A stretch of DNA of 64,000 nt from Bacillota bacterium (GTDB lineage Bacteria > Bacillota > Dehalobacteriia > UBA4068 > UBA4997). The notes below the pieces were generated by a model. The model was not told the origin of the DNA. It worked only from the letters and a program-made list of their open reading frames with translations, and made no database searches. The position numbers were made by a program, and so were the translations under genes. Shown here piece by piece: positions 1 through 64,000 of the stretch. Position 1 is the stretch's first letter; each line of letters begins with the position of its first letter. The stretch lies in assembly GCA_021771915.1 (NCBI GenBank), contig JAETNY010000003.1:153461-217460 (forward strand), written 5' to 3'.

Positions 1-92
1 TCGGCCTGAATACCAGCACCGCCGGAACAATCAGAACCGGCAATCGTCAACACCTTTTTCGGCTCATAACAGCCGGCTTCCATATTTTGCAT
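1..92 (-). CDS. thiD: Hydroxymethylpyrimidine/phosphomethylpyrimidine kinase, N-terminal part
   Basis: Only the first 30 codons are inside the window; the gene runs off the left edge. The visible peptide contains VLTIAGSDCSGGAGIQA, the N-terminal substrate and nucleotide binding signature of the ThiD/PdxK ribokinase family, which phosphorylates HMP and HMP-P in thiamine synthesis. The ATG at 92 follows GGGGAGGG with 7 nt spacing; a second in-frame ATG lies three codons later. A PdxK-type pyridoxine kinase of the same fold cannot be excluded from this fragment. Confidence 0.8.
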   Translation of the reverse strand, partial: MQNMEAGCYEPKKVLTIAGSDCSGGAGIQA

Positions 93-157
93 TTTGCAAC
101 CCTCCCCGGCCTGGCTCAATCATCAGGCCAAGACCATTTATCTTATAATTCCTGCTT

Positions 158-186
158 ATTATAGCACGCCAGCCTCTTTTTGTAAA
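158..186 (-). promoter_or_regulatory. SigA-type promoter for thiD
   Basis: On the minus strand TTTACA (186-181) and TATAAT (163-158) are separated by exactly 17 nt. Transcription would start near 151, about 60 nt before the thiD start codon. Confidence 0.6.
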
Positions 187-196
187 TGGCCCACGC

Positions 197-1261
<1,065 letters not shown>

Positions 1262-1522
1262 ATGTCAATCGCTGTTTTATATGCTGCGGCGCTGGCAGCG
1301 GCTTTAATGCTGCTGCTCTCCCTTTTCGGCAAAAGCTTCAGCCAAAGCCTGGGCGTGGTGGCCGGCAATTTTATCTCCGGTTTCGGCGCGTTGGCTCTGA
1401 TTAACTGGCTGGCACCGTCTTTTGGCTTTTATCTGCCGATAAACCCCGTCACATTACTGGCCGGCGGCTGTCTTGGTCTGCCCGGCACGGCGCTGGCGGC
1501 GGCGCTGCAAACACTGGCTTAA
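1262..1522 (+). CDS. bofA: Pro-sigmaK processing inhibitor BofA family protein
   Basis: An 86-aa hydrophobic protein with two membrane segments (about 3-25 and 30-55) and the C-terminal signature INPVTLLAGGCLGLPG that marks the BofA family. In Bacillus subtilis BofA sits in the outer forespore membrane with SpoIVFA and holds the SpoIVFB protease inactive until late in sporulation. The start has a strong AAGGAGGT 9 nt upstream. It lies about 100 nt before nifJ on the same strand. The link with sporulation is family knowledge; no spoIVF gene is in this window. Confidence 0.88.
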   Translation: MSIAVLYAAALAAALMLLLSLFGKSFSQSLGVVAGNFISGFGALALINWLAPSFGFYLPINPVTLLAGGCLGLPGTALAAALQTLA

Positions 1523-1620
1523 ATTAAGTTTTCAAAACATTTTAACATACTATATTTTTTTGTTTTATTATTATTTTTTGGCATTGGCCAAAGGTTAAAA
1601 AAAGAAGGGACTGATTTTAA

Positions 1621-4600
1621 ATGGCAGCAAGCAAACAACAGGCTACCAAACAGCAGGCAACAATGGACGGCAATCAGGCAGCGGCTTATGTGGCCTATGC
1701 ATTCACTGATGTGGCGGCTATCTATCCGATAACCCCGTCGTCAACCATGGCGGAATATGTGGACGAATGGCAGGCCGCTGGACGTAAAAATATTTTTGGA
1801 CAAACCGTTTCTATCACGGAAATGCAGTCAGAGGGCGGCGCGGCCGGCGCATTGCATGGCGCTTTGGCCGCCGGCGCGCTGGGTTCCACATTCACAGCCT
1901 CTCAGGGGTTGCTGTTGATGATACCCAATATGTATAAAATTGCCGGCGAACTGCTGCCCGGCGTTATGCATGTTTCCGCCCGAACTCTGGCCGGCCACAC
2001 CTTAAGCATTTTTGGCGACCACAGCGATATCATGGCCTGCACCCAAACCGGCTTTGCCATGCTTTGCTCCGCCAATGTGCAGGAGGCCATGGATTTGGCC
2101 GCTGTGGCGCATCTGGCTGCTATTAAAGGCAGTCTACCTTTCCTGCATTTCTTTGACGGTTTCCGCACCTCGCATGAACAGCAGAAAATCGAAATTTGGG
2201 ATTATAAAGAACTGGCGGCCATGCTCGACTGGGACGCGGTGCAGAAGTTCCGCGCCCGGGCGCTCAATCCAGAACACCCCGTTATCCGCGGCACCGCCCA
2301 GAACCCGGATATTTACTTCCAGGCCAGAGAAGCCGCCAACAGCTATCATCAGGAACTGCCGGCAATCGTGGCCGATTATATGCAGCAGGTAAGCGAGCGC
2401 ACCGGCCGCAGCTATCACCCCTTTGATTATTACGGCGCGCCCGATGCTACCGACGTTATTGTAGCCATGGGCTCCATTAGCGAGGTTGCTTATCAGGCGG
2501 TTGATTACCTGCGTGCGCAGGGACGCAAGGTTGGCTTCCTACAGGTTCGCCTGTTCCGTCCCTTTGTACCGGAATACATGTTCGCCGTACTGCCTCAGAC
2601 CGTGCAACGTCTGGCGGTGTTAGACCGCGTTAAGGTTCCGGGCAGCGCCACTCCGCTGCATCAGGACGTTTTAACCGCCTTTTATGAAGCCGGCCGACAG
2701 TTGGAAATTATCGGCGGTCGTTATGGTCTGGCTTCCAAGGATACTGTACCGGCAGATATTGTGGGCGTGTTCAACAATCTGGCCGCGCCGGTGAGCGAAC
2801 GCAAAAACAACTTCACCGTATCAATTAATGATGACGTTTACCATACATCTGTTAATCCGGAGCCGGACATGCCTGATATGCTGCCGGAGGGTACAATTCA
2901 GTGCAAATTCTGGGGTTTGGGCTCCGACGGCACTGTGGGCGCTAACAAACAGGCTGTGGCAATTATTAATGATGAAACCGAACTTAACGCGCAGGCTTAT
3001 TTCTCTTATGACAGCAAAAAATCAGGCGGCATCACCATTTCCCACCTGCGTTTTGGTCAGGCCAAGATTAAAGCCCCCTATTTAATCCGTCAGGCCGATT
3101 TTGTTTCCTGTTCCAACGCTTCTTATGTTAACACATATGATTTGCTGGAGGGCTTAAAGCCCGGCGGCACATTCCTGCTGAACTGCAAATGGCAGGACGC
3201 TGAACTGGAACAGGAACTGCCGGCGGCCATGAAGCGTTATATTGCAGCCAACAACATCAAATTTTATACCATTGACGCCCTGAGCATTGCGCAGGAGTTG
3301 GGGCTTGGCAAACGAACCAACATGATTATGCAAAGCGCTTTCTTTAAGCTTGCCAATATTATCCCGGTAGAAAAGGCGGTTGCCGCGCTGGACGCCAGCA
3401 TTGAGCATGCTTATGGCCGCAAGGGACAGAATGTGGTTGACATGAACAAAAAGGCCGTAACCGCCGGTCTGGAGCGTCTGCACCAGGTTGCGGTACCGCA
3501 AAGCTGGCAACAGGCAGAAACCACAGCAGCCGACGCCGAACAGGCTGAAAGACCGGAATTTGCCCGGAAACTTTTAGACCCCATCAATGCCCAGCAGGGC
3601 GACAAACTGCCCGTCAGCGCCTTTATGGATATGCCGGACGGCACTTTCCCCACCGGCACGGCCAAGCTGGAAAAACGCGGCGTGGCGCCTTTTGTACCGG
3701 AATGGCTGCCGGAAAATTGTATTCAGTGCAACCGCTGCGCGATGGTCTGCCCACACGCCTCTATCCGCCCCATTCTGCTGACCGAGGAAGAAAAAGCCAA
3801 TGCTCCGGCCGAATTTATCAGCAAAAAAGCTATCGGCAAGGGTTTGGAGGGTCTGGATGTTCGTTTGCAGGTCAGCCCACTGGATTGTCAGGGCTGCTCC
3901 CTCTGCGCCGAGATTTGCCCTGCCAAACAGAAAGCACTGAAAATGGTGGAATTAGACCACAACTCACCGGACGTGGCCAACTGGGAATACGCCATGACGG
4001 TCAGCAGCAAAGATGACCGTATTCCGGCCGATAATGTGAAAAATGTTCAGCTGCGCCAGCCTTATCTGGAGTTCTCCGGCGCTTGTGCCGGCTGTGGTGA
4101 AACGCCATATGCCAAGCTGGTTACGCAAATGTTCGGCGAACGCATGATTATCGCCAACGCCACCGGCTGCTCCTCAATCTGGGGCGCTTCTGCACCGGCC
4201 ATGCCTTATACCACCAACGCCAAGGGTCAGGGTCCGGCCTGGGCCAACAGCCTGTTTGAGGATAACGCCGAATATGGTCTGGGTATGGCGCTGGCCGTTA
4301 AACAACAGCGCGAGCGTCTGACACGAACCATTGAACAAGCCTTACAGACGGAGCAGGAACCCCAACTGACTGCCGCCCTGAAAAACTGGCTGGACAAACA
4401 GGAAGATGTGCAGGGCAGCCAGCAAGCCGCGGACGAACTTCTGCCCCTGCTGGAAAACAGCAACAACGCCCTTCTGCAAAGCATTTATGCCCAAAAAGAT
4501 TATTTAAGCAAAAAATCTATCTGGATTTTCGGCGGCGATGGCTGGGCCTATGATATTGGTTATGGCGGCTTAGACCATGTGCTGGCTAGCGGCGAGAATG

Positions 4601-5163
4601 TTAACGTGCTGGTTTTCGACACCGAGGTTTACTCCAACACCGGCGGCCAGAGTTCCAAATCCACGCCGACTTCTGCCATTGCCAAATTCTCGGTGACCGG
4701 CAAAAAGACGAAAAAGAAAGACTTGGGCATGATGGCTATGTCTTATGGCTATGTTTATGTGGCGCAGATTGCCATGGGCGCAGATATGAACCAGACATTG
4801 AAAGCGCTGCGTGAGGCCGAAGCTTATGACGGCCCCTCGCTGGTAATTGCATACAGCCATTGCATTAACCATGGCATTAAAGCTGGTATGAATAAAGGTC
4901 TGGAAGAACAGGCACGTGCTGTTCAGTCTGGTTACTGGCATTTATACCGCTACAATCCGGCTTTGCGCGATACAGACAAAAACCCCTTTGTTCTGGACAG
5001 CAAAGCGCCCACCGCTGACCTGCGCGAGTTCCTGCTTGGTGAAGTGCGCTATGACAGCCTGTTCAAAATTGACCCTGAACATGCCGAGCAGCTTTTTGCC
5101 AAAACAGCCAAAGACGCGCAGGAGCGTTATGAGAGTTATAAACGTCTGGCCGAACAACAGTAA
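1621..5163 (+). CDS. nifJ: Pyruvate:ferredoxin (flavodoxin) oxidoreductase
   Basis: A full-length 1180-aa single-chain PFOR that oxidises pyruvate with CoA to acetyl-CoA and CO2 and passes electrons to ferredoxin or flavodoxin. Seen in order: the N-terminal pyruvate-binding domain (IYPITPSSTMAE), two ferredoxin-type 4Fe-4S motifs (CIQCNRCAMVCPH and CQGCSLCAEICP, about residues 700-765), the proximal cluster motif CAGCGETPY, and the thiamine diphosphate motif GDGWAYDIGYGG with SNTGGQSS. It is the central fermentative enzyme here. An AAGAAGGGA site precedes the ATG. A flavodoxin gene at 55930 could encode one acceptor. Confidence 0.98.
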   Translation: MAASKQQATKQQATMDGNQAAAYVAYAFTDVAAIYPITPSSTMAEYVDEWQAAGRKNIFGQTVSITEMQSEGGAAGALHGALAAGALGSTFTASQGLLLMIPNMYKIAGELLPGVMHVSARTLAGHTLSIFGDHSDIMACTQTGFAMLCSANVQEAMDLAAVAHLAAIKGSLPFLHFFDGFRTSHEQQKIEIWDYKELAAMLDWDAVQKFRARALNPEHPVIRGTAQNPDIYFQAREAANSYHQELPAIVADYMQQVSERTGRSYHPFDYYGAPDATDVIVAMGSISEVAYQAVDYLRAQGRKVGFLQVRLFRPFVPEYMFAVLPQTVQRLAVLDRVKVPGSATPLHQDVLTAFYEAGRQLEIIGGRYGLASKDTVPADIVGVFNNLAAPVSERKNNFTVSINDDVYHTSVNPEPDMPDMLPEGTIQCKFWGLGSDGTVGANKQAVAIINDETELNAQAYFSYDSKKSGGITISHLRFGQAKIKAPYLIRQADFVSCSNASYVNTYDLLEGLKPGGTFLLNCKWQDAELEQELPAAMKRYIAANNIKFYTIDALSIAQELGLGKRTNMIMQSAFFKLANIIPVEKAVAALDASIEHAYGRKGQNVVDMNKKAVTAGLERLHQVAVPQSWQQAETTAADAEQAERPEFARKLLDPINAQQGDKLPVSAFMDMPDGTFPTGTAKLEKRGVAPFVPEWLPENCIQCNRCAMVCPHASIRPILLTEEEKANAPAEFISKKAIGKGLEGLDVRLQVSPLDCQGCSLCAEICPAKQKALKMVELDHNSPDVANWEYAMTVSSKDDRIPADNVKNVQLRQPYLEFSGACAGCGETPYAKLVTQMFGERMIIANATGCSSIWGASAPAMPYTTNAKGQGPAWANSLFEDNAEYGLGMALAVKQQRERLTRTIEQALQTEQEPQLTAALKNWLDKQEDVQGSQQAADELLPLLENSNNALLQSIYAQKDYLSKKSIWIFGGDGWAYDIGYGGLDHVLASGENVNVLVFDTEVYSNTGGQSSKSTPTSAIAKFSVTGKKTKKKDLGMMAMSYGYVYVAQIAMGADMNQTLKALREAEAYDGPSLVIAYSHCINHGIKAGMNKGLEEQARAVQSGYWHLYRYNPALRDTDKNPFVLDSKAPTADLREFLLGEVRYDSLFKIDPEHAEQLFAKTAKDAQERYESYKRLAEQQ

Positions 5164-5240
5164 AATGCAGTCTTTATGATGATTTAACTGTCAAAGTTGC
5201 CGATATATTTTATCGGGTTAAATAAAATTGCAGAAAGCAA

Positions 5241-5273
5241 AAGCACTCTGAAAATTTTCAGAGTGCTTTTTTT
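5241..5273 (+). terminator. Terminator of nifJ, probably bidirectional
   Basis: The arms AAGCACTCTGA and TCAGAGTGCTT form a near-continuous self-complementary stem followed by a T run. It lies between the convergent nifJ and rlmH and could serve both strands. A second small hairpin (ATAAGCAA/TTGCTTAT, 5282-5302) follows. Confidence 0.8.
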
Positions 5274-5311
5274 GAAAGTTTATAAGCAACTGCATTGCTT
5301 ATGGGTTTTTA

Positions 5312-5800
5312 TCATTTATGATATGGTTCGTTGCGATTAATCTTAACCGCCCGATAAATCTGCTCACATAATATCAGACGCATCAGCTGATGCGGAAAGG
5401 TGGCAGGACCAAAGGAAAGTTGGAAATCTGCCCGCGCCAACAATGCTGGCGCAAGCCCATAGGAACCGCCGATTACAAAAACCAACTCTCTATGACCGCC
5501 AAAACTCCATTCCGCCATTTTAGCGGCCAGCTGCGGAGAGGACAACTGCCGCCCGTTAATAGCCAGCGCCACCACCAAAGCCTCCGCCGTGTTGGCCGGC
5601 AGTTGCGCCAGCAGTTTCTCCCCCTCTTTTGCCACCAACTGCTCCAGCTGTGCAGCCGAAGCATTGTTGGGAGCCGGCAAATCACGCACTTCCTGCACGG
5701 TTACCGGAAAAACCGGACGCAGACGCTTTAAATACTCTTGAATACCAGCGGTAAAATATGGCTCCTTAACACTGCCTACCGCCAAAATACGACACTGCAT
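5312..5800 (-). CDS. rlmH: 23S rRNA (pseudouridine1915-N3)-methyltransferase RlmH
   Basis: A 162-aa SPOUT-class methyltransferase of normal family length. It methylates pseudouridine 1915 in helix 69 of 23S rRNA. The SAM-binding knot is visible as FVIGGSYGL, followed by LSFGPATFPHQLMR and the conserved C-terminal tail ending in NEPYHK. The start codon overlaps the stop codon of the upstream htrA-type gene by one base, so the two are translationally coupled. The htrA-rlmH neighbourhood is common in Bacillota (the walK region). Confidence 0.97.
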   Translation of the reverse strand: MQCRILAVGSVKEPYFTAGIQEYLKRLRPVFPVTVQEVRDLPAPNNASAAQLEQLVAKEGEKLLAQLPANTAEALVVALAINGRQLSSPQLAAKMAEWSFGGHRELVFVIGGSYGLAPALLARADFQLSFGPATFPHQLMRLILCEQIYRAVKINRNEPYHK

Positions 5801-7026
5801 CAGTTTTCCAACTCCTGCAAGGTAACCTCAAAATCCAGCGTTTCCTGTCCGCGTACCACGCTAACCTTAACGGTATCGCCAATTTCATGCTCAAAGATAA
5901 TAGTTTGCAACTCTGAATAACCCTCAACTTCCTGGTTGTCCAGCGCCACAATAACATCATAATCTTTCATGCCGGCCTCTGCCGCCGCGCCGCCGGAAGT
6001 CGGAACTATCACCACGCCGCTTTCTGTGGCAATATCATTATAATAGGCCAGCTGCGGCGTCATATTGCAGACAATACCAACCCCCAGCGCCGGGCGTATT
6101 ACCTTGCCCTGCTCAATCAGTTGCTTACAAATATCCAGCACATCATTGCTGGGAATAGCAAAGCCCATGCCTTCATAACCCGTCATGCTGATTTTTATGG
6201 TATTAATACCAATAACCTCACCACGCGCATTACAAAGCGCGCCGCCGCTATTGCCGGGATTAATGGCCGCGTCCGTCTGCACAACTTTCAAAACCGTGCC
6301 GTCAGAGGTGGAAATGGAGCGGTCCAAACCGCTGATTACGCCCTGGGTCAGAGAATTGGTAAAATTCTCACCGCCCGGATTGCCGATAGCAATGGCGGTT
6401 TCACCCACCACCAGCTTATCAGAGTCGCCAAAGGTGGCTACTGTCAACTCGGATTCCGGCTCAATCTTAATTACCGCCAAATCTGTGCGCTCGTCCCGGC
6501 CAATAACCTCGGCCAGATAAGACGTACCATCAAACAGCGTCACGCTTAAGCGCTCCGCCCCCTCAACCACATGATTATTGGTGATGATATAACCCTCAGC
6601 CGAATAAATTACGCCACTGCCAGTGCTGGCCACCACTTCCTGCTCCTGAGAGCCGAAAGAGCGCCCCCAACCATAATAGCCAAAAGAACGCATATTTTGA
6701 ATGTTACTGATAAACACCACGGCCGGCGACACATTTTTGCCTACGCTGATAGTGGCCTCGTCACGCACACCGTTAAGCACCGGTGTATTATTTATATTTA
6801 AGCCCATTGCTTCCTGATTTTCCAGCTGCTGTTCAGCATTATCGGGCTCATTCTGCGCCGACAGGGAATTATTATTCATCAGTGAACTAAAAACCGCCAC
6901 TGACACAGCCGCACTGATTATCATACAAAGCAGGCAGGCCAAAAGCACCGTCTTAAAACCACCGCCGCGTTTACTGCCATTAGATTTGCCACCATTATTT
7001 TCAAAATCAGCTAAATAATTATCCAT
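5800..7026 (-). CDS. htrA: HtrA/DegP-type serine protease (S1C family), membrane anchored
   Basis: A 408-aa trypsin-like protease with one N-terminal membrane anchor (about 25-47), a catalytic domain and one PDZ domain (about 310-400). The triad is His152 (TNNHVVEG), Asp182 (RTDLAVIKI) and Ser260 (NPGNSGGAL). Such proteins degrade or refold damaged exported proteins outside the membrane. The linker before the protease domain is rich in Asn and Gln. The ATG has AAAGAGGT upstream. It is followed directly by rlmH and preceded by a WalJ-type gene 48 nt away, so the three probably form one operon. Confidence 0.95.
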   Translation of the reverse strand: MDNYLADFENNGGKSNGSKRGGGFKTVLLACLLCMIISAAVSVAVFSSLMNNNSLSAQNEPDNAEQQLENQEAMGLNINNTPVLNGVRDEATISVGKNVSPAVVFISNIQNMRSFGYYGWGRSFGSQEQEVVASTGSGVIYSAEGYIITNNHVVEGAERLSVTLFDGTSYLAEVIGRDERTDLAVIKIEPESELTVATFGDSDKLVVGETAIAIGNPGGENFTNSLTQGVISGLDRSISTSDGTVLKVVQTDAAINPGNSGGALCNARGEVIGINTIKISMTGYEGMGFAIPSNDVLDICKQLIEQGKVIRPALGVGIVCNMTPQLAYYNDIATESGVVIVPTSGGAAAEAGMKDYDVIVALDNQEVEGYSELQTIIFEHEIGDTVKVSVVRGQETLDFEVTLQELEN

Positions 7027-7074
7027 CTTCTTAACACCTCTTTCACATGTTTATTCCAACTGCTGTTTTTCGGC

Positions 7075-7863
7075 TTAAAACTGCCAAACCACAGACTGCC
7101 CCTGCGCCGGCGCCACGCTTAACCATTGTGTCGCCTCATCAGCCGCCACACGATTTTCCAGCACAGTCGCCGCTGCCGCATAGGCCAACTCTGGCGTGTT
7201 ATTGGTTTCGCTCAAATGTGCCAGCATAATTCGACACAAACCGTTGCGCTCCAGATACCAGTCCAAAAGCTGCGCCGCCTGCTCATTGGCCAAATGTCCC
7301 TGCTCGCCGCTAACCCGGCGCTTCAAAACATAAGGATACGGGCCACGCGACAACATTTGCCGGTCATGATTAGACTCCAAAACCAAACCGTCCAGCGGCT
7401 TACTTAATGCGGCCAGCATGCCCCGGGTAACACAGCCAGTGTCGGTAATATAGGCCAGACGCCGTCCCTCGGCCTGCAAAACCAGCCCCACCGGCTGTAC
7501 CGCATCATGCGACGTTTTGCAAAAATCCAACTGAAAATCACCAAGACACAGGTCATAGCTGTAATCTTTCTGCAAATAGTCCGGAACGGCTTCAACCGCT
7601 CCGGGCAGGCTGGCCCAGGTTTTTGGCGTGGCATAAACCGGCAGACCATATTTAAAAGCCAAACGCGCCACACCGTTCACATGGTCGATATGTTCATGCG
7701 TAAGCAAAATAGCCGTCAGGCTTTCCGGCCGCTCACCAACCGCACGCAAGGCCTTTTCCAGCCGGGTAGCAGAAAGGCCGGCGTCAATTAAAAGCTTAGT
7801 TTGACCAGCGCAGGCCAGAGCACAGTTGCCGCTGGAACTGCTGGCCAGTGTAAAAAAGTACAT
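7075..7863 (-). CDS. walJ: MBL-fold metallo-hydrolase, WalJ/YycJ family
   Basis: A 262-aa metallo-beta-lactamase-fold protein. The metal-binding motif HEHIDHVNGV is at about residue 56, and the family N-terminus with SSSSGNCALA is present. WalJ/YycJ proteins are encoded next to walRK, yycH and htrA in many Bacillota and have been linked to coordination of cell division with DNA replication; a 5'-3' exonuclease activity has been reported for family members. The walRK kinase genes are not in this window. Position upstream of htrA supports the assignment. Confidence 0.85.
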   Translation of the reverse strand: MYFFTLASSSSGNCALACAGQTKLLIDAGLSATRLEKALRAVGERPESLTAILLTHEHIDHVNGVARLAFKYGLPVYATPKTWASLPGAVEAVPDYLQKDYSYDLCLGDFQLDFCKTSHDAVQPVGLVLQAEGRRLAYITDTGCVTRGMLAALSKPLDGLVLESNHDRQMLSRGPYPYVLKRRVSGEQGHLANEQAAQLLDWYLERNGLCRIMLAHLSETNNTPELAYAAAATVLENRVAADEATQWLSVAPAQGQSVVWQF

Positions 7864-7981
7864 CTTCTCTTTCCAACTTCCATGCTATAAATATAACAAT
7901 TTTTTATGAAAATTATATGAACATTACCAGAATTTTTTGAAAATTTTTAACATTCCATGTTTATTTTTTCTATCTAATACA

Positions 7982-8013
7982 AATCAGGCAGAGCGTTATC
8001 ACTCTGCCTGATT
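7982..8013 (-). terminator. Hairpin downstream of hppA
   Basis: A perfect 12-bp stem (AATCAGGCAGAG with its complement, 8-nt loop) lies 19 nt after the hppA stop codon. The following minus-strand sequence is only moderately T rich, so it is a probable terminator or 3' stabiliser. Confidence 0.6.
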
Positions 8014-8031
8014 ATATATCGGCCTGTTAAA

Positions 8032-10074
8032 TTACAGGAATAACGGCACAAATACCAGCGCGATAATGGTCATCAATTTAATCAGAATGTTGATGGACGG
8101 GCCGGAAGTATCCTTGAACGGGTCGCCAACCGTATCGCCGTTAACCGCAGCAGCATGCGCGTCAGAGCCTTTGCCGCCATGATTGCCATTTTCAATGTAT
8201 TTTTTAGCATTATCCCAAGCGCCGCCGGCGTTACTCATCATAACAGCCAGCAGGAAACCGGTTACCAGAGAGCCAGCCAACAAGCCGCCCAAAGCTTCAG
8301 CGCCCAGCACCAAACCAACAAACAAAGGAGCCAGAACAGCCAAAACAGCCGGCAGAACCATCTCACGCAGAGCCGCAGTGGTAGAAATATCAACGCAGCG
8401 TGCATAATCCGGCTTGGAAGTACCCTCCATCAAACCGGGAATTTCCCGGAACTGACGACGAACCTCGGTAATCATATGAGAAGCGGAACGGCCAACTGCG
8501 CTCATGGTCATAGCAGAGAACAGGAAAGGCAGCATACCGCCAATAAACAGACCAATAACAACCATCGGGTTCATAATATCAATGTTGGTAACCCCGGCTG
8601 CCTGTGTATAAGCAGAGAACAGAGCCAAAGCAGTCAGCGCCGCGGAGCCGATAGCAAAGCCTTTGCCGATAGCAGCAGTGGTGTTGCCCACAGCGTCCAG
8701 ATTATCAGTAATCTCACGCACATTATGCTCCAAACCAGCCATCTCGGCAATACCGCCGGCGTTATCGGAAATCGGTCCATAAGCGTCAACCGCAACTACG
8801 ATACCGGTTGTGGAAAGCATACCAACCGCAGCTATGGCAATGCCGTACAGACCGGCAAAATAGTAAGCCGCAAAAATGCCGCAGCAGATAACAATAATCG
8901 GCAGCGCGGTAGAAGTCATACCAGTAGCAATACCGGAAATGATGTTGGTTGCCGTACCGGTTTCACAGGAAGCAGCGATATCTTTAACCGGTTTATATTC
9001 AGCAGAAGTATAATATTCGGTAATTTTACCAATCAGGGTGCCAGCCACCAAACCGGCCACGCTGGCGATAAATACGCCAATGTTGGTATAACGGCCGTCC
9101 AGGAAAGTTTCCGGCAGCACAAATTTACAAATAACAAAGGTACCAATAATTGACAGGATAGTAGCTACATACGTACCGGTATCCAACGCTTTCTGCGGAT
9201 TTTTGCCCTCGCCGGTGCGTACAAAGAAAGTACCGGCAATACTGGACAAAATACCCCAGGCCGCCAGCAGCAGCGGAACAATTACGCCCTCGCCGTTAGC
9301 GCCAATCGCCAGAGAAGCGCCCAGCGCAATGGCTGCAATAACAGATCCAACATAAGACTCAAACAAGTCAGAACCCATACCAGCAACGTCGCCCACGTTA
9401 TCGCCCACGTTATCAGCGATAACAGCCGGGTTACGAGGGTCGTCCTCCGGAATACCGGCCTCAACCTTACCAACCAGGTCAGCGCCAACGTCGGCAGCCT
9501 TGGTATAAATACCGCCGCCCACACGGCCAAACAGAGCCACAGAAGATGCGCCCAGGGAGAAGCCGTTGATGATAGCAGACTGACCAGGGAAAATTACAAT
9601 GATAATGCCCAGGCCCAACAGACCCAGACCAACCACGCTCATGCCCATTACGGCGCCGCCGGAAAAAGCTACGCCAAGGGCTTTGTTCAAACCGCTTTCA
9701 CGCGCCGCATTTGCTGTGCGTGCATTAGCTTTGGTAGCAATGCGCATACCAATATTACCGGCCAAAATTGAGCAAACAGCACCAGCCACAAAAGGCACAA
9801 CCGTCATCGGGTTCAGGCCGCCCTCTGTGCCGCCGGTCACCATGCCGGCAACCACAATTACCACGGCCATCGCGGCCACAAAGATAATCAATGTTTTATA
9901 CTGCCGGCTCAAAAACGCCATGGCGCCCTCATGAATAGACCCCATAATTTCGGTCATTTTCTCATTGCCCGGCGCAACCGTGGTTACTCTTTTGGCCAGA
10001 ACAACGGCAAACAGCAACGCCAGAACACCGGCCGCAGCTGCAATTATAGGAGCCATTGAATTCAAGTCATTCAT
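8032..10074 (-). CDS. hppA: Membrane-bound cation-pumping pyrophosphatase, K+-dependent type
   Basis: A 680-aa integral membrane protein with about 16 hydrophobic segments. It couples hydrolysis of pyrophosphate to Na+ or H+ export. The substrate site is intact: [20 protein letters not shown] and [17 protein letters not shown]. The loop [16 protein letters not shown] has Ala and Gly at the two positions that distinguish K+-dependent enzymes from K+-independent ones (Lys and Thr). Whether it moves Na+ or H+ cannot be read safely. It recovers energy from biosynthetic pyrophosphate, which suits a fermenter. secG lies about 130 nt upstream. Confidence 0.96.
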
Positions 10075-10205
10075 AGTTCTTTACTTATCCTCCGTTCTTT
10101 CTAATAAAAATCTTTATTAATTAAAATTTTTTTACTGATTAAATTTCTGCATATAACCTATGCAAATATTACAAAATCCTGCCAAAACTAACAATCATGA
10201 CCAGC

Positions 10206-10427
10206 TTAAAACATGGCCAGCAGCAAAGTCAGCAGCAAAAACAGTGCTGACGCCGCAATGGAGCATTTAGTCAGCAACTCGTCCATGCCCTTTTTCTTAC
10301 CAAAAAAGGTTTCCGCACCGCCGGCGATAGAACCAGAAAGGCCGGCGCTTTTGCTGGATTGCAGCAAAACGCTGATAATCAGGGCAATGGCGCAAAGCAT
10401 TTGCAAAATCGTTAATACCAATGTCAT
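10206..10427 (-). CDS. secG: Preprotein translocase subunit SecG
   Basis: A 73-aa protein with two membrane segments (about 3-22 and 48-70) and the SecG linker with SSKSAGLSGSIAGGAETFFGKKK in between (given here only as a family pattern). SecG stabilises the SecYEG channel during ATP-driven export. The ATG at 10427 has GGAGGT 7 nt upstream; an ATG five codons earlier would lie inside that site, so it is rejected. Confidence 0.93.
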   Translation of the reverse strand: MTLVLTILQMLCAIALIISVLLQSSKSAGLSGSIAGGAETFFGKKKGMDELLTKCSIAASALFLLLTLLLAMF

Positions 10428-10612
10428 TGTTTTCACCTCCATTTGAGTCAGCTTTATTAATTAAAAAGTTATTTCATAATAGAATAACGACAAAAAACAC
10501 CAAACCTCTTACGATATTGGACGTCTATCTTCAGCTTGATATTATGGTGCATTATATTTTAGCATATTTTACAGCAATTCGCAAGGTATTTTAACAACTT
10601 ATTCCAAATTTT

Positions 10613-10642
10613 TTGTAGACGTGGCCAATATTTTGTGATAAT
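10613..10642 (+). promoter_or_regulatory. Possible promoter for the 407-aa gene
   Basis: TTGTAG, 17 nt, TGATAA (or GATAAT one base on), about 43 nt before the start codon and preceded by a very AT-rich tract. Both hexamers deviate from consensus. Confidence 0.4.
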
Positions 10643-10684
10643 ATTTATTATATAAATTTTATTATAAAACAAAGGAGCATAATT

Positions 10685-11908
10685 ATGCCAAATATAAATT
10701 TTTCAGACAATTCTCCCGATGTTAAACGGCAATTTGCCCGGCATTTACAGACCTTTCTGGCCTATTGCTACCGCACAGACCTCTCTCCGGAGGAATTGGA
10801 ACAACCCAATTTATTCTTTAACGCCCCACAGGTAAAAAATCTGCTTAGTTTTGGTGCAGAAAATCAAGATTTTTTGCCGCCACTGGTGGCCGCGCTGGCT
10901 GAAATCAAAGAAATGCCAGCTTATCGCGCCTCTCTGGTCGGCTATTTAATTGGCTTGTACGCGGAAAACGGCCTCAGCAATCCCAAAACGGATATGGCGC
11001 TGGCCGAATTTTATCTGCAAAACACGGAACAGGTCAGCGAGTATCTTTGGCAGGCCTGCCGCTATTTGGGTGTGGAGCCGGCCAATCTGGCTGCCAGCGC
11101 TGGCGTTGACGAGCAAACAGAGGAGCGCCGCCAGGCCTTAATTGAGCGTCTGCGCAACCTGACGTCGGAATTGTCAGAAATTCCCCAGATGCCAGAGCAG
11201 GCCATTCAGGCCTGGCATGGACTCTCTCCCCTTTCTTTCGGCATGATGTCGCGGCTGGCCGCCAGCCAGGATTTGCGCGATTTTTTCCGCCAGCATAACG
11301 ACGGCGAATGGCTGCACGGCCTGTGCAGCCTGCTCTCTGAATGGCATGAAGCCGTTGGCTTTATCCCCTACATGCTGGATTTACAGGAAGAGGACACCGC
11401 GCTGGTGCTGTCCCCGTCCACCCGACAGGGCGTAGAGGTGCAGTTACGCCAGCTTGACAGCAACAATCTGTTTTTCACCCTGCTGCAATTCGCTCTCTAT
11501 CACCAAAACCTGTTAGAGGCGCTTGGTGCGGCAGAATTTAATTATCAGCCGCTTATTGAAAAGCTGGCGCTACATGAACCGATACCGCCGGAGGAATACC
11601 CCGAGCATATCTATGAACAGGGCTGTTTGGGTTATTATAACTGGCAGGCGCTGCGGCCGGACAGCAGTTTTGATGAGATGCAGGCCGTTTGGGGCGAGGG
11701 CGTTTTTCAGGAAATTCCCCAATTAAACGGCCGGACACTGCTGCTGGTAGGGCGGCCGCAAATTCAACGCAGCTGGGGCGGCGCTTTTGTGACCGGCACC
11801 CACATCAATTTACAACCGCAGGTGCAGATTTTGCGCCTGCTGCCAGAAGCTGAAGTGCAGCAATGGCTGGACGCAATCGCGGCCGAAAATAATAACAATA
11901 ATGAATGA
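10685..11908 (+). CDS. Uncharacterised 407-aa protein upstream of cobalamin genes
   Basis: I do not recognise a family. The protein is soluble by appearance, acidic, and rich in Leu, Gln and Glu. It has no signal peptide or membrane segment. Residues about 1-150 look mostly helical; 260-390 mixes strands and helices, with a Gln/Asn-rich tail ending in five Asn. An AAGGAG site precedes the ATG. The cobD-type gene starts 35 nt after the stop codon on the same strand, which suggests a shared transcript with the cobalamin genes. That may hint at a role there or may be chance. Confidence 0.75.
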   Translation: MPNINFSDNSPDVKRQFARHLQTFLAYCYRTDLSPEELEQPNLFFNAPQVKNLLSFGAENQDFLPPLVAALAEIKEMPAYRASLVGYLIGLYAENGLSNPKTDMALAEFYLQNTEQVSEYLWQACRYLGVEPANLAASAGVDEQTEERRQALIERLRNLTSELSEIPQMPEQAIQAWHGLSPLSFGMMSRLAASQDLRDFFRQHNDGEWLHGLCSLLSEWHEAVGFIPYMLDLQEEDTALVLSPSTRQGVEVQLRQLDSNNLFFTLLQFALYHQNLLEALGAAEFNYQPLIEKLALHEPIPPEEYPEHIYEQGCLGYYNWQALRPDSSFDEMQAVWGEGVFQEIPQLNGRTLLLVGRPQIQRSWGGAFVTGTHINLQPQVQILRLLPEAEVQQWLDAIAAENNNNNE

Positions 11909-11943
11909 AAAAAAGTTAACAGAAACGGAGAAAATTTTTCAAT

Positions 11944-13050
11944 ATGCATATTCATGGCGGTGACATTTACACTTATCAGGGAATGTTGGATTTTTCGGCC
12001 AACATCAATCCGCTGGGCATACCGGCCAGCGTAGTACAGGCGGCGGCCAGGGGCGCGGAGCAGGCGGCCAGCTATCCGGATACCCAATGCCGGGATTTGC
12101 GGCAGGCGCTGGCCGTACAGGAAAGTATCGGTTTGGCGCAGCCTGTTCAACCAGAGGAGATAATCTGTGGCAATGGCGCGGCCGACCTCATCTTTGCCCT
12201 GACGCTGGCGCAAAAACCCAGACAGGCGCTGCTGCTGGCGCCCGGCTTTCATGAGTATGAGCAGGCATTGCGCGCCATAGGCTGCCATATTCAATATCAT
12301 TATCTGACCGCCCAAAACGGCTTTCAACTGGACGTGCAGCGTCTGACCGCCGAAATAACGCCGGAAACTGAGCTGCTTTTCCTGTGTAATCCTAACAACC
12401 CCACCGGTCTGGCCATATCGCGCCAGGAATTGCTGCCGCTGCTGAAACGCTGCCAGCAATGTCAAACGCTGCTGGTGCTGGACGAATGTTTTAATGAGTT
12501 TCTGGACGACCCGGCTGCCTATACCTTAAAACCACTTCTGGCGACCAATCCCAACCTGTTCATTTTAAAAGCTTTCACCAAGCTTTATGCCATGCCCGGT
12601 CTGCGTCTGGGCTATGGCCTTTGCGCCAACAGCGCCCTGCTGAACCGTCTGGCCGAAGTTTCTCAGCCCTGGCGTGTTTCAACTCCGGCGCAGCTGGCCG
12701 GTCTGGCCGCCCTGCAAGAACAGGCTTATGTGCAGCAGGCGCAGGAGTTGATACGCCATGAGCGGCAGTTTTTGCAACAGCAATTAAGCGCACTGGGCAT
12801 GCAGGTTTACAATTCCATGGCCAATTATATTTTCTTCCAAACGCCAGCCGACTGGCCGGCCACATTTAATCTGGCCGCTGCCTGCCGCGAACGGCAGATT
12901 TTAATTCGGGATTGCAGCAATTATGTCGGTTTAACGCCGGGCTTTTACCGAATAGCCGTGCGCACCCGGCCGGAAAATGAACAGCTTTTGCAGGCCATGC
13001 GCCAGATTGTTTTAACACAGGAACAACAGGGGGACAAATGTAATGAATAA
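11944..13050 (+). CDS. cobD: L-threonine-O-3-phosphate decarboxylase (CobD type)
   Basis: A 368-aa fold-type I PLP enzyme related to histidinol-phosphate aminotransferase. The N-terminus HIHGGDIYTYQGMLDFSANI and the PLP-lysine segment LKAFTKLYAMPGLRLGYG match the CobD/CobC branch. It makes (R)-1-amino-2-propanol phosphate, which links the corrin ring to the lower ligand in cobalamin. NPNNPTG and VLDECFNEF are further family motifs. The 3' end overlaps cobO by 8 nt. Histidinol-phosphate aminotransferase is the main alternative, but the neighbour argues for cobalamin. Confidence 0.9.
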   Translation: MHIHGGDIYTYQGMLDFSANINPLGIPASVVQAAARGAEQAASYPDTQCRDLRQALAVQESIGLAQPVQPEEIICGNGAADLIFALTLAQKPRQALLLAPGFHEYEQALRAIGCHIQYHYLTAQNGFQLDVQRLTAEITPETELLFLCNPNNPTGLAISRQELLPLLKRCQQCQTLLVLDECFNEFLDDPAAYTLKPLLATNPNLFILKAFTKLYAMPGLRLGYGLCANSALLNRLAEVSQPWRVSTPAQLAGLAALQEQAYVQQAQELIRHERQFLQQQLSALGMQVYNSMANYIFFQTPADWPATFNLAAACRERQILIRDCSNYVGLTPGFYRIAVRTRPENEQLLQAMRQIVLTQEQQGDKCNE

Positions 13051-13588
13051 TGCACAGAGCACTGGACTTATCCACATCTATACCGGCGAGGGCAAGGGCA
13101 AAACCACCGCTGCCATCGGCCTGACCGTGCGTTGTGCCGGCAGCGGTGGTCGTGTGGTATTCTGCCAGTTTTTGAAAGACAACCGCTCCAGCGAACTGAA
13201 CATTCTGCGCCGGCTGCCGCAGGTTGAACTGGTGCTGGCGCCCACCTGTTATGGCTTTTACAAATATTTAAATGAGGAACAGCGCGCAGAGGCCCGGCAG
13301 ACATACAGCCAGTTGCTGCGCCGGGCAATCAGCGCCGCCACGCAGCCAGACCTGCCAACGCGTCTGCTGATACTTGATGAGGCCATTGCCGCCTATAATC
13401 ACCGCCTGCTAGAGCCGGAGGTTTTGCTGGATTTTCTGCGTAATAAACCAAATGGGCTGGAGGTGGTTTTAACCGGCCGGGAACCGGCGCCGGAACTTAT
13501 GGAACTGGCCGATTACCTCTCCGATATTCATAAAATCAAACACCCCTTTGACCAGGGCATTCCAGCACGGTCGGGCATTGAAAAATAA
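13043..13588 (+). CDS. cobO: Cob(I)yrinic acid a,c-diamide adenosyltransferase (CobA/CobO/BtuR)
   Basis: A 181-aa ATP:corrinoid adenosyltransferase. The P-loop IYTGEGKGKTTAAIG and the VVFCQFLK segment identify the CobA/BtuR family, which puts the 5'-deoxyadenosyl group on reduced corrinoid. The C-terminal LTGREPAPELMELADYLSDI is also typical. The reading frame begins inside the end of cobD with AGGGGGA upstream, so translation is coupled. Confidence 0.95.
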   Translation: MNNAQSTGLIHIYTGEGKGKTTAAIGLTVRCAGSGGRVVFCQFLKDNRSSELNILRRLPQVELVLAPTCYGFYKYLNEEQRAEARQTYSQLLRRAISAATQPDLPTRLLILDEAIAAYNHRLLEPEVLLDFLRNKPNGLEVVLTGREPAPELMELADYLSDIHKIKHPFDQGIPARSGIEK

Positions 13589-13594
13589 GTAAAC

Positions 13595-13627
13595 AAATGG
13601 AACAGGTCCGCGTCCTGTTCCATTTTT
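13595..13627 (+). terminator. Terminator between cobO and cbiK
   Basis: AAATGGAACAGG pairs with CCTGTTCCATTT around a short loop, then a T-rich stretch. It lies between two convergent genes and could work in both directions. Confidence 0.8.
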
Positions 13628-13634
13628 CTTTATC

Positions 13635-14453
13635 TTATTTAATTGTCTGGGCGGCCAGCGCATGCTGACAAAGCAAATCCGCCACACCCTCAAACTCGCC
13701 CAGACCACACTGCAAACAATCCACCTTATAACCGGCCTCTTCCATACGGTTCTTCCAAGAGTCGGCCTCGTCCCCGGCCATATCGTTAATTACATGATTA
13801 CCGGCCACAATCATAAACGGCGCCAGACGTACGCTTAAATAAGGCGTTTTTTTCAGCAGCCCAAGAACATTATCCAAATTTGGGTAACTCTCTACTGTGC
13901 CGACAAAAATGTTGCTATGGCCAACCTCCTTAAACATATAGTCCAACGCGGCATAAACCGGGTTGATGCAATGCGTTGTGCCGTGTCCCATTAAAATCAG
14001 CGCTGTATCCGGCTCATTATCCAACTCTCGCGCCACAATATCAATCATTTTAAACATATCTTCGGTGGAAGACAAAAGCGGCTGCCCCACGGCCAAATGT
14101 GCAAAGTTTTCCGCCTGCGCCTGAATATCGGCCAGCATTAAATCGTTTTCCACCCCGGGCAGAATATGCGTTGGCTGCACCAGCAAATCATCAACACCAT
14201 CTGCCTGCATTTGCTGCAAAGCCTCTGTTACGGTGGCAATTTGCATACCGTCCCGACTGCGCACCTTATTAATAATCATCTTACTCGTCCAGGCCCGATA
14301 CAGACGGCGCTCCGGAAATGCCGCTGCCACAGCAGCCTCCAGCTTATCAATCGTCTTAGCTCTGGTTTCTGCAAAACTGGTGCCAAAGCTTACCACAAGT
14401 ACAGCTTTTTTGCTATTTTCCGCATTAATTTTGGCGTCATGCTTAACGTCCAT
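13635..14453 (-). CDS. cbiK: Sirohydrochlorin cobaltochelatase CbiK
   Basis: A 272-aa class II chelatase that inserts cobalt into sirohydrochlorin (precorrin-2 route) at the start of anaerobic cobalamin synthesis. Visible: VVSFGTSFAETR at the N-terminus, LVQPTHILPG and LILMGHGTTH with the metal-binding histidines. The ATG at 14453 has GGGAGG 8 nt upstream; an ATG seven codons earlier lies in front of that site and is rejected. It faces cobO, so the region gathers three cobalamin genes on two strands. Confidence 0.93.
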   Translation of the reverse strand: MDVKHDAKINAENSKKAVLVVSFGTSFAETRAKTIDKLEAAVAAAFPERRLYRAWTSKMIINKVRSRDGMQIATVTEALQQMQADGVDDLLVQPTHILPGVENDLMLADIQAQAENFAHLAVGQPLLSSTEDMFKMIDIVARELDNEPDTALILMGHGTTHCINPVYAALDYMFKEVGHSNIFVGTVESYPNLDNVLGLLKKTPYLSVRLAPFMIVAGNHVINDMAGDEADSWKNRMEEAGYKVDCLQCGLGEFEGVADLLCQHALAAQTIK

Positions 14454-14590
14454 TAAAGATTCCTCCCAATTCAAAATTAGTAGCGATATTTATTCTGCCC
14501 AAATCTGGCAAATTCCTGCTAAAATCAGGCTAAAATTTTAATAAAGCAGCTGCAGTTCAAACCGTCATGAACCGGGTGGGTTCATATGAT

Positions 14591-14621
14591 AAAAGCCCCC
14601 GGAACAGTGCGCTCCGGGGGC
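14591..14621 (-). terminator. Terminator of rpsU operon
   Basis: GCCCCCGGA pairs with TCCGGGGGC (9 G/C-rich base pairs) and is followed on the minus strand by TTTT. It sits about 70 nt downstream of rpsU. Confidence 0.85.
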
Positions 14622-14689
14622 CGAAAATCCCTAAAAATAATGTCAAGATGCTAAAAAACCAAAATACCAAAATATTGGATTATTTCCAA

Positions 14690-14866
14690 TTACTTCCATT
14701 TACGTTTTCTGGCGGCTTCAGACTTTTTCTTTCTTCTGACGCTGGGCTTTTCATAGTGTTCATGCTTACGGATTTCGCTCATAACGCCAGAACGCTGACA
14801 GGTCCGTTTAAACCTACGCAAAGCACTGTCAAGGGATTCATTCTTGCCAACTTTGACCTCGCTCAC
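14690..14866 (-). CDS. rpsU: 30S ribosomal protein S21
   Basis: A 58-aa basic protein. [29 protein letters not shown] and the Arg/Lys tail are diagnostic of S21. The start is GTG at 14866, because AGGGGAGGGG lies just upstream and the resulting N-terminus ([10 protein letters not shown]) matches the family; an upstream ATG at 14890 would lie before the ribosome site. It closes the rsmE-mtaB-HIT-rpsU cluster, a common order in Bacillota. Confidence 0.96.
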
Positions 14867-15080
14867 TGTTTCCCCTCCCCTCGCAATCAACAGACAATGC
14901 AGTTGAAGACTTGCAGGATAACATCCTCGAAATTATGTCAACCGCTAAAGCGGTATTCATGCAATTAAAAACTTACCTAAAATATTATATAATTTTTTGC
15001 CGGGATAGTCAACAGTTTATTGAGCAAAATTTTCTATAAAACGAATTTTTCTGAAAATTTTTATAATTTGCCCCAAATGC

Positions 15081-15422
15081 CTATACAATATCGCCAAGCT
15101 GCTCACCGCCCAGCAAATGATAATGCAGATGCGCAACTTCCTGCCCGGAATTGGGGCCGCTGTTGGTCACCACGCGAAACCCACCGGCCGCAATCCCCAA
15201 ATCCTCCGCCAGCTTTCTGGCCAAAAGCTGCATCTTACCCAAAAGCGCCGCATCTTCCGGCGCGGCCTCAGCAATACTGGCCAAATGCTTTTTGGGAATA
15301 ATCAAAACATGCACTGGCGCCTTTGGCGCAATATCCTTAAATGCCAGCACCTCATCATCTTCATAAACCTTGGCCGCCGGAATTTCCCCAGCCGCAATTT
15401 TACAAAACAAACAATCTGTCAT
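15081..15422 (-). CDS. HIT family protein (HINT-like nucleotide hydrolase)
   Basis: A 113-aa histidine-triad protein. CLFCKI near the N-terminus gives the zinc-type cysteines and the triad is HLHYHLLGG near the C-terminus. HINT members hydrolyse purine nucleoside phosphoramidates such as acyl-adenylates. The ATG at 15422 follows GGAGGT by 8 nt; an upstream in-frame ATG at 15473 would overlap mtaB and is rejected. It lies 22 nt after mtaB and is probably in the same operon. Confidence 0.94.
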   Translation of the reverse strand: MTDCLFCKIAAGEIPAAKVYEDDEVLAFKDIAPKAPVHVLIIPKKHLASIAEAAPEDAALLGKMQLLARKLAEDLGIAAGGFRVVTNSGPNSGQEVAHLHYHLLGGEQLGDIV

Positions 15423-15444
15423 CTCGCCATACCTCCTATTTATT

Positions 15445-16785
15445 TTATTCAGGCCTTTCCGCCCATATCTCATCAGCCTGCGCCGCCATTAAACGCACCG
15501 CCTTAACCTGCACAAAATGCCCGGCTCGCTCCGCGCCCAACCCCGGCACAAAAACTGGCAGATAATCCGCCGTATAACCCTGCATGCCGCAAACTCCCTC
15601 GCGCTCAACCGGCTGCTCCAGCAGCACGCGCAATTCCCTGCCCAAACGCGCCGCCCGAAAACGCCGCCTGCTCTCCGCCACCACTGCCGCCAGCTGTGCC
15701 GCGCGCCGGCTCTTTTCCGCACTGGCAATCTGACCGGCAAAATCTGCCGCCGGCGTACCCGGCCGCCTGGAATAGGGGAAAATATGCGCATCGGCAAAAG
15801 CCAGCTGCTCCACCTGACGCAGCCCTTCGGCAAAAGCCTGCTCGTTCTCACCGGGAAAACCGGCAATAATATCCGTAGTTATGGCCGCCGCCGGCAGAAC
15901 GGCACGCAAATCCGCCACCAGCTGACAATAATAGGCCATATCATAATCACGCCGCATTGCTTGCAGCACTGAATTGGCCGCCGCCTGCAAAGGAATATGA
16001 AAATGCGGACAAATAACCGGGCTATCCGCAACCAGACGCAACAACTGAGGCGAAAACTCGCGCGGCTCCACCGAGCCCAAACGCAGCCGCGCCAAACCCG
16101 GCACCACCGCCGCAGCCGCCACCAAATCCGCAAAGGATTGCCCCTCTGCCTGCCAGGCGCCAACATGAATACCGGTTAAAACAATCTCCTGATAACCAGC
16201 CGCCACCAGCGCCCTCATCTCCGCCAACACCGCCGGAAGCGGACGACTGCGCACCGGGCCGCGTGCATAAGGCACAATACAGTAGCTGCAAAACTGATTA
16301 CAGCCGTCCTCAATTTTAACAAACGCCCTGGTGCGGCTGGTCAGGCTGTTGGCATTACCCAACTCCTGATAAACACAAGCCGTTTCCGCTGGTGATACCT
16401 CCACTTGTGGGGAACCGGCCGAATGCGCGTTTGCCTTGGCTCGCGCCCCGGCCGCCGCCAACGCAAACAGACGATGTTTTTCATTAGCGCCCAGCAGTAA
16501 ATCCAGCCCGATAATTCCGGCCGCTTCCTCCGGCTTTATCTGCACATAACAGCCGGTTCCAACCACAAAAGCTGCCGGATTGGCCGCCACCGCCCGGCGC
16601 AGCATGTTACGGCTTTTCTTCTCTGCAATCTGCGTCACGGTGCAAGTGTTAATTATGCAAACATCAGCCGCCTCGCCAAAAGTCAACTGCCGCCAGCCAT
16701 GTTCCATAAAAACATTAGCCAGCGCCGCGCTTTCCTCCTGATTTACTTTGCAGCCCAGGGTATATATCGCAAAGGTTTTATCCAT
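15445..16785 (-). CDS. mtaB: tRNA (t6A37-C2) methylthiotransferase MtaB
   Basis: A 446-aa radical-SAM methylthiotransferase that converts t6A to ms2t6A at position 37 of ANN-decoding tRNAs. The N-terminal UPF0004 domain begins YTLGCKVNQEES (Cys12) with further cysteines in INTCTV and GTGCYV. The radical-SAM motif is CNQFCSYC (Cx3Cx2C) in IEDGCNQFCSYCIVPYARG. A TRAM-like C-terminus is present. TLGCKVNQ separates it from MiaB and RimO. The start follows AAGGGAG. It lies 3 nt downstream of rsmE. Confidence 0.94.
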   Translation of the reverse strand: MDKTFAIYTLGCKVNQEESAALANVFMEHGWRQLTFGEAADVCIINTCTVTQIAEKKSRNMLRRAVAANPAAFVVGTGCYVQIKPEEAAGIIGLDLLLGANEKHRLFALAAAGARAKANAHSAGSPQVEVSPAETACVYQELGNANSLTSRTRAFVKIEDGCNQFCSYCIVPYARGPVRSRPLPAVLAEMRALVAAGYQEIVLTGIHVGAWQAEGQSFADLVAAAAVVPGLARLRLGSVEPREFSPQLLRLVADSPVICPHFHIPLQAAANSVLQAMRRDYDMAYYCQLVADLRAVLPAAAITTDIIAGFPGENEQAFAEGLRQVEQLAFADAHIFPYSRRPGTPAADFAGQIASAEKSRRAAQLAAVVAESRRRFRAARLGRELRVLLEQPVEREGVCGMQGYTADYLPVFVPGLGAERAGHFVQVKAVRLMAAQADEIWAERPE

Positions 16786-16788
16786 GTG

Positions 16789-17544
16789 TTACTCCCTTAT
16801 TTCTCCGTTTAAATCGCCCCAAACATACATGATAACAGACATAACCGCAATAGCGGCGGTTTCCGTGCGCAATATACGGCGGCCCAGTGTAACCAGACTG
16901 GCTCCCCGGGCGCCGGCCAGTTCCGCCTCCTGTTTGGTCAAACCACCCTCCGGCCCGATAATTAAGGCCGCTGTTCGGGGAACGTCCACCGTCAGAACAT
17001 GACGCAAAGAACAACCAACAGTCTGTCCGTCCGCTTCTTCCCAGGGCATGATAATGCGGCAATCCGTCGGCAATTCAGCCAAAGCCCGTTCCAGAGTTTG
17101 CACCGGCGCCACTTCCACCAACCGGGTGCGCCCACACTGTTTGGCCGCCGCATCAGCAATCTTCTGCCAGCGCTCCACCTTGGCCTGCGCCTTAGCGCCG
17201 GCCAAACGAACCACACTGCGCGCGCAGGCCACTGGCACAATACGCGACGCACCCAACTCCACTGCTTTCTGCAATACTATTTCCATGCGCTCGCCCTTAG
17301 CCAGACCCTGCAACAAAATCAAATCCAACGGCGCTTCACTATAAGCAGCCAACTCCGCCAACAAGCGCACGCTCACCAAATCATCAACGCTTAAAATTTC
17401 AGCGCTAAAAACCCGGTTGGCGCTAACCAGTTCAATCTGCGCCCCTGGTTTGCATCGCAGCACCCGGCTCAAATGATGGCTGTCGGTGGCGTTCAAAGTC
17501 ACAACGTCGCCAACCTGCGCAGCGTTTTCTAAAAAAAATCGCAT
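16789..17544 (-). CDS. rsmE: 16S rRNA (uracil1498-N3)-methyltransferase RsmE
   Basis: A 251-aa SPOUT methyltransferase. The N-terminal PUA-like domain starts MRFFLENAAQ and the C-terminal knot shows LIIGPEGGLTKQEAELA and LGRRILRTETA, the SAM-binding signatures of RsmE. It methylates U1498 of 16S rRNA. Two ATGs lie two codons apart; the second (17544) has the better distance from AAAGGGG. It heads an operon with mtaB, HIT and rpsU. Confidence 0.95.
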   Translation of the reverse strand: MRFFLENAAQVGDVVTLNATDSHHLSRVLRCKPGAQIELVSANRVFSAEILSVDDLVSVRLLAELAAYSEAPLDLILLQGLAKGERMEIVLQKAVELGASRIVPVACARSVVRLAGAKAQAKVERWQKIADAAAKQCGRTRLVEVAPVQTLERALAELPTDCRIIMPWEEADGQTVGCSLRHVLTVDVPRTAALIIGPEGGLTKQEAELAGARGASLVTLGRRILRTETAAIAVMSVIMYVWGDLNGEIRE

Positions 17545-17556
17545 TATCATACCCCT

Positions 17557-17697
17557 TTATCCCAACCAACACCTGCGGCATGGCTTAATTAAATGTTTAC
17601 TGACGCAACAAGAGCTACCCTTGCGGATAGCTCTTGTTGCTGTGATAGTGTATAGTTGTGTGAGCTTTTCGAATTTAATATCCTCAGGGAACCACAT
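17557..17697 (-). CDS. Possible 46-codon leader ORF upstream of rsmE
   Basis: An ATG-started frame in the rsmE leader whose stop codon (17559-17557) touches the AAAGGGG ribosome site of rsmE, in the same frame as rsmE. The peptide begins MWFPEDIKFEKL, is basic and Cys-containing towards the end (CCVSKHLIKPCRRC). No good ribosome site is seen before it, and it spans the hairpin at 17605-17640. It may be a leader peptide or chance. Confidence 0.25.
   Translation of the reverse strand: MWFPEDIKFEKLTQLYTITATRAIRKGSSCCVSKHLIKPCRRCWLG
17605..17640 (-). other. Long hairpin in the rsmE operon leader
   Basis: GCAACAAGAGCTA and TAGCTCTTGTTGC form a perfect 13-bp stem with a 10-nt loop. Neither strand has a T run after it, so it is not a simple terminator. 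It lies in the roughly 200-nt leader between the promoter at 17748-17776 and rsmE. Confidence 0.65.
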
Positions 17698-17747
17698 AAT
17701 AGCATTTTTTTAACCCAAGGACGAGTTAAGACGAACATTACTATACT

Positions 17748-17776
17748 ATTATAGCCTAACCTTTCCAATTAGGCAA
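17748..17776 (-). promoter_or_regulatory. SigA-type promoter for the rsmE operon
   Basis: On the minus strand TTGCCT (17776-17771) and TATAAT (17753-17748) are 17 nt apart. The start site would be near 17741, giving rsmE a leader of about 200 nt. Confidence 0.65.
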
Positions 17777-17884
17777 GTGTTTTTTAGGAAAAAATGAACC
17801 GATTTTTCACAAAGCGTGAATTTGGAGGTTTTTACTATCTATGGCCAGATTTTTTAAGTTTCAACTATTGTGATGGGCTATTTT

Positions 17885-18625
17885 TTAAACTTGCTCAATT
17901 TTGTCTTCTGTTATTTCCGTCACAATCGGTTCTTCAGCCGGCAACGCTTCGGCTGCCTGATTTTGGGCTTTTTGTTTTTTCTGCCCTTTATAGCTTATGT
18001 GCTGATAAGCCGGCTTGTTACTCTTTTTCGGCGTTTCTGGGTTATTATTTTGCTTATTTTTGCCCTTAGCCTTGTTTTTATTAGAAGCCGTTTTAATCTT
18101 ATCTTTTGGCTGGTTCTTGAGATACTTAAAGTTACGCACAACCAAAATTAAGCCCTGCGCCATCAGATAAAGCGAAAGAATAATTGTAGATTTCTCCCAC
18201 CAACCCTGCAAAAAATTCAGATAGCCAAACAGACCAGTCAGCCAGACGATAGTACCAACCGCCATCGTTGCCAGACCAATTTTAATCCGCTTCAGCGCCT
18301 GTTCCCTTGGTTTCCAGTAACTCTCACCGGTAGTAATACGCAAATATGAGGCCTTGATAAAAAAGCCCAGGATAAACCACATACAAACCAGCAGCAGCAG
18401 CAAGCAGACTTTCCAAAGGCTATGATTAGCAACATCGTCCGGCGACATGCTGGGATACAATCCAGGCACCAGCAACGTCAGCGGCACAAAAATAAAATAG
18501 CCAATATAGCCAAAAGCCAGCGGCCAGCAACTTTTATCATAACGAAACATGCCAATCAGGCTTTGTATGCCCACCATGGCGCCATAAAAAAACACTGCTA
18601 AAAGACCAAAAATAATTGCTTTCAA
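17885..18625 (-). CDS. Uncharacterised multi-pass membrane protein with basic tail
   Basis: A 246-aa protein of unknown family. About five hydrophobic segments occupy residues 3-170 (for example IIFGLLAVFFYGAM, FIFVPLTLLVPG, VCLLLLLVCMWFILGFF). The last 75 residues are hydrophilic, rich in Lys, Gln and Asn, and end acidic (EEPIVTEITEDKIEQV). The start codon is TTG with GGGAGT upstream. It stands alone between the rsmE leader and the divergent degV gene. I cannot assign a function. Confidence 0.7.
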   Translation of the reverse strand: MKAIIFGLLAVFFYGAMVGIQSLIGMFRYDKSCWPLAFGYIGYFIFVPLTLLVPGLYPSMSPDDVANHSLWKVCLLLLLVCMWFILGFFIKASYLRITTGESYWKPREQALKRIKIGLATMAVGTIVWLTGLFGYLNFLQGWWEKSTIILSLYLMAQGLILVVRNFKYLKNQPKDKIKTASNKNKAKGKNKQNNNPETPKKSNKPAYQHISYKGQKKQKAQNQAAEALPAEEPIVTEITEDKIEQV

Positions 18626-18847
18626 AAAATAATCACTCCCATCGCCTTAATATATTCTCTCTGCGGCGGCTTTTTCCTCCAAAATTTCCAAAACCGCGTC
18701 GAATTTTTTTTATTTATAAGAAATTTACCTGGCATTTATAATAAAAGTGTGATATACTTAATATATCTCGTAAAAAATATTTCATAAAATAATTATAGCT
18801 TTATTATTTTAAGTCTATGTTAATAAAACGTATTGGAGGACGCAATT

Positions 18848-19699
18848 ATGCTGAAAATCGTCACAGACAGCTGTGCAGATATGGAAGAAAATTTTTCCCG
18901 GGAGCATAATATTACCATTGCTCATCTGCATTTGCAGGTAGATGGTCAGGATTTTACGCCCGGATTGGATATTGATACTGACCAGGCATTAACCAGAATT
19001 GCCGCTGCGCAGGAAATGCCAAAAACATCACAACCCACGCCACACGCCTATCAACAGGCTTTTCAGCAGAACAATCAATCTAACGACGAAGCTTTATGCC
19101 TGACGCTTTCCTCCGACCTCTCCGGCAGTTTTAATTCTGCCAATCTGGCCGCCCAGTCCAGCGATATCACCGTGCATACGCATGATACGCGCATGGGCTC
19201 CTTTGCCGAGGGTTTTCAGGTTATGCTGGCCACTCTGCTCAGTGAGCGCGGCAAAAGCGTGGCGGAAATTAAAGCAGCCTTGCAGGATTATTATCAAAAA
19301 TCCAGTATTATTGTAATTTTAGAAAAATATGATAACGCCATCAAAAGCGGCCGCGTTAACAAATATGCCGGCAAGATTATTGAAAAATTAAATATCCGCG
19401 GTATCATTGAAGTTTTAGAGGGCAAAGTGGTAATGGTGGATAAAGCGCGCGGCGCCGACAAAACTTTCCAGAAAATGCTGGAGCGTATTGCCAACAAGGC
19501 CGAGGATTTCTCCCAAATGGTAATCGGCATCGCCCATTTTCAAAATCCGGAAATGGCCGAGAAATACCGCAGCACTTTAGATGAACTGCTGCACCCGGCC
19601 AAAATCTATATGGGTCTGATTAATCCGGCCATCGGCGTTTATTGTGATAAGGGCGGTCTGGTCATCAGCGTGGCGCCCAATCCATATACTTTCGCCTGA
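18848..19699 (+). CDS. DegV family fatty-acid-binding protein
   Basis: A 283-aa DegV-family protein. The N-terminus MLKIVTDSCADM and the middle TLSSDLSGSFNSANLAA are the conserved lipid-head-group binding segments, and a RVNKYAGKI motif follows. Family members bind fatty acids and, as FakB, present them to the kinase FakA for phosphorylation. No fakA is in this window. The ATG at 18848 has GGAGGA 7 nt upstream; a TTG five codons earlier is rejected. It converges with a lipoprotein gene 30 nt downstream. Confidence 0.93.
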   Translation: MLKIVTDSCADMEENFSREHNITIAHLHLQVDGQDFTPGLDIDTDQALTRIAAAQEMPKTSQPTPHAYQQAFQQNNQSNDEALCLTLSSDLSGSFNSANLAAQSSDITVHTHDTRMGSFAEGFQVMLATLLSERGKSVAEIKAALQDYYQKSSIIVILEKYDNAIKSGRVNKYAGKIIEKLNIRGIIEVLEGKVVMVDKARGADKTFQKMLERIANKAEDFSQMVIGIAHFQNPEMAEKYRSTLDELLHPAKIYMGLINPAIGVYCDKGGLVISVAPNPYTFA

Positions 19700-19729
19700 T
19701 AATTACCTATCCAACGTCATACTGACAAA

Positions 19730-20260
19730 TCAGGCATCTTCCCGATTGAAAGTGTAAACACTGTCTGTGCGCATGTTTATAATCTCCAGACGCCCCTCCT
19801 CCTGAAAAATAAAACCATAATAGGCGGTCAGCCACTCGCCGTTCAGCTGTTCCTGACCATCCAGCATATAGGATTTATTATCGCAGGAATAACAGATAAA
19901 ATTATCTATATTATAATTTTCATTAATCACCGCACTCTGTTTGATAAAAAATTCCACCCATTCACGGGTATGCGCATATTCCAACAGCTGCTCATTCTGT
20001 GATAACTCATCAACAAGATAATCAACAGCAGCCTCGCCGCAATGCACAGTATAATCACCGGCGTAATAATAATCGTCGGTAACCTCTTTATCACGATACC
20101 AGCTGAAGCTGCCGTCGTCCCGGAAAACCCATTGTGAGCCGTCGTTACTGGCCAGCCAGGAGGTGCCAGCCAGAGGATTGCTGTCCTCCTCAGATGTACA
20201 GGCAGTTAAAGCGCCAAGCAGAGCAAACAGTATCCATAACAAACCAATTTTCTTCCTCAT
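19730..20260 (-). CDS. Putative lipoprotein, unknown function
   Basis: A 176-aa secreted lipoprotein. The N-terminal signal peptide MRKKIGLLWILFALLG ends with a lipobox LTAC (lipidated Cys21). The mature part is acidic and rich in Tyr, Asp and Glu, with GTSWLASNDGSQWVFRDDGS near the start, a pattern seen in small beta-rich lipocalin-like extracytoplasmic domains. I do not recognise a named family. Confidence 0.75.
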   Translation of the reverse strand: MRKKIGLLWILFALLGALTACTSEEDSNPLAGTSWLASNDGSQWVFRDDGSFSWYRDKEVTDDYYYAGDYTVHCGEAAVDYLVDELSQNEQLLEYAHTREWVEFFIKQSAVINENYNIDNFICYSCDNKSYMLDGQEQLNGEWLTAYYGFIFQEEGRLEIINMRTDSVYTFNREDA

Positions 20261-20357
20261 TGCAATCGCCCCTTTTCATTCAAAGTTCAGTTGATATTTT
20301 AATTTTATTCGCCCCAATCCGGCAAAATCCTTTTCTGAAAATACGAGGTTAAATATT

Positions 20358-21050
20358 ATGAGTAAAAAAATCGCGGTAATGACCGCCATGACCGAAGAAA
20401 TGGAGCCGCTGCGTGCGGCTTTGCAGCCAGAAGAAATCTATCATAACAGGGTTGTGCATATCCAGCAGGCCGGCAATTTGCTGCTTTTACAGGCCGGTAT
20501 CGGCAAGGCCAACGCCGCCGCCGCCACGGCGCTGCTTTTGCAGCTTTTCAAGCCGGACGCCCTGATAAATATTGGTTCGGCCGGCGGTTTTGCTTATGAT
20601 TTACATTTTGGCGATGTGGTGGTGGCTACGGAGGTGCTTTACAGCGATGTTGACGCAACCTGTTTCAATTACCGCCCCGGGCAGGTGCCGCAAATGCCGC
20701 CCAGTTATCCGGCTGACCCGGAAATGCTGAAACTGGCGCAGACAACCGCCAATGAGCCGGATTTTGCCGGCATTATCCGCTTTGGTCAGGTTCTCACCGC
20801 CGATAGTTTTATGAGCGACCCCAAACTGGCAGACCGCCTGCGTCAGGCTTTTCCGCAGGCGCTGGCCTCTGATATGGAAGCCGCCGCCGCCGCCCAAATT
20901 GCCTATACATTTGATACGCCATTTTTGAACCTGCGCTCAATATCGGATATCGCCGGTCAAAAGGCTGCGCAAAGCTTCGATGACAACCTCGACCTGGCCT
21001 CCAACCGCGCCGTACAATTTTGTCAGTCGCTGCTGCAAAAACTTATTTAA
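20358..21050 (+). CDS. mtnN: 5'-methylthioadenosine/S-adenosylhomocysteine nucleosidase
   Basis: A 230-aa nucleosidase that splits MTA and SAH to adenine and the thio-ribose product, recycling by-products of SAM chemistry. Visible: IAVMTAMTEEMEPL with the catalytic-region Glu, AGIGKANAAAATALL, INIGSAGGF, SDMEAAAAAQIA (ribose-binding Met-Glu) and RSISDIAG with the catalytic Asp. Length is normal. GAGGTT lies 7 nt before the ATG. It is monocistronic by appearance. Confidence 0.96.
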   Translation: MSKKIAVMTAMTEEMEPLRAALQPEEIYHNRVVHIQQAGNLLLLQAGIGKANAAAATALLLQLFKPDALINIGSAGGFAYDLHFGDVVVATEVLYSDVDATCFNYRPGQVPQMPPSYPADPEMLKLAQTTANEPDFAGIIRFGQVLTADSFMSDPKLADRLRQAFPQALASDMEAAAAAQIAYTFDTPFLNLRSISDIAGQKAAQSFDDNLDLASNRAVQFCQSLLQKLI

Positions 21051-21117
21051 TCAAAAACTAAACTCAAACATACCGAAAGCCCTTGGAGTTAAATCTAAAG
21101 AAGTCTATAGCAGATTA

Positions 21118-21183
21118 AAAAATAAGAGTGCTGGCTACACCCTAGAAAAGTAACGCCAACACTCAAACCCCAAAACAAGAGGT
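21118..21183 (-). ncRNA. Candidate small RNA with own promoter and terminator
   Basis: On the minus strand TTGCCA (21218-21213), 17 nt and TATAAT (21195-21190) form a near-consensus promoter. About 20 nt after the start site comes a hairpin (21164-21126; GAGTG, TGGC and their complements) followed by TTATTTTTT, a good terminator. The resulting RNA would be about 65 nt and has no ORF. On the opposite strand a 17-bp hairpin (21170-21215) overlaps the promoter. The arrangement resembles antitoxin RNAs of type I toxin-antitoxin loci, but no hydrophobic toxin ORF is seen opposite. Confidence 0.5.
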
Positions 21184-21189
21184 ATAAAT

Positions 21190-21218
21190 ATTATAGCATA
21201 TACCTCTTATTTTGGCAA
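21190..21218 (-). promoter_or_regulatory. Promoter of the candidate small RNA
   Basis: TTGCCA and TATAAT spaced by 17 nt on the minus strand. The spacer and -10 region lie inside the inverted repeat 21170-21215. Confidence 0.6.
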
Positions 21219-21241
21219 GCTAAAAAATGGATGTATATATA

Positions 21242-21517
21242 ATGAAAACAGAAAAAATTGTAACAAACATGAATGAGGACAAAATTGCCAATCAGAAAAT
21301 AAAAGAATCCGTAAACGAATTAATAGACTTGTTTATTCAGGTCAGCATAGTTAAAAGCATACTATGTCTGCTAAATAATTTTTTGGAAAATCAGGACATA
21401 GAGATTTCCGAACCGGCCAGCGTCCTGTCACTTTGCATATCGCAATTAGATTATGCGCATCGGCGCTCATCGGAAATAATGGATACAATTTTAGAATACG
21501 GCTACATAAGGTTTTAG
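21242..21517 (+). CDS. Small uncharacterised helical protein
   Basis: A 91-aa protein, predicted all-helical from its heptad-like Leu/Ile pattern, without membrane segments. It begins MKTEKIVTNMNEDK and ends EYGYIRF. The ATG at 21242 is preferred; another ATG five codons earlier is possible, and neither has a strong ribosome site. The C-terminus vaguely resembles that of the small protein at 31025 (YGVRF). No function can be given. Confidence 0.5.
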   Translation: MKTEKIVTNMNEDKIANQKIKESVNELIDLFIQVSIVKSILCLLNNFLENQDIEISEPASVLSLCISQLDYAHRRSSEIMDTILEYGYIRF

Positions 21518-21594
21518 GTTTTGTCAACCCGAGAAAATTTGACATTCCAGTAAAAACAAGCTAATTAGCCAAAACGTGTTTGGAGGTGCGTTTT

Positions 21595-21942
21595 TTGAAA
21601 AAATGGTATGACGAAGAATATGAATTTGAAATTGAGGTAATTGATTTTTTGCGCGGCGAACATACCGAACGTTATTGTCGAAATGGTGAAGAAATCGGCG
21701 ATAAATACAAATGTACGTATGGCTGCCCTGTCAATGCACAGGGATATGGTATCTGTTCCAAAACCATGCAAACGCTTTTTCCGCTCATGGAAGCCATACG
21801 CAGCGGCGGTGATTTAACCAATGTCGGCGGCGACAGCAAATACAGCAAGGTTATAGTCTGTCCAGATGGTTGCGTAATGTTCCGGCTCACCGCCACGCCG
21901 CTGGGTAATGAGAATATTTTTAAGGGCAATTTCTTTGATTAA
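21595..21942 (+). CDS. TIGR04076 family protein
   Basis: A 115-aa protein of a family without known function. The C-terminal half has the typical segments LFPLMEAIRSGGDLTN and CPDGCVMFRLTA. A cysteine cluster (CTYGCP, then C in YGICS and VCPDGC) suggests metal or redox chemistry, though this is inference. The start is TTG at 21595 because GGAGGT lies exactly 7 nt upstream and no ATG fits. Confidence 0.82.
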   Translation: MKKWYDEEYEFEIEVIDFLRGEHTERYCRNGEEIGDKYKCTYGCPVNAQGYGICSKTMQTLFPLMEAIRSGGDLTNVGGDSKYSKVIVCPDGCVMFRLTATPLGNENIFKGNFFD

Positions 21943-21969
21943 TTTTAATATCTATAACAAAAATTATCA

Positions 21970-22002
21970 AACCCCGACCTGTATCAAAAGCAGGTCGGGG
22001 TT
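21970..22002. terminator. Bidirectional terminator between TIGR04076 gene and pyrB
   Basis: AACCCCGACCTG pairs with CAGGTCGGGGTT (12 bp) around a 9-nt loop, with a T-rich flank on each side. It separates two convergent genes. Confidence 0.85.
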
Positions 22003-22017
22003 TATTTATAATTTCAG

Positions 22018-23022
22018 TTATTCAGCCCAATCCGGCTTAAAAGCGCCTTTAACGCGGCCGGCAGTCAGCGCCAGCAACGCCATACGGATAAACAAACCGT
22101 TGCCAGCCTGACGGAAATAAGCCGCCCCCGGGTAATCGTCCACCGCCAGGGCAATCTCATTCACACGCGGCAGGGCATGCATGATAATCGCTCCCGGACG
22201 CAGATGCGTCAGTGTTTCCTCCGTCATCAAATACATATCCTTAACCGCCTCATATTCAGCAAGGTCAGCAAAGCGCTCCTTTTGCACGCGCGTCATATAA
22301 ACAATATCCGCTTCAGCCACAGCCTCATCAATGCTTTGCTTAAAATCGACCTGCACGCCAGCCTTTTGCAACTTGCTGACAATACTCTCCGGCATTTTCA
22401 ACTCGTCTGGGCTGGCCAAAATCAGTCGGCATTTATAATACTTCAAAAAGTCCACCAGAGAATGAACGGTGCGCCCATATTTCAAATCACCAATCAGCGC
22501 CACCGCCAGCCCATCTGGCTGGCCTTTTTCCTTAACAATCGTATACATATCCAACAGCGCCTGACTGGGGTGCTGGCCAAAGCCGTCGCCGGCGTTGATT
22601 ACCGGGTGTGTAGCCGCAGCCGCCGCAATTTGCGCATCGCCAGTCTGTGGGCTGCGAATAACAATCACGTCCGCATAATTGTTGACAATTTTAATTGTAT
22701 CATGCACAGTTTCACCTTTAGAAGTAGAACTTATGCGATTTTCCGGTGACTCCGCCAGCGTTATCACCCGACCGCCCAGCCGGTGCATGGCTGTTTCAAA
22801 GGAAAGTCTGGTGCGTGTTGACGGCTCAAAAAACAGCGCCGCCATCACCCGGCCGTCCATATCCCAAAGCCGCTTGCCCTCGGCCAAGGCCTGCTCGTAA
22901 AAAGCCGCCACACCCAACACAGCCTCCAACTCCGCCTGACTAAACTGTTCCGCACTCAAAATATCCTTACCGGCAAAACCAGCCAACATTTCTTTGTCAG
23001 GAAACTTAAAATCACTCAACAT
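22018..23022 (-). CDS. pyrB: Aspartate carbamoyltransferase catalytic chain
   Basis: A 334-aa transcarbamylase making N-carbamoyl-L-aspartate, the first committed step of pyrimidine synthesis. Carbamoyl-phosphate motif FFEPSTRTRLSFE, then GDGFGQHPSQALLD and GDLKYGRTVHSL, which is the PyrB rather than ArgF form, and HALPRVNEI. It carries a short extra N-terminus of about 15 residues. AAAGAGGT precedes the ATG. It lies 123 nt downstream of ileS. No pyrI regulatory chain gene is visible. Confidence 0.95.
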   Translation of the reverse strand: MLSDFKFPDKEMLAGFAGKDILSAEQFSQAELEAVLGVAAFYEQALAEGKRLWDMDGRVMAALFFEPSTRTRLSFETAMHRLGGRVITLAESPENRISSTSKGETVHDTIKIVNNYADVIVIRSPQTGDAQIAAAAATHPVINAGDGFGQHPSQALLDMYTIVKEKGQPDGLAVALIGDLKYGRTVHSLVDFLKYYKCRLILASPDELKMPESIVSKLQKAGVQVDFKQSIDEAVAEADIVYMTRVQKERFADLAEYEAVKDMYLMTEETLTHLRPGAIIMHALPRVNEIALAVDDYPGAAYFRQAGNGLFIRMALLALTAGRVKGAFKPDWAE

Positions 23023-23138
23023 TTTTTAAGATTACCTCTTTCCAATTTTCGACCAAACAAATTATTTTAAAATATATCAGATTTTACATCAATAAACCGC
23101 TTTTTTAAGATTACCTCTTTTCGTATTTCGACCAAACA
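23022..23138 (-). repeat. Direct repeat of the pyrB ribosome-binding region
   Basis: Two 38-bp copies, 23022-23059 and 23101-23138, differ at only a few positions. Each holds GAGGTAATCTT followed by a run of A on the minus strand. The copy next to pyrB leads into its ATG; in the other copy the start codon position is GCG. Confidence 0.85.
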
Positions 23139-23145
23139 GTTTTGA

Positions 23146-25902
23146 CTATTCTTCCACAACCTCTGGCATCTGCGCCAAGACTTCAGCACAGCGCGGACAA
23201 ACGCCGCCCTCGGTTTCAATATCCTCGCTGTAAATCCAGCAGCGCGCACATTTATGCCCATGCGCCGGCTCAACAGTCACGGTCAACTCACCCTCAGCCT
23301 TGGGCTGAAGCAGACACTGCGATACAATAAACAGATGTGCCAACTCGCTCGCGTCACAGCTTTGCAGCAAGGCCAAATCCTCACCGGCCGCCTGAATAGT
23401 CACGCGCGCGTCCAAAGAATGGCCAATCTGCTTGGCCTGTCTGGCCAACTCCAGCTGTCCGGCCACTGTTTCCTTATAAGCCGCCAGCTTCTGCCATTTA
23501 GCGTCCAATTCAGCGTCAACGTAAGCCTGATTAACCACCGGCATTGCCAGCATCTGCACACTCTCCGGCATGCCTGGCATTTTAGGCATATAACGATAAA
23601 TTTCTTCGCTGGTAAAGGCCAAAATCGGAGTCAACAAACGCAGCAGAGCGTCCAAAATCTGATACATCACAGTCTGAACAGAACGGCGCTGCTTATCCTG
23701 CGGCAATTCCGCATAAAGCGTATCTTTGGTAATATCCAGATAGAAATTGCTCATCTCCACCACGCAGAAACGGTGAATTGCATGGTGTACGGCATGGAAC
23801 TCATATGCGTCATAAGCCGTCAGCGCTTTTTCAATCAAAACCTGCAAACGGTGCAGGAACCAGCGGTCAACCTCACGCAATTCCGCATAGGGCAGACTAT
23901 CCGCAGCCGGGTCAAAATCATTCAGGTTAGAAAGCAGGAAACGCGCTGTGTTACGAATTTTACGATAAGTTTCACTAACCTGCTTCAAAATTTTATTATT
24001 AATTGCCAAATCAGAGCGATAATCTGCTGAACTTACCCACAAACGCAGCACGTCCGCGCCCATTTTATCAATAACCTCCAGTGGGTCAAGCGCATTACCC
24101 TGCGATTTGCTCATCTTGGCGCCCTTTTCGTCAACCAGAAAACCATGGGTCAAAACCGCCTTATAAGGCGCCTGCCCCTTACAGGCCACAGCAATATTTA
24201 ATGAAGAATTGAACCAGCCGCGGTGCTGGTCAGAACCCTCCAAATACAAATCCGCCGGCCAGGTCAACTCCGGCCGCTTGTCCAAAACCGCCAAATGGCT
24301 GCTGCCAGAATCAAACCAAACGTCCATAATATCTGTTTCCTTGCGGAAATGCGTGCAGCCACACTCACATTTCAAGCCAGCCGGCACCAGTTCGTCGGCG
24401 TCTTTGGCAAACCAGATATTAGAACCATGCTCCGCAAACAACTGCTTAATATGTGCAATCGTTTCATCATTAACAATTTCCTTGCCGCAATCCGCACAGT
24501 AAAAAATCGGAATAGGCACGCCCCAGGTACGCTGCCGGGAAATGCACCAGTCGCTGCGGTCTTTAACCATATTATAAATGCGGTCATGCCCCCAGGCCGG
24601 AATCCACTGCACCTTGTCAATCTCGGCCAGCGCCTGCTCACGAAAGCCCTCAATGGAGCAGAACCATTGCTCGGTGGCGCGGAAAATAATCGGGTGCTTG
24701 CAGCGCCAGCAATGCGGATAAGAATGCGTAATCCATTGCAGCTTCAAAAGCGCGCCGCAGGCCTCCAAATCCTTAACAACCTCTTTGCCGCCGGCATTAA
24801 TCTCCATACCGGCATACTTGCCGGCCTCCGCCGTGAAACAGCCGCGGTTGTCCACCGGCGATAAAACCTCCAGACCATAACGCTGGCCAACCTCAAAGTC
24901 GTCAACGCCATGACCGGGCGCAGTATGTACACAGCCGCAGCCAGCGTCCAGCGTTACATGGTCGCCCAGAATAACCACAGAGGGTCTGTCATACAAGGGG
25001 TGCTTACAAACAACGCCCTCCAATTCCTTGCCCTTAAATTCTGCCAAAATCTGACAATCCGCCGCGTCCACGCCAATATCCGCAGCCACTTTCGGCAGCA
25101 GCTCCTTGGCCATAACCAGCTTATGGCCGGCCATCTGCACCACGGCATAAACATATTCCGCATGAATACAAATCGCCAGATTGGCCGGAATTGTCCAGGG
25201 AGTGGTTGTCCAAATCACAAAACTAACATCGGCGTCCAACAGCCCTTTGCCGTCAGTCACCGCAAATTTCACATAAATAGCCGGGCTTTTCACATCGGCA
25301 TATTCAACCTCGGCCTCGGCCAAAGCTGTTTCACAATCAGCGCACCAGTAAACCGGCTTTTTACCTTTATAAATGTAACCCTTTTTTACCATCTCGCCAA
25401 AAGCGCCAATCTGCTCGGCTTCAAATTCCTTTTGCAGGGTAATATAGGAGTGTTCCCAATCCGCACGCACACCCAGACGCTTAAACTGCTCTTTCTGCGT
25501 TTCCACAAAACCGCGTGCAAATTCCTCACACTTCTGACGAAAAGCCGCCTTGTCCTCACTATGTTGGTTAATGCCCAGCTGCTTGATAGCGCGCTGTTCA
25601 ATCGGCAATCCGTGCGTATCCCAACCAGGCACATACGGCGCGTCAAAACCGGCCATGCTCTTATATTTTACGATAATATCCTTAAGCACCTTGTTCAGAA
25701 CATGCCCGGTATGAATGTTGCCATTAGCATAGGGCGGCCCGTCATGCAATACAAATTTAGGCTTGCCGGCGTTTTGAGCCTGAACCAGCTTATAGATGTC
25801 TTTCTGCTGCCAAAATGACAAAATTTCCGGCTCACGCTGAGGCAGGTTGCCGCGCATGGGGAAATCAGTTTCTGGCAGATTAAGTGTTTTACCGTAATCC
25901 AT
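23146..25902 (-). CDS. ileS: Isoleucyl-tRNA synthetase
   Basis: A 918-aa class I synthetase with the HIGH-type motif HTGHV (in [12 protein letters not shown]), the editing domain, KMSKS (about residue 600) and a C-terminal zinc motif CARC...CPRC. Length and the zinc tail match the bacterial IleS type 1 group. No T-box leader is visible in the 108-nt upstream gap. It follows yggT in an ylm-type cluster. Confidence 0.98.
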
Positions 25903-26010
25903 AATTTTTTAAACTCCTAACTTATGTAAAAAATATATACTATCAAAATATAGACCAATCTATCCAATTAACAATCATAATATATTAAAATTATAAGAAG
26001 CTATTTAAAT

Positions 26011-26283
26011 TTAAAGCAATATGTTTAATAAATAAAAGACTAGGTTTTCAAGTATATAAAGTGAAAAAATGGCCAGAATCGGCGAAAAATCCACCGGCAA
26101 GCCAGGACTTGGCGGCAAAAAACGCCGGAAAATGCGCAAATAAGGCTCCGTCATTTCATAAATGAAAGTAGTTATGGCATTTCCGCGGTTAAGCGGAACC
26201 CAGGAAAGTATAATATTCGCCATCAGCAAAAAATAATAAATGCGAAAGGCTACATGAATAAACTGAACAAGAAAAACTAACAC
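26011..26283 (-). CDS. YggT family membrane protein
   Basis: A 90-aa protein with two membrane segments (about 3-24 and 66-88) flanking a loop with ILSWVPLNRGN and YLRIFRRFLPP, typical of YggT/YlmG. In several bacteria this family is linked to division and in plastids to membrane protein assembly; the exact role is open. The start is GTG with GGAGG 10 nt upstream. It lies 20 nt after sepF. Confidence 0.9.
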   Translation of the reverse strand: MLVFLVQFIHVAFRIYYFLLMANIILSWVPLNRGNAITTFIYEMTEPYLRIFRRFLPPSPGLPVDFSPILAIFSLYILENLVFYLLNILL

Positions 26284-26303
26284 AATCTAAAATCCTCCAA
26301 AGC

Positions 26304-26810
26304 TTAACGCCGCCAGGGTGCGAAACCTCCACCCATACCGTTCTGGCCGCCATCTGCACCGCTAAAGGCCTGAACCTCCGGGTCCATAATCTGGCCGGCC
26401 AAATCAACCTGGCTGGAACTGAACAGGAAAGTAGAACCGCTAACCTTTTTGGGCTCTCCGTCCAGCGCAAAAACTGCGCCGGAAAGAAAATCCACCATTC
26501 TTTGCGCGGTTTCCTTGTCCATATCTTCAAAATTTACAATAACAACTTTTTGCTCCTTGATGTTCCGCGCAATGCTCTGCAAATCATCATAAGCTTTGGC
26601 CTTAACCAAAACCATCTCATAGCTTTTTTTGGCATCTGAAGCAGTTGGTATCGCCATTACCTGCGGCCGTCGCGCTTTCTGCACGTCTGGCTCCTGCCAG
26701 ACATCTTTTTTGGCGCCCTTGGCAAGCTCGTCCATTTCCTCCTGGTTCAAGCTATCCTCTTCTTCGTCCTGAAAGAATATGCTTGAAAATTTGCTCCAAG
26801 CTCCTGCCAT
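26304..26810 (-). CDS. sepF: Cell division protein SepF
   Basis: A 168-aa SepF protein. The first residues (MAGAWSKFSSIFF) match the amphipathic membrane-targeting helix; an acidic linker follows and the conserved core from about 55 to 135 contains VVIVNFEDMDKETAQRMVDFLSG. SepF tethers FtsZ to the membrane. AAGGAGG precedes the ATG, and the upstream bases TGTTCATTAAGGAGG belong to the repeat described at 26820. Confidence 0.95.
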   Translation of the reverse strand: MAGAWSKFSSIFFQDEEEDSLNQEEMDELAKGAKKDVWQEPDVQKARRPQVMAIPTASDAKKSYEMVLVKAKAYDDLQSIARNIKEQKVVIVNFEDMDKETAQRMVDFLSGAVFALDGEPKKVSGSTFLFSSSQVDLAGQIMDPEVQAFSGADGGQNGMGGGFAPWRR

Positions 26811-26819
26811 AAGAAACCC

Positions 26820-26873
26820 TCCTTAATGAACACTTAACAATTGCCAGGCCAACCGGGCACTGACACACTAATT
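26820..26873 (-). repeat. Degenerate relative of the 87-bp repeat
   Basis: The plus-strand sequence from CCTTAATGAACACTTAAC onward matches the start of the tandem repeat at 32024-32060 at most positions and later drifts. It lies between yggS and sepF and supplies the sepF ribosome site. Confidence 0.6.
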
Positions 26874-27617
26874 TTAACGATAAATTCTATCACCAAAAAT
26901 CACACTGCCCAGGCGCACTATTGTAGCGCCCTCTTCCACTGCGACTTTGTAATCATTCGACATTCCCATAGAAAGCTCCTGCAAATCCAAATTTGAATAA
27001 GCGACTTTTTCTACTCTTTGTCGCATCATATCGCGCATTCGGCGCAATTCTGCAAATATCGGCCGCGCCTCCTCCGGGTTTTCCGCCGCCGGTGCCACCG
27101 TCATCAACCCACAAATCCGCACATGCGGCAACGTGGTCACTTCCCGCAAAAAATCCCAGACTTCCGCCGGAGCCAAACCGAATTTGCTGGCTTCTGCTGC
27201 AACATTAACCTCTACCAGACATTTGGCTGTGATATCCAGCGCCGCCGCCCGGCGTTCCAACTCCAAAGCCAGACGCCAGCTGTCCAAAGAATGCAGCAAG
27301 GCCGCCCGACCCAAAACCTGTTTAACCTTATTTGTCTGCAAATGACCAATAAAATGCCAGCAAACCTCCGGCGGCAATTGAGCACATTTCTGTGCCAGCT
27401 CCTGAACCTTGTTCTCCGCCAGCCCAGCCAAACCCAAAGCCTGACCGGCCTGCCAGCAGGCCGCCGCCCGGCCGCAATCAACCGTTTTAGAAACTGCCAG
27501 CAGCTGAACTCTGGGCGCTGCATAAACGCCGCGCTCCTGAGCCAGGGCAATTTCCGCCTGAATTTCACGCAAAATTTCTGCAAAAGCCTCCGTCTGCTCC
27601 GCGGCTGGCAAACCCAT
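26874..27617 (-). CDS. YggS family PLP-binding protein
   Basis: A 247-aa PLP-binding, alanine-racemase-fold protein (YggS/PROSC/YlmE). LLAVSKTV carries the PLP lysine; AENKVQELAQK, WHFIGHLQTNK and LSMGMSNDYKVAVEEG are family signatures. It helps balance free PLP and amino acid pools. The ATG at 27617 has GGGAGG 8 nt upstream, so the GTG nine codons earlier is rejected. It is the first gene of yggS-sepF-yggT-ileS. Confidence 0.94.
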   Translation of the reverse strand: MGLPAAEQTEAFAEILREIQAEIALAQERGVYAAPRVQLLAVSKTVDCGRAAACWQAGQALGLAGLAENKVQELAQKCAQLPPEVCWHFIGHLQTNKVKQVLGRAALLHSLDSWRLALELERRAAALDITAKCLVEVNVAAEASKFGLAPAEVWDFLREVTTLPHVRICGLMTVAPAAENPEEARPIFAELRRMRDMMRQRVEKVAYSNLDLQELSMGMSNDYKVAVEEGATIVRLGSVIFGDRIYR

Positions 27618-27734
27618 TTTTTCGGCCTCCCTAATATTCGTCACTTCGCTAAAAAATAAAGTTGATGTTTTATTATATCACATCTTTCAGGAATTTGCAA
27701 TTAATATTGACAAAATATTTTCAGAAACTAGCCC

Positions 27735-27763
27735 TTGACAGATTGAGCATTGTGTGAGATAAT
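27735..27763 (+). promoter_or_regulatory. Strong SigA-type promoter for nrdD
   Basis: TTGACA (27735-27740) and GATAAT (27758-27763) are exactly 17 nt apart. The start site would be near 27770, leaving a leader of about 100 nt that holds two NrdR-box-like sites. Confidence 0.75.
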
Positions 27764-27781
27764 ATTTCTGCACGGTACTGC

Positions 27782-27828
27782 CTACTAAATATACGTACCG
27801 CTGCATCACAAACCACAATAAATTGTTA
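27782..27828 (+). promoter_or_regulatory. Pair of NrdR-box-like sites
   Basis: Two 16-bp sites, 27782-27797 (CTACTAAATATACGTA) and 27813-27828 (CCACAATAAATTGTTA), lie 31 bp apart start to start. By eye the second agrees with the NrdR consensus ACACWATATATWGTGT at about 12 of 16 positions, the first at about 9. Tandem boxes about three helical turns apart are the usual NrdR arrangement, and nrdR is in this window. Confidence 0.5.
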
Positions 27829-27872
27829 TCAACAGGCAATTTACTGCGGCAAGCGATTAGGAGGCTTTTTTT

Positions 27873-30221
27873 ATGTTTGACAGTATTATCAAGCGTGACG
27901 GCCGTCTGGTACCCTATGATATCAGCAAAATCAGCGACGCTATTCATAAGGCTATGGAAGCCAGCGGCCGAGTCACGGAAATGTCAGAATGTGAGCGGCT
28001 GGCTCAGCTGGCTGAAGACAAGCTTTTTGCCGCTTTCCAAAGCGAGGCGCCCGGCATTGAAGATATTCAGGACACCGTTGAAACCGTGTTAATGGAAAAT
28101 GGTTACGCCATTGTGGCGCGCAAATATATAATTTATCGCTCTGAGCGCACACGCAGCCGAGAAATGAACACGCGCCTGATGCGTATTTATGACGAGTTAA
28201 CCAACACCGACTCGCTGCTTTCCGATATGAAGCGTGATAATGCCAATATTGACGGCGATACCGCCATGGGCACCATGCTGAAATATGGCAGCGAGGGCGC
28301 CAAAGATTATTATGAAAAATATGTGCTGACTCCTGAACAAAGTAAAGCGCACGCTGAGGGTGACATTCACATTCATGATTTTGATTTTTATACCCTGACC
28401 ACAACTTGCTGCCAGATTAATCTGCTGGACTTGTTCAAAAACGGTTTTTCCACCGGTCATGGCTTTCTGCGTGAGCCCAATGATATTTCCAGCTACACCG
28501 CGCTGGCCTGTATCGCCATCCAGTCCAATCAAAATGACCAACATGGCGGCCAGAGCGTACCCAATTTTGATTATTGTATGGCGCCTGGCGTGGCCAAAAC
28601 TTTCAAAAAACTTTATATCAGCAATTTTTTTAAGGCAGCGGAATTGCTTTGGCCGGAATTTCCCTTAAATTTAGCGCAAACTAAAGATTTTTTCCAAAAT
28701 TTGGCGGAACAGGACGACAATATGCAGCCGCGCATTACCCTGCACGAGCAGTTTGTACCCCGACTGCAAGCCGCTTTAAATCAGCAGCTGCCCAGCGCCA
28801 TGCCAGAGGAAATCTTTACACACTGCGCGCAATTTGCTTATGATAAGGCTTTGCAGGAAACTGACCGTCATACATTCCAGGCCATGGAAGCGCTGGTGCA
28901 TAATCTGAACACCATGCATAGCCGCGCAGGCGCGCAAACCCCCTTTTCTTCAATTAATTACGGCACCGATATTTCACCCGAGGGACGCATGGCCATTAAA
29001 AATATTCTGCTGGCCACTGAGGCCGGCCTTGGCCAGGGTGAAACGCCGATTTTCCCTATTCATATTTTTAAAGTTAAGGCCGGCGTCAGCTTTAACCCGG
29101 AAGATCCCAACTATGACCTGTTCAAACTGGCCTGCCGGGTAAGCGCAAAGCGACTTTTCCCAAACTTTTCATTTATTGACGCGCCTTTCAACCTGCAATA
29201 TTACAAACCCGGCCACCCGGAAACTGAAGTTTCCTATATGGGCTGCCGCACCAGGGTTTTGGGCAACCATTACAACCCCCAGCAGGAAATTACTTATGGC
29301 CGCGGCAACCTGAGTTTTACTTCCATCAACCTGCCGCGTCTGGCAATCAAGGCCAACCATAACCTTGATTTGTTCTTTGATGATTTGGAGCGTAAAATGG
29401 ATTTGGTAGCTGAACAGCTGCTGGACCGTTTCAAAATACAATCTCACAAAAAAGTACGCAACTTTCCTTTTTTGATGGGACAAGGCGTTTGGCTGGGTTC
29501 CCGGGAGCTGGGTATCGACGACGAGGTGGGCGAGGTTTTGAAAAACGGTACTCTGTCCATCGGTTTTATTGGTCTGGCGGAAACGCTAGTGGCGCTGACC
29601 GGCAGTCACCATGGTGAATCAATGGAATCACGCAATCTGGGGTTGGAAATTGTCAGCTTCATGCGTGAATACTGCGACCACAAGTCAGAAGAAACCGGGC
29701 TTAATTTCACGCTGCTGGCCACACCGGCCGAGGGTCTGTCAGGGCGCTTTATCCGCATTGATAAGAAAAAGTTCGGCATCATTCCCGGTGTTACCGACCG
29801 CGATTATTATACCAACAGTTTCCATGTACCGGTATATTATCCAATCAGCGCTTATGAAAAACTGAAAATTGAGGCACCCTATCATCAACTAACCAACGCC
29901 GGCCATATCTCATATGTAGAATTAGACGGCGATACCGCCAAAAATATTGAAGCTTTTGAACAAATTGTACGCTATATGCAACAAATTGGTATTGGCTATG
30001 GTTCCATTAATCACCCGGTAGACCGCGACCCCGTTTGTGGTTACAGCGGCATTATCAATGAGGTTTGCCCTCGCTGCGGCCGTCATGAGGGCGAGGGCGT
30101 AAGTCAGTCCAAGCTGCGCGCTATCAAGGCCACACTGCGCGGCAATGCTGAAACATGTGGCTATTGCGGAGATATCAATGAAGAAAATGAACGCCAGGCA
30201 AATCCCAATGCACTGGCCTAA
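27873..30221 (+). CDS. nrdD: Anaerobic ribonucleoside-triphosphate reductase, large part lacking the glycyl-radical domain
   Basis: A 782-aa class III reductase chain. An ATP-cone is at about 1-90 (IIKRDGRLVPYDISKI). The ten-stranded barrel core follows, then a zinc site of Cys732, Cys735 (CPRC), Cys762 and Cys765 (CGYC). The protein stops about 17 residues later (NEENERQANPNALA), before the usual C-terminal glycyl-radical segment RxxGYL. That segment is encoded by the next gene. AGGAGG precedes the ATG. It makes dNTPs without oxygen, with NrdG. Confidence 0.96.
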   Translation: MFDSIIKRDGRLVPYDISKISDAIHKAMEASGRVTEMSECERLAQLAEDKLFAAFQSEAPGIEDIQDTVETVLMENGYAIVARKYIIYRSERTRSREMNTRLMRIYDELTNTDSLLSDMKRDNANIDGDTAMGTMLKYGSEGAKDYYEKYVLTPEQSKAHAEGDIHIHDFDFYTLTTTCCQINLLDLFKNGFSTGHGFLREPNDISSYTALACIAIQSNQNDQHGGQSVPNFDYCMAPGVAKTFKKLYISNFFKAAELLWPEFPLNLAQTKDFFQNLAEQDDNMQPRITLHEQFVPRLQAALNQQLPSAMPEEIFTHCAQFAYDKALQETDRHTFQAMEALVHNLNTMHSRAGAQTPFSSINYGTDISPEGRMAIKNILLATEAGLGQGETPIFPIHIFKVKAGVSFNPEDPNYDLFKLACRVSAKRLFPNFSFIDAPFNLQYYKPGHPETEVSYMGCRTRVLGNHYNPQQEITYGRGNLSFTSINLPRLAIKANHNLDLFFDDLERKMDLVAEQLLDRFKIQSHKKVRNFPFLMGQGVWLGSRELGIDDEVGEVLKNGTLSIGFIGLAETLVALTGSHHGESMESRNLGLEIVSFMREYCDHKSEETGLNFTLLATPAEGLSGRFIRIDKKKFGIIPGVTDRDYYTNSFHVPVYYPISAYEKLKIEAPYHQLTNAGHISYVELDGDTAKNIEAFEQIVRYMQQIGIGYGSINHPVDRDPVCGYSGIINEVCPRCGRHEGEGVSQSKLRAIKATLRGNAETCGYCGDINEENERQANPNALA

Positions 30222-30234
30222 GGAGGATTTTAAC

Positions 30235-30402
30235 ATGACTAACCAAACAAACAAAACGACTGAAAACGACATTATGGTAGGCGAGGGCGTAGGCTTTGAG
30301 CGTATCCGCCGTATCACCGGCTATCTTGTAGGCACTCTGGACCGCTTCAATAACGCCAAACGCGCCGAGGAAAAAGACCGGGTAAAGCATAATGTCGGCT
30401 GA
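30235..30402 (+). CDS. Separate glycyl-radical subunit of the class III ribonucleotide reductase
   Basis: A 55-aa protein whose second half, RIRRITGYLVGTLDRFNNA then KRAEEKDRVKH, is the C-terminal glycyl-radical domain of NrdD, with the radical Gly at residue 29. It has its own AAGGAGG and ATG, 13 nt after the nrdD stop and in another frame, so it is not made by simple readthrough. The 3' end overlaps nrdG by 11 nt. It probably docks on NrdD and is activated by NrdG. Short NrdD-like proteins are known in databases; biochemical work on the split form is, to my knowledge, sparse. Confidence 0.9.
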   Translation: MTNQTNKTTENDIMVGEGVGFERIRRITGYLVGTLDRFNNAKRAEEKDRVKHNVG

Positions 30403-30925
30403 TTGCCAAACGCCGCCCAAACTGCGTCTGGCCGGGATTGTTAACGATTCCATTACCGACGGCCCCGGCATTCGTCTGACGGTTTTTGTGCAGGGCTGCC
30501 CTCACCATTGTCCCGGCTGCCATAATCCGCAAACCTGGGCCTTTGATGGCGGCGAAGAAACCAGTCCAGACGAAATCATGGCGCAAATTAAAAAAAATCC
30601 GCTGCTTTCCGGCGTAACTTTCAGCGGCGGCGAACCGCTGGCTCAGGCGGCCGCCCTATTGCCGCTGGCACAGCAAATCAAGCAGCAGGGTTTGGAGTTG
30701 GCTATTTACACCGGCTATACCTTTGAACAGCTGCTGCAAATGAACGACCCGTCCATAAACCGGCTGCTGGCGCTGACCGATACGCTGATTGACGGCCCTT
30801 TTATTCAGGCACAGCGCAATCTGGAGTTGAATTTCCGCGGTTCAGAAAATCAGAGAGTTCTGCAAGCCGCCGCCTCTCTGGCCGCCGGCCAACCAATACC
30901 GGAAAACGCCGAACGCTGGCATTAA
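30392..30925 (+). CDS. nrdG: Anaerobic ribonucleotide reductase activating protein
   Basis: A 177-aa radical-SAM activase. The cluster motif is CPHHCPGC (Cx3Cx2C), preceded by ITDGPGIRLTVFVQG and followed by HNPQTWAFDGG and the TFSGGEPL SAM segment. It generates the glycyl radical on the class III reductase, here presumably on Gly29 of the small subunit. The start lies inside the end of the small gene, which points to coupled synthesis. Confidence 0.95.
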   Translation: MSADCQTPPKLRLAGIVNDSITDGPGIRLTVFVQGCPHHCPGCHNPQTWAFDGGEETSPDEIMAQIKKNPLLSGVTFSGGEPLAQAAALLPLAQQIKQQGLELAIYTGYTFEQLLQMNDPSINRLLALTDTLIDGPFIQAQRNLELNFRGSENQRVLQAAASLAAGQPIPENAERWH

Positions 30926-30934
30926 AATCTATCA

Positions 30935-30979
30935 AACAAAAGGTGACTAACCAATTTGGCTAGTCACCTTTTGTTTTTT
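30935..30979 (+). terminator. Terminator of the nrdD operon
   Basis: AACAAAAGGTGACTA pairs with TAGTCACCTTTTGTT (15 bp) followed by TTTT. Confidence 0.88.
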
Positions 30980-31024
30980 GCAACCTGCAATATAAACTCA
31001 ACAATATGTTTGAGAAACAATCAG

Positions 31025-31324
31025 CTACTTGCTGGGCACCGAGGAAAACCGAACACCATAATCATACATCTTAAGAGCCAAATGTCTGCTTATCGCTAAC
31101 AAATTATCAATAATGCTTTCAACGTCTTTATCCGCTTGCACGCCCAAACGCTGACACAAGCGTTGATTGGCTAAAAAAACTTCTTCATAAGCCTGCTCGC
31201 AAAATAAGCCATCAACAAATTCATCTTGAACAAGTTTCAGTTCAGTTGTTTGGTTGCAGTTATTATCTAACAGACCGCTCATACAATCATAAACCAAATT
31301 TTTCAATATTTCATTGTTTTTCAT
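31025..31324 (-). CDS. Small uncharacterised protein
   Basis: A 99-aa protein without recognised domain. It looks helical and acidic in its first two thirds, with a C-terminal ISRHLALKMYDYGVRF. The ATG at 31324 follows AAAGGAGG with 7-8 nt spacing, so it is likely translated. It lies alone between the convergent nrdG and nrdR regions. Confidence 0.65.
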   Translation of the reverse strand: MKNNEILKNLVYDCMSGLLDNNCNQTTELKLVQDEFVDGLFCEQAYEEVFLANQRLCQRLGVQADKDVESIIDNLLAISRHLALKMYDYGVRFSSVPSK

Positions 31325-31504
31325 TACGGTATCCTCCTTTTCATCAAATTTTTGTAATTTCTTACAAGCAAGTAAAATTATAGTCTTTTTTCGCCTGAAA
31401 ATCAATACTTGTCCCGGTTAACTTATCGTGCATTTCCACTATATCTCGCCAGCCTCCGCTATTATCCAGCCTGCTTCGACTAAATATCCACTTTTCGCTG
31501 CTTA

Positions 31505-31538
31505 TAAAACAGAGGAAGGCCGCAATCAGCCTTCCTCT
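31505..31538 (-). terminator. Terminator of nrdR
   Basis: AGAGGAAGGC pairs with GCCTTCCTCT (10 bp, 8-nt loop); on the minus strand GTTTTAT follows. Confidence 0.8.
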
Positions 31539-31543
31539 TAAAA

Positions 31544-32008
31544 TCAATTTTCTTCTTTGCTTTCCATCATTTTATGTATCTCCTGCAAAAATGTTTCCAC
31601 ATCTTCAAATTTACGATACACCGAAGCAAAACGCACATAGGCTACGTCATCAACCGCGCGCAGCCTTTCCATCACCATATCGCCAATGCGCATGGCCGGA
31701 ACTTCTCTCTCCGCAGAATTTTTGAGTTCCTTTTCAATATCAGCCACAAGCTGCTCCAAAACCAGCGCCGGCACAGGACGCTTATCACAGGCGCGCACCA
31801 AACCGGCCAAAATTTTGGTTTTATCAAAAATTTCCCGGTTGCCATCACGCTTAACTACCAGCAGGTTAGTTTCCTCCACTCGCTCATAGGTGGTAAAGCG
31901 CTTACCGCAACTTAAACACTCCCGGCGCCGCCGAATACTGCGCCCATCTTCCACCGGCCGGGAATCCAGAACTTTAGAGTCAGGATGACCACAAAATGAA
32001 CAGCGCAT
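31544..32008 (-). CDS. nrdR: Transcriptional repressor NrdR
   Basis: A 154-aa NrdR. The zinc ribbon is Cys3, Cys6 (MRCSFC), Cys31, Cys34 (CLSCGKRF), followed by an ATP-cone domain (VVKRDGNREIFDKTKI). It senses ATP/dATP and represses ribonucleotide reductase genes. The ATG at 32008 gives the canonical MRC N-terminus; a TTG three codons upstream is too near the AAGGGGG site. Its upstream region is the 87-bp tandem repeat. The nrdD operon with NrdR-box-like sites begins about 4.2 kb away. Confidence 0.95.
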   Translation of the reverse strand: MRCSFCGHPDSKVLDSRPVEDGRSIRRRRECLSCGKRFTTYERVEETNLLVVKRDGNREIFDKTKILAGLVRACDKRPVPALVLEQLVADIEKELKNSAEREVPAMRIGDMVMERLRAVDDVAYVRFASVYRKFEDVETFLQEIHKMMESKEEN

Positions 32009-32032
32009 AACAGACAATAACCCCCTTAATGA

Positions 32033-32285
32033 ACACTTAACGATTGGCGAGCCAAAGGCGAAGCCAGAGTTTAGTGTGAATTAATCCAGTTGGCTTTAGC
32101 CGACTGGAATCCGCTTGAAACACTTAACGATTGGCGAGCCAAAGGCGAAACCAGAGTTTAGTGTGAATTAATCCAGTTGGCTTTAGCCGACTGGAATCCG
32201 CTTGAAACACTTAACGATTGGCGAGCCAAAATCGAAGCCAGAGTTTAGTGTGAATTAATCCAGTTGGCTTTAGCCGACTGGAATT
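32033..32285 (-). repeat. Three tandem copies of an 87-bp hairpin-forming repeat
   Basis: Copies begin at 32033, 32120 and 32207 and are nearly identical; the third is slightly short. Each copy has a hairpin CCAGTTGGCT/AGCCGACTGG and a second outer pairing CACTTAA/TTTAGTG around TTGGC/GCCAG. The array lies immediately upstream of the nrdR ribosome site and, on the minus strand, ends TGTTCATTAAGGGGG. There are no unique spacers, so it is not CRISPR. Confidence 0.92.
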
Positions 32286-32353
32286 TATTATTTTCAATTT
32301 TACTACATTTTGGCGGTTACTGTCAAGCAAAAATATCCAAATTTTACTGTAAT

Positions 32354-32683
32354 TTATTCATTCCAAAGCATATCCAGTTCTTCATTCTCCATCTCCTCGG
32401 TATCTGCCTGCCGGCGACGGCGACGACCAGGCGCAGGCGCTAAATTATCCGGGCTGTACTCCACCAGCACCACGTCAACGCCAATTTTCTTTATCCGCTC
32501 CCAGGGAACAACAATATCCTCGCCCTTGCTGAAAACACCCAGAAAACGGCTGTTCCCCGGCAGAACCAGCGCCATAATACGCCCGGCCGCCAAATCAACC
32601 TCAACATCGCGCACTGGCCCCAGCCTTTTGCCATCGCTTAAACTAATAATATCTTTATTCCGCAAATCAGAAATTTTGAACAT
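32354..32683 (-). CDS. PRC-barrel protein, YlmC/YmxH family
   Basis: A 109-aa protein with a PRC-barrel: [20 protein letters not shown], then [15 protein letters not shown] and [17 protein letters not shown]. The YlmC/YmxH family occurs in spore formers and is annotated as sporulation-associated; its biochemical role is unknown. The C-terminal 25 residues add an Arg-rich and acidic tail. GAGGTGG lies 7 nt upstream. It follows spoIIR by about 55 nt. Confidence 0.87.
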
Positions 32684-32739
32684 CTAAAACCACCTCAAGA
32701 CAACCTATGCCTGGCCGCCCTGAAAAATACCTGCCAAAC

Positions 32740-33402
32740 CTACTTATCATAAAATATTTCACAAATTTTTAAGCGAACTTGCCGCTCACCCTGCTGGCTA
32801 ACCAACAAACCGGCGTTTTCGCCTTCGCCGCAGATTTGGAACTCACCACACTCATCAACAAAACACAGCGGCGGATACAACACGCACCACCAATTATGCC
32901 CCACGCCCTCGCCCAGCACCAACCGCAGAGCCGGATACTCCCCGGCCGGCATATAAACCTGCCCATAGCGCTTGGCCGGAAAATCAAAATGCCCCACCTC
33001 CGCATAAGCGCCATACCCAAAATCAGCCGTAATACCAGCCGCCAGCGCCTCCAACTGCGGTATATTTTCCATAACCACCGCTCGCGCTTCCTCGGCAGTT
33101 TCAACATCTGCCAGCAAAGGCGTTAAATAAGCCACCACCGCGTCACGCACCTGCAATTTCAGCGTTTGGTCGGCGGCATTATCACTGTTTGCCACAATAT
33201 GCAAACGAAAAGGCAGATTGTCGCCAGCAATAGCCACCGCCGGCTCATGCAACCAGCTAATCACCCCATACACTGCCAACGCCAGCATAAACAGCAAAAC
33301 CCAGGCCCCAATCAGCCGACGCTGTCGGTTGCGCCGGCGCAGCTGCTGCCAATAATTTTCAGACAAATTCTCCGGGCGAGTATTATGTTCAAATTTAAGC
33401 AT
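32740..33402 (-). CDS. spoIIR: Stage II sporulation protein R
   Basis: A 220-aa exported protein with one N-terminal membrane segment (about 30-50). The core LHIVANSDNAADQTLKLQVRD and VGHNWWCVLYPPLCFVDE are hallmarks of SpoIIR, the forespore signal that triggers SpoIIGA to process pro-sigmaE in the mother cell. The ATG at 33402 follows GGAGATGAT; an ATG five codons earlier overlaps this site. It indicates true endospore formation. Confidence 0.93.
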   Translation of the reverse strand: MLKFEHNTRPENLSENYWQQLRRRNRQRRLIGAWVLLFMLALAVYGVISWLHEPAVAIAGDNLPFRLHIVANSDNAADQTLKLQVRDAVVAYLTPLLADVETAEEARAVVMENIPQLEALAAGITADFGYGAYAEVGHFDFPAKRYGQVYMPAGEYPALRLVLGEGVGHNWWCVLYPPLCFVDECGEFQICGEGENAGLLVSQQGERQVRLKICEIFYDK

Positions 33403-33515
33403 AAGTATCATCTCCATTTTTTCGTGTTGCGCTTTGCGCTAAATGTTTGTTAATTCTCTTATGCCCAATTTGCAACAGGCCTAAACCTGCCCACCTAAAT
33501 TTTCAGCCAATTTTA

Positions 33516-33701
33516 TTATACATAATCATCATATTCAGCCTGCCGCCGCCAGTCCAGCCAGGCCAGCCAAATCCACCAGCCAATAACCAGCCAGCAGGCC
33601 AGCGCCGCCAGCCCAAACAACAGCAGCCAACCGCCAACCAGGCAGCAAAGCAGCGTGGGCAGAAACAGCAAAGCACAAAAAATAAAGGCCAGCCAAATCA
33701 T
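33516..33701 (-). CDS. Small two-segment membrane protein
   Basis: A 61-aa very hydrophobic protein: two Leu/Trp/Cys-rich membrane segments (about 2-20 and 22-48) and a short polar tail WRRQAEYDDYV. AAGGGGG lies 7 nt before the ATG. It starts 22 nt after the cysteine desulfurase gene on the same strand and is followed by spoIIR. Family unknown. Confidence 0.6.
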   Translation of the reverse strand: MIWLAFIFCALLFLPTLLCCLVGGWLLLFGLAALACWLVIGWWIWLAWLDWRRQAEYDDYV

Positions 33702-33723
33702 TATAACGCCCCCTTTAACATTT

Positions 33724-34863
33724 TCAGGCTTTATCCCGGCGCAGCAGTTCAACCTGCTCCGCAAAAATTTTAGCGGCCTGCCGCGCCTCCAGCAGTGTAT
33801 TTTCCCAGCCAAAGCTTAAACGCACAGAACTTTTCAGCCGCCATTCCGGCAACTGCAAGGCCTGCAAAACATGGGAGGGTTCTGCCCGACCGGAACTGCA
33901 AGCAGAAGCCGCGCTTACCGCCACCCCAGCCAAATCCAGAAACAACAACAGCGCAGCACCCTCCACATCTTGAAAACTTAAATTCAAATTGCCCGGCAAA
34001 CGCTGGCTCCAACCGCCATTAACCACAACGCCGCCTATCAGCTGCTGCAACTCATGCCAGAAACAGTCACGCACCGCCGCCGCCTGTCTGGCCTGCTGCG
34101 GCCAGCGTTTCGCTGTTATTTCAGCCGCCACGCCCAGGCCAACAATCCCCGGCATATTTTCTGTGCCACTGCGCAGCCTCCGCTCCTGACCGCCGCCAAA
34201 CAGCAGCGGCTGCAAATCCACCCCATGCCGCACATAAAGCGCGCCAATACCCTTGGGGCCGTTAATTTTATGACCGGAAATAGTCAGCATATCCACGCCC
34301 AGCTGCTGCACATCAACCGGCAGCTTGCCGACAGCCTGCACCGCATCGGTATGCAGCAGCACGCCATGCTCCGCCAGCAGCCGGCCAACTTCCGCCACCG
34401 GCTGAATGGAGCCAATCTCATTATTAGCCAACATCAAACTAACCAGCAGCGTATCCGGACGCAAAGCCTGCGCCACCTGCGCCGCGCTGACTATTCCCTC
34501 TGCGTCCGGCGGCAAAAAGGTAATATCAAAACCCTGCTCCTCCAGATAGTGACAACAGCCCAAAACCGCCGCATGCTCAATACTGCTGGTAATAATATGA
34601 CCACGCTGGAAACGCCCGGCCACGCCCAAAATTGCCAGATTATCAGCTTCCGTGCCACCGGAAGTAAAATAAACTTCGCCCGGCTCGGCATTAATCAACC
34701 CTCCAACCTGCTTTCTGGCCGCGCTCAACGCATCATATGCATCACGGCCAAAGCTGTGAATACCGCTGGGATTGCCCCAATTCTCCAGCAGCGCCTGATT
34801 TACCGCAGACACAACTTCCGGATAAGGCCGGGTTGTGGCGCTATTGTCAAAATATATTCTCAT
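33724..34863 (-). CDS. Cysteine desulfurase, NifS/IscS type
   Basis: A 379-aa PLP enzyme that removes sulfur from cysteine for Fe-S clusters and thio-modifications. FDNSATTRPYPEV, SIEHAAVL, the PLP lysine in SGHKINGPKGIGALYV, and the loop cysteine in SACSSGRAEPSHVL are seen. The class I form of the active-site loop (SSACSSG) is present. There is no iscU or mnmA beside it. The 5' leader contains an inverted repeat abutting the ribosome site (34877-34928). Confidence 0.94.
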   Translation of the reverse strand: MRIYFDNSATTRPYPEVVSAVNQALLENWGNPSGIHSFGRDAYDALSAARKQVGGLINAEPGEVYFTSGGTEADNLAILGVAGRFQRGHIITSSIEHAAVLGCCHYLEEQGFDITFLPPDAEGIVSAAQVAQALRPDTLLVSLMLANNEIGSIQPVAEVGRLLAEHGVLLHTDAVQAVGKLPVDVQQLGVDMLTISGHKINGPKGIGALYVRHGVDLQPLLFGGGQERRLRSGTENMPGIVGLGVAAEITAKRWPQQARQAAAVRDCFWHELQQLIGGVVVNGGWSQRLPGNLNLSFQDVEGAALLLFLDLAGVAVSAASACSSGRAEPSHVLQALQLPEWRLKSSVRLSFGWENTLLEARQAAKIFAEQVELLRRDKA

Positions 34864-34876
34864 CTTTATATTCTCC

Positions 34877-34928
34877 TTGCCCTGCTATGTTTTATCAGCT
34901 TTTAATATTAGCTTATGCAGCAGGGCAA
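34877..34928 (-). promoter_or_regulatory. Inverted repeat in the cysteine desulfurase leader
   Basis: TTGCCCTGCT and AGCAGGGCAA (10 bp) enclose a 32-nt loop. On the minus strand the 3' arm runs straight into GGAG, the ribosome site of the gene. Folding could affect access to that site. Confidence 0.55.
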
Positions 34929-34993
34929 GAACTGGTTATATGGTTAACATCAGGCTTTGCCGCCCTCTCTGGAACAGACAGGCGCCGGATAAA

Positions 34994-35034
34994 CAAAAAA
35001 AATAACACTGGTTAAAGACCAGTGTTATTTTTTT
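34994..35034 (-). terminator. Terminator of panD
   Basis: AATAACACTGGT pairs with ACCAGTGTTATT (12 bp, 5-nt loop), flanked on both sides by A/T runs; on the minus strand eight T follow. It ends the pan/fol side and insulates the desulfurase gene. Confidence 0.88.
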
Positions 35035-35046
35035 GCTTATTCGGGT

Positions 35047-35427
35047 TTATTTAACCTCGCCGTGCTTCTCAGCAAAAACCTCAGCAATCCGGTTTTTTTC
35101 GTCCACCAACACCACGGTCGGTTCAAATGTTTTGGCTTCTTCCTCGCTCATCATAGCGTAAACCATGATAATTGCAATATCACCGGGCTGTACCAGTCTG
35201 GCCGCAGAACCGTTCAGACAGATTACGCCGGAGCCAGCCGGCCCGGGAATGGCATATGTAACCAATCGGGAGCCATTGTTGTTATCCACAACATGCACCT
35301 GTTCATTAGGCAGAATATTGGCGGCAGCCATCAAATCAGAGTCAATCGTGATACTGCCGACATAGTTCAAGTTTGCTTCTGTTACCGTAACCCGGTGCAA
35401 TTTGGATTTTAACATGGTAAGATTCAT
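35047..35427 (-). CDS. panD: Aspartate 1-decarboxylase (PanD) proenzyme
   Basis: A 126-aa pyruvoyl enzyme that makes beta-alanine for pantothenate. The self-cleavage site is Gly24-Ser25 in [11 protein letters not shown], the same position as in Escherichia coli PanD, which supports the ATG at 35427 (GGAGGT 10 nt upstream) over one six codons earlier. Ser25 becomes the pyruvoyl group. The pathway partner panC is about 0.7 kb upstream on the same strand. Confidence 0.97.
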
Positions 35428-35570
35428 TATGCTTTTAACCTCCAAGGGGCGCGCATCAACGCCTACATCATTTAAAGCGTATATTCAGTATATATAATAA
35501 TACACTATTTTACGAGAAATGCAAGCTATTTCTTAAAATTATTTTTTGTTAAAAAGTAACTTGTAAAAAT

Positions 35571-36098
35571 TTACTTATTAATAATCTCAATCTGCAAACC
35601 AGCCAAAACCTGCAAAGCGGCTTTATGCATCGCCGGGTCTGGCGCGGCGCAGGCAGAAGCGTCAATAACTATCGGAACCTCCGGCTGCGCGCATTTGGCC
35701 AAAACCGCATTACTAAGCACGCACATATTACTAACCAAACCACAAAGTTCAATCTGCTCAAAACAAGCAGAATTGCGCAGATAATCAAACAATGCAGCCG
35801 AGCCAAAGGTTGGCTTTTCAAAAGCGCGACAATCCTCAACCAACTCCGCGGTCTGGCCATAAACGCACCAGCCCTCTGTATCGCGCTGACAATGGCGAAC
35901 CGGCAGCCGCCGTCCCTCCTGTGTGCGCAAATAATCAGCCTCATGAGTATCCATCGTCACCACAACCTTATCCCCTGCCGCCTGATACTGTTGAACCTTG
36001 GCCGCAATAACTTCGTCCAGCATTTCCGCACCGGCAAAGCCCAGTGAGCCGTCCACAAAATCCTTTTGATAATCAACCACAATTAAAAGCTTATTCAT
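35571..36098 (-). CDS. Isochorismatase-family cysteine hydrolase, nicotinamidase-like
   Basis: A 175-aa cysteine hydrolase. Catalytic residues: Asp in VVDYQKDFVDG, the conserved Lys of FEKPTFGSA, and Cys in CGLVSNMCVLSNA. DTHEADY may provide metal ligands. Overall pattern is close to nicotinamidase (PncA), which converts nicotinamide to nicotinate for NAD recycling, but related hydrolases share it. It sits between panC and panD. Confidence 0.82.
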   Translation of the reverse strand: MNKLLIVVDYQKDFVDGSLGFAGAEMLDEVIAAKVQQYQAAGDKVVVTMDTHEADYLRTQEGRRLPVRHCQRDTEGWCVYGQTAELVEDCRAFEKPTFGSAALFDYLRNSACFEQIELCGLVSNMCVLSNAVLAKCAQPEVPIVIDASACAAPDPAMHKAALQVLAGLQIEIINK

Positions 36099-36158
36099 TA
36101 GCAGAATTCCAGCCTTTCCCTATTTTTTAATTTATAATTTATCCCAAAATTTTTAATT

Positions 36159-37001
36159 TTAACCCAAAATTATATTATCAATCAGGCGTGTTGTCTTAAA
36201 ACGCACCGCCAACGCCAGCATGGCCGGCTTTTCCGGTTTTAAAACCGGCTGCATGGTGACGGCGTCCACCAACTCAACATATTCAATCTGAGCCAGAGGT
36301 GCCGTTTCAATATGCGCCTGCACTGCCGCCTTAATCAGGCCCGCGTCACGCTCACCCTCGTCATACAAACGCTTGGCCACCTGCAAGCTTTGACTAAGCA
36401 CCAGCGCCTGTTTACGACATTCCTCGTCCAGATAAACATTACGGGAACTTTTAGCCAGCCCGTCCGCCTCACGCACAATCGGCACGCCGCAAATTTCCAC
36501 CGGCATATTCAAATCCTGCGCCAATTTGCGCACCACAGCCAGCTGCTGACCGTCTTTCTGCCCAAAATACGCCCTATACGGCTGCACCAGATTAAAAAGC
36601 TTGCTTAAAACCACACAAACGCCCTGAAAATGCCCTTTCCGGCTGGCGCCGCATAATGTCTGCGTAACTCCGGCCACGTCCATAGTGGTCGCAAAGCCAG
36701 TCGGATACATATCTGCCGCCTCCGGCGCAAAAGCGTATTTCACGCCCACAGACTCCGCCTTGGCCAAATCCCCCTCCAAATCACGTGGATAAACGTCCAG
36801 GTCCTCGTTAGCACCAAACTGAATGGGATTGACAAAAATGCTGATAACCGTCAGGTCATTTTCCGCCACGGCCTGTTTGGCCAACTCCAAATGCCCCTCA
36901 TGCAGATAACCCATGGTCGGAACCAACCCCACGCGCTTATTTTCAGCACGCCACTTACGCCCCAACTCCGCCATCTCGGCCACACTTTTAATTAATTCCA
37001 T
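36159..37001 (-). CDS. panC: Pantothenate synthetase
   Basis: A 280-aa ligase that joins pantoate and beta-alanine with ATP. VPTMGYLHEGHLEL is the HIGH-type ATP motif; FVNPIQFGANEDLDVYPRD, FGQKDGQQLAVV and VREADGLAKSSRN are diagnostic. AAGGGGT precedes the ATG. It lies 33 nt after folK. panB is not in the window. Confidence 0.97.
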   Translation of the reverse strand: MELIKSVAEMAELGRKWRAENKRVGLVPTMGYLHEGHLELAKQAVAENDLTVISIFVNPIQFGANEDLDVYPRDLEGDLAKAESVGVKYAFAPEAADMYPTGFATTMDVAGVTQTLCGASRKGHFQGVCVVLSKLFNLVQPYRAYFGQKDGQQLAVVRKLAQDLNMPVEICGVPIVREADGLAKSSRNVYLDEECRKQALVLSQSLQVAKRLYDEGERDAGLIKAAVQAHIETAPLAQIEYVELVDAVTMQPVLKPEKPAMLALAVRFKTTRLIDNIILG

Positions 37002-37034
37002 TTCCTCATACCCCTTTCATAGCAACTTAATTTT

Positions 37035-37595
37035 TTAAGCTATTGGTTCAAGCAAATCAACAAGCGCTCCCAACGGCCGTACACCCTGACGTTCCGCCGG
37101 TGGCAGCTGCGCCAAAAGTTCCGCCGCGCTCTGCGGCTGGCCGGGCAATTCAACACCCGGCGCAATTTCCAAAAACGGCGCTAAAACAAACGCTCGATGA
37201 TACATCTCTTTATGTGGAATTATAAGCCCTTGGGCGGAAAAAGTCAATTCCTCATATAAAATTTCATCATATAATAATATATCAATATCCAATACGCGCG
37301 CACCCCAACGCTCGCCAGGCTTTCGGCCCACCGTTTTTTCCACGCTTTTAGCCAGCTGCAACAACTCAAGCGGCGCCAACTCAGTCGAGCCGGCCGCCAC
37401 CAGATTATAAAAATCCGGCTGCTCCACACCGCCCCAAGGCGCGGTTTCATAAACGCTGGAAAGCACCTCAATCCGTAGCCCGGCCGCTTGCAGAAGCTGC
37501 AAACCGGCATGCAGGTTGGCTGCGCGCCGCCCCAGATTACTGCCCAGCCCCAGATAAATCAGGTGTCGGCCTGGCTCCTTAGGCTCATAATCCAT
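37035..37595 (-). CDS. folK: 2-amino-4-hydroxy-6-hydroxymethyldihydropteridine pyrophosphokinase
   Basis: A 186-aa HPPK. YLGLGSNLGRR at the N-terminus, SSVYETAPWGG and RVLDIDILLYD with the Mg-binding Asp pair are clear. It activates the pterin for FolP. The start overlaps the end of folB by 11 nt, so translation is coupled. The C-terminal extension is slightly longer than in E. coli. Confidence 0.96.
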   Translation of the reverse strand: MDYEPKEPGRHLIYLGLGSNLGRRAANLHAGLQLLQAAGLRIEVLSSVYETAPWGGVEQPDFYNLVAAGSTELAPLELLQLAKSVEKTVGRKPGERWGARVLDIDILLYDEILYEELTFSAQGLIIPHKEMYHRAFVLAPFLEIAPGVELPGQPQSAAELLAQLPPAERQGVRPLGALVDLLEPIA

Positions 37596-37980
37596 AATCC
37601 GCCACCGTCCTGGTTATCTCCAGAATGGCCGGCGCATTAAACATCGGCGCCAGCGGCGCGGCGCATTTCTCCAAACGCACCGTCACCGCCTGCACCAACT
37701 CATCGGCCAACAGCATATGCGCAATCTCTGAAGCCAAACTCTCCAGCAGATTATGCCGCTCACCCATCATAATTTTTTCAATCTGGCGGTAAACCTGACC
37801 ATAATCAACCGTGTCCGCCAAATCATCGCTTTCCGCGGCCTCGCAGGTATCCAAAATCAAGGTTACGCCCAGACGAAATTCCTGTTTCTGTTCATGTTCC
37901 TGCGGCAAAACGCCATGACAGGCCCAAAAGCTTAAATCCGGTAAAATAATTTTATCTTGATGAGAAATTTCATTAAACAT
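37585..37980 (-). CDS. folB: Dihydroneopterin aldolase
   Basis: A 131-aa aldolase producing hydroxymethyl-dihydropterin. FWACHGVLPQEHEQKQEF and VDYGQVYRQI and the NLLESLASEIA segment are typical. AGGAGA precedes the ATG. It lies between folP and folK, completing a folP-folB-folK block. Confidence 0.95.
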   Translation of the reverse strand: MFNEISHQDKIILPDLSFWACHGVLPQEHEQKQEFRLGVTLILDTCEAAESDDLADTVDYGQVYRQIEKIMMGERHNLLESLASEIAHMLLADELVQAVTVRLEKCAAPLAPMFNAPAILEITRTVADYGL

Positions 37981-38056
37981 TAAATTATTTTCTCCTAATT
38001 AAAAATTTTTTATATTTAATTAATTCTTTTTGATTTTATGCTTATTTTGCTTAATT

Positions 38057-39322
38057 TTAACTGTTTAAATTCTGGCCGCAGTTTATTTGATACATCGGCC
38101 GACAAACTGCCAGCACATCGGCCGCCTCGGCCACGTCATGCACACGCACCAATGCGGCTCCGGCCAGCGCCGCCGCCGCCGTAGTTGCCGCCGTAGCCAA
38201 CAGCCGCTGTTCCACGGGCTTGCCCGTCAACAGACCCAGCGTAGATTTACGCGACGCTGCAATCAGAATTGGCCGCCCCAATACACGCAAAGCAGAGGTC
38301 TGCGCCAAAGCCTGCATATTCTGCTCCGCATTTTTGCCAAAACCAAATCCAATATCCAGAATAAGCTGTTCATCTTTCATGCTGGCCGCCCGGGCAATGC
38401 GTCGCGCCTGCCGGAAAAAACGCGGCAGTTCCTGCGCCATGGCCGGCTCGTATTCCTTATTCTTACACTGCTGGACAATCCGATTATGCATAACAATTAC
38501 CGGACAACCCTGCGCCGCAGCCAAAGCCGCCATCTGATGTTCATTATCTTCCGGATATTGCAGCCCCCAGATATCGTTGATAATATCCGCCCCGGCCGCC
38601 AAAGCCGCCGCCGCCACCGGCGCTTTATAGGTATCAATAGAAATCAGAACATCACTTTCCGCGCGCAGACGCTGAATAACCGGCACCACCCGGCTTATTT
38701 CTTCGTCGGCGCTAATCTGCTGATGTCCCGGCCGGGTGGATTCTCCGCCCACATCAATAATATAAGCGCCCTCTTTCTGCATTTGCAAAGCCCTCGCCAC
38801 AGCCTGCTCCTCATCAGCGTAACTGCCACCATCAGAAAAGGAATCTGGCGTCAGGTTTAAAATGCCCATAATCTGCGTGTCCGTGCTTAAATGTAAACTG
38901 CGCCCCTTAACCGAAGACAATGGCAAATCCCAGACCTCCCGGCGAATATTCACCAGCGCCTGAGCAATTTCGCCGGCCAGAATCGGCAAATCAAACTGCT
39001 GCCGGCGCAGCCCCAGACAAATCCTGGCATATTGAGCAGCCGTAGCCATCATCAACACCGATGAACGCTCCGGCCGGTTCAAAATCACCTGCGAATGAAC
39101 CGCTGCATCAGCGCCCTTGGATAAGAATTCCTGCTTTAATATGTTAGCGGCAGCCGCGCGCAGATTTTCCGCACGCAATACATAAAAATCACCCTTATTG
39201 CTCATATATCGGCTGGCAAAATCCCCAACGCCAATATTATTCATTTCCTGTTGCAACCGCTGCGACTGTGAAGCATTAGGCCCCGGCGCCAACCAGGTCA
39301 GGTTAAAATAATCAGAATTCAC
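38057..39322 (-). CDS. folP: Dihydropteroate synthase with N-terminal extension
   Basis: A roughly 421-aa protein. The C-terminal 275 residues are dihydropteroate synthase: MGILNLTPDSFSDGG, IDVGGESTRPG, DIGFGFGKN, RKSTLG and VRVHDVAE. The first about 145 residues form an extra domain of unknown role, seen in many anaerobic Bacillota. The start is uncertain: GTG at 39322 is chosen, though TTG at 39334 is possible; AAGGAG is 13 nt before the GTG. Confidence 0.93.
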   Translation of the reverse strand: MNSDYFNLTWLAPGPNASQSQRLQQEMNNIGVGDFASRYMSNKGDFYVLRAENLRAAAANILKQEFLSKGADAAVHSQVILNRPERSSVLMMATAAQYARICLGLRRQQFDLPILAGEIAQALVNIRREVWDLPLSSVKGRSLHLSTDTQIMGILNLTPDSFSDGGSYADEEQAVARALQMQKEGAYIIDVGGESTRPGHQQISADEEISRVVPVIQRLRAESDVLISIDTYKAPVAAAALAAGADIINDIWGLQYPEDNEHQMAALAAAQGCPVIVMHNRIVQQCKNKEYEPAMAQELPRFFRQARRIARAASMKDEQLILDIGFGFGKNAEQNMQALAQTSALRVLGRPILIAASRKSTLGLLTGKPVEQRLLATAATTAAAALAGAALVRVHDVAEAADVLAVCRPMYQINCGQNLNS

Positions 39323-39364
39323 GCTAATTACCAAACTCCTTTTATGATATTTTTATGATATTTT

Positions 39365-39856
39365 TTAATAAATTAATTCCGTATTCTTCTTTTGCTCCGG
39401 CCAGGCACATTTAGCCCGAGATGGACATAAAAAGCAGGGACGGCTCAACTTGTCCGCCTGGCTTAAAATCTGCGGCAGTCCGCTATCTGCGCCCTTGCGG
39501 TGCAGACGTACCGCCCGGCAGATTTCCGCCGCCACCTCCGGGTGATAACCAACCTCCAGAAGCAGCGGCTCCGCCAACTCCGCCGAGGCCTCCGCATGGT
39601 CAACGTCAGCGTCGGCATATTGCTGCCAGCGCCCAACATCATGCAGCAAAGCCGCCGCATAAACAATATCCTTGGCCACGGGGTTGCCGCCGCAATCCAG
39701 CCAAAGGGCATAAGCAATCCGCGCCACATCAAACGCATGCTCCACGCCATGCCGGCAAAAATCCCGGCCCTGCTCTGCCTGATTATTAGCCACAATCCAG
39801 CTTTGATAAGCCGGGTGACGCAGAATGGCGTTTATGCGCTCCATCTGTTTATTCAT
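39365..39856 (-). CDS. HD-domain protein with C-terminal cysteine cluster
   Basis: A 163-aa protein with an HD phosphohydrolase core: HGVEHAFDVARIAYA gives the first His, AALLHDVGRWQQYAD the HD pair. The C-terminus CFLCPSRAKCAW has three closely spaced Cys, suggesting a metal site. Substrate unknown. The ATG at 39856 follows GGGAG; an earlier ATG overlaps that site. It lies 42 nt before folP and 150 nt after ftsH. Confidence 0.83.
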   Translation of the reverse strand: MNKQMERINAILRHPAYQSWIVANNQAEQGRDFCRHGVEHAFDVARIAYALWLDCGGNPVAKDIVYAAALLHDVGRWQQYADADVDHAEASAELAEPLLLEVGYHPEVAAEICRAVRLHRKGADSGLPQILSQADKLSRPCFLCPSRAKCAWPEQKKNTELIY

Positions 39857-40006
39857 AGCTATACTCCCTTTCATATTTAAGGTCAGGCTGTCTGATACGC
39901 GAAAAAGGGTAAAGAGCTTATAAACCCCTTACCCAATTCACAAATTGTCAAAAACAAGTAAACATTTTTGTCAATCATTCCTCTTTTGCTATTCCGGACA
40001 GGCCTC

Positions 40007-41965
40007 CTAAAGCCTGCCCTCTGCCGGCCAATGCGGCAACTTGGCCGCCAAAATACTATCCACCGGGGAAGTACCATTAAGCGGTGCGGCGGTTGCCATT
40101 TCCGGCTCAAACCCAGCCGATGCTGCACCGTCCTCACCATTATTATTTTCATCTTCTTCCGCCTTGCCCTCCATCAAACGATAGAAAGCGTCAGCGTCAA
40201 GAGTTTCATGTTCCATCAAAGCCTGAGCAATAATATTCAGCTTATCGGTATGTGTTGACAAAATATCCGTACAGCGCTGATAACATTCGTCCATTAAGGC
40301 CTTGGCTTCTTTATCAATCTCACAGGCTGTTTCCTCGCTGTAATTGCGTTCCGCCCCCAAACTGCGCCCCAGGAAAATATGGTTGCGGTCAGTTTCAAAG
40401 GTCAGAGAACCCAGCTTTTCAGACATGCCATAGCGTGTAATCATCTGGCGCACAATATCCGTTGCGCGTTCCAAATCATTGCTGGCGCCAGTACTGATAT
40501 CACCAAGCATTAACTGCTCGGCCACCCGGCCGCCCAACATCACCACAACCTGCTCCAGCATACGGGTTTTGGTCTGATAATTAACGTCCTCCTCCGGCAG
40601 CATCAGCGTATAGCCGCCGGCCATACCACGCGGAATAATGCTGACCTTATGCACAGGGTCGGTATTTTCCAAATAATAGTTGGTTACAGCGTGGCCAGCC
40701 TCATGATAAGAAACCAGCTTTTTCTCACGCGGATTTATGGCATGAGATTTCTTCTCCGGTCCGGCAATTACACGCTCCACGGCCTCCTCAACCTCAACCA
40801 TTTCCACCTTAACCTTATTGCGCCGCGCCGCCAGCAATGCTGCCTCATTCAGCAAGTTAGCCAAATCAGCACCGGTAAAGCCCGGCGTGCGCTTGGCAAT
40901 AACTTTCATATCCACATCGTCAGCAATCTGCTTGCCCTGTGCATGCACACGCAAAATGGCCTCGCGCCCCTTGATATCCGGTGCGCCAACCGCAATCTGC
41001 CGGTCAAAACGGCCAGGACGCAGCAAAGCCGGGTCCAGAATATCCGGACGGTTGGTACCAGCCAGCACAATAATGCCCTCGTTAGCGGAAAAGCCGTCCA
41101 TCTCCACCAGAAGCTGGTTCAAAGTCTGCTCGCGTTCATCATGGCCGCCGCCCACGCCGGAGCCGCGCTGTCTGCCCACAGCATCAATCTCATCAATAAA
41201 GATAATGCAGGGCGCATGCTTCTTAGCAGTATCAAACAAATCGCGTACACGGGAAGCGCCCACGCCAACAAACATTTCCACAAAATCGGAACCGCTGATG
41301 GTGAAAAACGGTACGCCAGCCTCGCCAGCCACCGCTTTGGCCAGCAGAGTTTTACCAGTACCCGGCGAACCATAGAGCAGAACGCCCTTCGGGATACGCG
41401 CGCCCAGCTGGTTATATTTCTTGGGCGTTTTCAGAAAATCCACCACTTCCGATAATTCTTCAATGACCTCGTCAATGCCGGCCACGTCCTTAAAGGTGGT
41501 GCGTTTTTTCTCATCAAGATGCAGCCGCGCCCGGCTTTTGCCAAACTGCATAACCTTGCCGCCGCCCTGTCCCTGATTGAGCATAAAGAACAGAAATGCG
41601 CCAATCAGCAAAATCGGCAACAGCGATAACAGCAGCTGTGTCCAGAAATTAGGCTCCGGCACACCGTTATAATGAACATCGGTAACGCCGTTTTCCTCAA
41701 AAAATTCTGAAATTCCTTCATCAGCCGGCCCTTGCGTATAAAATTCAGAACCGTTTTTCAGTTTGCCAGTGTAAATCGTGGTATCATTGCCCTGCGGCCG
41801 AACCTCCACGCTGGCAACCTGCCCACTGACCACCATCGGCCGAAACTCGCCCATATAGCTTAATTCTCTGGCCTGGGGTTCAGTATCTGCGCTAATCATA
41901 TACAGTGAAACCACCATTAAAACCAGCAGCAGAAAGATTGTCACATTTTTTAATTGCTTTTGCAA
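40007..41965 (-). CDS. ftsH: ATP-dependent zinc metalloprotease FtsH
   Basis: A 652-aa membrane AAA+ protease. Two membrane segments (about 8-26 and 110-130) flank an extracytoplasmic domain. Walker [20 protein letters not shown], Walker [12 protein letters not shown], the second region of homology and the zinc motif HEAGH (about 420) are all present. The start codon is TTG, with AAGGAG 12 nt upstream. It degrades membrane and regulatory proteins. tilS is next upstream, the classic tilS-ftsH order. Confidence 0.98.
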
Positions 41966-42143
41966 AGCTTATATTCACTCCTTACTGCGAAATCCTGATA
42001 TGACAGCATATCAAATCATATCACATTATATTATAACACATATTAAATATGTTTGGCAATTTTTTTTATAAAATTCCGTCAAAATTTTCAAAATAGCTAC
42101 TAAAGCAATTTTAATCTACTTATATAAACTAAAAATAAACAAA

Positions 42144-43193
42144 TTAAATTTTTTTCCTGCCATTTTTTTCGTGTTTTTCATAACCGCCCCGGCTTTTGGC
42201 GCGCCGCCGGCTCATCTCGGCCGCCGGCAAACAAAAAAATTTTAACCAGCCGTCATTTTTAACCGCCGCCACGCCGCCCGGCAAATGAAGGGTTTTATGA
42301 GGGAGCAAATTTATAACAGCCTCCGTCTGCTCAAAACTTAAAGAGCAAACCGGGCATTGCCGCGCCGCCTGCCAAAGCAGGCGCACCAATAAACGCTGTA
42401 TAGCCAAAGGCTCCTTTTGCCATAAAGACAGCGGATAAGCCGCCGCGCCCTCTGCTGCGTCAAGCATAGCCTGCTGCATATGCCGCTGTGCATATTCCTG
42501 CAAAAAGTCCTTTTCTGCCGCCGCCACCTCCGCCGTCTGCGCCAAAGCCAGATTTACACGCGGATTAAATTCCTTAAGCAAAGGCAGAAGCAGATGCCGC
42601 AGCCGATTACGCGTATAATCCAGCCCGGCATTGGTAGAGTCCTCGCGCCAATTCAAATTGTGCGCCGCCAGATAACTTTCAATCTCCAGCCGGCTGGCCG
42701 TTAACAGCGGCCGCAGTAAACGTCCGTTTTGCCGGCGCATTGCCGCCAGCCCGGCCGTACCGCTGCCACGCAGCAAATGCAGCAGCAAGGTTTCCGCCTG
42801 GTCCTCCTGATGATGCGCGCAAACCAGCCAAACCGGCTGATACCCCTTGTTCTGCTCCGCATCGCAAACCTGATTTAGCCAGGCATAACGCCGCTCGCGC
42901 GCCTTATTCTCACCACCGCCAACCAAATCGGCCGCTCGGCCACAGAAAAACTCAACCCCCAGCTGTGCGCAAAAATCCCGGCAAAAAGCTTCGTCCCCGT
43001 CCGACTCCGCACCGCGCAGGCCATGGTTAAAATGCGCCGCCAGCAGAGCAAAATCGCCCTGCTTTTGCAGCTGCACCAGCCCGTGCAGCAGCGCCACGCT
43101 ATCGCGCCCCCCGGATAATGCCACCACCAGCAGCGGCCAGGGCGGCGTTAAAAAGCCTTGCAGATTTTTCTGCAAGTGCGGCAAAATTGGCAC
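42144..43193 (-). CDS. tilS: tRNA(Ile)-lysidine synthase
   Basis: A 349-aa N-type ATP pyrophosphatase. The PP-loop is ALSGGRDSVALLHGL; HFNHGLRGAESDGDE and HHQEDQAETLLLHLLRGSG follow. It converts C34 of tRNA-Ile(CAU) to lysidine so AUA is read as Ile. It is shorter than the 430-465 aa of many TilS, with a reduced C-terminal domain. Start is GTG with GGAG 7 nt upstream. Confidence 0.93.
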   Translation of the reverse strand: MPILPHLQKNLQGFLTPPWPLLVVALSGGRDSVALLHGLVQLQKQGDFALLAAHFNHGLRGAESDGDEAFCRDFCAQLGVEFFCGRAADLVGGGENKARERRYAWLNQVCDAEQNKGYQPVWLVCAHHQEDQAETLLLHLLRGSGTAGLAAMRRQNGRLLRPLLTASRLEIESYLAAHNLNWREDSTNAGLDYTRNRLRHLLLPLLKEFNPRVNLALAQTAEVAAAEKDFLQEYAQRHMQQAMLDAAEGAAAYPLSLWQKEPLAIQRLLVRLLWQAARQCPVCSLSFEQTEAVINLLPHKTLHLPGGVAAVKNDGWLKFFCLPAAEMSRRRAKSRGGYEKHEKNGRKKI

Positions 43194-43264
43194 AAAAACA
43201 CTCCAAACTAATTTAAAATATAACTATTGCTTTATTCGCTAAACTTAATAAAAAACCTCTTTTA

Positions 43265-43303
43265 AGCTAAAAAAATGTTCCCGACAATTTGCAGGAACAT
43301 TTT
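43265..43303 (-). terminator. Terminator of the XRE regulator gene
   Basis: AAAATGTTCC pairs with GGAACATTTT (10 bp, 12-nt loop), followed on the minus strand by a T run. It begins at the stop codon. Confidence 0.8.
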
Positions 43304-43527
43304 CATTCATATATTGTAGAAATATCTTCATCAGGCACATATTCCATTATATCTTCAACACGGCAGTCCAGAATATGACAAAGCCTGTTTATAATAATTG
43401 TCTTAACAATCATATCATGGCGCAGTCTGTGTAATTGAGCATTGTCAATACCATAATCCTTTATCAGATTATATTGGCTGATACCCTTTCGCTTCATGGT
43501 AAGCCACAGCCTATCAAACTTTATCAT
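43303..43527 (-). CDS. XRE-type helix-turn-helix regulator
   Basis: A 74-aa single-domain DNA-binding protein. KGISQYNLIKDYGIDNAQLH and LCHILDCRVEDIMEYVPDE match the Cro/CI-like fold of the short YozG/XRE group. AGAGGTGG precedes the ATG. It is divergent from the SLOG gene, with a perfect palindrome between them; autoregulation and control of its neighbour are likely by inference. Confidence 0.88.
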   Translation of the reverse strand: MIKFDRLWLTMKRKGISQYNLIKDYGIDNAQLHRLRHDMIVKTIIINRLCHILDCRVEDIMEYVPDEDISTIYE

Positions 43528-43544
43528 AATTGTTCCACCTCTGC

Positions 43545-43573
43545 TTGTATTTTAATAAAATATAAGCTATAAT
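43545..43573 (+). promoter_or_regulatory. SigA-type promoter of the SLOG gene
   Basis: TTGTAT (43545-43550) and a perfect TATAAT (43568-43573) are separated by 17 nt. Confidence 0.75.
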
Positions 43574-43599
43574 AATATAGTGCGTGTACGCACTATATT
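43574..43599. promoter_or_regulatory. Palindromic operator between XRE and SLOG genes
   Basis: AATATAGTGCGT-GT-ACGCACTATATT is a perfect 12-bp inverted repeat with a 2-bp centre. It begins directly after the -10 box of the SLOG promoter and covers its start site, an ideal repressor position. The adjacent XRE gene is the likely binder. Confidence 0.75.
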
Positions 43600-43625
43600 A
43601 TTTGTAAAGGTAGAGAATAATATTT

Positions 43626-44135
43626 ATGAAAGCTTGTGCATTTACGGGACACCGCCCCCAAAGCTTCCCCTGGGGCTATAATGAAGCAGACCCGGCCTGT
43701 ATTAAATTAAAAGAAACAATAAATAACACAATCCTTAAATTAATAGCCATGGGCTATAAAAATTTCTTTTCCGGCATGGCTCTGGGCGTTGATACCTGGG
43801 CGGCAGAAGCCGTTTTAAATTTGCGAGATACCAACCCCACACTGAAGCTGCATTGTATTCTGCCCTGTGCAACGCAACCCCAAAACTGGCCGGAAGCCGC
43901 CCAAAAGCGCTATTTCAGTATTGTACGCCGAGCAGATTTCATATTTTATGTCAGCAAAGAATATCATAAAAATTGTATGCAGGAGCGCAACCATTTTATG
44001 GTTGAAAATGCCAGTTTGCTGCTGGCTGTATATAACGGGCAACAGCGCACCGGCACCGGCGCAACCGTAAACTACGCCAGAAAATTGGGCCGACAAATTA
44101 TCATCATCAACCCAATTTCCTTAAATTATAACTAG
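43626..44135 (+). CDS. SLOG-family protein (DUF1273/YpsA-like)
   Basis: A 169-aa Rossmann-like protein of the SLOG superfamily, which binds nucleotides or NAD/ADP-ribose-type ligands. The N-terminus ACAFTGHRPQSFPWGYNE is the DUF1273 signature; FFSGMALGVDTWAAEAVL and the closing GTGATVNYARKLGR match the ligand-binding loops. B. subtilis YpsA is the closest familiar relative. Under its own promoter with a palindromic operator. The role is unknown. Confidence 0.87.
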   Translation: MKACAFTGHRPQSFPWGYNEADPACIKLKETINNTILKLIAMGYKNFFSGMALGVDTWAAEAVLNLRDTNPTLKLHCILPCATQPQNWPEAAQKRYFSIVRRADFIFYVSKEYHKNCMQERNHFMVENASLLLAVYNGQQRTGTGATVNYARKLGRQIIIINPISLNYN

Positions 44136-46606
44136 GCCACTTTCGCCACCAAAACGGTTATATCGTCTTTCAGACGGCCGCCGGAAAGCGCCACCGCCTT
44201 GCCCAGCAAAAACTCGGCCATAACCTGAGCGTCCTCAATGCTGTTGTCCTCCAGCAGACCAATCAGCCAGTCCAAATCTGTCTGATTATCCGCGTCCAGC
44301 AGCCCGTCGCTGGCCATAATCACCATATCCCCGGCCTCCAGCTGGGCATTGAAAATGGCCTTGTCCACTGTTTGCAGCATGCCAACCGGCAAAGAGGCGT
44401 TCTTAATCACCTGCACCTTGCCATCGCGCTTGATAAAGCTGGGCGCGGCGCCGGTTTTAATAAACTCCGCGCTGTTGTCATAGCGGTCGATAATGCACAT
44501 ATCCAGCGTAACAAATGCCTCCTCGCCGCCTTGCAGCAGCAACACGGTATTCACCGTATCCACCGCCGTATACCGGTCAAAACCAACCTCCAGCAGGTGC
44601 GTCAGCATATTAACCGCGCTGCCCGATTTCATGGCGGCCGGAATACCTGCGCCCATGCCGTCGCTAATCATCAAAAGCTGCCGTCCCTCGCCCAACGTCA
44701 CACTGTCGCCGCTATCGCCGCAAATGGGGTTGCCCTCTTTAGCCAACTGCGCCTTGCCAACAAACAGCATATTCGCGCCCTCGCGCAGCATATGAAAACA
44801 ACAACCCACGCCACAGTTATTGCCACAGCTGACCTCCTGCGTGCGGAATTTCTTTTGCAGCACCCGGCTGACCTCTTTAGCCGCCATATCGCGGCAGGCC
44901 ACCTCACCCGGGCAATCCTCCATATTAACCCAGAAATCCAGATTTTTCTCGCCCAGGTGAGTTATCTGCACACCGCTGACGGAAAGCCCCTGCTTAGCCA
45001 GCCGCCGCGCCAGCGCCTTTTCCATATAATTCAAATCGCCGCCGTTATCCAGCATTTCCCCGGCCAGCTTGTCCATAACCTCCGCCGTACCCTCCAGCTG
45101 CCCGGCCAGAAAAAGCCGGTTGCTGGCCTGCTGCAACTGCCAGTAATTATTCTGGCAATACAATTCATAAAGGCAGTTAACGGTTGCCACCAGCTCGCGC
45201 AGATGTGGGCAGCGCCGTGCAAAATTGCCCGGTACATCTTTAACATCAGCAAAACCTTTCTGCTCGGCCACATTAAACAGTCCCATTACACCACGGTAGG
45301 TATCTTCCACATCAACTGACCAGCAAAGATTATGTATGGAACAGCGATTACAAACCTGATTGCAGAGATGATTTAAAACCATTTCCACATTGCGCTCCTG
45401 CTCCTCATTACGCTTGTCCGCCGCCCCAACAGCCCGGCAGCCGTTGGCCAAATCCCGGAAAAAATGCGCCACATTCTGCAAACGCCGAGCGGAAAAGCGC
45501 AGCCGCCGCTTATTATTTTCGTCCTCCACACTGCGCAGAGATACGCCGGCAAACAGTTTCTCACCACGTTTCAGCAGACTGCCCGGCAGCAGGAACAATA
45601 AACCCACCGCCACAAAGCTGGCCAGTAAATGGTTTTGAATTTGCTGACTTTCCATAATGTAAATGCCCAGCATCACATTGCCCAGCAAAAAGCCCAAAGC
45701 CACGCCCAACCGATTAAAGCCCTTGAATGCGCCGGCCAGCAAACCGGCAAAGGCATACATGCCAATCATAGCCGGCGGCAGGGTCTGGTCCAGACTGGGC
45801 AGGATACCCATTAATGCGCCCACGCCAGCCCCAGCGCCGGCGCCGCCCCAAAGACCGGCCAGCAGTACCAGCAACCGGCTAACCACATCACGAATTTGCA
45901 AGCCGCCAATGTTAAATTCACCAAAGCCGCAAATACAGCCCAAAAACAGCACAAACAGGCAGACCAATTCGTCCGCGGACAGGCTTTTAATGTCCTCAAT
46001 CTCCTGCAAAATGCGCAAAGCAATCAGCAAAACCAGCGAAAGCCCCGCCGCAAAACAGCCCTCAAAACAGACCAGCAGCAGATTATAGGGCAAAATCTGC
46101 TCCAACAGCAACAAGTCCAGCGAGCGCAGAGCAATCAGCGCCGCCGCGCAGACAATCGGCACGGCAAACCAATCGCGTTTTTCATCACGCGGCCGCAGAT
46201 ACAAAACCAACGCCGCCAGCCCCGTAGCCACCACGTAAACCCAGGCGGCCTTACCCAGCGCCAGCAGACTGCCCACCAATACCGCCGCCAGCAAAAACGG
46301 CGCAAAATGACAATAACTCACAACAGCCGCCGAGGCAAAGGCAATGCCAAAGGGATAAAGGCCGCCCAAAACTGCCGCCTTACCCAACAACACCCCGGCC
46401 ACCAGACAAAAAATATCCACCACGCCCACATCGGGCATATGTATGCTTTTGCCCCAAAATTCTTTCTGCCAGATTGGCAGTTCCTGACCCTCCGCATCTT
46501 CTTTATCTTTTTTCAGCTGCTCCCAAAGCCGGGCTCTGGGTTTGGCCTGCGGCTCCGTTTCCGCTTCAGCGCGCCTAAAGGGAAAAACCTGCGGCTTATC
46601 CGCCAT
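44132..46606 (-). CDS. spoIIE: Stage II sporulation protein E (PP2C phosphatase)
   Basis: An 824-aa protein with about 10 N-terminal membrane segments (60-320), a linker region involved in FtsZ contact and self-assembly, and a PP2C-type phosphatase domain near the C-terminus (GDSGDSVTLG, MISDGMGAGIPAAMKSG, MASDGLLDAD). SpoIIE dephosphorylates SpoIIAA and so activates sigmaF in the forespore. The ATG at 46606 has GGAGGG 8 nt upstream; an ATG eight codons earlier is rejected. The 3' end overlaps the SLOG gene end by 4 nt. Confidence 0.96.
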   Translation of the reverse strand: MADKPQVFPFRRAEAETEPQAKPRARLWEQLKKDKEDAEGQELPIWQKEFWGKSIHMPDVGVVDIFCLVAGVLLGKAAVLGGLYPFGIAFASAAVVSYCHFAPFLLAAVLVGSLLALGKAAWVYVVATGLAALVLYLRPRDEKRDWFAVPIVCAAALIALRSLDLLLLEQILPYNLLLVCFEGCFAAGLSLVLLIALRILQEIEDIKSLSADELVCLFVLFLGCICGFGEFNIGGLQIRDVVSRLLVLLAGLWGGAGAGAGVGALMGILPSLDQTLPPAMIGMYAFAGLLAGAFKGFNRLGVALGFLLGNVMLGIYIMESQQIQNHLLASFVAVGLLFLLPGSLLKRGEKLFAGVSLRSVEDENNKRRLRFSARRLQNVAHFFRDLANGCRAVGAADKRNEEQERNVEMVLNHLCNQVCNRCSIHNLCWSVDVEDTYRGVMGLFNVAEQKGFADVKDVPGNFARRCPHLRELVATVNCLYELYCQNNYWQLQQASNRLFLAGQLEGTAEVMDKLAGEMLDNGGDLNYMEKALARRLAKQGLSVSGVQITHLGEKNLDFWVNMEDCPGEVACRDMAAKEVSRVLQKKFRTQEVSCGNNCGVGCCFHMLREGANMLFVGKAQLAKEGNPICGDSGDSVTLGEGRQLLMISDGMGAGIPAAMKSGSAVNMLTHLLEVGFDRYTAVDTVNTVLLLQGGEEAFVTLDMCIIDRYDNSAEFIKTGAAPSFIKRDGKVQVIKNASLPVGMLQTVDKAIFNAQLEAGDMVIMASDGLLDADNQTDLDWLIGLLEDNSIEDAQVMAEFLLGKAVALSGGRLKDDITVLVAKVA

Positions 46607-46774
46607 CAAAATCACCCTCCGTCCAAACATCTAAACTTATAAAAGATATAATCAAAAGCTTTATCAATATAAGTATATATGCTGACGGCAAAAAAACGTG
46701 TCGCAACCGGGCGGCCAATGCCAGTTTTCGTTCGCCTGTTTCAGCCCCCAAACAGCATTATACGGCATAATCAT

Positions 46775-46817
46775 AAATAAACACCGACGTTTTCCAAGAG
46801 AACGACGGTGTTTATTT
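46775..46817. terminator. Hairpin terminator upstream of spoIIE / downstream of the 307-aa gene
   Basis: AAATAAACACCGACGTT pairs with AACGACGGTGTTTATTT (17 nt, one mismatch) around a 9-nt loop. It ends transcription coming from 47.8 kb on the minus strand. Confidence 0.75.
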
Positions 46818-46849
46818 ATACCGGCAACAACCAATTTTGAACCTGATAG

Positions 46850-47773
46850 CTAAACTTCCCGCTTATCCTCCGGGTGATATAAAATGCGCCGATAATCGCT
46901 ATCGCGGCTGTCCATATCGCCCAGATACATACGCTGATGTTCCGGCACGGCTTCATATTTTTGCCGCAGGTTCTCTCGCGTCCAGTCGCATGGCTCCTCC
47001 AGATAATAATGATACGCCCGGCGGCAAATATCAATGCTGTCCTCCTCGCCCAGCAGTTCAGACAAATCATCGGCAATCTCTTGCAGCTTATCCCGAACCG
47101 ACACTTCATACAGGCCCTCCATGGGGGCCAGCAGCAAATCGCCCAGGCAAAAAATCGTCACCCATTCCTCCTGCGCCAGCTTGGTGCAAAGCGTGCCCTG
47201 GGCAAAAAGCTGCTCGATTTCTTCCATATTATAATATTTCGGCCCCATGCCGTCCAGCTGCACCGTCTTGTCCGCAAAAACCGTCAACGCCGTCAGATAC
47301 AAGCGGCCGTCCTGCCGACAGAAAATATAATTACCCTTGCCGTCCCAGAAATCATAGCCGAAGCCCGGCTTTTGCTTGCAGGGCGTGGGGCTGGCCGTAA
47401 ATCCCACCCGCAGCTTATCCCATTTGGCGGTTTCGCTGGGCGTGGTCTGATAAATATTGGCCATTTCCGGGTTAAGGTCCTGCACCATTTCCCACACCTG
47501 CTGATAAAAGCTTTCGGCGTTATGCGTCCAGCGCGCCTGCCGGATAAAAAAATCCCCCAGATTATGTACGGAAAGGTACTGGCCCTCCGGCACGCTCGGC
47601 ATCACCCAGCCCCGGCGCAAGTCTTCCTTAAACTGCTGCAAATCACTCTTATGCCAACAGCTGACAATACCGTCTGCGTAAATAGCCATTTGAATAAGAA
47701 AATAATTGCTGTTATGAATAATTGCCGGGATACATACCCCCTCCACCAGCTGTTTTCGATAAACCCTGCCCAT
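46850..47773 (-). CDS. Uncharacterised 307-aa protein with internal duplication
   Basis: I do not recognise the family. It is soluble and rich in Trp, Tyr and Cys. Two segments look related: residues about 26-78 (IQMAIYADGIV ... LSVHNLGDFFI) and about 155-222 (TALTVFADKTV ... VTIFCLGDLLL), each a strand, about 35 residues, then LGDhhh. The C-terminal 80 residues are helical and charged. AGGGGGAT precedes the ATG. It follows the CPBP protease by 12 nt. Confidence 0.75.
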   Translation of the reverse strand: MGRVYRKQLVEGVCIPAIIHNSNYFLIQMAIYADGIVSCWHKSDLQQFKEDLRRGWVMPSVPEGQYLSVHNLGDFFIRQARWTHNAESFYQQVWEMVQDLNPEMANIYQTTPSETAKWDKLRVGFTASPTPCKQKPGFGYDFWDGKGNYIFCRQDGRLYLTALTVFADKTVQLDGMGPKYYNMEEIEQLFAQGTLCTKLAQEEWVTIFCLGDLLLAPMEGLYEVSVRDKLQEIADDLSELLGEEDSIDICRRAYHYYLEEPCDWTRENLRQKYEAVPEHQRMYLGDMDSRDSDYRRILYHPEDKREV

Positions 47774-47785
47774 ATTCTCATCCCC

Positions 47786-48790
47786 CTAATATTTTTTTTC
47801 CGCCCTCTCGTTCATAGTTGGCAAACGACCATTATCCGCCCTGAAGCACGGCGAAAAAATTGCCCAGCCAAACAGCGCCAAATCAACAGCAAGCAAAAGC
47901 AGCCCGGATAACAGCATTTCCGAAACCGTTGCCAGCGCTTCGTCCGCGGCCTGATTACCGGAAACAAAACCAACTATGCTGTTATTAAGATAATGCAGAA
48001 TAACCGGCAGCCAGATGTTGTCGGTTTTCAAATATGCCCAGGCATAGAAAATCCCCAGAGAAATACAGGTTATTATCTGCATAAGCAGCAGAAAATGCCA
48101 CTGCTGCGGTGAATTCATAATTTTCACCGGCAAATGCCACACGCCCCAGATTACGCCCAGCAGCAGCACGCCACGGCGCAGACCGTATTTTTTCTGCAAA
48201 AGCGGCTGCAAAAAATAACGCCAGCCGTATTCCTCGCCCAGAATATTAACAAGCGAGAAGAAAAAGCCCAACGGCAGCTGCAAGAGTAAAAAAGACCAGG
48301 CAGCACCGTCTACCAAAAAAGCAGGCAGGGAAAATTCATTCTCGCCCAGGCAGGCAAAAACAACCTCCCTTAACAACAGCAGCGCCACATAAAGGCCGGC
48401 TATCAGCGCGCATTGCCGCCAGCAACCGCCCTGCAAACCATAAGCCCGGCGGCGCTCCGCGCTTTCAAACCAGAGCAAAAACCACAAAGGCAGCGACAGA
48501 AGCGGCAAAATTGCCTCTGCGTCTTTGTAAAAATCCGCAAACGGCAAAAAAACATTTAGCAGCGCCAGCAACAGATAAACGCCGCCAATCAGCAGATAAG
48601 CCACAAAAAACAGCCGGGGCAGCCGCTCGTCATGGCGGCGCGTCAGCAGTGCCACCAAAATTGCCGCTATGGCAGGAGTCAGCATATAATCAGCCGCCGA
48701 ACCGCCGTTCAGCAACGGCACGGCAGCCAGCGCGGAGCCAACCAGCAGCAACAGCAGAAAAAGCCGCAGCTGTTTATTCTCAGTAAACAT
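47786..48790 (-). CDS. CPBP family intramembrane glutamic endopeptidase
   Basis: A 334-aa membrane protein with about eight segments. The CAAX/CPBP protease motifs are seen: LGEEYGWRYFLQPLLQ (motif 1 with the Glu pair) and WGVWHLPVKI (motif 2 His). Family members include CAAX prenyl proteases and bacterial proteins linked with bacteriocin immunity or surface processing; substrate unknown. Next to the unknown 307-aa gene, likely co-transcribed. Confidence 0.88.
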   Translation of the reverse strand: MFTENKQLRLFLLLLLVGSALAAVPLLNGGSAADYMLTPAIAAILVALLTRRHDERLPRLFFVAYLLIGGVYLLLALLNVFLPFADFYKDAEAILPLLSLPLWFLLWFESAERRRAYGLQGGCWRQCALIAGLYVALLLLREVVFACLGENEFSLPAFLVDGAAWSFLLLQLPLGFFFSLVNILGEEYGWRYFLQPLLQKKYGLRRGVLLLGVIWGVWHLPVKIMNSPQQWHFLLLMQIITCISLGIFYAWAYLKTDNIWLPVILHYLNNSIVGFVSGNQAADEALATVSEMLLSGLLLLAVDLALFGWAIFSPCFRADNGRLPTMNERAEKKY

Positions 48791-48828
48791 ACTCTATCAC
48801 TTCTCAAATTAATTTTAATAATCTATCG

Positions 48829-49779
48829 TCACTTTATCGAATTGATTTTGCGCAGCAAAACATAGCACAGCACGATTGTCAGAATACACACCAGCAGCAC
48901 CACCAGAGTGGTCAGCGCATGGCCGGCCAGGGGCATTGGCAAATTCATGCCGAAAAAGCTGGTGATAAAAGTCGGCACGGCCACCATCAGCGTAATCATC
49001 GCCAGAAAATTCATCACCTTGCTCAGGTTGTTGTTGGCAATCGCCGCCAGCGCGTCCATGGAGTTCTTTAAAATGGTGGTGTAAATATCCGCCATTTCTA
49101 CCGCCTGCTTGTTCTCAATAATCACATCGTCCAGCAAATCGCGGTCTTCCTCATACATACGGATTGTTCTGGTGCGGAAAAGTTTTTCCATAACCTTATC
49201 ATTAGAACGCAAAGAAGTGGTAAAATAAACCAGACTCTTTTGCAGGTTAAGCAGGCTGTTCAGGTCGTCATTATTCATATTCTGGCGCAATCTGGCCTCC
49301 AGCGCTTCATAGCGGCGGTTGATATCGCGCAGAAATTTCAAATATATATTGGTTTGTATCTGCAAAATTTGCAGCGTCAAACGTGTTTTCTTAAAGGTTG
49401 CAGCGGATTTCACCCGGCCGCCGGCAAAGCTGTTATACAAATCCAGCTGGTTCAAACTGATAGTCACAAAAAAATCTTCATTCTGCACAATGCCCAGCGG
49501 CATGGTATCATAAATTACAGCCGAATTTGTAACCACCGGCACGTCTACGATAATCAGAATTTGGCCGTCCTCCGTTTCCACACGCGCCAATTCCTCATCA
49601 TCGAGAGGATAACGGATAAACTCTTCGGCAATACCGGTCTGCTCGCTCACCAGCCGAATTTCCTCCGGCGTGGGATTAACCAAATTCAGCCAATCCCCTT
49701 TCTGCATGGTTGCCACCTGCTGCATGGCCGGCGGATTATCCGCCTGTCCCAGCTGCGGCGTTCTATAAATCGTCAGCAT
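48829..49779 (-). CDS. corA: CorA-family Mg2+/divalent cation transporter
   Basis: A 316-aa CorA-type channel with a large N-terminal cytoplasmic domain and two C-terminal membrane segments (about 255-275 and 290-310). The signature is FFGMNLPMP, with GMN at the pore. Most members move Mg2+; some move Co2+ or Ni2+. AAGGAGG precedes the ATG. A leader of unknown structure with a candidate small ORF lies upstream. Confidence 0.93.
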   Translation of the reverse strand: MLTIYRTPQLGQADNPPAMQQVATMQKGDWLNLVNPTPEEIRLVSEQTGIAEEFIRYPLDDEELARVETEDGQILIIVDVPVVTNSAVIYDTMPLGIVQNEDFFVTISLNQLDLYNSFAGGRVKSAATFKKTRLTLQILQIQTNIYLKFLRDINRRYEALEARLRQNMNNDDLNSLLNLQKSLVYFTTSLRSNDKVMEKLFRTRTIRMYEEDRDLLDDVIIENKQAVEMADIYTTILKNSMDALAAIANNNLSKVMNFLAMITLMVAVPTFITSFFGMNLPMPLAGHALTTLVVLLVCILTIVLCYVLLRKINSIK

Positions 49780-49828
49780 GACACATTCCTCCTTATTTCA
49801 GAGCGCGCCAAAACCACGATTACGGCAT

Positions 49829-49897
49829 TTACCAGCCATGGCCGGCGCTATCTATGCACTTTGTTATCTTGGGTTTACTGCCAGTGTCGCCGTCCAT
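49829..49897 (-). CDS. Candidate 22-codon leader ORF upstream of corA
   Basis: An ATG at 49897 has AGAGGTG 6-7 nt upstream, a good ribosome site. The 22-aa peptide starts MDGDTGSKPKITKC and ends with AGHGW. Its stop codon lies 50 nt before corA. It may be a regulatory leader peptide or a real microprotein. It has one proline only, unlike MgtL. Confidence 0.4.
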   Translation of the reverse strand: MDGDTGSKPKITKCIDSAGHGW

Positions 49898-50101
49898 ATT
49901 TCTCACCTCTCTTTTAGGGCTGCAACTTGCCGATAAAATTCCTATCTTATATAATACATCTAAAAAGACCGTTTGAACAGACTTTTTCTAAATTTTTTTT
50001 GATATTTACAAGATTTTTTTTCCGTATTGTGCTATACTTAATTACAAATACTTAAATCTACTCCAGCCATCATATTTAAGAAAGGCAAGTGAATTAACAT
50101 T
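49898..50101. other. Intergenic region between corA leader and glmU
   Basis: About 200 AT-rich bases separating the divergent corA and glmU. An imperfect inverted repeat (AAAAAG...CTTTTT) lies near 49960-49986. A TATACT at about 50034 could be the glmU -10 box, without a clear -35. No riboswitch of a class I know was recognised. Confidence 0.4.
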
Positions 50102-51544
50102 ATGGCAACAAATTCAATAAATACTACCGCTATCATCATGGCGGCCGGCAAAGGCACGCGCATGAAATCCAACCTGCCCAAAGTACTGCACAAGGCGGCC
50201 GGGCGCACCATGCTGGGTCAGGTCTGGCATGAAGTGCGCGCTGCCGGCATAGATAACTGCGTAATCGTGGTCGGACACGGCGCCGAGCAGGTGCAAGCCA
50301 GTCTGGCCGGGGAGCCGGGCTGCCGCTTCGCCCTGCAAATGCCGCAGCTGGGCACCGGTCATTGCGTACAACAGGCTCTGCCGCAAATTCTGCCGCAGAC
50401 GCAGGCCGTTTTAATCCTCTGCGGCGATACACCGCTGCTGCGCGCCCAAACTATCAATGCCATGTATCAGCGTTATGCCGCCAGCCAGCAGAAAGACAAC
50501 CAGCCGCTGGCCGGGCTGCTGCTTACCACAATTTTGGATAACCCCCACGGCTACGGCCGCATTGTGCGGAATAACGACGGCAGTGTTACGGCCATTGTAG
50601 AAGAAAAAGACGCCAGCGCCGAACAAAGGCAGATACGGGAAATCAACGCCGGCGCTTACATATTTAATTATGCGGCGCTGCAAAGCGCTTTAGCGCGTCT
50701 GGATAATAATAATGCGCAGGGCGAATATTATCTGACGGACGTTATCAGCCTGCTGGCGGCGGACGGTCAGCGGCTGGATACCCTGCCGGCAGCCGACCCA
50801 CTGGAAACCACCGGCGTTAATGACCGCGTGCAGCTGGCTGCCGCCGCCGCTGAACTTTTTCGCCGCAAAGCAGAAGAATTAATGCTGGCCGGCGTAACAA
50901 TCATCAACCCGGTTTCCTGTTGCATAGAAATGGACGTGCAGGTGGGCGCGGACACTATTATTTATCCCAACTGCCAGCTGCGTGGCCAGACCAGCATTGG
51001 CAGCGGCTGTGTTATTGACAGCGATTGTCTTATTACCGATAGCCAAATTGGCAATGACTGCACAATTACTAAATCCGTGCTTAATCAGGCCACAATCGGC
51101 GACAGAGCCAACATCGGACCGTTCGCCTATCTGCGCCCCGGCGCAAACCTGGCCGAAGACGTAAAGGTTGGCGATTTTGCAGAGTTGAAAAACGCTCGCA
51201 TTGGCCGCGGCAGCAAAATACCGCATCTTTCTTATATCGGCGACGCCGAGGTGGGAGAAAACGTCAATATCGGTTGCGGCACCATTACCTGCAACTATGA
51301 CGGCGTAAACAAGCACCTGACCAAAATCGGCAATAATGTTTTTGTCGGCAGCAACAGCAATCTGGTAGCGCCGGTGGAGGTGCAGGACGACGCATTTATC
51401 GCCGCCGGCAGCACGATTACCAAGCAGGTCGGCGCCGGTGCGTTAGCTGTGGAGCGCAGTCCACAGCGTGAGATTGCCAACTGGGGGCGAGAAAAGAGCC
51501 CCAAGGCGCTGGCTGCTATCAAATCCTCGCCCAAACAGGACTAA
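50102..51544 (+). CDS. glmU: Bifunctional UDP-N-acetylglucosamine pyrophosphorylase / glucosamine-1-phosphate N-acetyltransferase
   Basis: A 480-aa two-domain enzyme that makes UDP-GlcNAc for cell wall synthesis. The N-terminal uridylyltransferase has IIMAAGKGTRMKSNLPKVLH; the C-terminal acetyltransferase is a left-handed beta helix of hexapeptide repeats (about 265-450), with GDFAELKNARIG and NVNIGCGTITCNYDG. It precedes prs and tyrS on the same strand, a frequent order in Bacillota. Confidence 0.97.
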   Translation: MATNSINTTAIIMAAGKGTRMKSNLPKVLHKAAGRTMLGQVWHEVRAAGIDNCVIVVGHGAEQVQASLAGEPGCRFALQMPQLGTGHCVQQALPQILPQTQAVLILCGDTPLLRAQTINAMYQRYAASQQKDNQPLAGLLLTTILDNPHGYGRIVRNNDGSVTAIVEEKDASAEQRQIREINAGAYIFNYAALQSALARLDNNNAQGEYYLTDVISLLAADGQRLDTLPAADPLETTGVNDRVQLAAAAAELFRRKAEELMLAGVTIINPVSCCIEMDVQVGADTIIYPNCQLRGQTSIGSGCVIDSDCLITDSQIGNDCTITKSVLNQATIGDRANIGPFAYLRPGANLAEDVKVGDFAELKNARIGRGSKIPHLSYIGDAEVGENVNIGCGTITCNYDGVNKHLTKIGNNVFVGSNSNLVAPVEVQDDAFIAAGSTITKQVGAGALAVERSPQREIANWGREKSPKALAAIKSSPKQD

Positions 51545-51665
51545 TTCCGTCAAAAAAACATAAAAAAACCTTAAAGTCAACAGGAAAAACCCAAAACCCG
51601 GCGAATAATTTTAAGGTAATATAAGCTTTTTTGATTTTTTATTAACCCAGGGAGGAATTTTTAAA

Positions 51666-52613
51666 ATGAGCGATACTGCTTTACAAATCTTTACCGGCAA
51701 CGCCCACCCAGAGTTGGCTCAGGAAATCGTGGATTATCTTGACATAAGCTTGGGCAAAGCAAAAGTTTCCAAATTCAAAGACGGCGAAATACGTCTGGAA
51801 ATTAATGAGAGTGTGCGAGGCAACAATGTTTTTATTGTTCAGCCAACCTGCTACCCGGTTAATGAAAATTTGATGGAATTGTTGATTATGATAGACGCTA
51901 TCCGGCGTGCTTCCGCAAAATCTATCACCGCGGTTATTCCCTATTACGGCTATGCCCGACAGGAGCGCAAGCAAAAACCGCGCGAGCCGATTTCTGCCAA
52001 ACTGGTAGCCAATCTTTTGACTGCCGCCGGCGCTGACCGCATGGTAACGATTGACCTGCATACCAGTTCTATCCAGGGATTTTTTGATATCCCGGTTGAC
52101 CATATGCCGGCCGCGCCCCTGTTAGCGGACTATTATCTGAAGAAAAATATGGAAAATATTGTAGTGGTATCGCCAGATATCGGCGGCGTAACCCGGGCGC
52201 GTAACATTGCCGCCCGTCTGAACTGCGGCCTGGCAATTATTGATAAACGCCGGCCGGAGCCGAACCAGGCTGAGATTATGGGCATAATCGGCGACGTTAA
52301 GGGTAAAAATGTTATTATGGTTGACGATATGATTGATACAGCCGGCACAATTACCAACGGCGCGAACTTCCTGTATGAACAGGCCGGCGCCAAAGAAGTT
52401 TATGCCTGCTGCACCCATGCTGTTTTCACGCCGCCGGCCGTGGAGCGGATTGAAAATTCAGCAATTAAGGAAATGCTGATTACCAACACCATTCCGCTGA
52501 CTCAGGAAGAACGTCAGTGCGAAAAAATCCAGACGGTATCTATTGCACCGCTGCTGGGACGCACTATCGAATATATTCACAACAAAAAATCAGTAAGCGA
52601 AATATTTGAATAG
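51666..52613 (+). CDS. prs: Ribose-phosphate pyrophosphokinase
   Basis: A 315-aa PRPP synthetase. [16 protein letters not shown], the ATP loop [10 protein letters not shown], the flexible catalytic loop and the PRPP motif [13 protein letters not shown] are all intact. It supplies PRPP for purine, pyrimidine, NAD, His and Trp synthesis. AGGGAGG lies before the ATG. Length is normal for class I. Confidence 0.98.
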
Positions 52614-52625
52614 GGAGCCATTTTG

Positions 52626-53864
52626 ATGACTAATGTTTTTGATATCTTAACCGAACGCGGCTATATTGAGCAAAGCACGGACAACTCAATCCGTGACCTT
52701 TTGGGCAATGAAAGCGTTACTTTCTATATCGGTTTTGACCCGACTGCGGACAGTCTGCACGTTGGCCATTTCATTCAGATTATGGTGATGTCGCATATGC
52801 AGCGCGCCGGCCACCGCCCGATTGCACTTTTCGGCGGCGGCACCGGCATGATTGGCGACCCCTCCGGCCGCACCGATATGCGCAAGATGATGACGCAAGA
52901 AACTATCCTGAACAATATTGCCGCTTTTCGCAAACAGATGAGCCGCTTTATTGATTTTGACAGCGATATTCCCAACCGGGCGCTGATGGTTAATAATGGC
53001 GACTGGCTGTTGAACCTGAATTATGTGGAATTTATCCGTGAGGTTGGCACTCATTTTTCCGTCAACCGCATGCTGACAGCCGAATGTTTTAAAAACCGGC
53101 TGGAAAGAGGCCTTTCTTTCTTTGAATTTAACTATATGCTGATGCAAAGCTATGACTTTTTACAGCTATATCGCAAATATAATTGCAAAATGCAGCTGGG
53201 CGGCAACGACCAATGGTCTAACATCATTGGCGGCGTGGAATTATGCCGGCGCATGGACAGCGCGCAGGTTTACGGCCTGACCTTTAAGCTGCTGACTAAC
53301 AGCCAGGGCAAGAAGATGGGCAAGACAGAAAGCGGCGCACTCTGGCTGGACGCAGCCAAAACCTCGCCCTACGATTTTTACCAGTATTGGCGCAATATTG
53401 ACGATGCTGATGTGGAAAACTGCCTGGCGCTGCTAACATTCCTGCCTATGGAAGAAGTACGGCGCCTGGGTGCGCTCAAAGACGCGGCTATCAATGAAGC
53501 CAAGGCGCGGCTGGCCTATGAAGTCACCAAGCTGGTACACGGCGAGGAAGAAGCAGAAAAAGCACAGGCGGCGGCGCAGGCGCTTTTCGCCCCGAATGCC
53601 GGCCTCAATACTGCCGATTTGCCCGGCACCAACCTGCCAGCGGCTGATTTGGCGGCTGGTCTGGATATTCTGGCTTTGTTGACGCGCTGTGGTCTGATTA
53701 AAAGCAATGGAGAAGGTCGCCGTTTAATTGCTGACGGCGGCGTTTACCTGAATAGTGAACGCGTGGCGGAACATACCCGGCCGATTACTGAAGCAGATTT
53801 TGCCGATGGCCGCCTGTTACTGCGCAAAGGCAAAAAAGTTTATCATCAGGTAACTTTAAGTTGA
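52626..53864 (+). CDS. tyrS: Tyrosyl-tRNA synthetase
   Basis: A 412-aa class I synthetase. HIGH-type motif HVGHF, tyrosine-binding [14 protein letters not shown] segment [15 protein letters not shown]-type KMGKT, and a C-terminal S4 domain ([16 protein letters not shown]). The ATG at 52626 has GGGAG 8 nt upstream; the preceding TTG is less suitable. It follows prs by 12 nt. No T-box leader is seen. Confidence 0.97.
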
Positions 53865-53918
53865 CCAATGAGTTGGAAAACTCAAAAAATAAATATTTTT
53901 TAGAAGAGGTGTATTAAA

Positions 53919-54581
53919 ATGAAAAAACTGAAACTTTTCTCAATCTTTGCGGTCATGGCTTTCTGCCTGGCTGGTCTTACGGCCTGCGGCGGCGGCTTTG
54001 ACCCGGCGGCTCTGCTCAAGGGCAATCTGGACGTTATCTATCTTGGTCAGTGCGATGACAGCCATCTCAAATCAGTTGGTTTAACCAAGGAAGAGGCTCA
54101 GGAATATTATGAAGACGGCATTTTGGTTGAAGCCGATTACTTTGCCAGTTATTTTGACTGCGAGTATGATAATTTGTCTGAAGCTACTCAGCAGCGCATT
54201 GTTGATATGTACAAACAGATTTATACACACAGCAAATATGAGATTGGCGATGTGAGCAAGAACGGCGAAACATATCTGGTTGCTTTGACTATTTCCCCGA
54301 TTGACTTTATTTCTAAATTTGTTAACGAAGATTATGAAGCTTTCTATGCAGACATGGAAAGTCGTTATAATTCCGGTGAATTTGAAGCTATGAGCGATGA
54401 AGAATTTGATGAAGCCTGGATTATAGCCATTCTGGACACACTGGAACCCCGTTTGGACAGCATCGGTTATCTTGAACCGGAAACTATTTCCGTACAGATT
54501 GCCAAGGATACTGACGGCTATTACACTATCACCGATAACGATTTCAGCCGTATTGACAATATGATAATTCAGTATGAATAA
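53919..54581 (+). CDS. Putative lipoprotein, unknown function
   Basis: A 220-aa lipoprotein: signal peptide MKKLKLFSIFAVMAFCLA, lipobox GLTAC (Cys23). The mature domain is acidic with many Tyr and Asp/Glu, mostly helical, containing YYEDGILVEADYFASYF. Similar small DUF5105-like lipoproteins exist in Bacillota, but I cannot confirm the family. AGAGGTG lies before the ATG. Confidence 0.8.
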   Translation: MKKLKLFSIFAVMAFCLAGLTACGGGFDPAALLKGNLDVIYLGQCDDSHLKSVGLTKEEAQEYYEDGILVEADYFASYFDCEYDNLSEATQQRIVDMYKQIYTHSKYEIGDVSKNGETYLVALTISPIDFISKFVNEDYEAFYADMESRYNSGEFEAMSDEEFDEAWIIAILDTLEPRLDSIGYLEPETISVQIAKDTDGYYTITDNDFSRIDNMIIQYE

Positions 54582-54594
54582 TCATTAAATTATA

Positions 54595-54628
54595 AGCCCC
54601 CGGCTGAACGCCCGGGGGCTAACTTTTT
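54595..54628 (+). terminator. Terminator after the lipoprotein gene
   Basis: AGCCCCCGG pairs with CCGGGGGCT (9 bp, 8-nt loop), then AACTTTTT. The stem is very G/C rich. Confidence 0.85.
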
Positions 54629-54688
54629 GTCTGCGCCTGGCCGGACAAAAAACAGGATAATTTAGTTAAAAAAACTTGAAAAAATTGC

Positions 54689-54717
54689 TTGCATTAAGCC
54701 CCGATTTATGATATACT
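54689..54717 (+). promoter_or_regulatory. Promoter of the tRNA pair
   Basis: TTGCAT and TATACT separated by 17 nt; the -10 ends 12 nt before the mature 5' end of tRNA-Cys. Confidence 0.7.
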
Positions 54718-54729
54718 ATTTTGTGTTGG

Positions 54730-54804
54730 GGCGCCATAGCCAAGCGGTAAGGCAGAGGCCTGCAAAGCCTTTATTCTCCAGTTCGATTCTGGATGGCGCC
54801 TCCA
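54730..54804 (+). tRNA. tRNA-Cys (anticodon GCA)
   Basis: A full cloverleaf can be folded: acceptor GGCGCCA/TGGCGCC, D arm GCC...GGC, anticodon loop CTGCAAA (GCA), T arm TCCAG TTCGATT CTGGA, discriminator T and encoded CCA. Its tail is followed within 16 nt by tRNA-Leu. Confidence 0.97.
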
Positions 54805-54819
54805 TTTTTATACTTTTTT

Positions 54820-54906
54820 GCCGGAGTGGCGGAATAGGCAGACGCAACGGACTTAAAATCCGTCGAGGGCAACTTCGTACCGGTTCAAGTCCGGTCTTCG
54901 GCACCA
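54820..54906 (+). tRNA. tRNA-Leu (anticodon TAA)
   Basis: An 87-nt class II tRNA with a long variable arm. Acceptor GCCGGAG/CTTCGGC, D loop with AATAGG, anticodon loop with TAA, T arm CCGG TTCAAGT CCGG, discriminator A and encoded CCA. Confidence 0.97.
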
Positions 54907-54935
54907 AACCCTTTAGCTTAAGCTAAAGGGTTTTT
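54907..54935 (+). terminator. Terminator of the tRNA pair
   Basis: AACCCTTTAGCTT and AAGCTAAAGGGTT form a continuous palindrome followed by a T run. Confidence 0.85.
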
Positions 54936-54962
54936 CTATTTTGCATTATTTAAAACGCCGGC

Positions 54963-54991
54963 TTGCATTTTGACAATTTAAGGCGTATAAT
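54963..54991 (+). promoter_or_regulatory. Promoter of the DMT transporter gene
   Basis: TTGCAT, 17 nt, perfect TATAAT, about 30 nt before the start codon at 55023. Confidence 0.7.
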
Positions 54992-55022
54992 AAGTAAAAA
55001 TAAATATGAGAAGTGATTTATC

Positions 55023-55892
55023 ATGTTCTTCAATAAGCTAACTCCTAAAACACAGGGTATTCTGCTTATCATTTCCTCTGCTTTCTGTTTCGCTCTGATG
55101 AGCGCCATGGTTAGGCTGTCCGGCGATTTGCCAACGCTTCAAAAATGCTTTTTCCGCAATTTAGTATCCATTCCCTTTGCAGTGGCCATTCTCTATCAGG
55201 AACACCCCAATCTGCGCCAGGACTTAAAACATACCCCCGGCCTTTTGCTGCGCGCTGTCTGCGGCACCTTGGGGCTGGTTTGTAACTTCTATGCGATAGA
55301 CCATATGCTGCTGGCAGACGCTTCTATACTCAATCGCCTATCCCCTTTTGTCACTGTGCTGCTTTCCTGGCTGTTTCTGAAGGAACGCATTAATCGCGTT
55401 CATCTTGGCTCTATTTTGGTCGCCTTTATTGGTGCGCTTTGCATAATCCGGCCAGGCATGGGTTCCTTAAGTTCATTTCCGGCATTGATAGCCACGCTGG
55501 GCGGTATCGGCGTAGGTTCAGCCATGACAGCCGTACGCTGGCTAACTAAACAGGGCGTTAACAAAGCCCTTATCGTCTTTATTTTTTCCGTATTCTCCAG
55601 CTTACTTATGCTGCCATTCATCGTTTTCAACTATCAGCCCATGACCTGGCAACAACTTTTCATTCTGCTGCTGGCCGGCCTCGCAGCCACCGGCGGACAA
55701 TTTAGCATAACCTATGCCTACGCCAAAGCGCCGGCGCGTGAAATATCCGTTTTTGATTATACGATTGTTATTTTTTCCGCGCTGTTGGGCTTTTGCCTGT
55801 TCAGCCAAATACCGGACTTCTTCAGCTGGCTGGGATATGCTATTATTATCGGTGTTTCCATCGCAATGTTTTTTTATGATATGCGTGAATAA
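55023..55892 (+). CDS. EamA/DMT-family transporter
   Basis: A 289-aa protein with ten membrane segments in two EamA repeats (about 10-140 and 155-285). ISSAFCFALMSAMVRLSGD and the FFRNL segment resemble the drug/metabolite transporter superfamily. Substrate cannot be told; relatives export amino acids, nucleosides or take up riboflavin-like compounds. Its stop codon is 37 nt before the flavodoxin gene. Confidence 0.88.
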   Translation: MFFNKLTPKTQGILLIISSAFCFALMSAMVRLSGDLPTLQKCFFRNLVSIPFAVAILYQEHPNLRQDLKHTPGLLLRAVCGTLGLVCNFYAIDHMLLADASILNRLSPFVTVLLSWLFLKERINRVHLGSILVAFIGALCIIRPGMGSLSSFPALIATLGGIGVGSAMTAVRWLTKQGVNKALIVFIFSVFSSLLMLPFIVFNYQPMTWQQLFILLLAGLAATGGQFSITYAYAKAPAREISVFDYTIVIFSALLGFCLFSQIPDFFSWLGYAIIIGVSIAMFFYDMRE

Positions 55893-55929
55893 ATTTATAC
55901 AACTATGCTATAAAGTGAGGTTATTTATT

Positions 55930-56373
55930 ATGCCAAAGCTGAACATTATTTACTGGACAATGAGCGGCAACACCAGGATTATGGCTGACTGTCTGGCCGA
56001 GGGAGCCAAACAGGCCGGCGCCAGTGTACAAACATCTGAAGTAACGCAAATCACACCACAAGACGCTTTGGACTGCGATTTACTGGCGTTGGGCTGTCCG
56101 GCCATGGGAGCCGAAGCACTGGAGGAAACTGAATTTGAGCCATTTTTTGTTAAGCTGTTACCCAATTTAGCCGGGCGCAAGCTGGCCTTGTTTGGCTCCT
56201 ATGGCTGGGGCGGCGGCGAATGGCTGCGCCTTTGGCAGGAACGCGCTCGACAGGCCGGCGTAAATTTGTATCAGCACCCCAATTTAGCGAACGGTCTGGC
56301 TGTATGCGGCCGACCAGATGCAAACGGCTTGCAGCTGTGTCTGGATTTTGGAATGGGATTCGCTAAATTTTAA
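55930..56373 (+). CDS. Flavodoxin
   Basis: A 147-aa short-chain flavodoxin. The FMN phosphate loop is YWTMSGNTRIMAD; LLALGCPAMGAE and LFGSYGWGGGEW are the isoalloxazine loops. It is a low-potential electron carrier, a possible partner of NifJ or NrdG. The start is ATG 55930, with GAGG 9 nt upstream; the frame is open further upstream but overlaps the transporter gene. Confidence 0.93.
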   Translation: MPKLNIIYWTMSGNTRIMADCLAEGAKQAGASVQTSEVTQITPQDALDCDLLALGCPAMGAEALEETEFEPFFVKLLPNLAGRKLALFGSYGWGGGEWLRLWQERARQAGVNLYQHPNLANGLAVCGRPDANGLQLCLDFGMGFAKF

Positions 56374-56410
56374 AAATTTTGCCGCAACAGGCCAGATTTT
56401 TTCCGGAAAA

Positions 56411-56454
56411 AATAATCGGACATTTACCTGTTATAGATAAATGCCCGATTTTTT
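56411..56454. terminator. Bidirectional terminator after flavodoxin gene
   Basis: AATCGGACATTTA pairs with TAAATGCCCGATT (13 nt, one mismatch) and is followed by TTTT; the minus strand also shows a T run. Confidence 0.82.
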
Positions 56455-56569
56455 ATGAACATCTAGCGATTGACAAGACCACTTTAGTGGACGCAGACAA
56501 AGCTTAACGACACGAATTTATTCCGGTTTACCGAATGTGAACCATTTCAATCAGCCAGGCGTCTGGTGA
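56455..56569 (-). repeat. Possible degenerate copy of the 87-bp repeat
   Basis: TGAACATCTAGCGATTGACAAG and a following ATTTATTCCGG/CCGAATGTG region echo the order of elements in the repeat at 32033 but with much divergence. The identification is weak. Confidence 0.3.
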
Positions 56570-56920
56570 TTATTTCTCTTTAGCATGTTCCAAACACTGC
56601 TTAAACAGCTGACCAATATGCTCATCGTCTAAGGAGTAAAAAATCTGTTTACCCTCCCGTCGGAACTTAATCAAACGGCTATTGCGTAAAGCAGCCAACT
56701 GATGTGAAATTGCTGATTGCGACATCTGCATAAACTCCGCCAAATCGTGTACACACAATTCCGAAATCAGTAGCATATTAATAATTCTCAACCGGGTTGG
56801 GTCTGACATCATCTTAAACAGCGTAGCCATATCAGCAATCTGTTCCTCGGAAAGCAAATTATTTACTACGTTCACTGACCTATTATTAACAGATTGTCCA
56901 TTTTCCTCTTTACTCAACAT
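56570..56920 (-). CDS. ArsR/SmtB-family metal-sensing repressor
   Basis: A 116-aa winged-helix repressor. The recognition region is MSQSAISHQLAALRNSRLI. The C-terminal helix holds DEHIGQLFKQCLEHAKE, which fits the alpha-5 zinc site D-x-H-x10-H-x2-E of SmtB/CzrA exactly. ELCVHDL replaces the ELCVCDL of the alpha-3 Cd/Pb sites. It is therefore predicted to sense Zn2+ (or Co2+). The ATG at 56920 follows AGGAGGT by 9 nt. Confidence 0.92.
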   Translation of the reverse strand: MLSKEENGQSVNNRSVNVVNNLLSEEQIADMATLFKMMSDPTRLRIINMLLISELCVHDLAEFMQMSQSAISHQLAALRNSRLIKFRREGKQIFYSLDDEHIGQLFKQCLEHAKEK

Positions 56921-56973
56921 CAAGCAAGCACCTCCTGCTTCTTTTTATATTGTATCAGATTTCAGGCAATTTG

Positions 56974-56990
56974 TCCATAAAAATTATGGA
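56974..56990. promoter_or_regulatory. Candidate operator upstream of the SmtB-like gene
   Basis: TCCATAA-AAA-TTATGGA is a perfect 7-3-7 inverted repeat in the divergent intergenic region. It differs from the classic SmtB 12-2-12 pattern, so the match to this regulator is inference. Confidence 0.4.
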
Positions 56991-57047
56991 TAAAATAATA
57001 CGCAAAGCTATATTACACAACTATTGCGCAAGGCAAGAGTTGCTTGC

Positions 57048-57076
57048 TTGCTATTTTAGACCACTTCAAGTATAAT
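57048..57076 (+). promoter_or_regulatory. Promoter of the small membrane gene
   Basis: TTGCTA (57048-57053) and TATAAT (57071-57076) with 17-nt spacing; GGGAGGGG follows at about 57094. Confidence 0.65.
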
Positions 57077-57127
57077 TAAATCAGAATATACAAGGGAGGG
57101 GTTTTTATGACAAGCTAACCAAAAACG

Positions 57128-57337
57128 ATGCCAGCCTTAACACTTGGCATCGGTCTGTTCTATTTAATTGGCGTGGTTTTGGGTACTGGTATATTTTCCG
57201 TTGGCGGCTTTGCATCAATGGCCACCGATAACTGGAAAATGCCTTGGGGACTCTTTATGTTTGCCGGTATCTGTGCAGGCCTGGCATTTGGCCTGTTGGC
57301 GCATGCAATTATCACTTTAACCAGAAAAGACCGATGA
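57128..57337 (+). CDS. Small two-segment membrane protein, 5' end interrupted by TAA
   Basis: A 69-aa hydrophobic protein with segments at about 3-30 and 38-62 and a basic tail (LTRKDR). The strong ribosome site GGGAGGGG and ATG are at 57107, but that frame reads Met-Thr-Ser-stop; the same frame reopens and the next ATG is 57128, without its own ribosome site. Either the gene carries a nonsense mutation (CAA to TAA at 57116) or it is reached by re-initiation. It faces the SmtB-like regulator and could be its target. Confidence 0.55.
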   Translation: MPALTLGIGLFYLIGVVLGTGIFSVGGFASMATDNWKMPWGLFMFAGICAGLAFGLLAHAIITLTRKDR

Positions 57338-57397
57338 CATTTTAACAATGCTTAAGCCTTTTCCAGAAAAGCGCCAAGACAGTGTTCATAAAACTAT

Positions 57398-57433
57398 AAA
57401 ATCCCTCAGCCTTAAAGCCGAGGGATTTTTTTA
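57398..57433 (-). terminator. Terminator of the chemotaxis operon
   Basis: AAAATCCCT and AGGGATTTT with an imperfect inner stem, T runs on both strands, just after the mcp stop codon. Confidence 0.75.
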
Positions 57434-57437
57434 ATAA

Positions 57438-59249
57438 TTAATATTTACTGCCATAATCCAAACCAGAACTATCATAACTCTCGGGCTGGCTATAAACAGG
57501 TTCTGATTCCGTAACCGTTGGCTCAACCCTTGGCATATAACCGGATTCCTGCTTCATCTTAAATTTAGACATAAGCTGATTCATAATCTGGGACTGAGAG
57601 GAAAGTTCTTCGCTGGCCGCAGCAGTTTCCTCGCTAGTGGCCGAGTTGGTTTGTACAACAGCCGAAATCTGCTCAATACCCTCACGAATTTGCTCGATAG
57701 CCTCCGCTTGATGCTCACTTGCTTTAGCAATACTACCCATCATGCCAACAGCCTGGCCAGCCAATTCCTGGGTTTTATCCAATGACTCAGAAACATTGGC
57801 CACATACTGGCTGCCTTTCTGCACTGCGGTAATCGCATTTTCAATTCTGTCCTTGGTAGCTTTGGCAGCCTCATCAGATTTAGAAGCCAAATTACGTACC
57901 TCGTCAGCAACCACGGCAAAGCCCTTGCCGGCAGAACCAGCGCGCGCCGCCTCAACAGCCGCGTTCAAAGCCAGAATGTTAGTTTGGAATGCAATATTTT
58001 CAATCGTATCAATAATAGCGCGAACTTCTTCAGACGCACTCTTAATTTCTTCCATGGCCTCAACCATGTTGGTCATCTGCTCACTGCTGATATTAACCTG
58101 ACCGCCGGCCTGATTGGCCATTTCCATAGAACTCTGCGCCAAAGCCGCATTTTGTTCAGCTCCCTGTGTAATATCATTAACTGTGGCCGAAAGTTCTTCC
58201 ACCGCACTGGCCTGCTCAGTTGCACCCTGTGCCAGCGCCTGCGCGCTGTTGGAAACCTGGTCAGCACCAGAGGAAACCTGGTCGGCAGATTGCATAATCT
58301 GAATAAGAGTATCACTCAAATTGGTATTAATTTTACGAATTGCCACCAAAACCGGACTTAAATCACCAATATAGGCATCACGATTATTTGATTTAATATC
58401 AAAATTGCCGTCGGCCATCTCGCCCAACAGGTAATTGATATCTTTAATAACCAGTGTCAAGTCGCCAACCACCATACGGGAGGCTTCAACCATTTCACCA
58501 ATCTCGTCCTTATTGTCCACCTCTGGCAGGGGTGAATGTAAATCACCATGCGCCAAATCCTGCAAACGCTTAACGCACTGGGCCAGAGGTTTGGCAATAC
58601 CGTTGGAAATTCTGGCAGAAAGCAGCAGGCCAAGCAACATGGCCAGAACAATCAGAGAGATAACAATAATCAGACTAATCAAAGCAGAACGTGCAATATC
58701 TTTCTGGTCGCCATCACCCTGCGCCACCTTCAAATCCATCAAAGAAGCCATATTATTATACATTCTGTCAAAATAAGGCTTCAAATCATTACGCAGACGT
58801 TCCTGAGCCGCCGCTACCAACTCGCTATCCGTAACACCAATAGCCCCCTGCACCAAATTCTGACAAACAGATTTGTAACTGCTCCAGGCATTTTTAGCGT
58901 CATTAAAAGTGGAGCGGCTAGCGTCAGAAACCAGACTGGCCTCTACCTTATCCATATATTCATCAATTGTGGAAGATAAAACGCCCATTTCATCAGAAGC
59001 TGCTTTTTTTGACGCCGCGTCTAAATAACCAATCGCGTCATGCACCTGACCGTCCAATTTGGCTAAACTGCCCATAACCATACCGATATCGCCCTGAGCA
59101 AAACCAAAATTCTCCAAAGCATAATCATAATCTTTTTGGATACTGCTCATCATAAATACGCTGACAATACCGGATATGCTAGCTAAAATAGCAACACCAA
59201 TAACTGCAATTGTAATTTTGTTTTTAACTCGCAGATTTTTAAAATTCAT
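57438..59249 (-). CDS. Methyl-accepting chemotaxis protein
   Basis: A 603-aa chemoreceptor. Membrane segments at about 12-33 and 190-212 flank a helical four-helix-bundle sensor domain; HAMP follows (about 213-265), then the cytoplasmic signalling domain with the hairpin tip [22 protein letters not shown]. The C-terminus ends in a Tyr/Ser-rich tail with no NWETF-like CheR tether. GGAGG lies before the ATG. It is last in the operon cheA-cheW-cheR-cheB-mcp. Confidence 0.95.
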
Positions 59250-59358
59250 TCCAAACGCTCCTCCATTCTTTTCTTATATATAATCGGTTAGTTTGCCCAT
59301 GGCCCCTAAGCAGGACGAAGCGTAAGGTTCACTTCCGTACTTCAGCAAATTATCGAAC

Positions 59359-60405
59359 TCAACATTTGCTTTTCAAATAACGCAACAATACATTTGAAAT
59401 ATTTTCGCAACTGGCCTGCTCGCAAACTGCCCCAATCTTGTAAGCAACGCCAGGCATACCATAAACAACGCTTGATTTTTGATCCTGACCAATGGTGAAA
59501 GCGCCTTTGCGACGCATAGCCAACAAGCCCTCTGCACCGTCAGCGCCCATACCGGTCATGATAATACCAATCATCTGACAGCGCACCTGTTCGGCCATGG
59601 ACATAAACAGCGCGTCCACCGATGGCCGATGCCCACTGACCTTTTCTCCGGACATCACGCGAAGAAAATATCCACCAGCCGGTGTTCTTTGTATGCGGCA
59701 TTGATAATCAGCCGGCGCCAAAAGCGCCAAACCTCTTTTTACCTCATCACCATTTTTGGCCTCCCGAACCTCCATTGCACACAGTCGGTTCAGGCGTTCC
59801 GCATACATGCCAGTAAAGCCAACCGGCATATGCTGAACGATAACCATACCGGGAATATCCTCCGGCAGGCGTTTCAAAACCTCAAGCGTTGCCTCAGTGC
59901 CGCCAGTTGAAGCACCCAAACCAATCACTATCTGTGATGCGCCGCCCAATCCAAGCTTGGCAGCGGGCATAACCGGCGTGTCCACTGAAACCTTGGGCTT
60001 GCGCACCTTAGAATTGGCCGCCACAACCACTTTTTGCGCCAAAGACTGAATAAAAGCCTCCGGACTTTGACTGCCGTCCGGCTTGCGTACAAAATCCACA
60101 GCGCCAGCATGCAATGCATCAAAAACCCTTAAATTCAGGGAAGAAACCAACACAACCGGCAAAGGATTTTCCGGTATAAGTTCCTTTAACAATTCAATGC
60201 CGCTCATACCTGGCATCTGTACATCGCAAGTCATAACATCAGGATTAAGCTGCGCCAGTTTTCGTTTGGCGTCCATGGCATTGATGGCATAGCCCACAAT
60301 TTCTATATTTGGATACTTGCTTAAACCTTCCATAATTAACTTTCGTGCCAACATGGAGTCATCAACCACAAGCACCCTTATTTTTCGGTTATTATTCATC
60401 GGCAT
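59359..60405 (-). CDS. cheB: Chemotaxis response regulator / protein-glutamate methylesterase CheB
   Basis: A roughly 348-aa two-domain protein. The receiver domain has VLVVDDSML and the phospho-acceptor Asp in MTCDVQMPGMSG. The methylesterase domain shows Ser in GASTGGTEA, His in VQHMPVGFTG and Asp in MGADGAEGL. It removes methyl groups (and deamidates Gln) on chemoreceptors. The start is uncertain: several ATG/GTG codons lie within 25 nt after AAGGGG; 60405 is a compromise. The ribosome site belongs to a TTCATTAAGGGG repeat remnant. Confidence 0.95.
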   Translation of the reverse strand: MPMNNNRKIRVLVVDDSMLARKLIMEGLSKYPNIEIVGYAINAMDAKRKLAQLNPDVMTCDVQMPGMSGIELLKELIPENPLPVVLVSSLNLRVFDALHAGAVDFVRKPDGSQSPEAFIQSLAQKVVVAANSKVRKPKVSVDTPVMPAAKLGLGGASQIVIGLGASTGGTEATLEVLKRLPEDIPGMVIVQHMPVGFTGMYAERLNRLCAMEVREAKNGDEVKRGLALLAPADYQCRIQRTPAGGYFLRVMSGEKVSGHRPSVDALFMSMAEQVRCQMIGIIMTGMGADGAEGLLAMRRKGAFTIGQDQKSSVVYGMPGVAYKIGAVCEQASCENISNVLLRYLKSKC

Positions 60406-60409
60406 CACG

Positions 60410-60440
60410 CCACTCATCACCCCTTAATGAACACTCAACA
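60410..60440 (-). repeat. Remnant of the 87-bp repeat before cheB
   Basis: CCCCTTAATGAACACTCAAC on the plus strand equals the first 20 bases of the repeat at 32023 except for one base. On the minus strand it reads GTTCATTAAGGGG and provides the cheB ribosome site. Confidence 0.55.
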
Positions 60441-60467
60441 CCAGTCAAGCAGTTTATAACAAACTAA

Positions 60468-61343
60468 TTATTTTTGAAAGATAGAGGGACCAATACGCTT
60501 ATACCTGGTAGGGCCGGTCAAATTTTCAGAAGTACTGATAATCAGATAGCCACCCGGCACAGTAGCGTCATAAAACCTCTCAGTCAAAGCATTCTTCGTT
60601 TCCTGGTCAAAATATATCATCACATTACGACAAAAGATTAAATCAAACTTTCGCTTAAACTTTATCGGCTCCATCAGATTAAACTGACGAAATATCACAT
60701 TATTCCTGACTGCCGGCGTAACCTGATAATTATGGCCGCCCACCGACTGAAAATATTTCTTCTTCCAGTCCGGCGGTATACTGTCCGGCAACTCATAGAT
60801 ACCCTTCTGCGCCTTGCTCAACGCGTCCATAGACAAATCCGTCGCCAATATCCGCGTATCCCAGCCACTCGCCTGCGCCCCAAGATAATCAAACATATAC
60901 ATCGTAATGTTATATGGCTCCTCTCCCGAGGAACAGCCGGCGCTCCATATCGACAAATTCTTATCCCTCTGGTGGCGTTTAACCAAATCCGGCAGTATCC
61001 GGCCCTTAAAACAGTCAAACGCTGTCATCTCTCGCATAAAGTAGGTGTAATTCGTCGTCAGCTTAGATAACAGGTGGTTTATATCATCACCCGTACCCTT
61101 GGTCATAATAAAGTCCACATACTCCTTAAAACCACTCAAACCCATACCCTTGATGGTGTTTGTCAGCCGGCTGGTTATCAGCTGGCGCTTCTGACGCAAA
61201 TCTATACCATATTTATTCTGCACAAAGGCCACCAGACGACGAAAATCTCCATCTGTTATCGACGGCAGCGCTCCTGCCGTTTTCTCTATCGACTGCGCGC
61301 TGAACTCCACCTGACCTCGCTGCTCTTTTTTCTCTTTTTCCAT
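60468..61343 (-). CDS. cheR: Chemotaxis protein methyltransferase CheR
   Basis: A 291-aa SAM-dependent methyltransferase. The N-terminal helical domain is at about 30-100. SAM motif: IWSAGCSSGEEPYNI. ILATDLSMDALSKAQKGIY, FRQFNLM, LIFCRNVMIYFD and YLIISTSENL follow. It methylates glutamates on the chemoreceptors. AGGAACG lies upstream of the ATG. It lies between cheW and cheB. Confidence 0.96.
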   Translation of the reverse strand: MEKEKKEQRGQVEFSAQSIEKTAGALPSITDGDFRRLVAFVQNKYGIDLRQKRQLITSRLTNTIKGMGLSGFKEYVDFIMTKGTGDDINHLLSKLTTNYTYFMREMTAFDCFKGRILPDLVKRHQRDKNLSIWSAGCSSGEEPYNITMYMFDYLGAQASGWDTRILATDLSMDALSKAQKGIYELPDSIPPDWKKKYFQSVGGHNYQVTPAVRNNVIFRQFNLMEPIKFKRKFDLIFCRNVMIYFDQETKNALTERFYDATVPGGYLIISTSENLTGPTRYKRIGPSIFQK

Positions 61344-61378
61344 AGGCTTCGTTCCTATCTGCTGGCTCTCGCACCAAC

Positions 61379-61858
61379 TTACTGCTGATTAAACAGAAAA
61401 TGACAATCCAATACCAGCATTGTGCCAATGCCATCTGGCAGGCTGCACATGCCGCTCACCAGATTATGCAGCGCCTGATTGCCCTGGAACGGCACCGGCA
61501 ATATATCCTTGCGCCCAACATCTTCCATCTCATCAACATCGTCCACCAAAATGCCCACATAGGTGTCGTCCTCTTTCAGAACCACCACACACTGGCTGTC
61601 GCTCATTCCCTGACCCAGCAGCAGACGAAAATCTATTATCGGCACAATCAATCCGCGCATATTGATAACGCCGCGGATATGACCCGGCAGCATCGGCACA
61701 TAGGTGATTGTCGTTTCCGTCAATATCGTTTCAACATATCCCGTATCCACGCCAAACAGCTTATTATTGGAACTGAATATCAGATATTTCTTAATATCTG
61801 TCACTGGCTCCTTTTCTTCATTCAGTTCAAACTCATTGACCAGCTTTTCTTCCGACAT
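61379..61858 (-). CDS. cheW: Chemotaxis coupling protein CheW
   Basis: A 159-aa SH3-like coupling protein that joins receptors to CheA. KYLIFSSNNKLFGVDTGYVE, LPGHIRGVINMRGLIVPIIDFR and the ILVDDVDEMEDV region are diagnostic. GGGGAG lies before the ATG, 14 nt after cheA. Confidence 0.95.
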   Translation of the reverse strand: MSEEKLVNEFELNEEKEPVTDIKKYLIFSSNNKLFGVDTGYVETILTETTITYVPMLPGHIRGVINMRGLIVPIIDFRLLLGQGMSDSQCVVVLKEDDTYVGILVDDVDEMEDVGRKDILPVPFQGNQALHNLVSGMCSLPDGIGTMLVLDCHFLFNQQ

Positions 61859-61872
61859 TGATAATCACTCCC

Positions 61873-63987
61873 CTATACTCCCAAGGTCGACATATATATA
61901 TTTGACACGTCCAGAATGATGCTGATTGTACCATCGCCTAATATCGTACAACCGGATATGCCGTTATTCTTGATGCCATAATCATTGATAAACAGGGGGA
62001 ACGGCTTAACCACCACCTGCTGCTCGCCTATCAAATCGTCCACAAACAGACAGTAGGAAATATCGCCGGCCTCCACCCAAAGCACTATTCCATCATCAAT
62101 ACTGTCATAACCGTCCTGCAACTGATAGAAATCCTTGGCCCGGATTACCGAATAAAAGTTATCCATAACCTTTATCGTTTCACCATGCACCGCGTCATGC
62201 ACAATATCTTTCTCACTGAATTTGAATATCTGACGAATATTATTTATCGGTATCGTGAAGATTGAATCTCCTACCGAAACCTCCATACCGTCCATAATCG
62301 CCATGGTCAGCGGTATCTTCAGCGTCGTGGTCATACCATTACCCAACTCGCTGCTCAGACTGACTGTACCGCCCACATTCTCCACATTGCTGCGAACTAC
62401 GTCCATACCCACGCCGCGGCCGGAATACTCCGTAACCTCGGTGTTGGTGGAAAAGCCCGGCATCAGCAGAAAATTCAATATATCCTTATGCGAATAATCT
62501 ATTCCTGGCTGCGCCAGTCCCTGACGCATCGCCTTATTCAATATCGCCTCGTCGTCTGCTCCCCGGCCGTCGTCGATAACCTCAATTATTACCTCGCTGC
62601 CCGTATGACGCGCCGACAATATAATCTTGCCAACCGGGTCCTTGCCGGCCGCAATCCGCTCTGAAGCCTGCTCCTCAATACCATGGTCCATGGAATTGCG
62701 CACTATATGCATAATCGGGTCGCCGATACTGTCCACAATCGTCTTATCCACCTCGGTATCCTCGCCTACCAGCTCCAATACCGTTTCTCGCTTCAGCTTC
62801 TTACTCATATCACGAACTATACGCTTCATCTTCTGGAAAGTTGCCGATACCGGCACCATTCGCAAAGACATGGATACGTCCTGCAATTCATCGGTCAGTG
62901 AGCGCAGCTGACGGCTGGCCTGCGTGAAGTTATCCAGCTTCAATCCTTTCAAATCAGGCGACGCCGTAACCATCGACTCCGCTATAACTATCTCGCTTAC
63001 AACCGCCATCAGCTTATCCAGCTTACTCAAATTGACGCTGATTAAACTCTCCTTATTGGCTGCCTGACGGCCCACCGCCGCCCCTGACGCGGCATTCGCC
63101 GCCGCCGGAACCGCCGCTGAAGACGTACCCGTCGCCGCCGGCGCTGCTGCCGGCTCTGCCGCTGACGCTGCCGGCGCCGCTGACGCCGCCGGCTCCTCCT
63201 TATAGTCAAACAGCTGATATGTGCTTACCGAACCCACTCCGGTAACTATCGGCACTGCCGCACTCCGCTCCGCCTCACTCATAAATCGCAGGAAAAATCC
63301 GTTTTCCACAATGAATGACGCTGATTCCGGATTGCTCTCCACATCGCTCGGCAGAAAATCAAAATTCGTTCCCTCCGCCGCGTCTCGCAGACTGTTTACT
63401 ACCATAAAGGCGCGCAAATTCTCCATGCCGCAACCCTCGTCAAAAAATATCTGCAAGGCATACGGACGCTCTGCGCTCGCATACCGGTCTGCCAATTCCT
63501 CCGGACTGCATGCCGCCTCCGTCAGCACTTCCGCCGCCTCGGCTTCCGGCTCTGGCGCTCCCGACTCTTCTTCGCCATTCGCTCTGTTCTGTATCCGTCG
63601 CGTAAAACCCTCTACTTTGCTCACCAGACCCTCTATATTATCCGCTAAAGGCTGGTTGCTCTCCACCTTCTCCAATTCTGAACGGAAAAAGTCGATTGAC
63701 TGGAATATCAGGTCAAACAATTCCGGGCGCAACTCTGTCGGAATCACTTCCATGGACTTATCGCGGATAATGAAAAACAAATCCTCCACACGATGCGCCA
63801 CCGTCATCAATGAACTATACTCCATCATTGCTGATGAACCCTTGATTGTGTGCATTATTCGGAATATCTCGTTTACTTCTTCGTCTGTAAAACTTCCCGC
63901 TTTCTCCGAGCCTAACACCAACTCGTCTATTTGCTCTAACAGTGTATTCATCTCAAACAAATACGCTTCCAGCATATCATTATCCAT
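61873..63987 (-). CDS. cheA: Chemotaxis histidine kinase CheA
   Basis: A 704-aa kinase. Domains in order: Hpt (P1) with phospho-His46 in MHTIKGSSAMM, a P2-like region (about 170-265), an Ala/Pro-rich linker (about 265-315), the dimerisation helices, HATPase (MHIVRNSMDHGIE, DDGRGAD, GRGVGMDVV, GNGMTTTLKIPL) and a C-terminal CheW-like P5. Start chosen at ATG 63987; only 13 bases lie upstream. It passes phosphate to CheY (not in window) and CheB. Confidence 0.97.
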   Translation of the reverse strand: MDNDMLEAYLFEMNTLLEQIDELVLGSEKAGSFTDEEVNEIFRIMHTIKGSSAMMEYSSLMTVAHRVEDLFFIIRDKSMEVIPTELRPELFDLIFQSIDFFRSELEKVESNQPLADNIEGLVSKVEGFTRRIQNRANGEEESGAPEPEAEAAEVLTEAACSPEELADRYASAERPYALQIFFDEGCGMENLRAFMVVNSLRDAAEGTNFDFLPSDVESNPESASFIVENGFFLRFMSEAERSAAVPIVTGVGSVSTYQLFDYKEEPAASAAPAASAAEPAAAPAATGTSSAAVPAAANAASGAAVGRQAANKESLISVNLSKLDKLMAVVSEIVIAESMVTASPDLKGLKLDNFTQASRQLRSLTDELQDVSMSLRMVPVSATFQKMKRIVRDMSKKLKRETVLELVGEDTEVDKTIVDSIGDPIMHIVRNSMDHGIEEQASERIAAGKDPVGKIILSARHTGSEVIIEVIDDGRGADDEAILNKAMRQGLAQPGIDYSHKDILNFLLMPGFSTNTEVTEYSGRGVGMDVVRSNVENVGGTVSLSSELGNGMTTTLKIPLTMAIMDGMEVSVGDSIFTIPINNIRQIFKFSEKDIVHDAVHGETIKVMDNFYSVIRAKDFYQLQDGYDSIDDGIVLWVEAGDISYCLFVDDLIGEQQVVVKPFPLFINDYGIKNNGISGCTILGDGTISIILDVSNIYMSTLGV

Positions 63988-64000
63988 TCTTCAGTCCACC

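What the first reader, a model, noticed from the sequence alone, without database searches (positions are those of the whole stretch)
27873..30925. Class III ribonucleotide reductase with its glycyl-radical domain on a separate 55-aa gene
The nrdD chain ends just after its zinc site (Cys732/735/762/765) and lacks the RxxGY radical segment. The next gene has its own ribosome site and frame and encodes exactly that segment (RRITGYL, Gly29, then RVKH). nrdG overlaps it. So the enzyme is probably a three-part system in which the radical carrier is a small exchangeable subunit, comparable in idea to YfiD of pyruvate formate-lyase. A small subunit could be made in excess or replaced after oxygen damage.
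Basis: partly seen in the sequence, partly recalled or inferred. Interest (0 to 1): 0.85.

Follow-up and report, generated by a model that had tools for sequence, protein, structure and literature searches.

The report
Anaerobic DNA-precursor enzyme with detached radical
In this bacterium's only detected ribonucleotide reductase, the short segment that likely carries the catalytic glycyl radical sits on its own 55-residue gene and would have to join the main chain after both are made, an arrangement that recurs in many other anaerobes and might let cells replace only the oxygen-sensitive piece.

Summary
The nrdD chain (27873-30221) stops before the radical segment; a 55-aa gene (30235-30402), with its own ribosome site and frame, encodes exactly that segment. 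Gly29 aligns with the radical glycine of the solved P. copri enzyme. It is not an error: the 8 other genus genomes searched show it, this genome has no second nrdD, and none of the 9 has a detectable class I or II reductase. One detail is wrong: Cys762/765 are not the zinc site but lie in an extra tail that the fused relatives compared lack.

It is not unique. Detached NrdD radical domains occur in several NrdD subtypes: Bacillota, Kiritimatiellota, Victivallis vadensis, a viral contig, and 33 of 42 Spirochaetota genomes with an NrdD hit. Some are unlinked or multi-copy; six Bacillota genomes, Heliophilum fasciatum among them, have one beside an intact NrdD (candidate spare parts, like YfiD of pyruvate formate-lyase). 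All 46 genomes tabulated with a complete GRD-less NrdD (13 Bacillota, 33 Spirochaetota) have a separate radical-domain gene. Five searches of the open-access library found no description. In-trans assembly, activation by NrdG and exchange after oxygen damage are inferred, not tested.

The parts
27735..27763 (+). sigma-70-like promoter TTGACA-17-GATAAT upstream of the three genes (consensus match only)
   Evidence: 11 of 12 matches, TG before the second hexamer
27873..30221 (+). nrdD catalytic chain, 782 aa, ATP-cone (res 4-93) and barrel, without glycyl-radical segment; Cys179/180 and Cys458 present
30090..30218 (+). extra C-terminal tail of nrdD (residues 740-782) with Cys762/Cys765, absent from the fused relatives compared; inferred docking segment
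   Evidence: dN/dS 0.241/1.224; AF2 low confidence
30220..30226 (+). ribosome-binding site AAGGAGG of the small gene, overlapping the nrdD stop codon
30235..30402 (+). 55-aa gene for the detached glycyl-radical segment (FERIRRITGYL...RVKH); Gly29 codon 30319-30321
30392..30925 (+). nrdG, radical-SAM activating enzyme, overlaps the small gene by 11 nt
30934..30976 (.). 20-pair stem-loop after nrdG, terminator-like; listed by the scan on the - strand, and a T run also follows the stem on +

Best explanation
The 55-aa gene encodes, behind its own ribosome site, the glycyl-radical segment that the neighbouring class III ribonucleotide reductase chain lacks, and it is predicted to act as a separate radical-carrying subunit. 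The likely steps: NrdD (ATP-cone, barrel, radical Cys458) and the small chain are made from one mRNA; the small chain docks where the fused domain would lie, probably helped by the extra NrdD tail; NrdG makes the radical on Gly29; the radical passes to Cys458 and starts ribonucleotide reduction. Shown: the gene layout, the missing and supplied segments, conservation under purifying selection, no other reductase found, and the match between GRD-less chains and separate GRD genes. Inferred: docking, activation, and that oxygen would destroy only the small chain.
For: Complementary Pfam coverage 1-531 and 533-562. Own genome has no other NrdD; class I/II reductases (PF02867) in 0 of 9 genomes of the genus, control ringing in 11 of 14. 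Split in 8 of 8 other genus genomes (six of them are the genomes of loci L021-L026). 45 adjacent pairs (of 46 tried): gaps 3-814 nt, phases 13/19/13, best candidate start has an SD of 4 nt or more in 41 of 45. dN/dS 0.067/0.986 for the small core, 0.095/1.327 for the body (6 loci). Gly29 aligns with the P. copri radical glycine. 13 Bacillota genomes with GRD-less bodies (11, G000 and G004) and 33 Spirochaetota genomes (each read) all have a separate GRD gene.
Against: No protein-level or biochemical evidence. The window genus is known here from unnamed or metagenome assemblies only. AF2 gives the NrdD tail low confidence (block means 35-51 beyond residue 730), and no complex could be modelled. 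GRD-less bodies do not form one clade, so the tail's role is inferred from few lineages. Heptad test of my own: strong for small-chain N-termini of one Spirochaetota subgroup (12 of 12, p up to 0.011), weak for the body tails (2 of 12 under 0.05). No account of such an enzyme was found in print to lean on.
Confidence: 0.85

Rival explanations
1. Sequencing or assembly error, or a decaying pseudogene, splits a normal nrdD.
For: The window genome is a 47-contig assembly, and one fragment could in principle carry an indel.
Against: All 8 other genus genomes held show it, L021 being 99% identical; gaps differ between species; the small core has dN/dS about 0.07; no other reductase was found in the genus genomes.
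Confidence: 0.02
2. Programmed frameshifting or ribosome hopping joins both reading frames into one chain.
For: The genes are only 13 nt apart in the window.
Against: Gaps of 3-814 nt, all three phases, an SD before the best candidate start in 41 of 45 pairs, an nrdG-like gene between the two in G114, G149 and G207, and unlinked GRD genes.
Confidence: 0.03
3. The small protein is only a repair part, as YfiD is for pyruvate formate-lyase, and NrdD has another radical carrier.
For: Solo GRD genes coexist with intact NrdD in 6 Bacillota genomes.
Against: In the window NrdD has no radical segment of its own; the tail has no RxxGY motif. So here it must be the working subunit, whatever it is elsewhere.
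Confidence: 0.04
4. The two chains are ligated after translation (split intein or similar).
For: Split RNR genes in phages often involve inteins or introns (PMC3653736, passages read).
Against: A 43-aa tail and a roughly 15-20-aa N-terminus leave no room for intein halves (recalled sizes); no intein family among the Pfam hits of the two chains. Not searched for specifically.
Confidence: 0.02

Closest known systems
Class III (anaerobic) ribonucleotide reductase NrdD/NrdG, e.g. Prevotella copri NrdD (PDB 8p23)
   Same: ATP-cone, barrel, radical Cys, second Cys, glycyl segment, radical-SAM activase.
   Different: One chain there; here the glycyl segment is a separate gene and NrdD has an extra tail.
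YfiD/GrcA and T4 Y06I, spare parts of pyruvate formate-lyase (PMC8683613, passages read)
   Same: A small free-standing glycyl-radical domain used in trans by a large glycyl radical enzyme.
   Different: NrdD-type domain (PF13597), not PF01228; in the window it is the only radical segment rather than a repair part. That paper says spare parts for other enzymes are possible but only the two for pyruvate formate-lyase are validated.
Split phage RNR genes (PMC3653736, passages read)
   Same: An RNR gene in pieces; nrdD was the commonest in phages (6 cases).
   Different: The passages mostly describe introns, inteins or endonuclease genes between the pieces; here the break is at a domain border, with separate starts, across bacterial lineages.
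Small subunits of other glycyl radical enzymes (benzylsuccinate synthase, hydroxyphenylacetate decarboxylase; recalled; PMC12590467 seen in a search listing only)
   Same: Extra small subunit.
   Different: Those small subunits do not carry the radical glycine (recalled).

Membership tests
Class III ribonucleotide reductase (NrdD) | NrdD barrel with radical Cys and second Cys | tested here: met
   PF13597 1-531, PRK07111 above cut-off; Cys458 in MGCRTR, Cys179/180
Class III ribonucleotide reductase (NrdD) | Glycyl-radical segment in the same polypeptide | tested here: not met
   Supplied by a separate gene
Class III ribonucleotide reductase (NrdD) | Zinc ribbon before the radical loop | tested here: inconclusive
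   Cys722/732/735 invariant in the 38 rows of A3, fourth position Asp719 also invariant; metal binding untested
Class III ribonucleotide reductase (NrdD) | Cognate activase NrdG nearby | tested here: met
   TIGR02491 148.7 bits against cut-off 126.1
Class III ribonucleotide reductase (NrdD) | Glycyl radical formed and ribonucleotides reduced | not testable with these tools
   needs EPR and assay
YfiD/GrcA autonomous glycyl radical cofactor | PF01228-type glycyl radical domain | tested here: not met
   Small chain hits PF13597, not PF01228
YfiD/GrcA autonomous glycyl radical cofactor | Coexists with and repairs an intact parent enzyme | tested here: not met
   No intact NrdD in the window genome. 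Coexistence is met in G067, G083, G109, G144, G182, G208; repair untested
Intron- or intein-split phage RNR | Intervening mobile element at the break | tested here: not met
   13 nt between stop and start, nothing inserted

The most novel reading that the evidence does not exclude
Class III ribonucleotide reductase is in many anaerobes a three-part enzyme whose glycyl-radical domain is an interchangeable protein: cells swap an oxygen-cut small chain for a fresh one, extra solo copies serve as spare parts even for intact NrdD, and in the window's NrdD subtype the split state is ancestral with the fused form arising by re-fusion.
Probability: 0.3. Interest if true: 0.92.

Novelty: new variant of a known kind. 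Interest (0 to 1): 0.78.

Why it matters
Ribonucleotide reductase makes DNA precursors, and the anaerobic class is ruined by oxygen because its backbone breaks at the radical glycine. If that glycine sits on a 45-100-residue exchangeable chain, damage would cost the cell a tiny protein rather than a 90-kDa enzyme. It would also give a natural handle on class III chemistry: radical domain and barrel could be mixed, mutated and labelled separately. The question raised for pyruvate formate-lyase, whether spare parts exist for other glycyl radical enzymes (PMC8683613, passages), becomes directly testable. Current annotation hides it: of the 120 best small proteins listed in each most have no name, and the named ones include hypothetical protein, anaerobic ribonucleoside-triphosphate reductase and a few unrelated names.

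Tried and rejected
Programmed frameshift, assembly error, pseudogene and ligation were considered and rejected (see rivals). One origin of all splits: rejected for the 8 long-tail bodies of the window's subtype by AU test (p 2.8e-5; the group was chosen from tail similarity after the first tree had been seen). That the tail is a degenerate copy of the radical segment was considered, not tested. Counting split genomes from the genome search open_frame column failed: it reads through stops, so I first took ten Spirochaetota genomes, and one Victivallis nrdD, as fused that proved split on reading the sequence. G015 looked GRD-less without a partner, but its nrdD runs off the contig end. The first L091 'GRD' hit at 2288-2470 was spurious. 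Foldseek of the Selenomonas-type small protein: no match better than E 0.033. The viral-contig scan gave only 3 loci. Literature: five searches and passages from PMC3653736, PMC11226230, PMC11528403, PMC8683613, PMC12288474, PMC9531940, PMC4390871, PMC2795772, PMC3019208 gave no account of a detached NrdD radical domain in bacteria; subscription journals and preprints were not searched.

Full report
What is in the window. nrdD (27873-30221, 782 aa) matches the NRDD Pfam profile from 1 to 531 of 562; the next gene (30235-30402, 55 aa) matches 533-562; nrdG (30392-30925) overlaps it by 11 nt. The ribosome site AAGGAGG of the small gene overlaps the nrdD stop, and its ATG is in frame +1 relative to nrdD. 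A promoter-like site (27735-27763, 11 of 12) lies upstream and a 20-pair stem-loop (30934-30976) follows nrdG (consensus matches only, 9 promoter-like sites found against a shuffled mean of 4.5), so the three genes look like one operon. The profile of 14 small proteins aligns to residues 709-738 of the P. copri NrdD chain in the PDB (E 1.3e-9), putting Gly29 on its radical glycine.

Zinc site. P. copri has C-x2-C...C-x2-C; the window has Asp719, Cys722, Cys732, Cys735 there, and all four are invariant in 38 aligned sequences, window included. Cys762/765 lie further on, in a tail (about 740-782). The fused relatives printed and one search run straight from CPxC into the radical segment without it. 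A search with residues 740-782 alone found 8 proteins; the most distant (E 2.6e-3) is named Hydrogenoanaerobacterium, species name cut off in the listing (saccharovorans is my completion), and its NrdD also ends in this tail without a radical segment. I did not see its neighbouring gene.

It is real and very likely essential. The genome (98.55% complete) has no other PF13597 hit. Each of the 8 further genomes of the genus has a GRD-less body and a separate GRD hit. PF02867, the class I/II reductase family, is absent from all 9 (controls ring in 11 of 14; 21 of all 53 genomes searched lack it). Over 6 loci of the genus, dN/dS is 0.067/0.986 for the small core, 0.095/1.327 for the body, 0.241/1.224 for the tail and 0.502/1.210 for the small N-terminus. 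For 46 adjacent loci from several NrdD subtypes a script placed the small gene in 45 (L144 was missed by its motif): the gap runs from 3 to 814 nt, phases 0/1/2 are 13/19/13, and the best candidate start has an SD of at least 4 nt in 41 (starts were chosen for their SD, so this figure leans upward, and near-copies are among the 45).

How widespread. The 55-aa query returned 7,999 proteins at E <= 0.01, which is the candidate cap, within 0.55-1.75 times its length. Of the 80 named loci nearest to the window's nrdD, 13 show the body followed by a separate GRD, one (L067) is cut at the contig end, and 66 read as fused by motif. The 13 come from Bacillota, Spirochaetota and Kiritimatiellota records, all metagenome-assembled; six of them (L021-L026) lie in genomes already counted in the genus. 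In a whole-genome search all 13 have both parts, two also a second, fused NrdD. The cultured Victivallis vadensis DSM 14823, searched with them, has two fused NrdDs, one split NrdD with an adjacent GRD, and an extra solo GRD on another contig.

Sample of the window's phylum (Bacillota, by its named relatives): 163 of 199 genomes had a PF13597 match (its match table was cut, so counts are lower bounds). 49 of these were searched again. Eleven there, and G000 and G004, have a body whose match ends at profile position 530-540; each of the 13 has a separate GRD, all read in sequence. They belong to at least three NrdD subtypes: FERIRRITGYL (window type), SRVVGY/F...WNxGK (G114, G149, G181, G207) and SIERVRRVTGYF (G038, G084, G157). 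In G100, G062 and G175 the GRD gene lies on another contig; in G062 and G175 it is followed by an nrdG-like gene (recognised by eye), and G175 also has a fused NrdD. The G100 body ends in ...FERIHRITE, a stop inside its own radical segment. Six genomes (G067, G083, G109, G144, G182, G208) have a fused NrdD and an extra solo GRD; G083 has two and, by identical proteins and contig lengths, is Heliophilum fasciatum. G144 and G109 keep the solo gene beside similar neighbours. Some further bodies are cut by contig ends (G187) or are distant family members and were not counted.

Spirochaetota sample: 42 of 80 genomes had a match. On reading the sequence, 33 are split, 7 are fused (G246, G249, G259, G262, G266, G271, G282) and 2 (G292, G293) are distant relatives that I did not read. 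All 33 have a separate GRD ORF. In G251, G260, G264, G272 and G318 the GRD found is not adjacent to the body (in G318 the body ends at the contig edge, so a neighbour may be missing); G261, G264, G283, G305, G307 and G318 have two or three copies.

Forms of the small chain. The window's type is a bare 50-67-aa segment. Solo types of 85-106 aa carry an N-terminal module; 11 columns are invariant in 13 sequences, all in the radical segment. AF2 of a Selenomonas member gives a beta-alpha-beta-beta module (block means 83-91) and a poorly defined radical segment (50-65); no PDB match and no Pfam or NCBIfam family above cut-off for the module in 5 proteins. In one Spirochaetota subgroup the small chain starts with a heptad helix (12 of 12, p up to 0.011) and the body ends in a charged helix-like tail (only 2 of 12 pass). 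This suggests coiled-coil docking but does not prove it.

Evolution. On a FastTree of 103 bodies cut before the tail, split (25) and fused (78) need 9 changes, at least 6 forced by well-supported branches. On a 37-row IQ-TREE of the window subtype, 7 changes, at least 4 forced; the 8 rows with the long homologous tail are not one clade (AU p 2.8e-5). Starting the subtype as split costs 6 changes, as fused 7; if re-fusion counts double, both cost 7. So a split ancestor with re-fusions is at least as parsimonious as repeated splitting; transfer of the tail between lineages is not excluded. The choice of rows affects this.

Mechanism and limits. In P. copri NrdD, dATP makes the radical domain disordered and blocks substrate binding (PMC11226230, abstract and passages); in a split enzyme the same switch could act on docking of the small chain (inference). 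Oxygen cleavage at the glycine (stated for class III enzymes in PMC3019208, passage) would then cost only the small chain (inference). At least one viral contig carries it too: L150 (IMG/VR) has a body and a 62-aa radical ORF that overlap. Nothing here shows a protein, a complex or a radical.

Noticed in passing
L129 4591-5160 (Eggerthella phage EL753P1, OP172808.1): Phage nrdD without radical segment, then a short ORF annotated hypothetical, then a GRD-like stretch whose reading frame changes just before the glycine; described only.
   Followed up: partly
L150 1-2468 (IMG/VR contig): Viral contig with split NrdD: 760-aa body and 62-aa radical ORF overlapping by 4 nt. L151 has a tailed body with no radical ORF found in the fetched stretch.
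   Followed up: partly
L154 687-2903 and L153 1605-1982 (Victivallis vadensis DSM 14823): A split NrdD with adjacent radical ORF and a second, solo radical ORF of very similar sequence on another contig, beside two fused NrdDs of the genome.
   Followed up: partly
L110 (G019): An NrdD-family frame that ends in a thioredoxin/glutaredoxin-like domain (TCPNCPVAK...), judged by eye.
   Followed up: no
L145 (G207:C1:2208930-2213138): NrdD body in a 1547-aa open frame with large insertions, possibly inteins; followed by an nrdG-like gene and a detached radical ORF.
   Followed up: no
window 31544-32017 (-): NrdR-like regulator (recognised from memory) downstream of the nrdD operon on the other strand.
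   Followed up: no
L142 / L141 (G100): NrdD whose own radical segment is cut by a stop, with a 90-aa solo radical-domain gene on another contig: a possible recent takeover by a spare part.
   Followed up: partly
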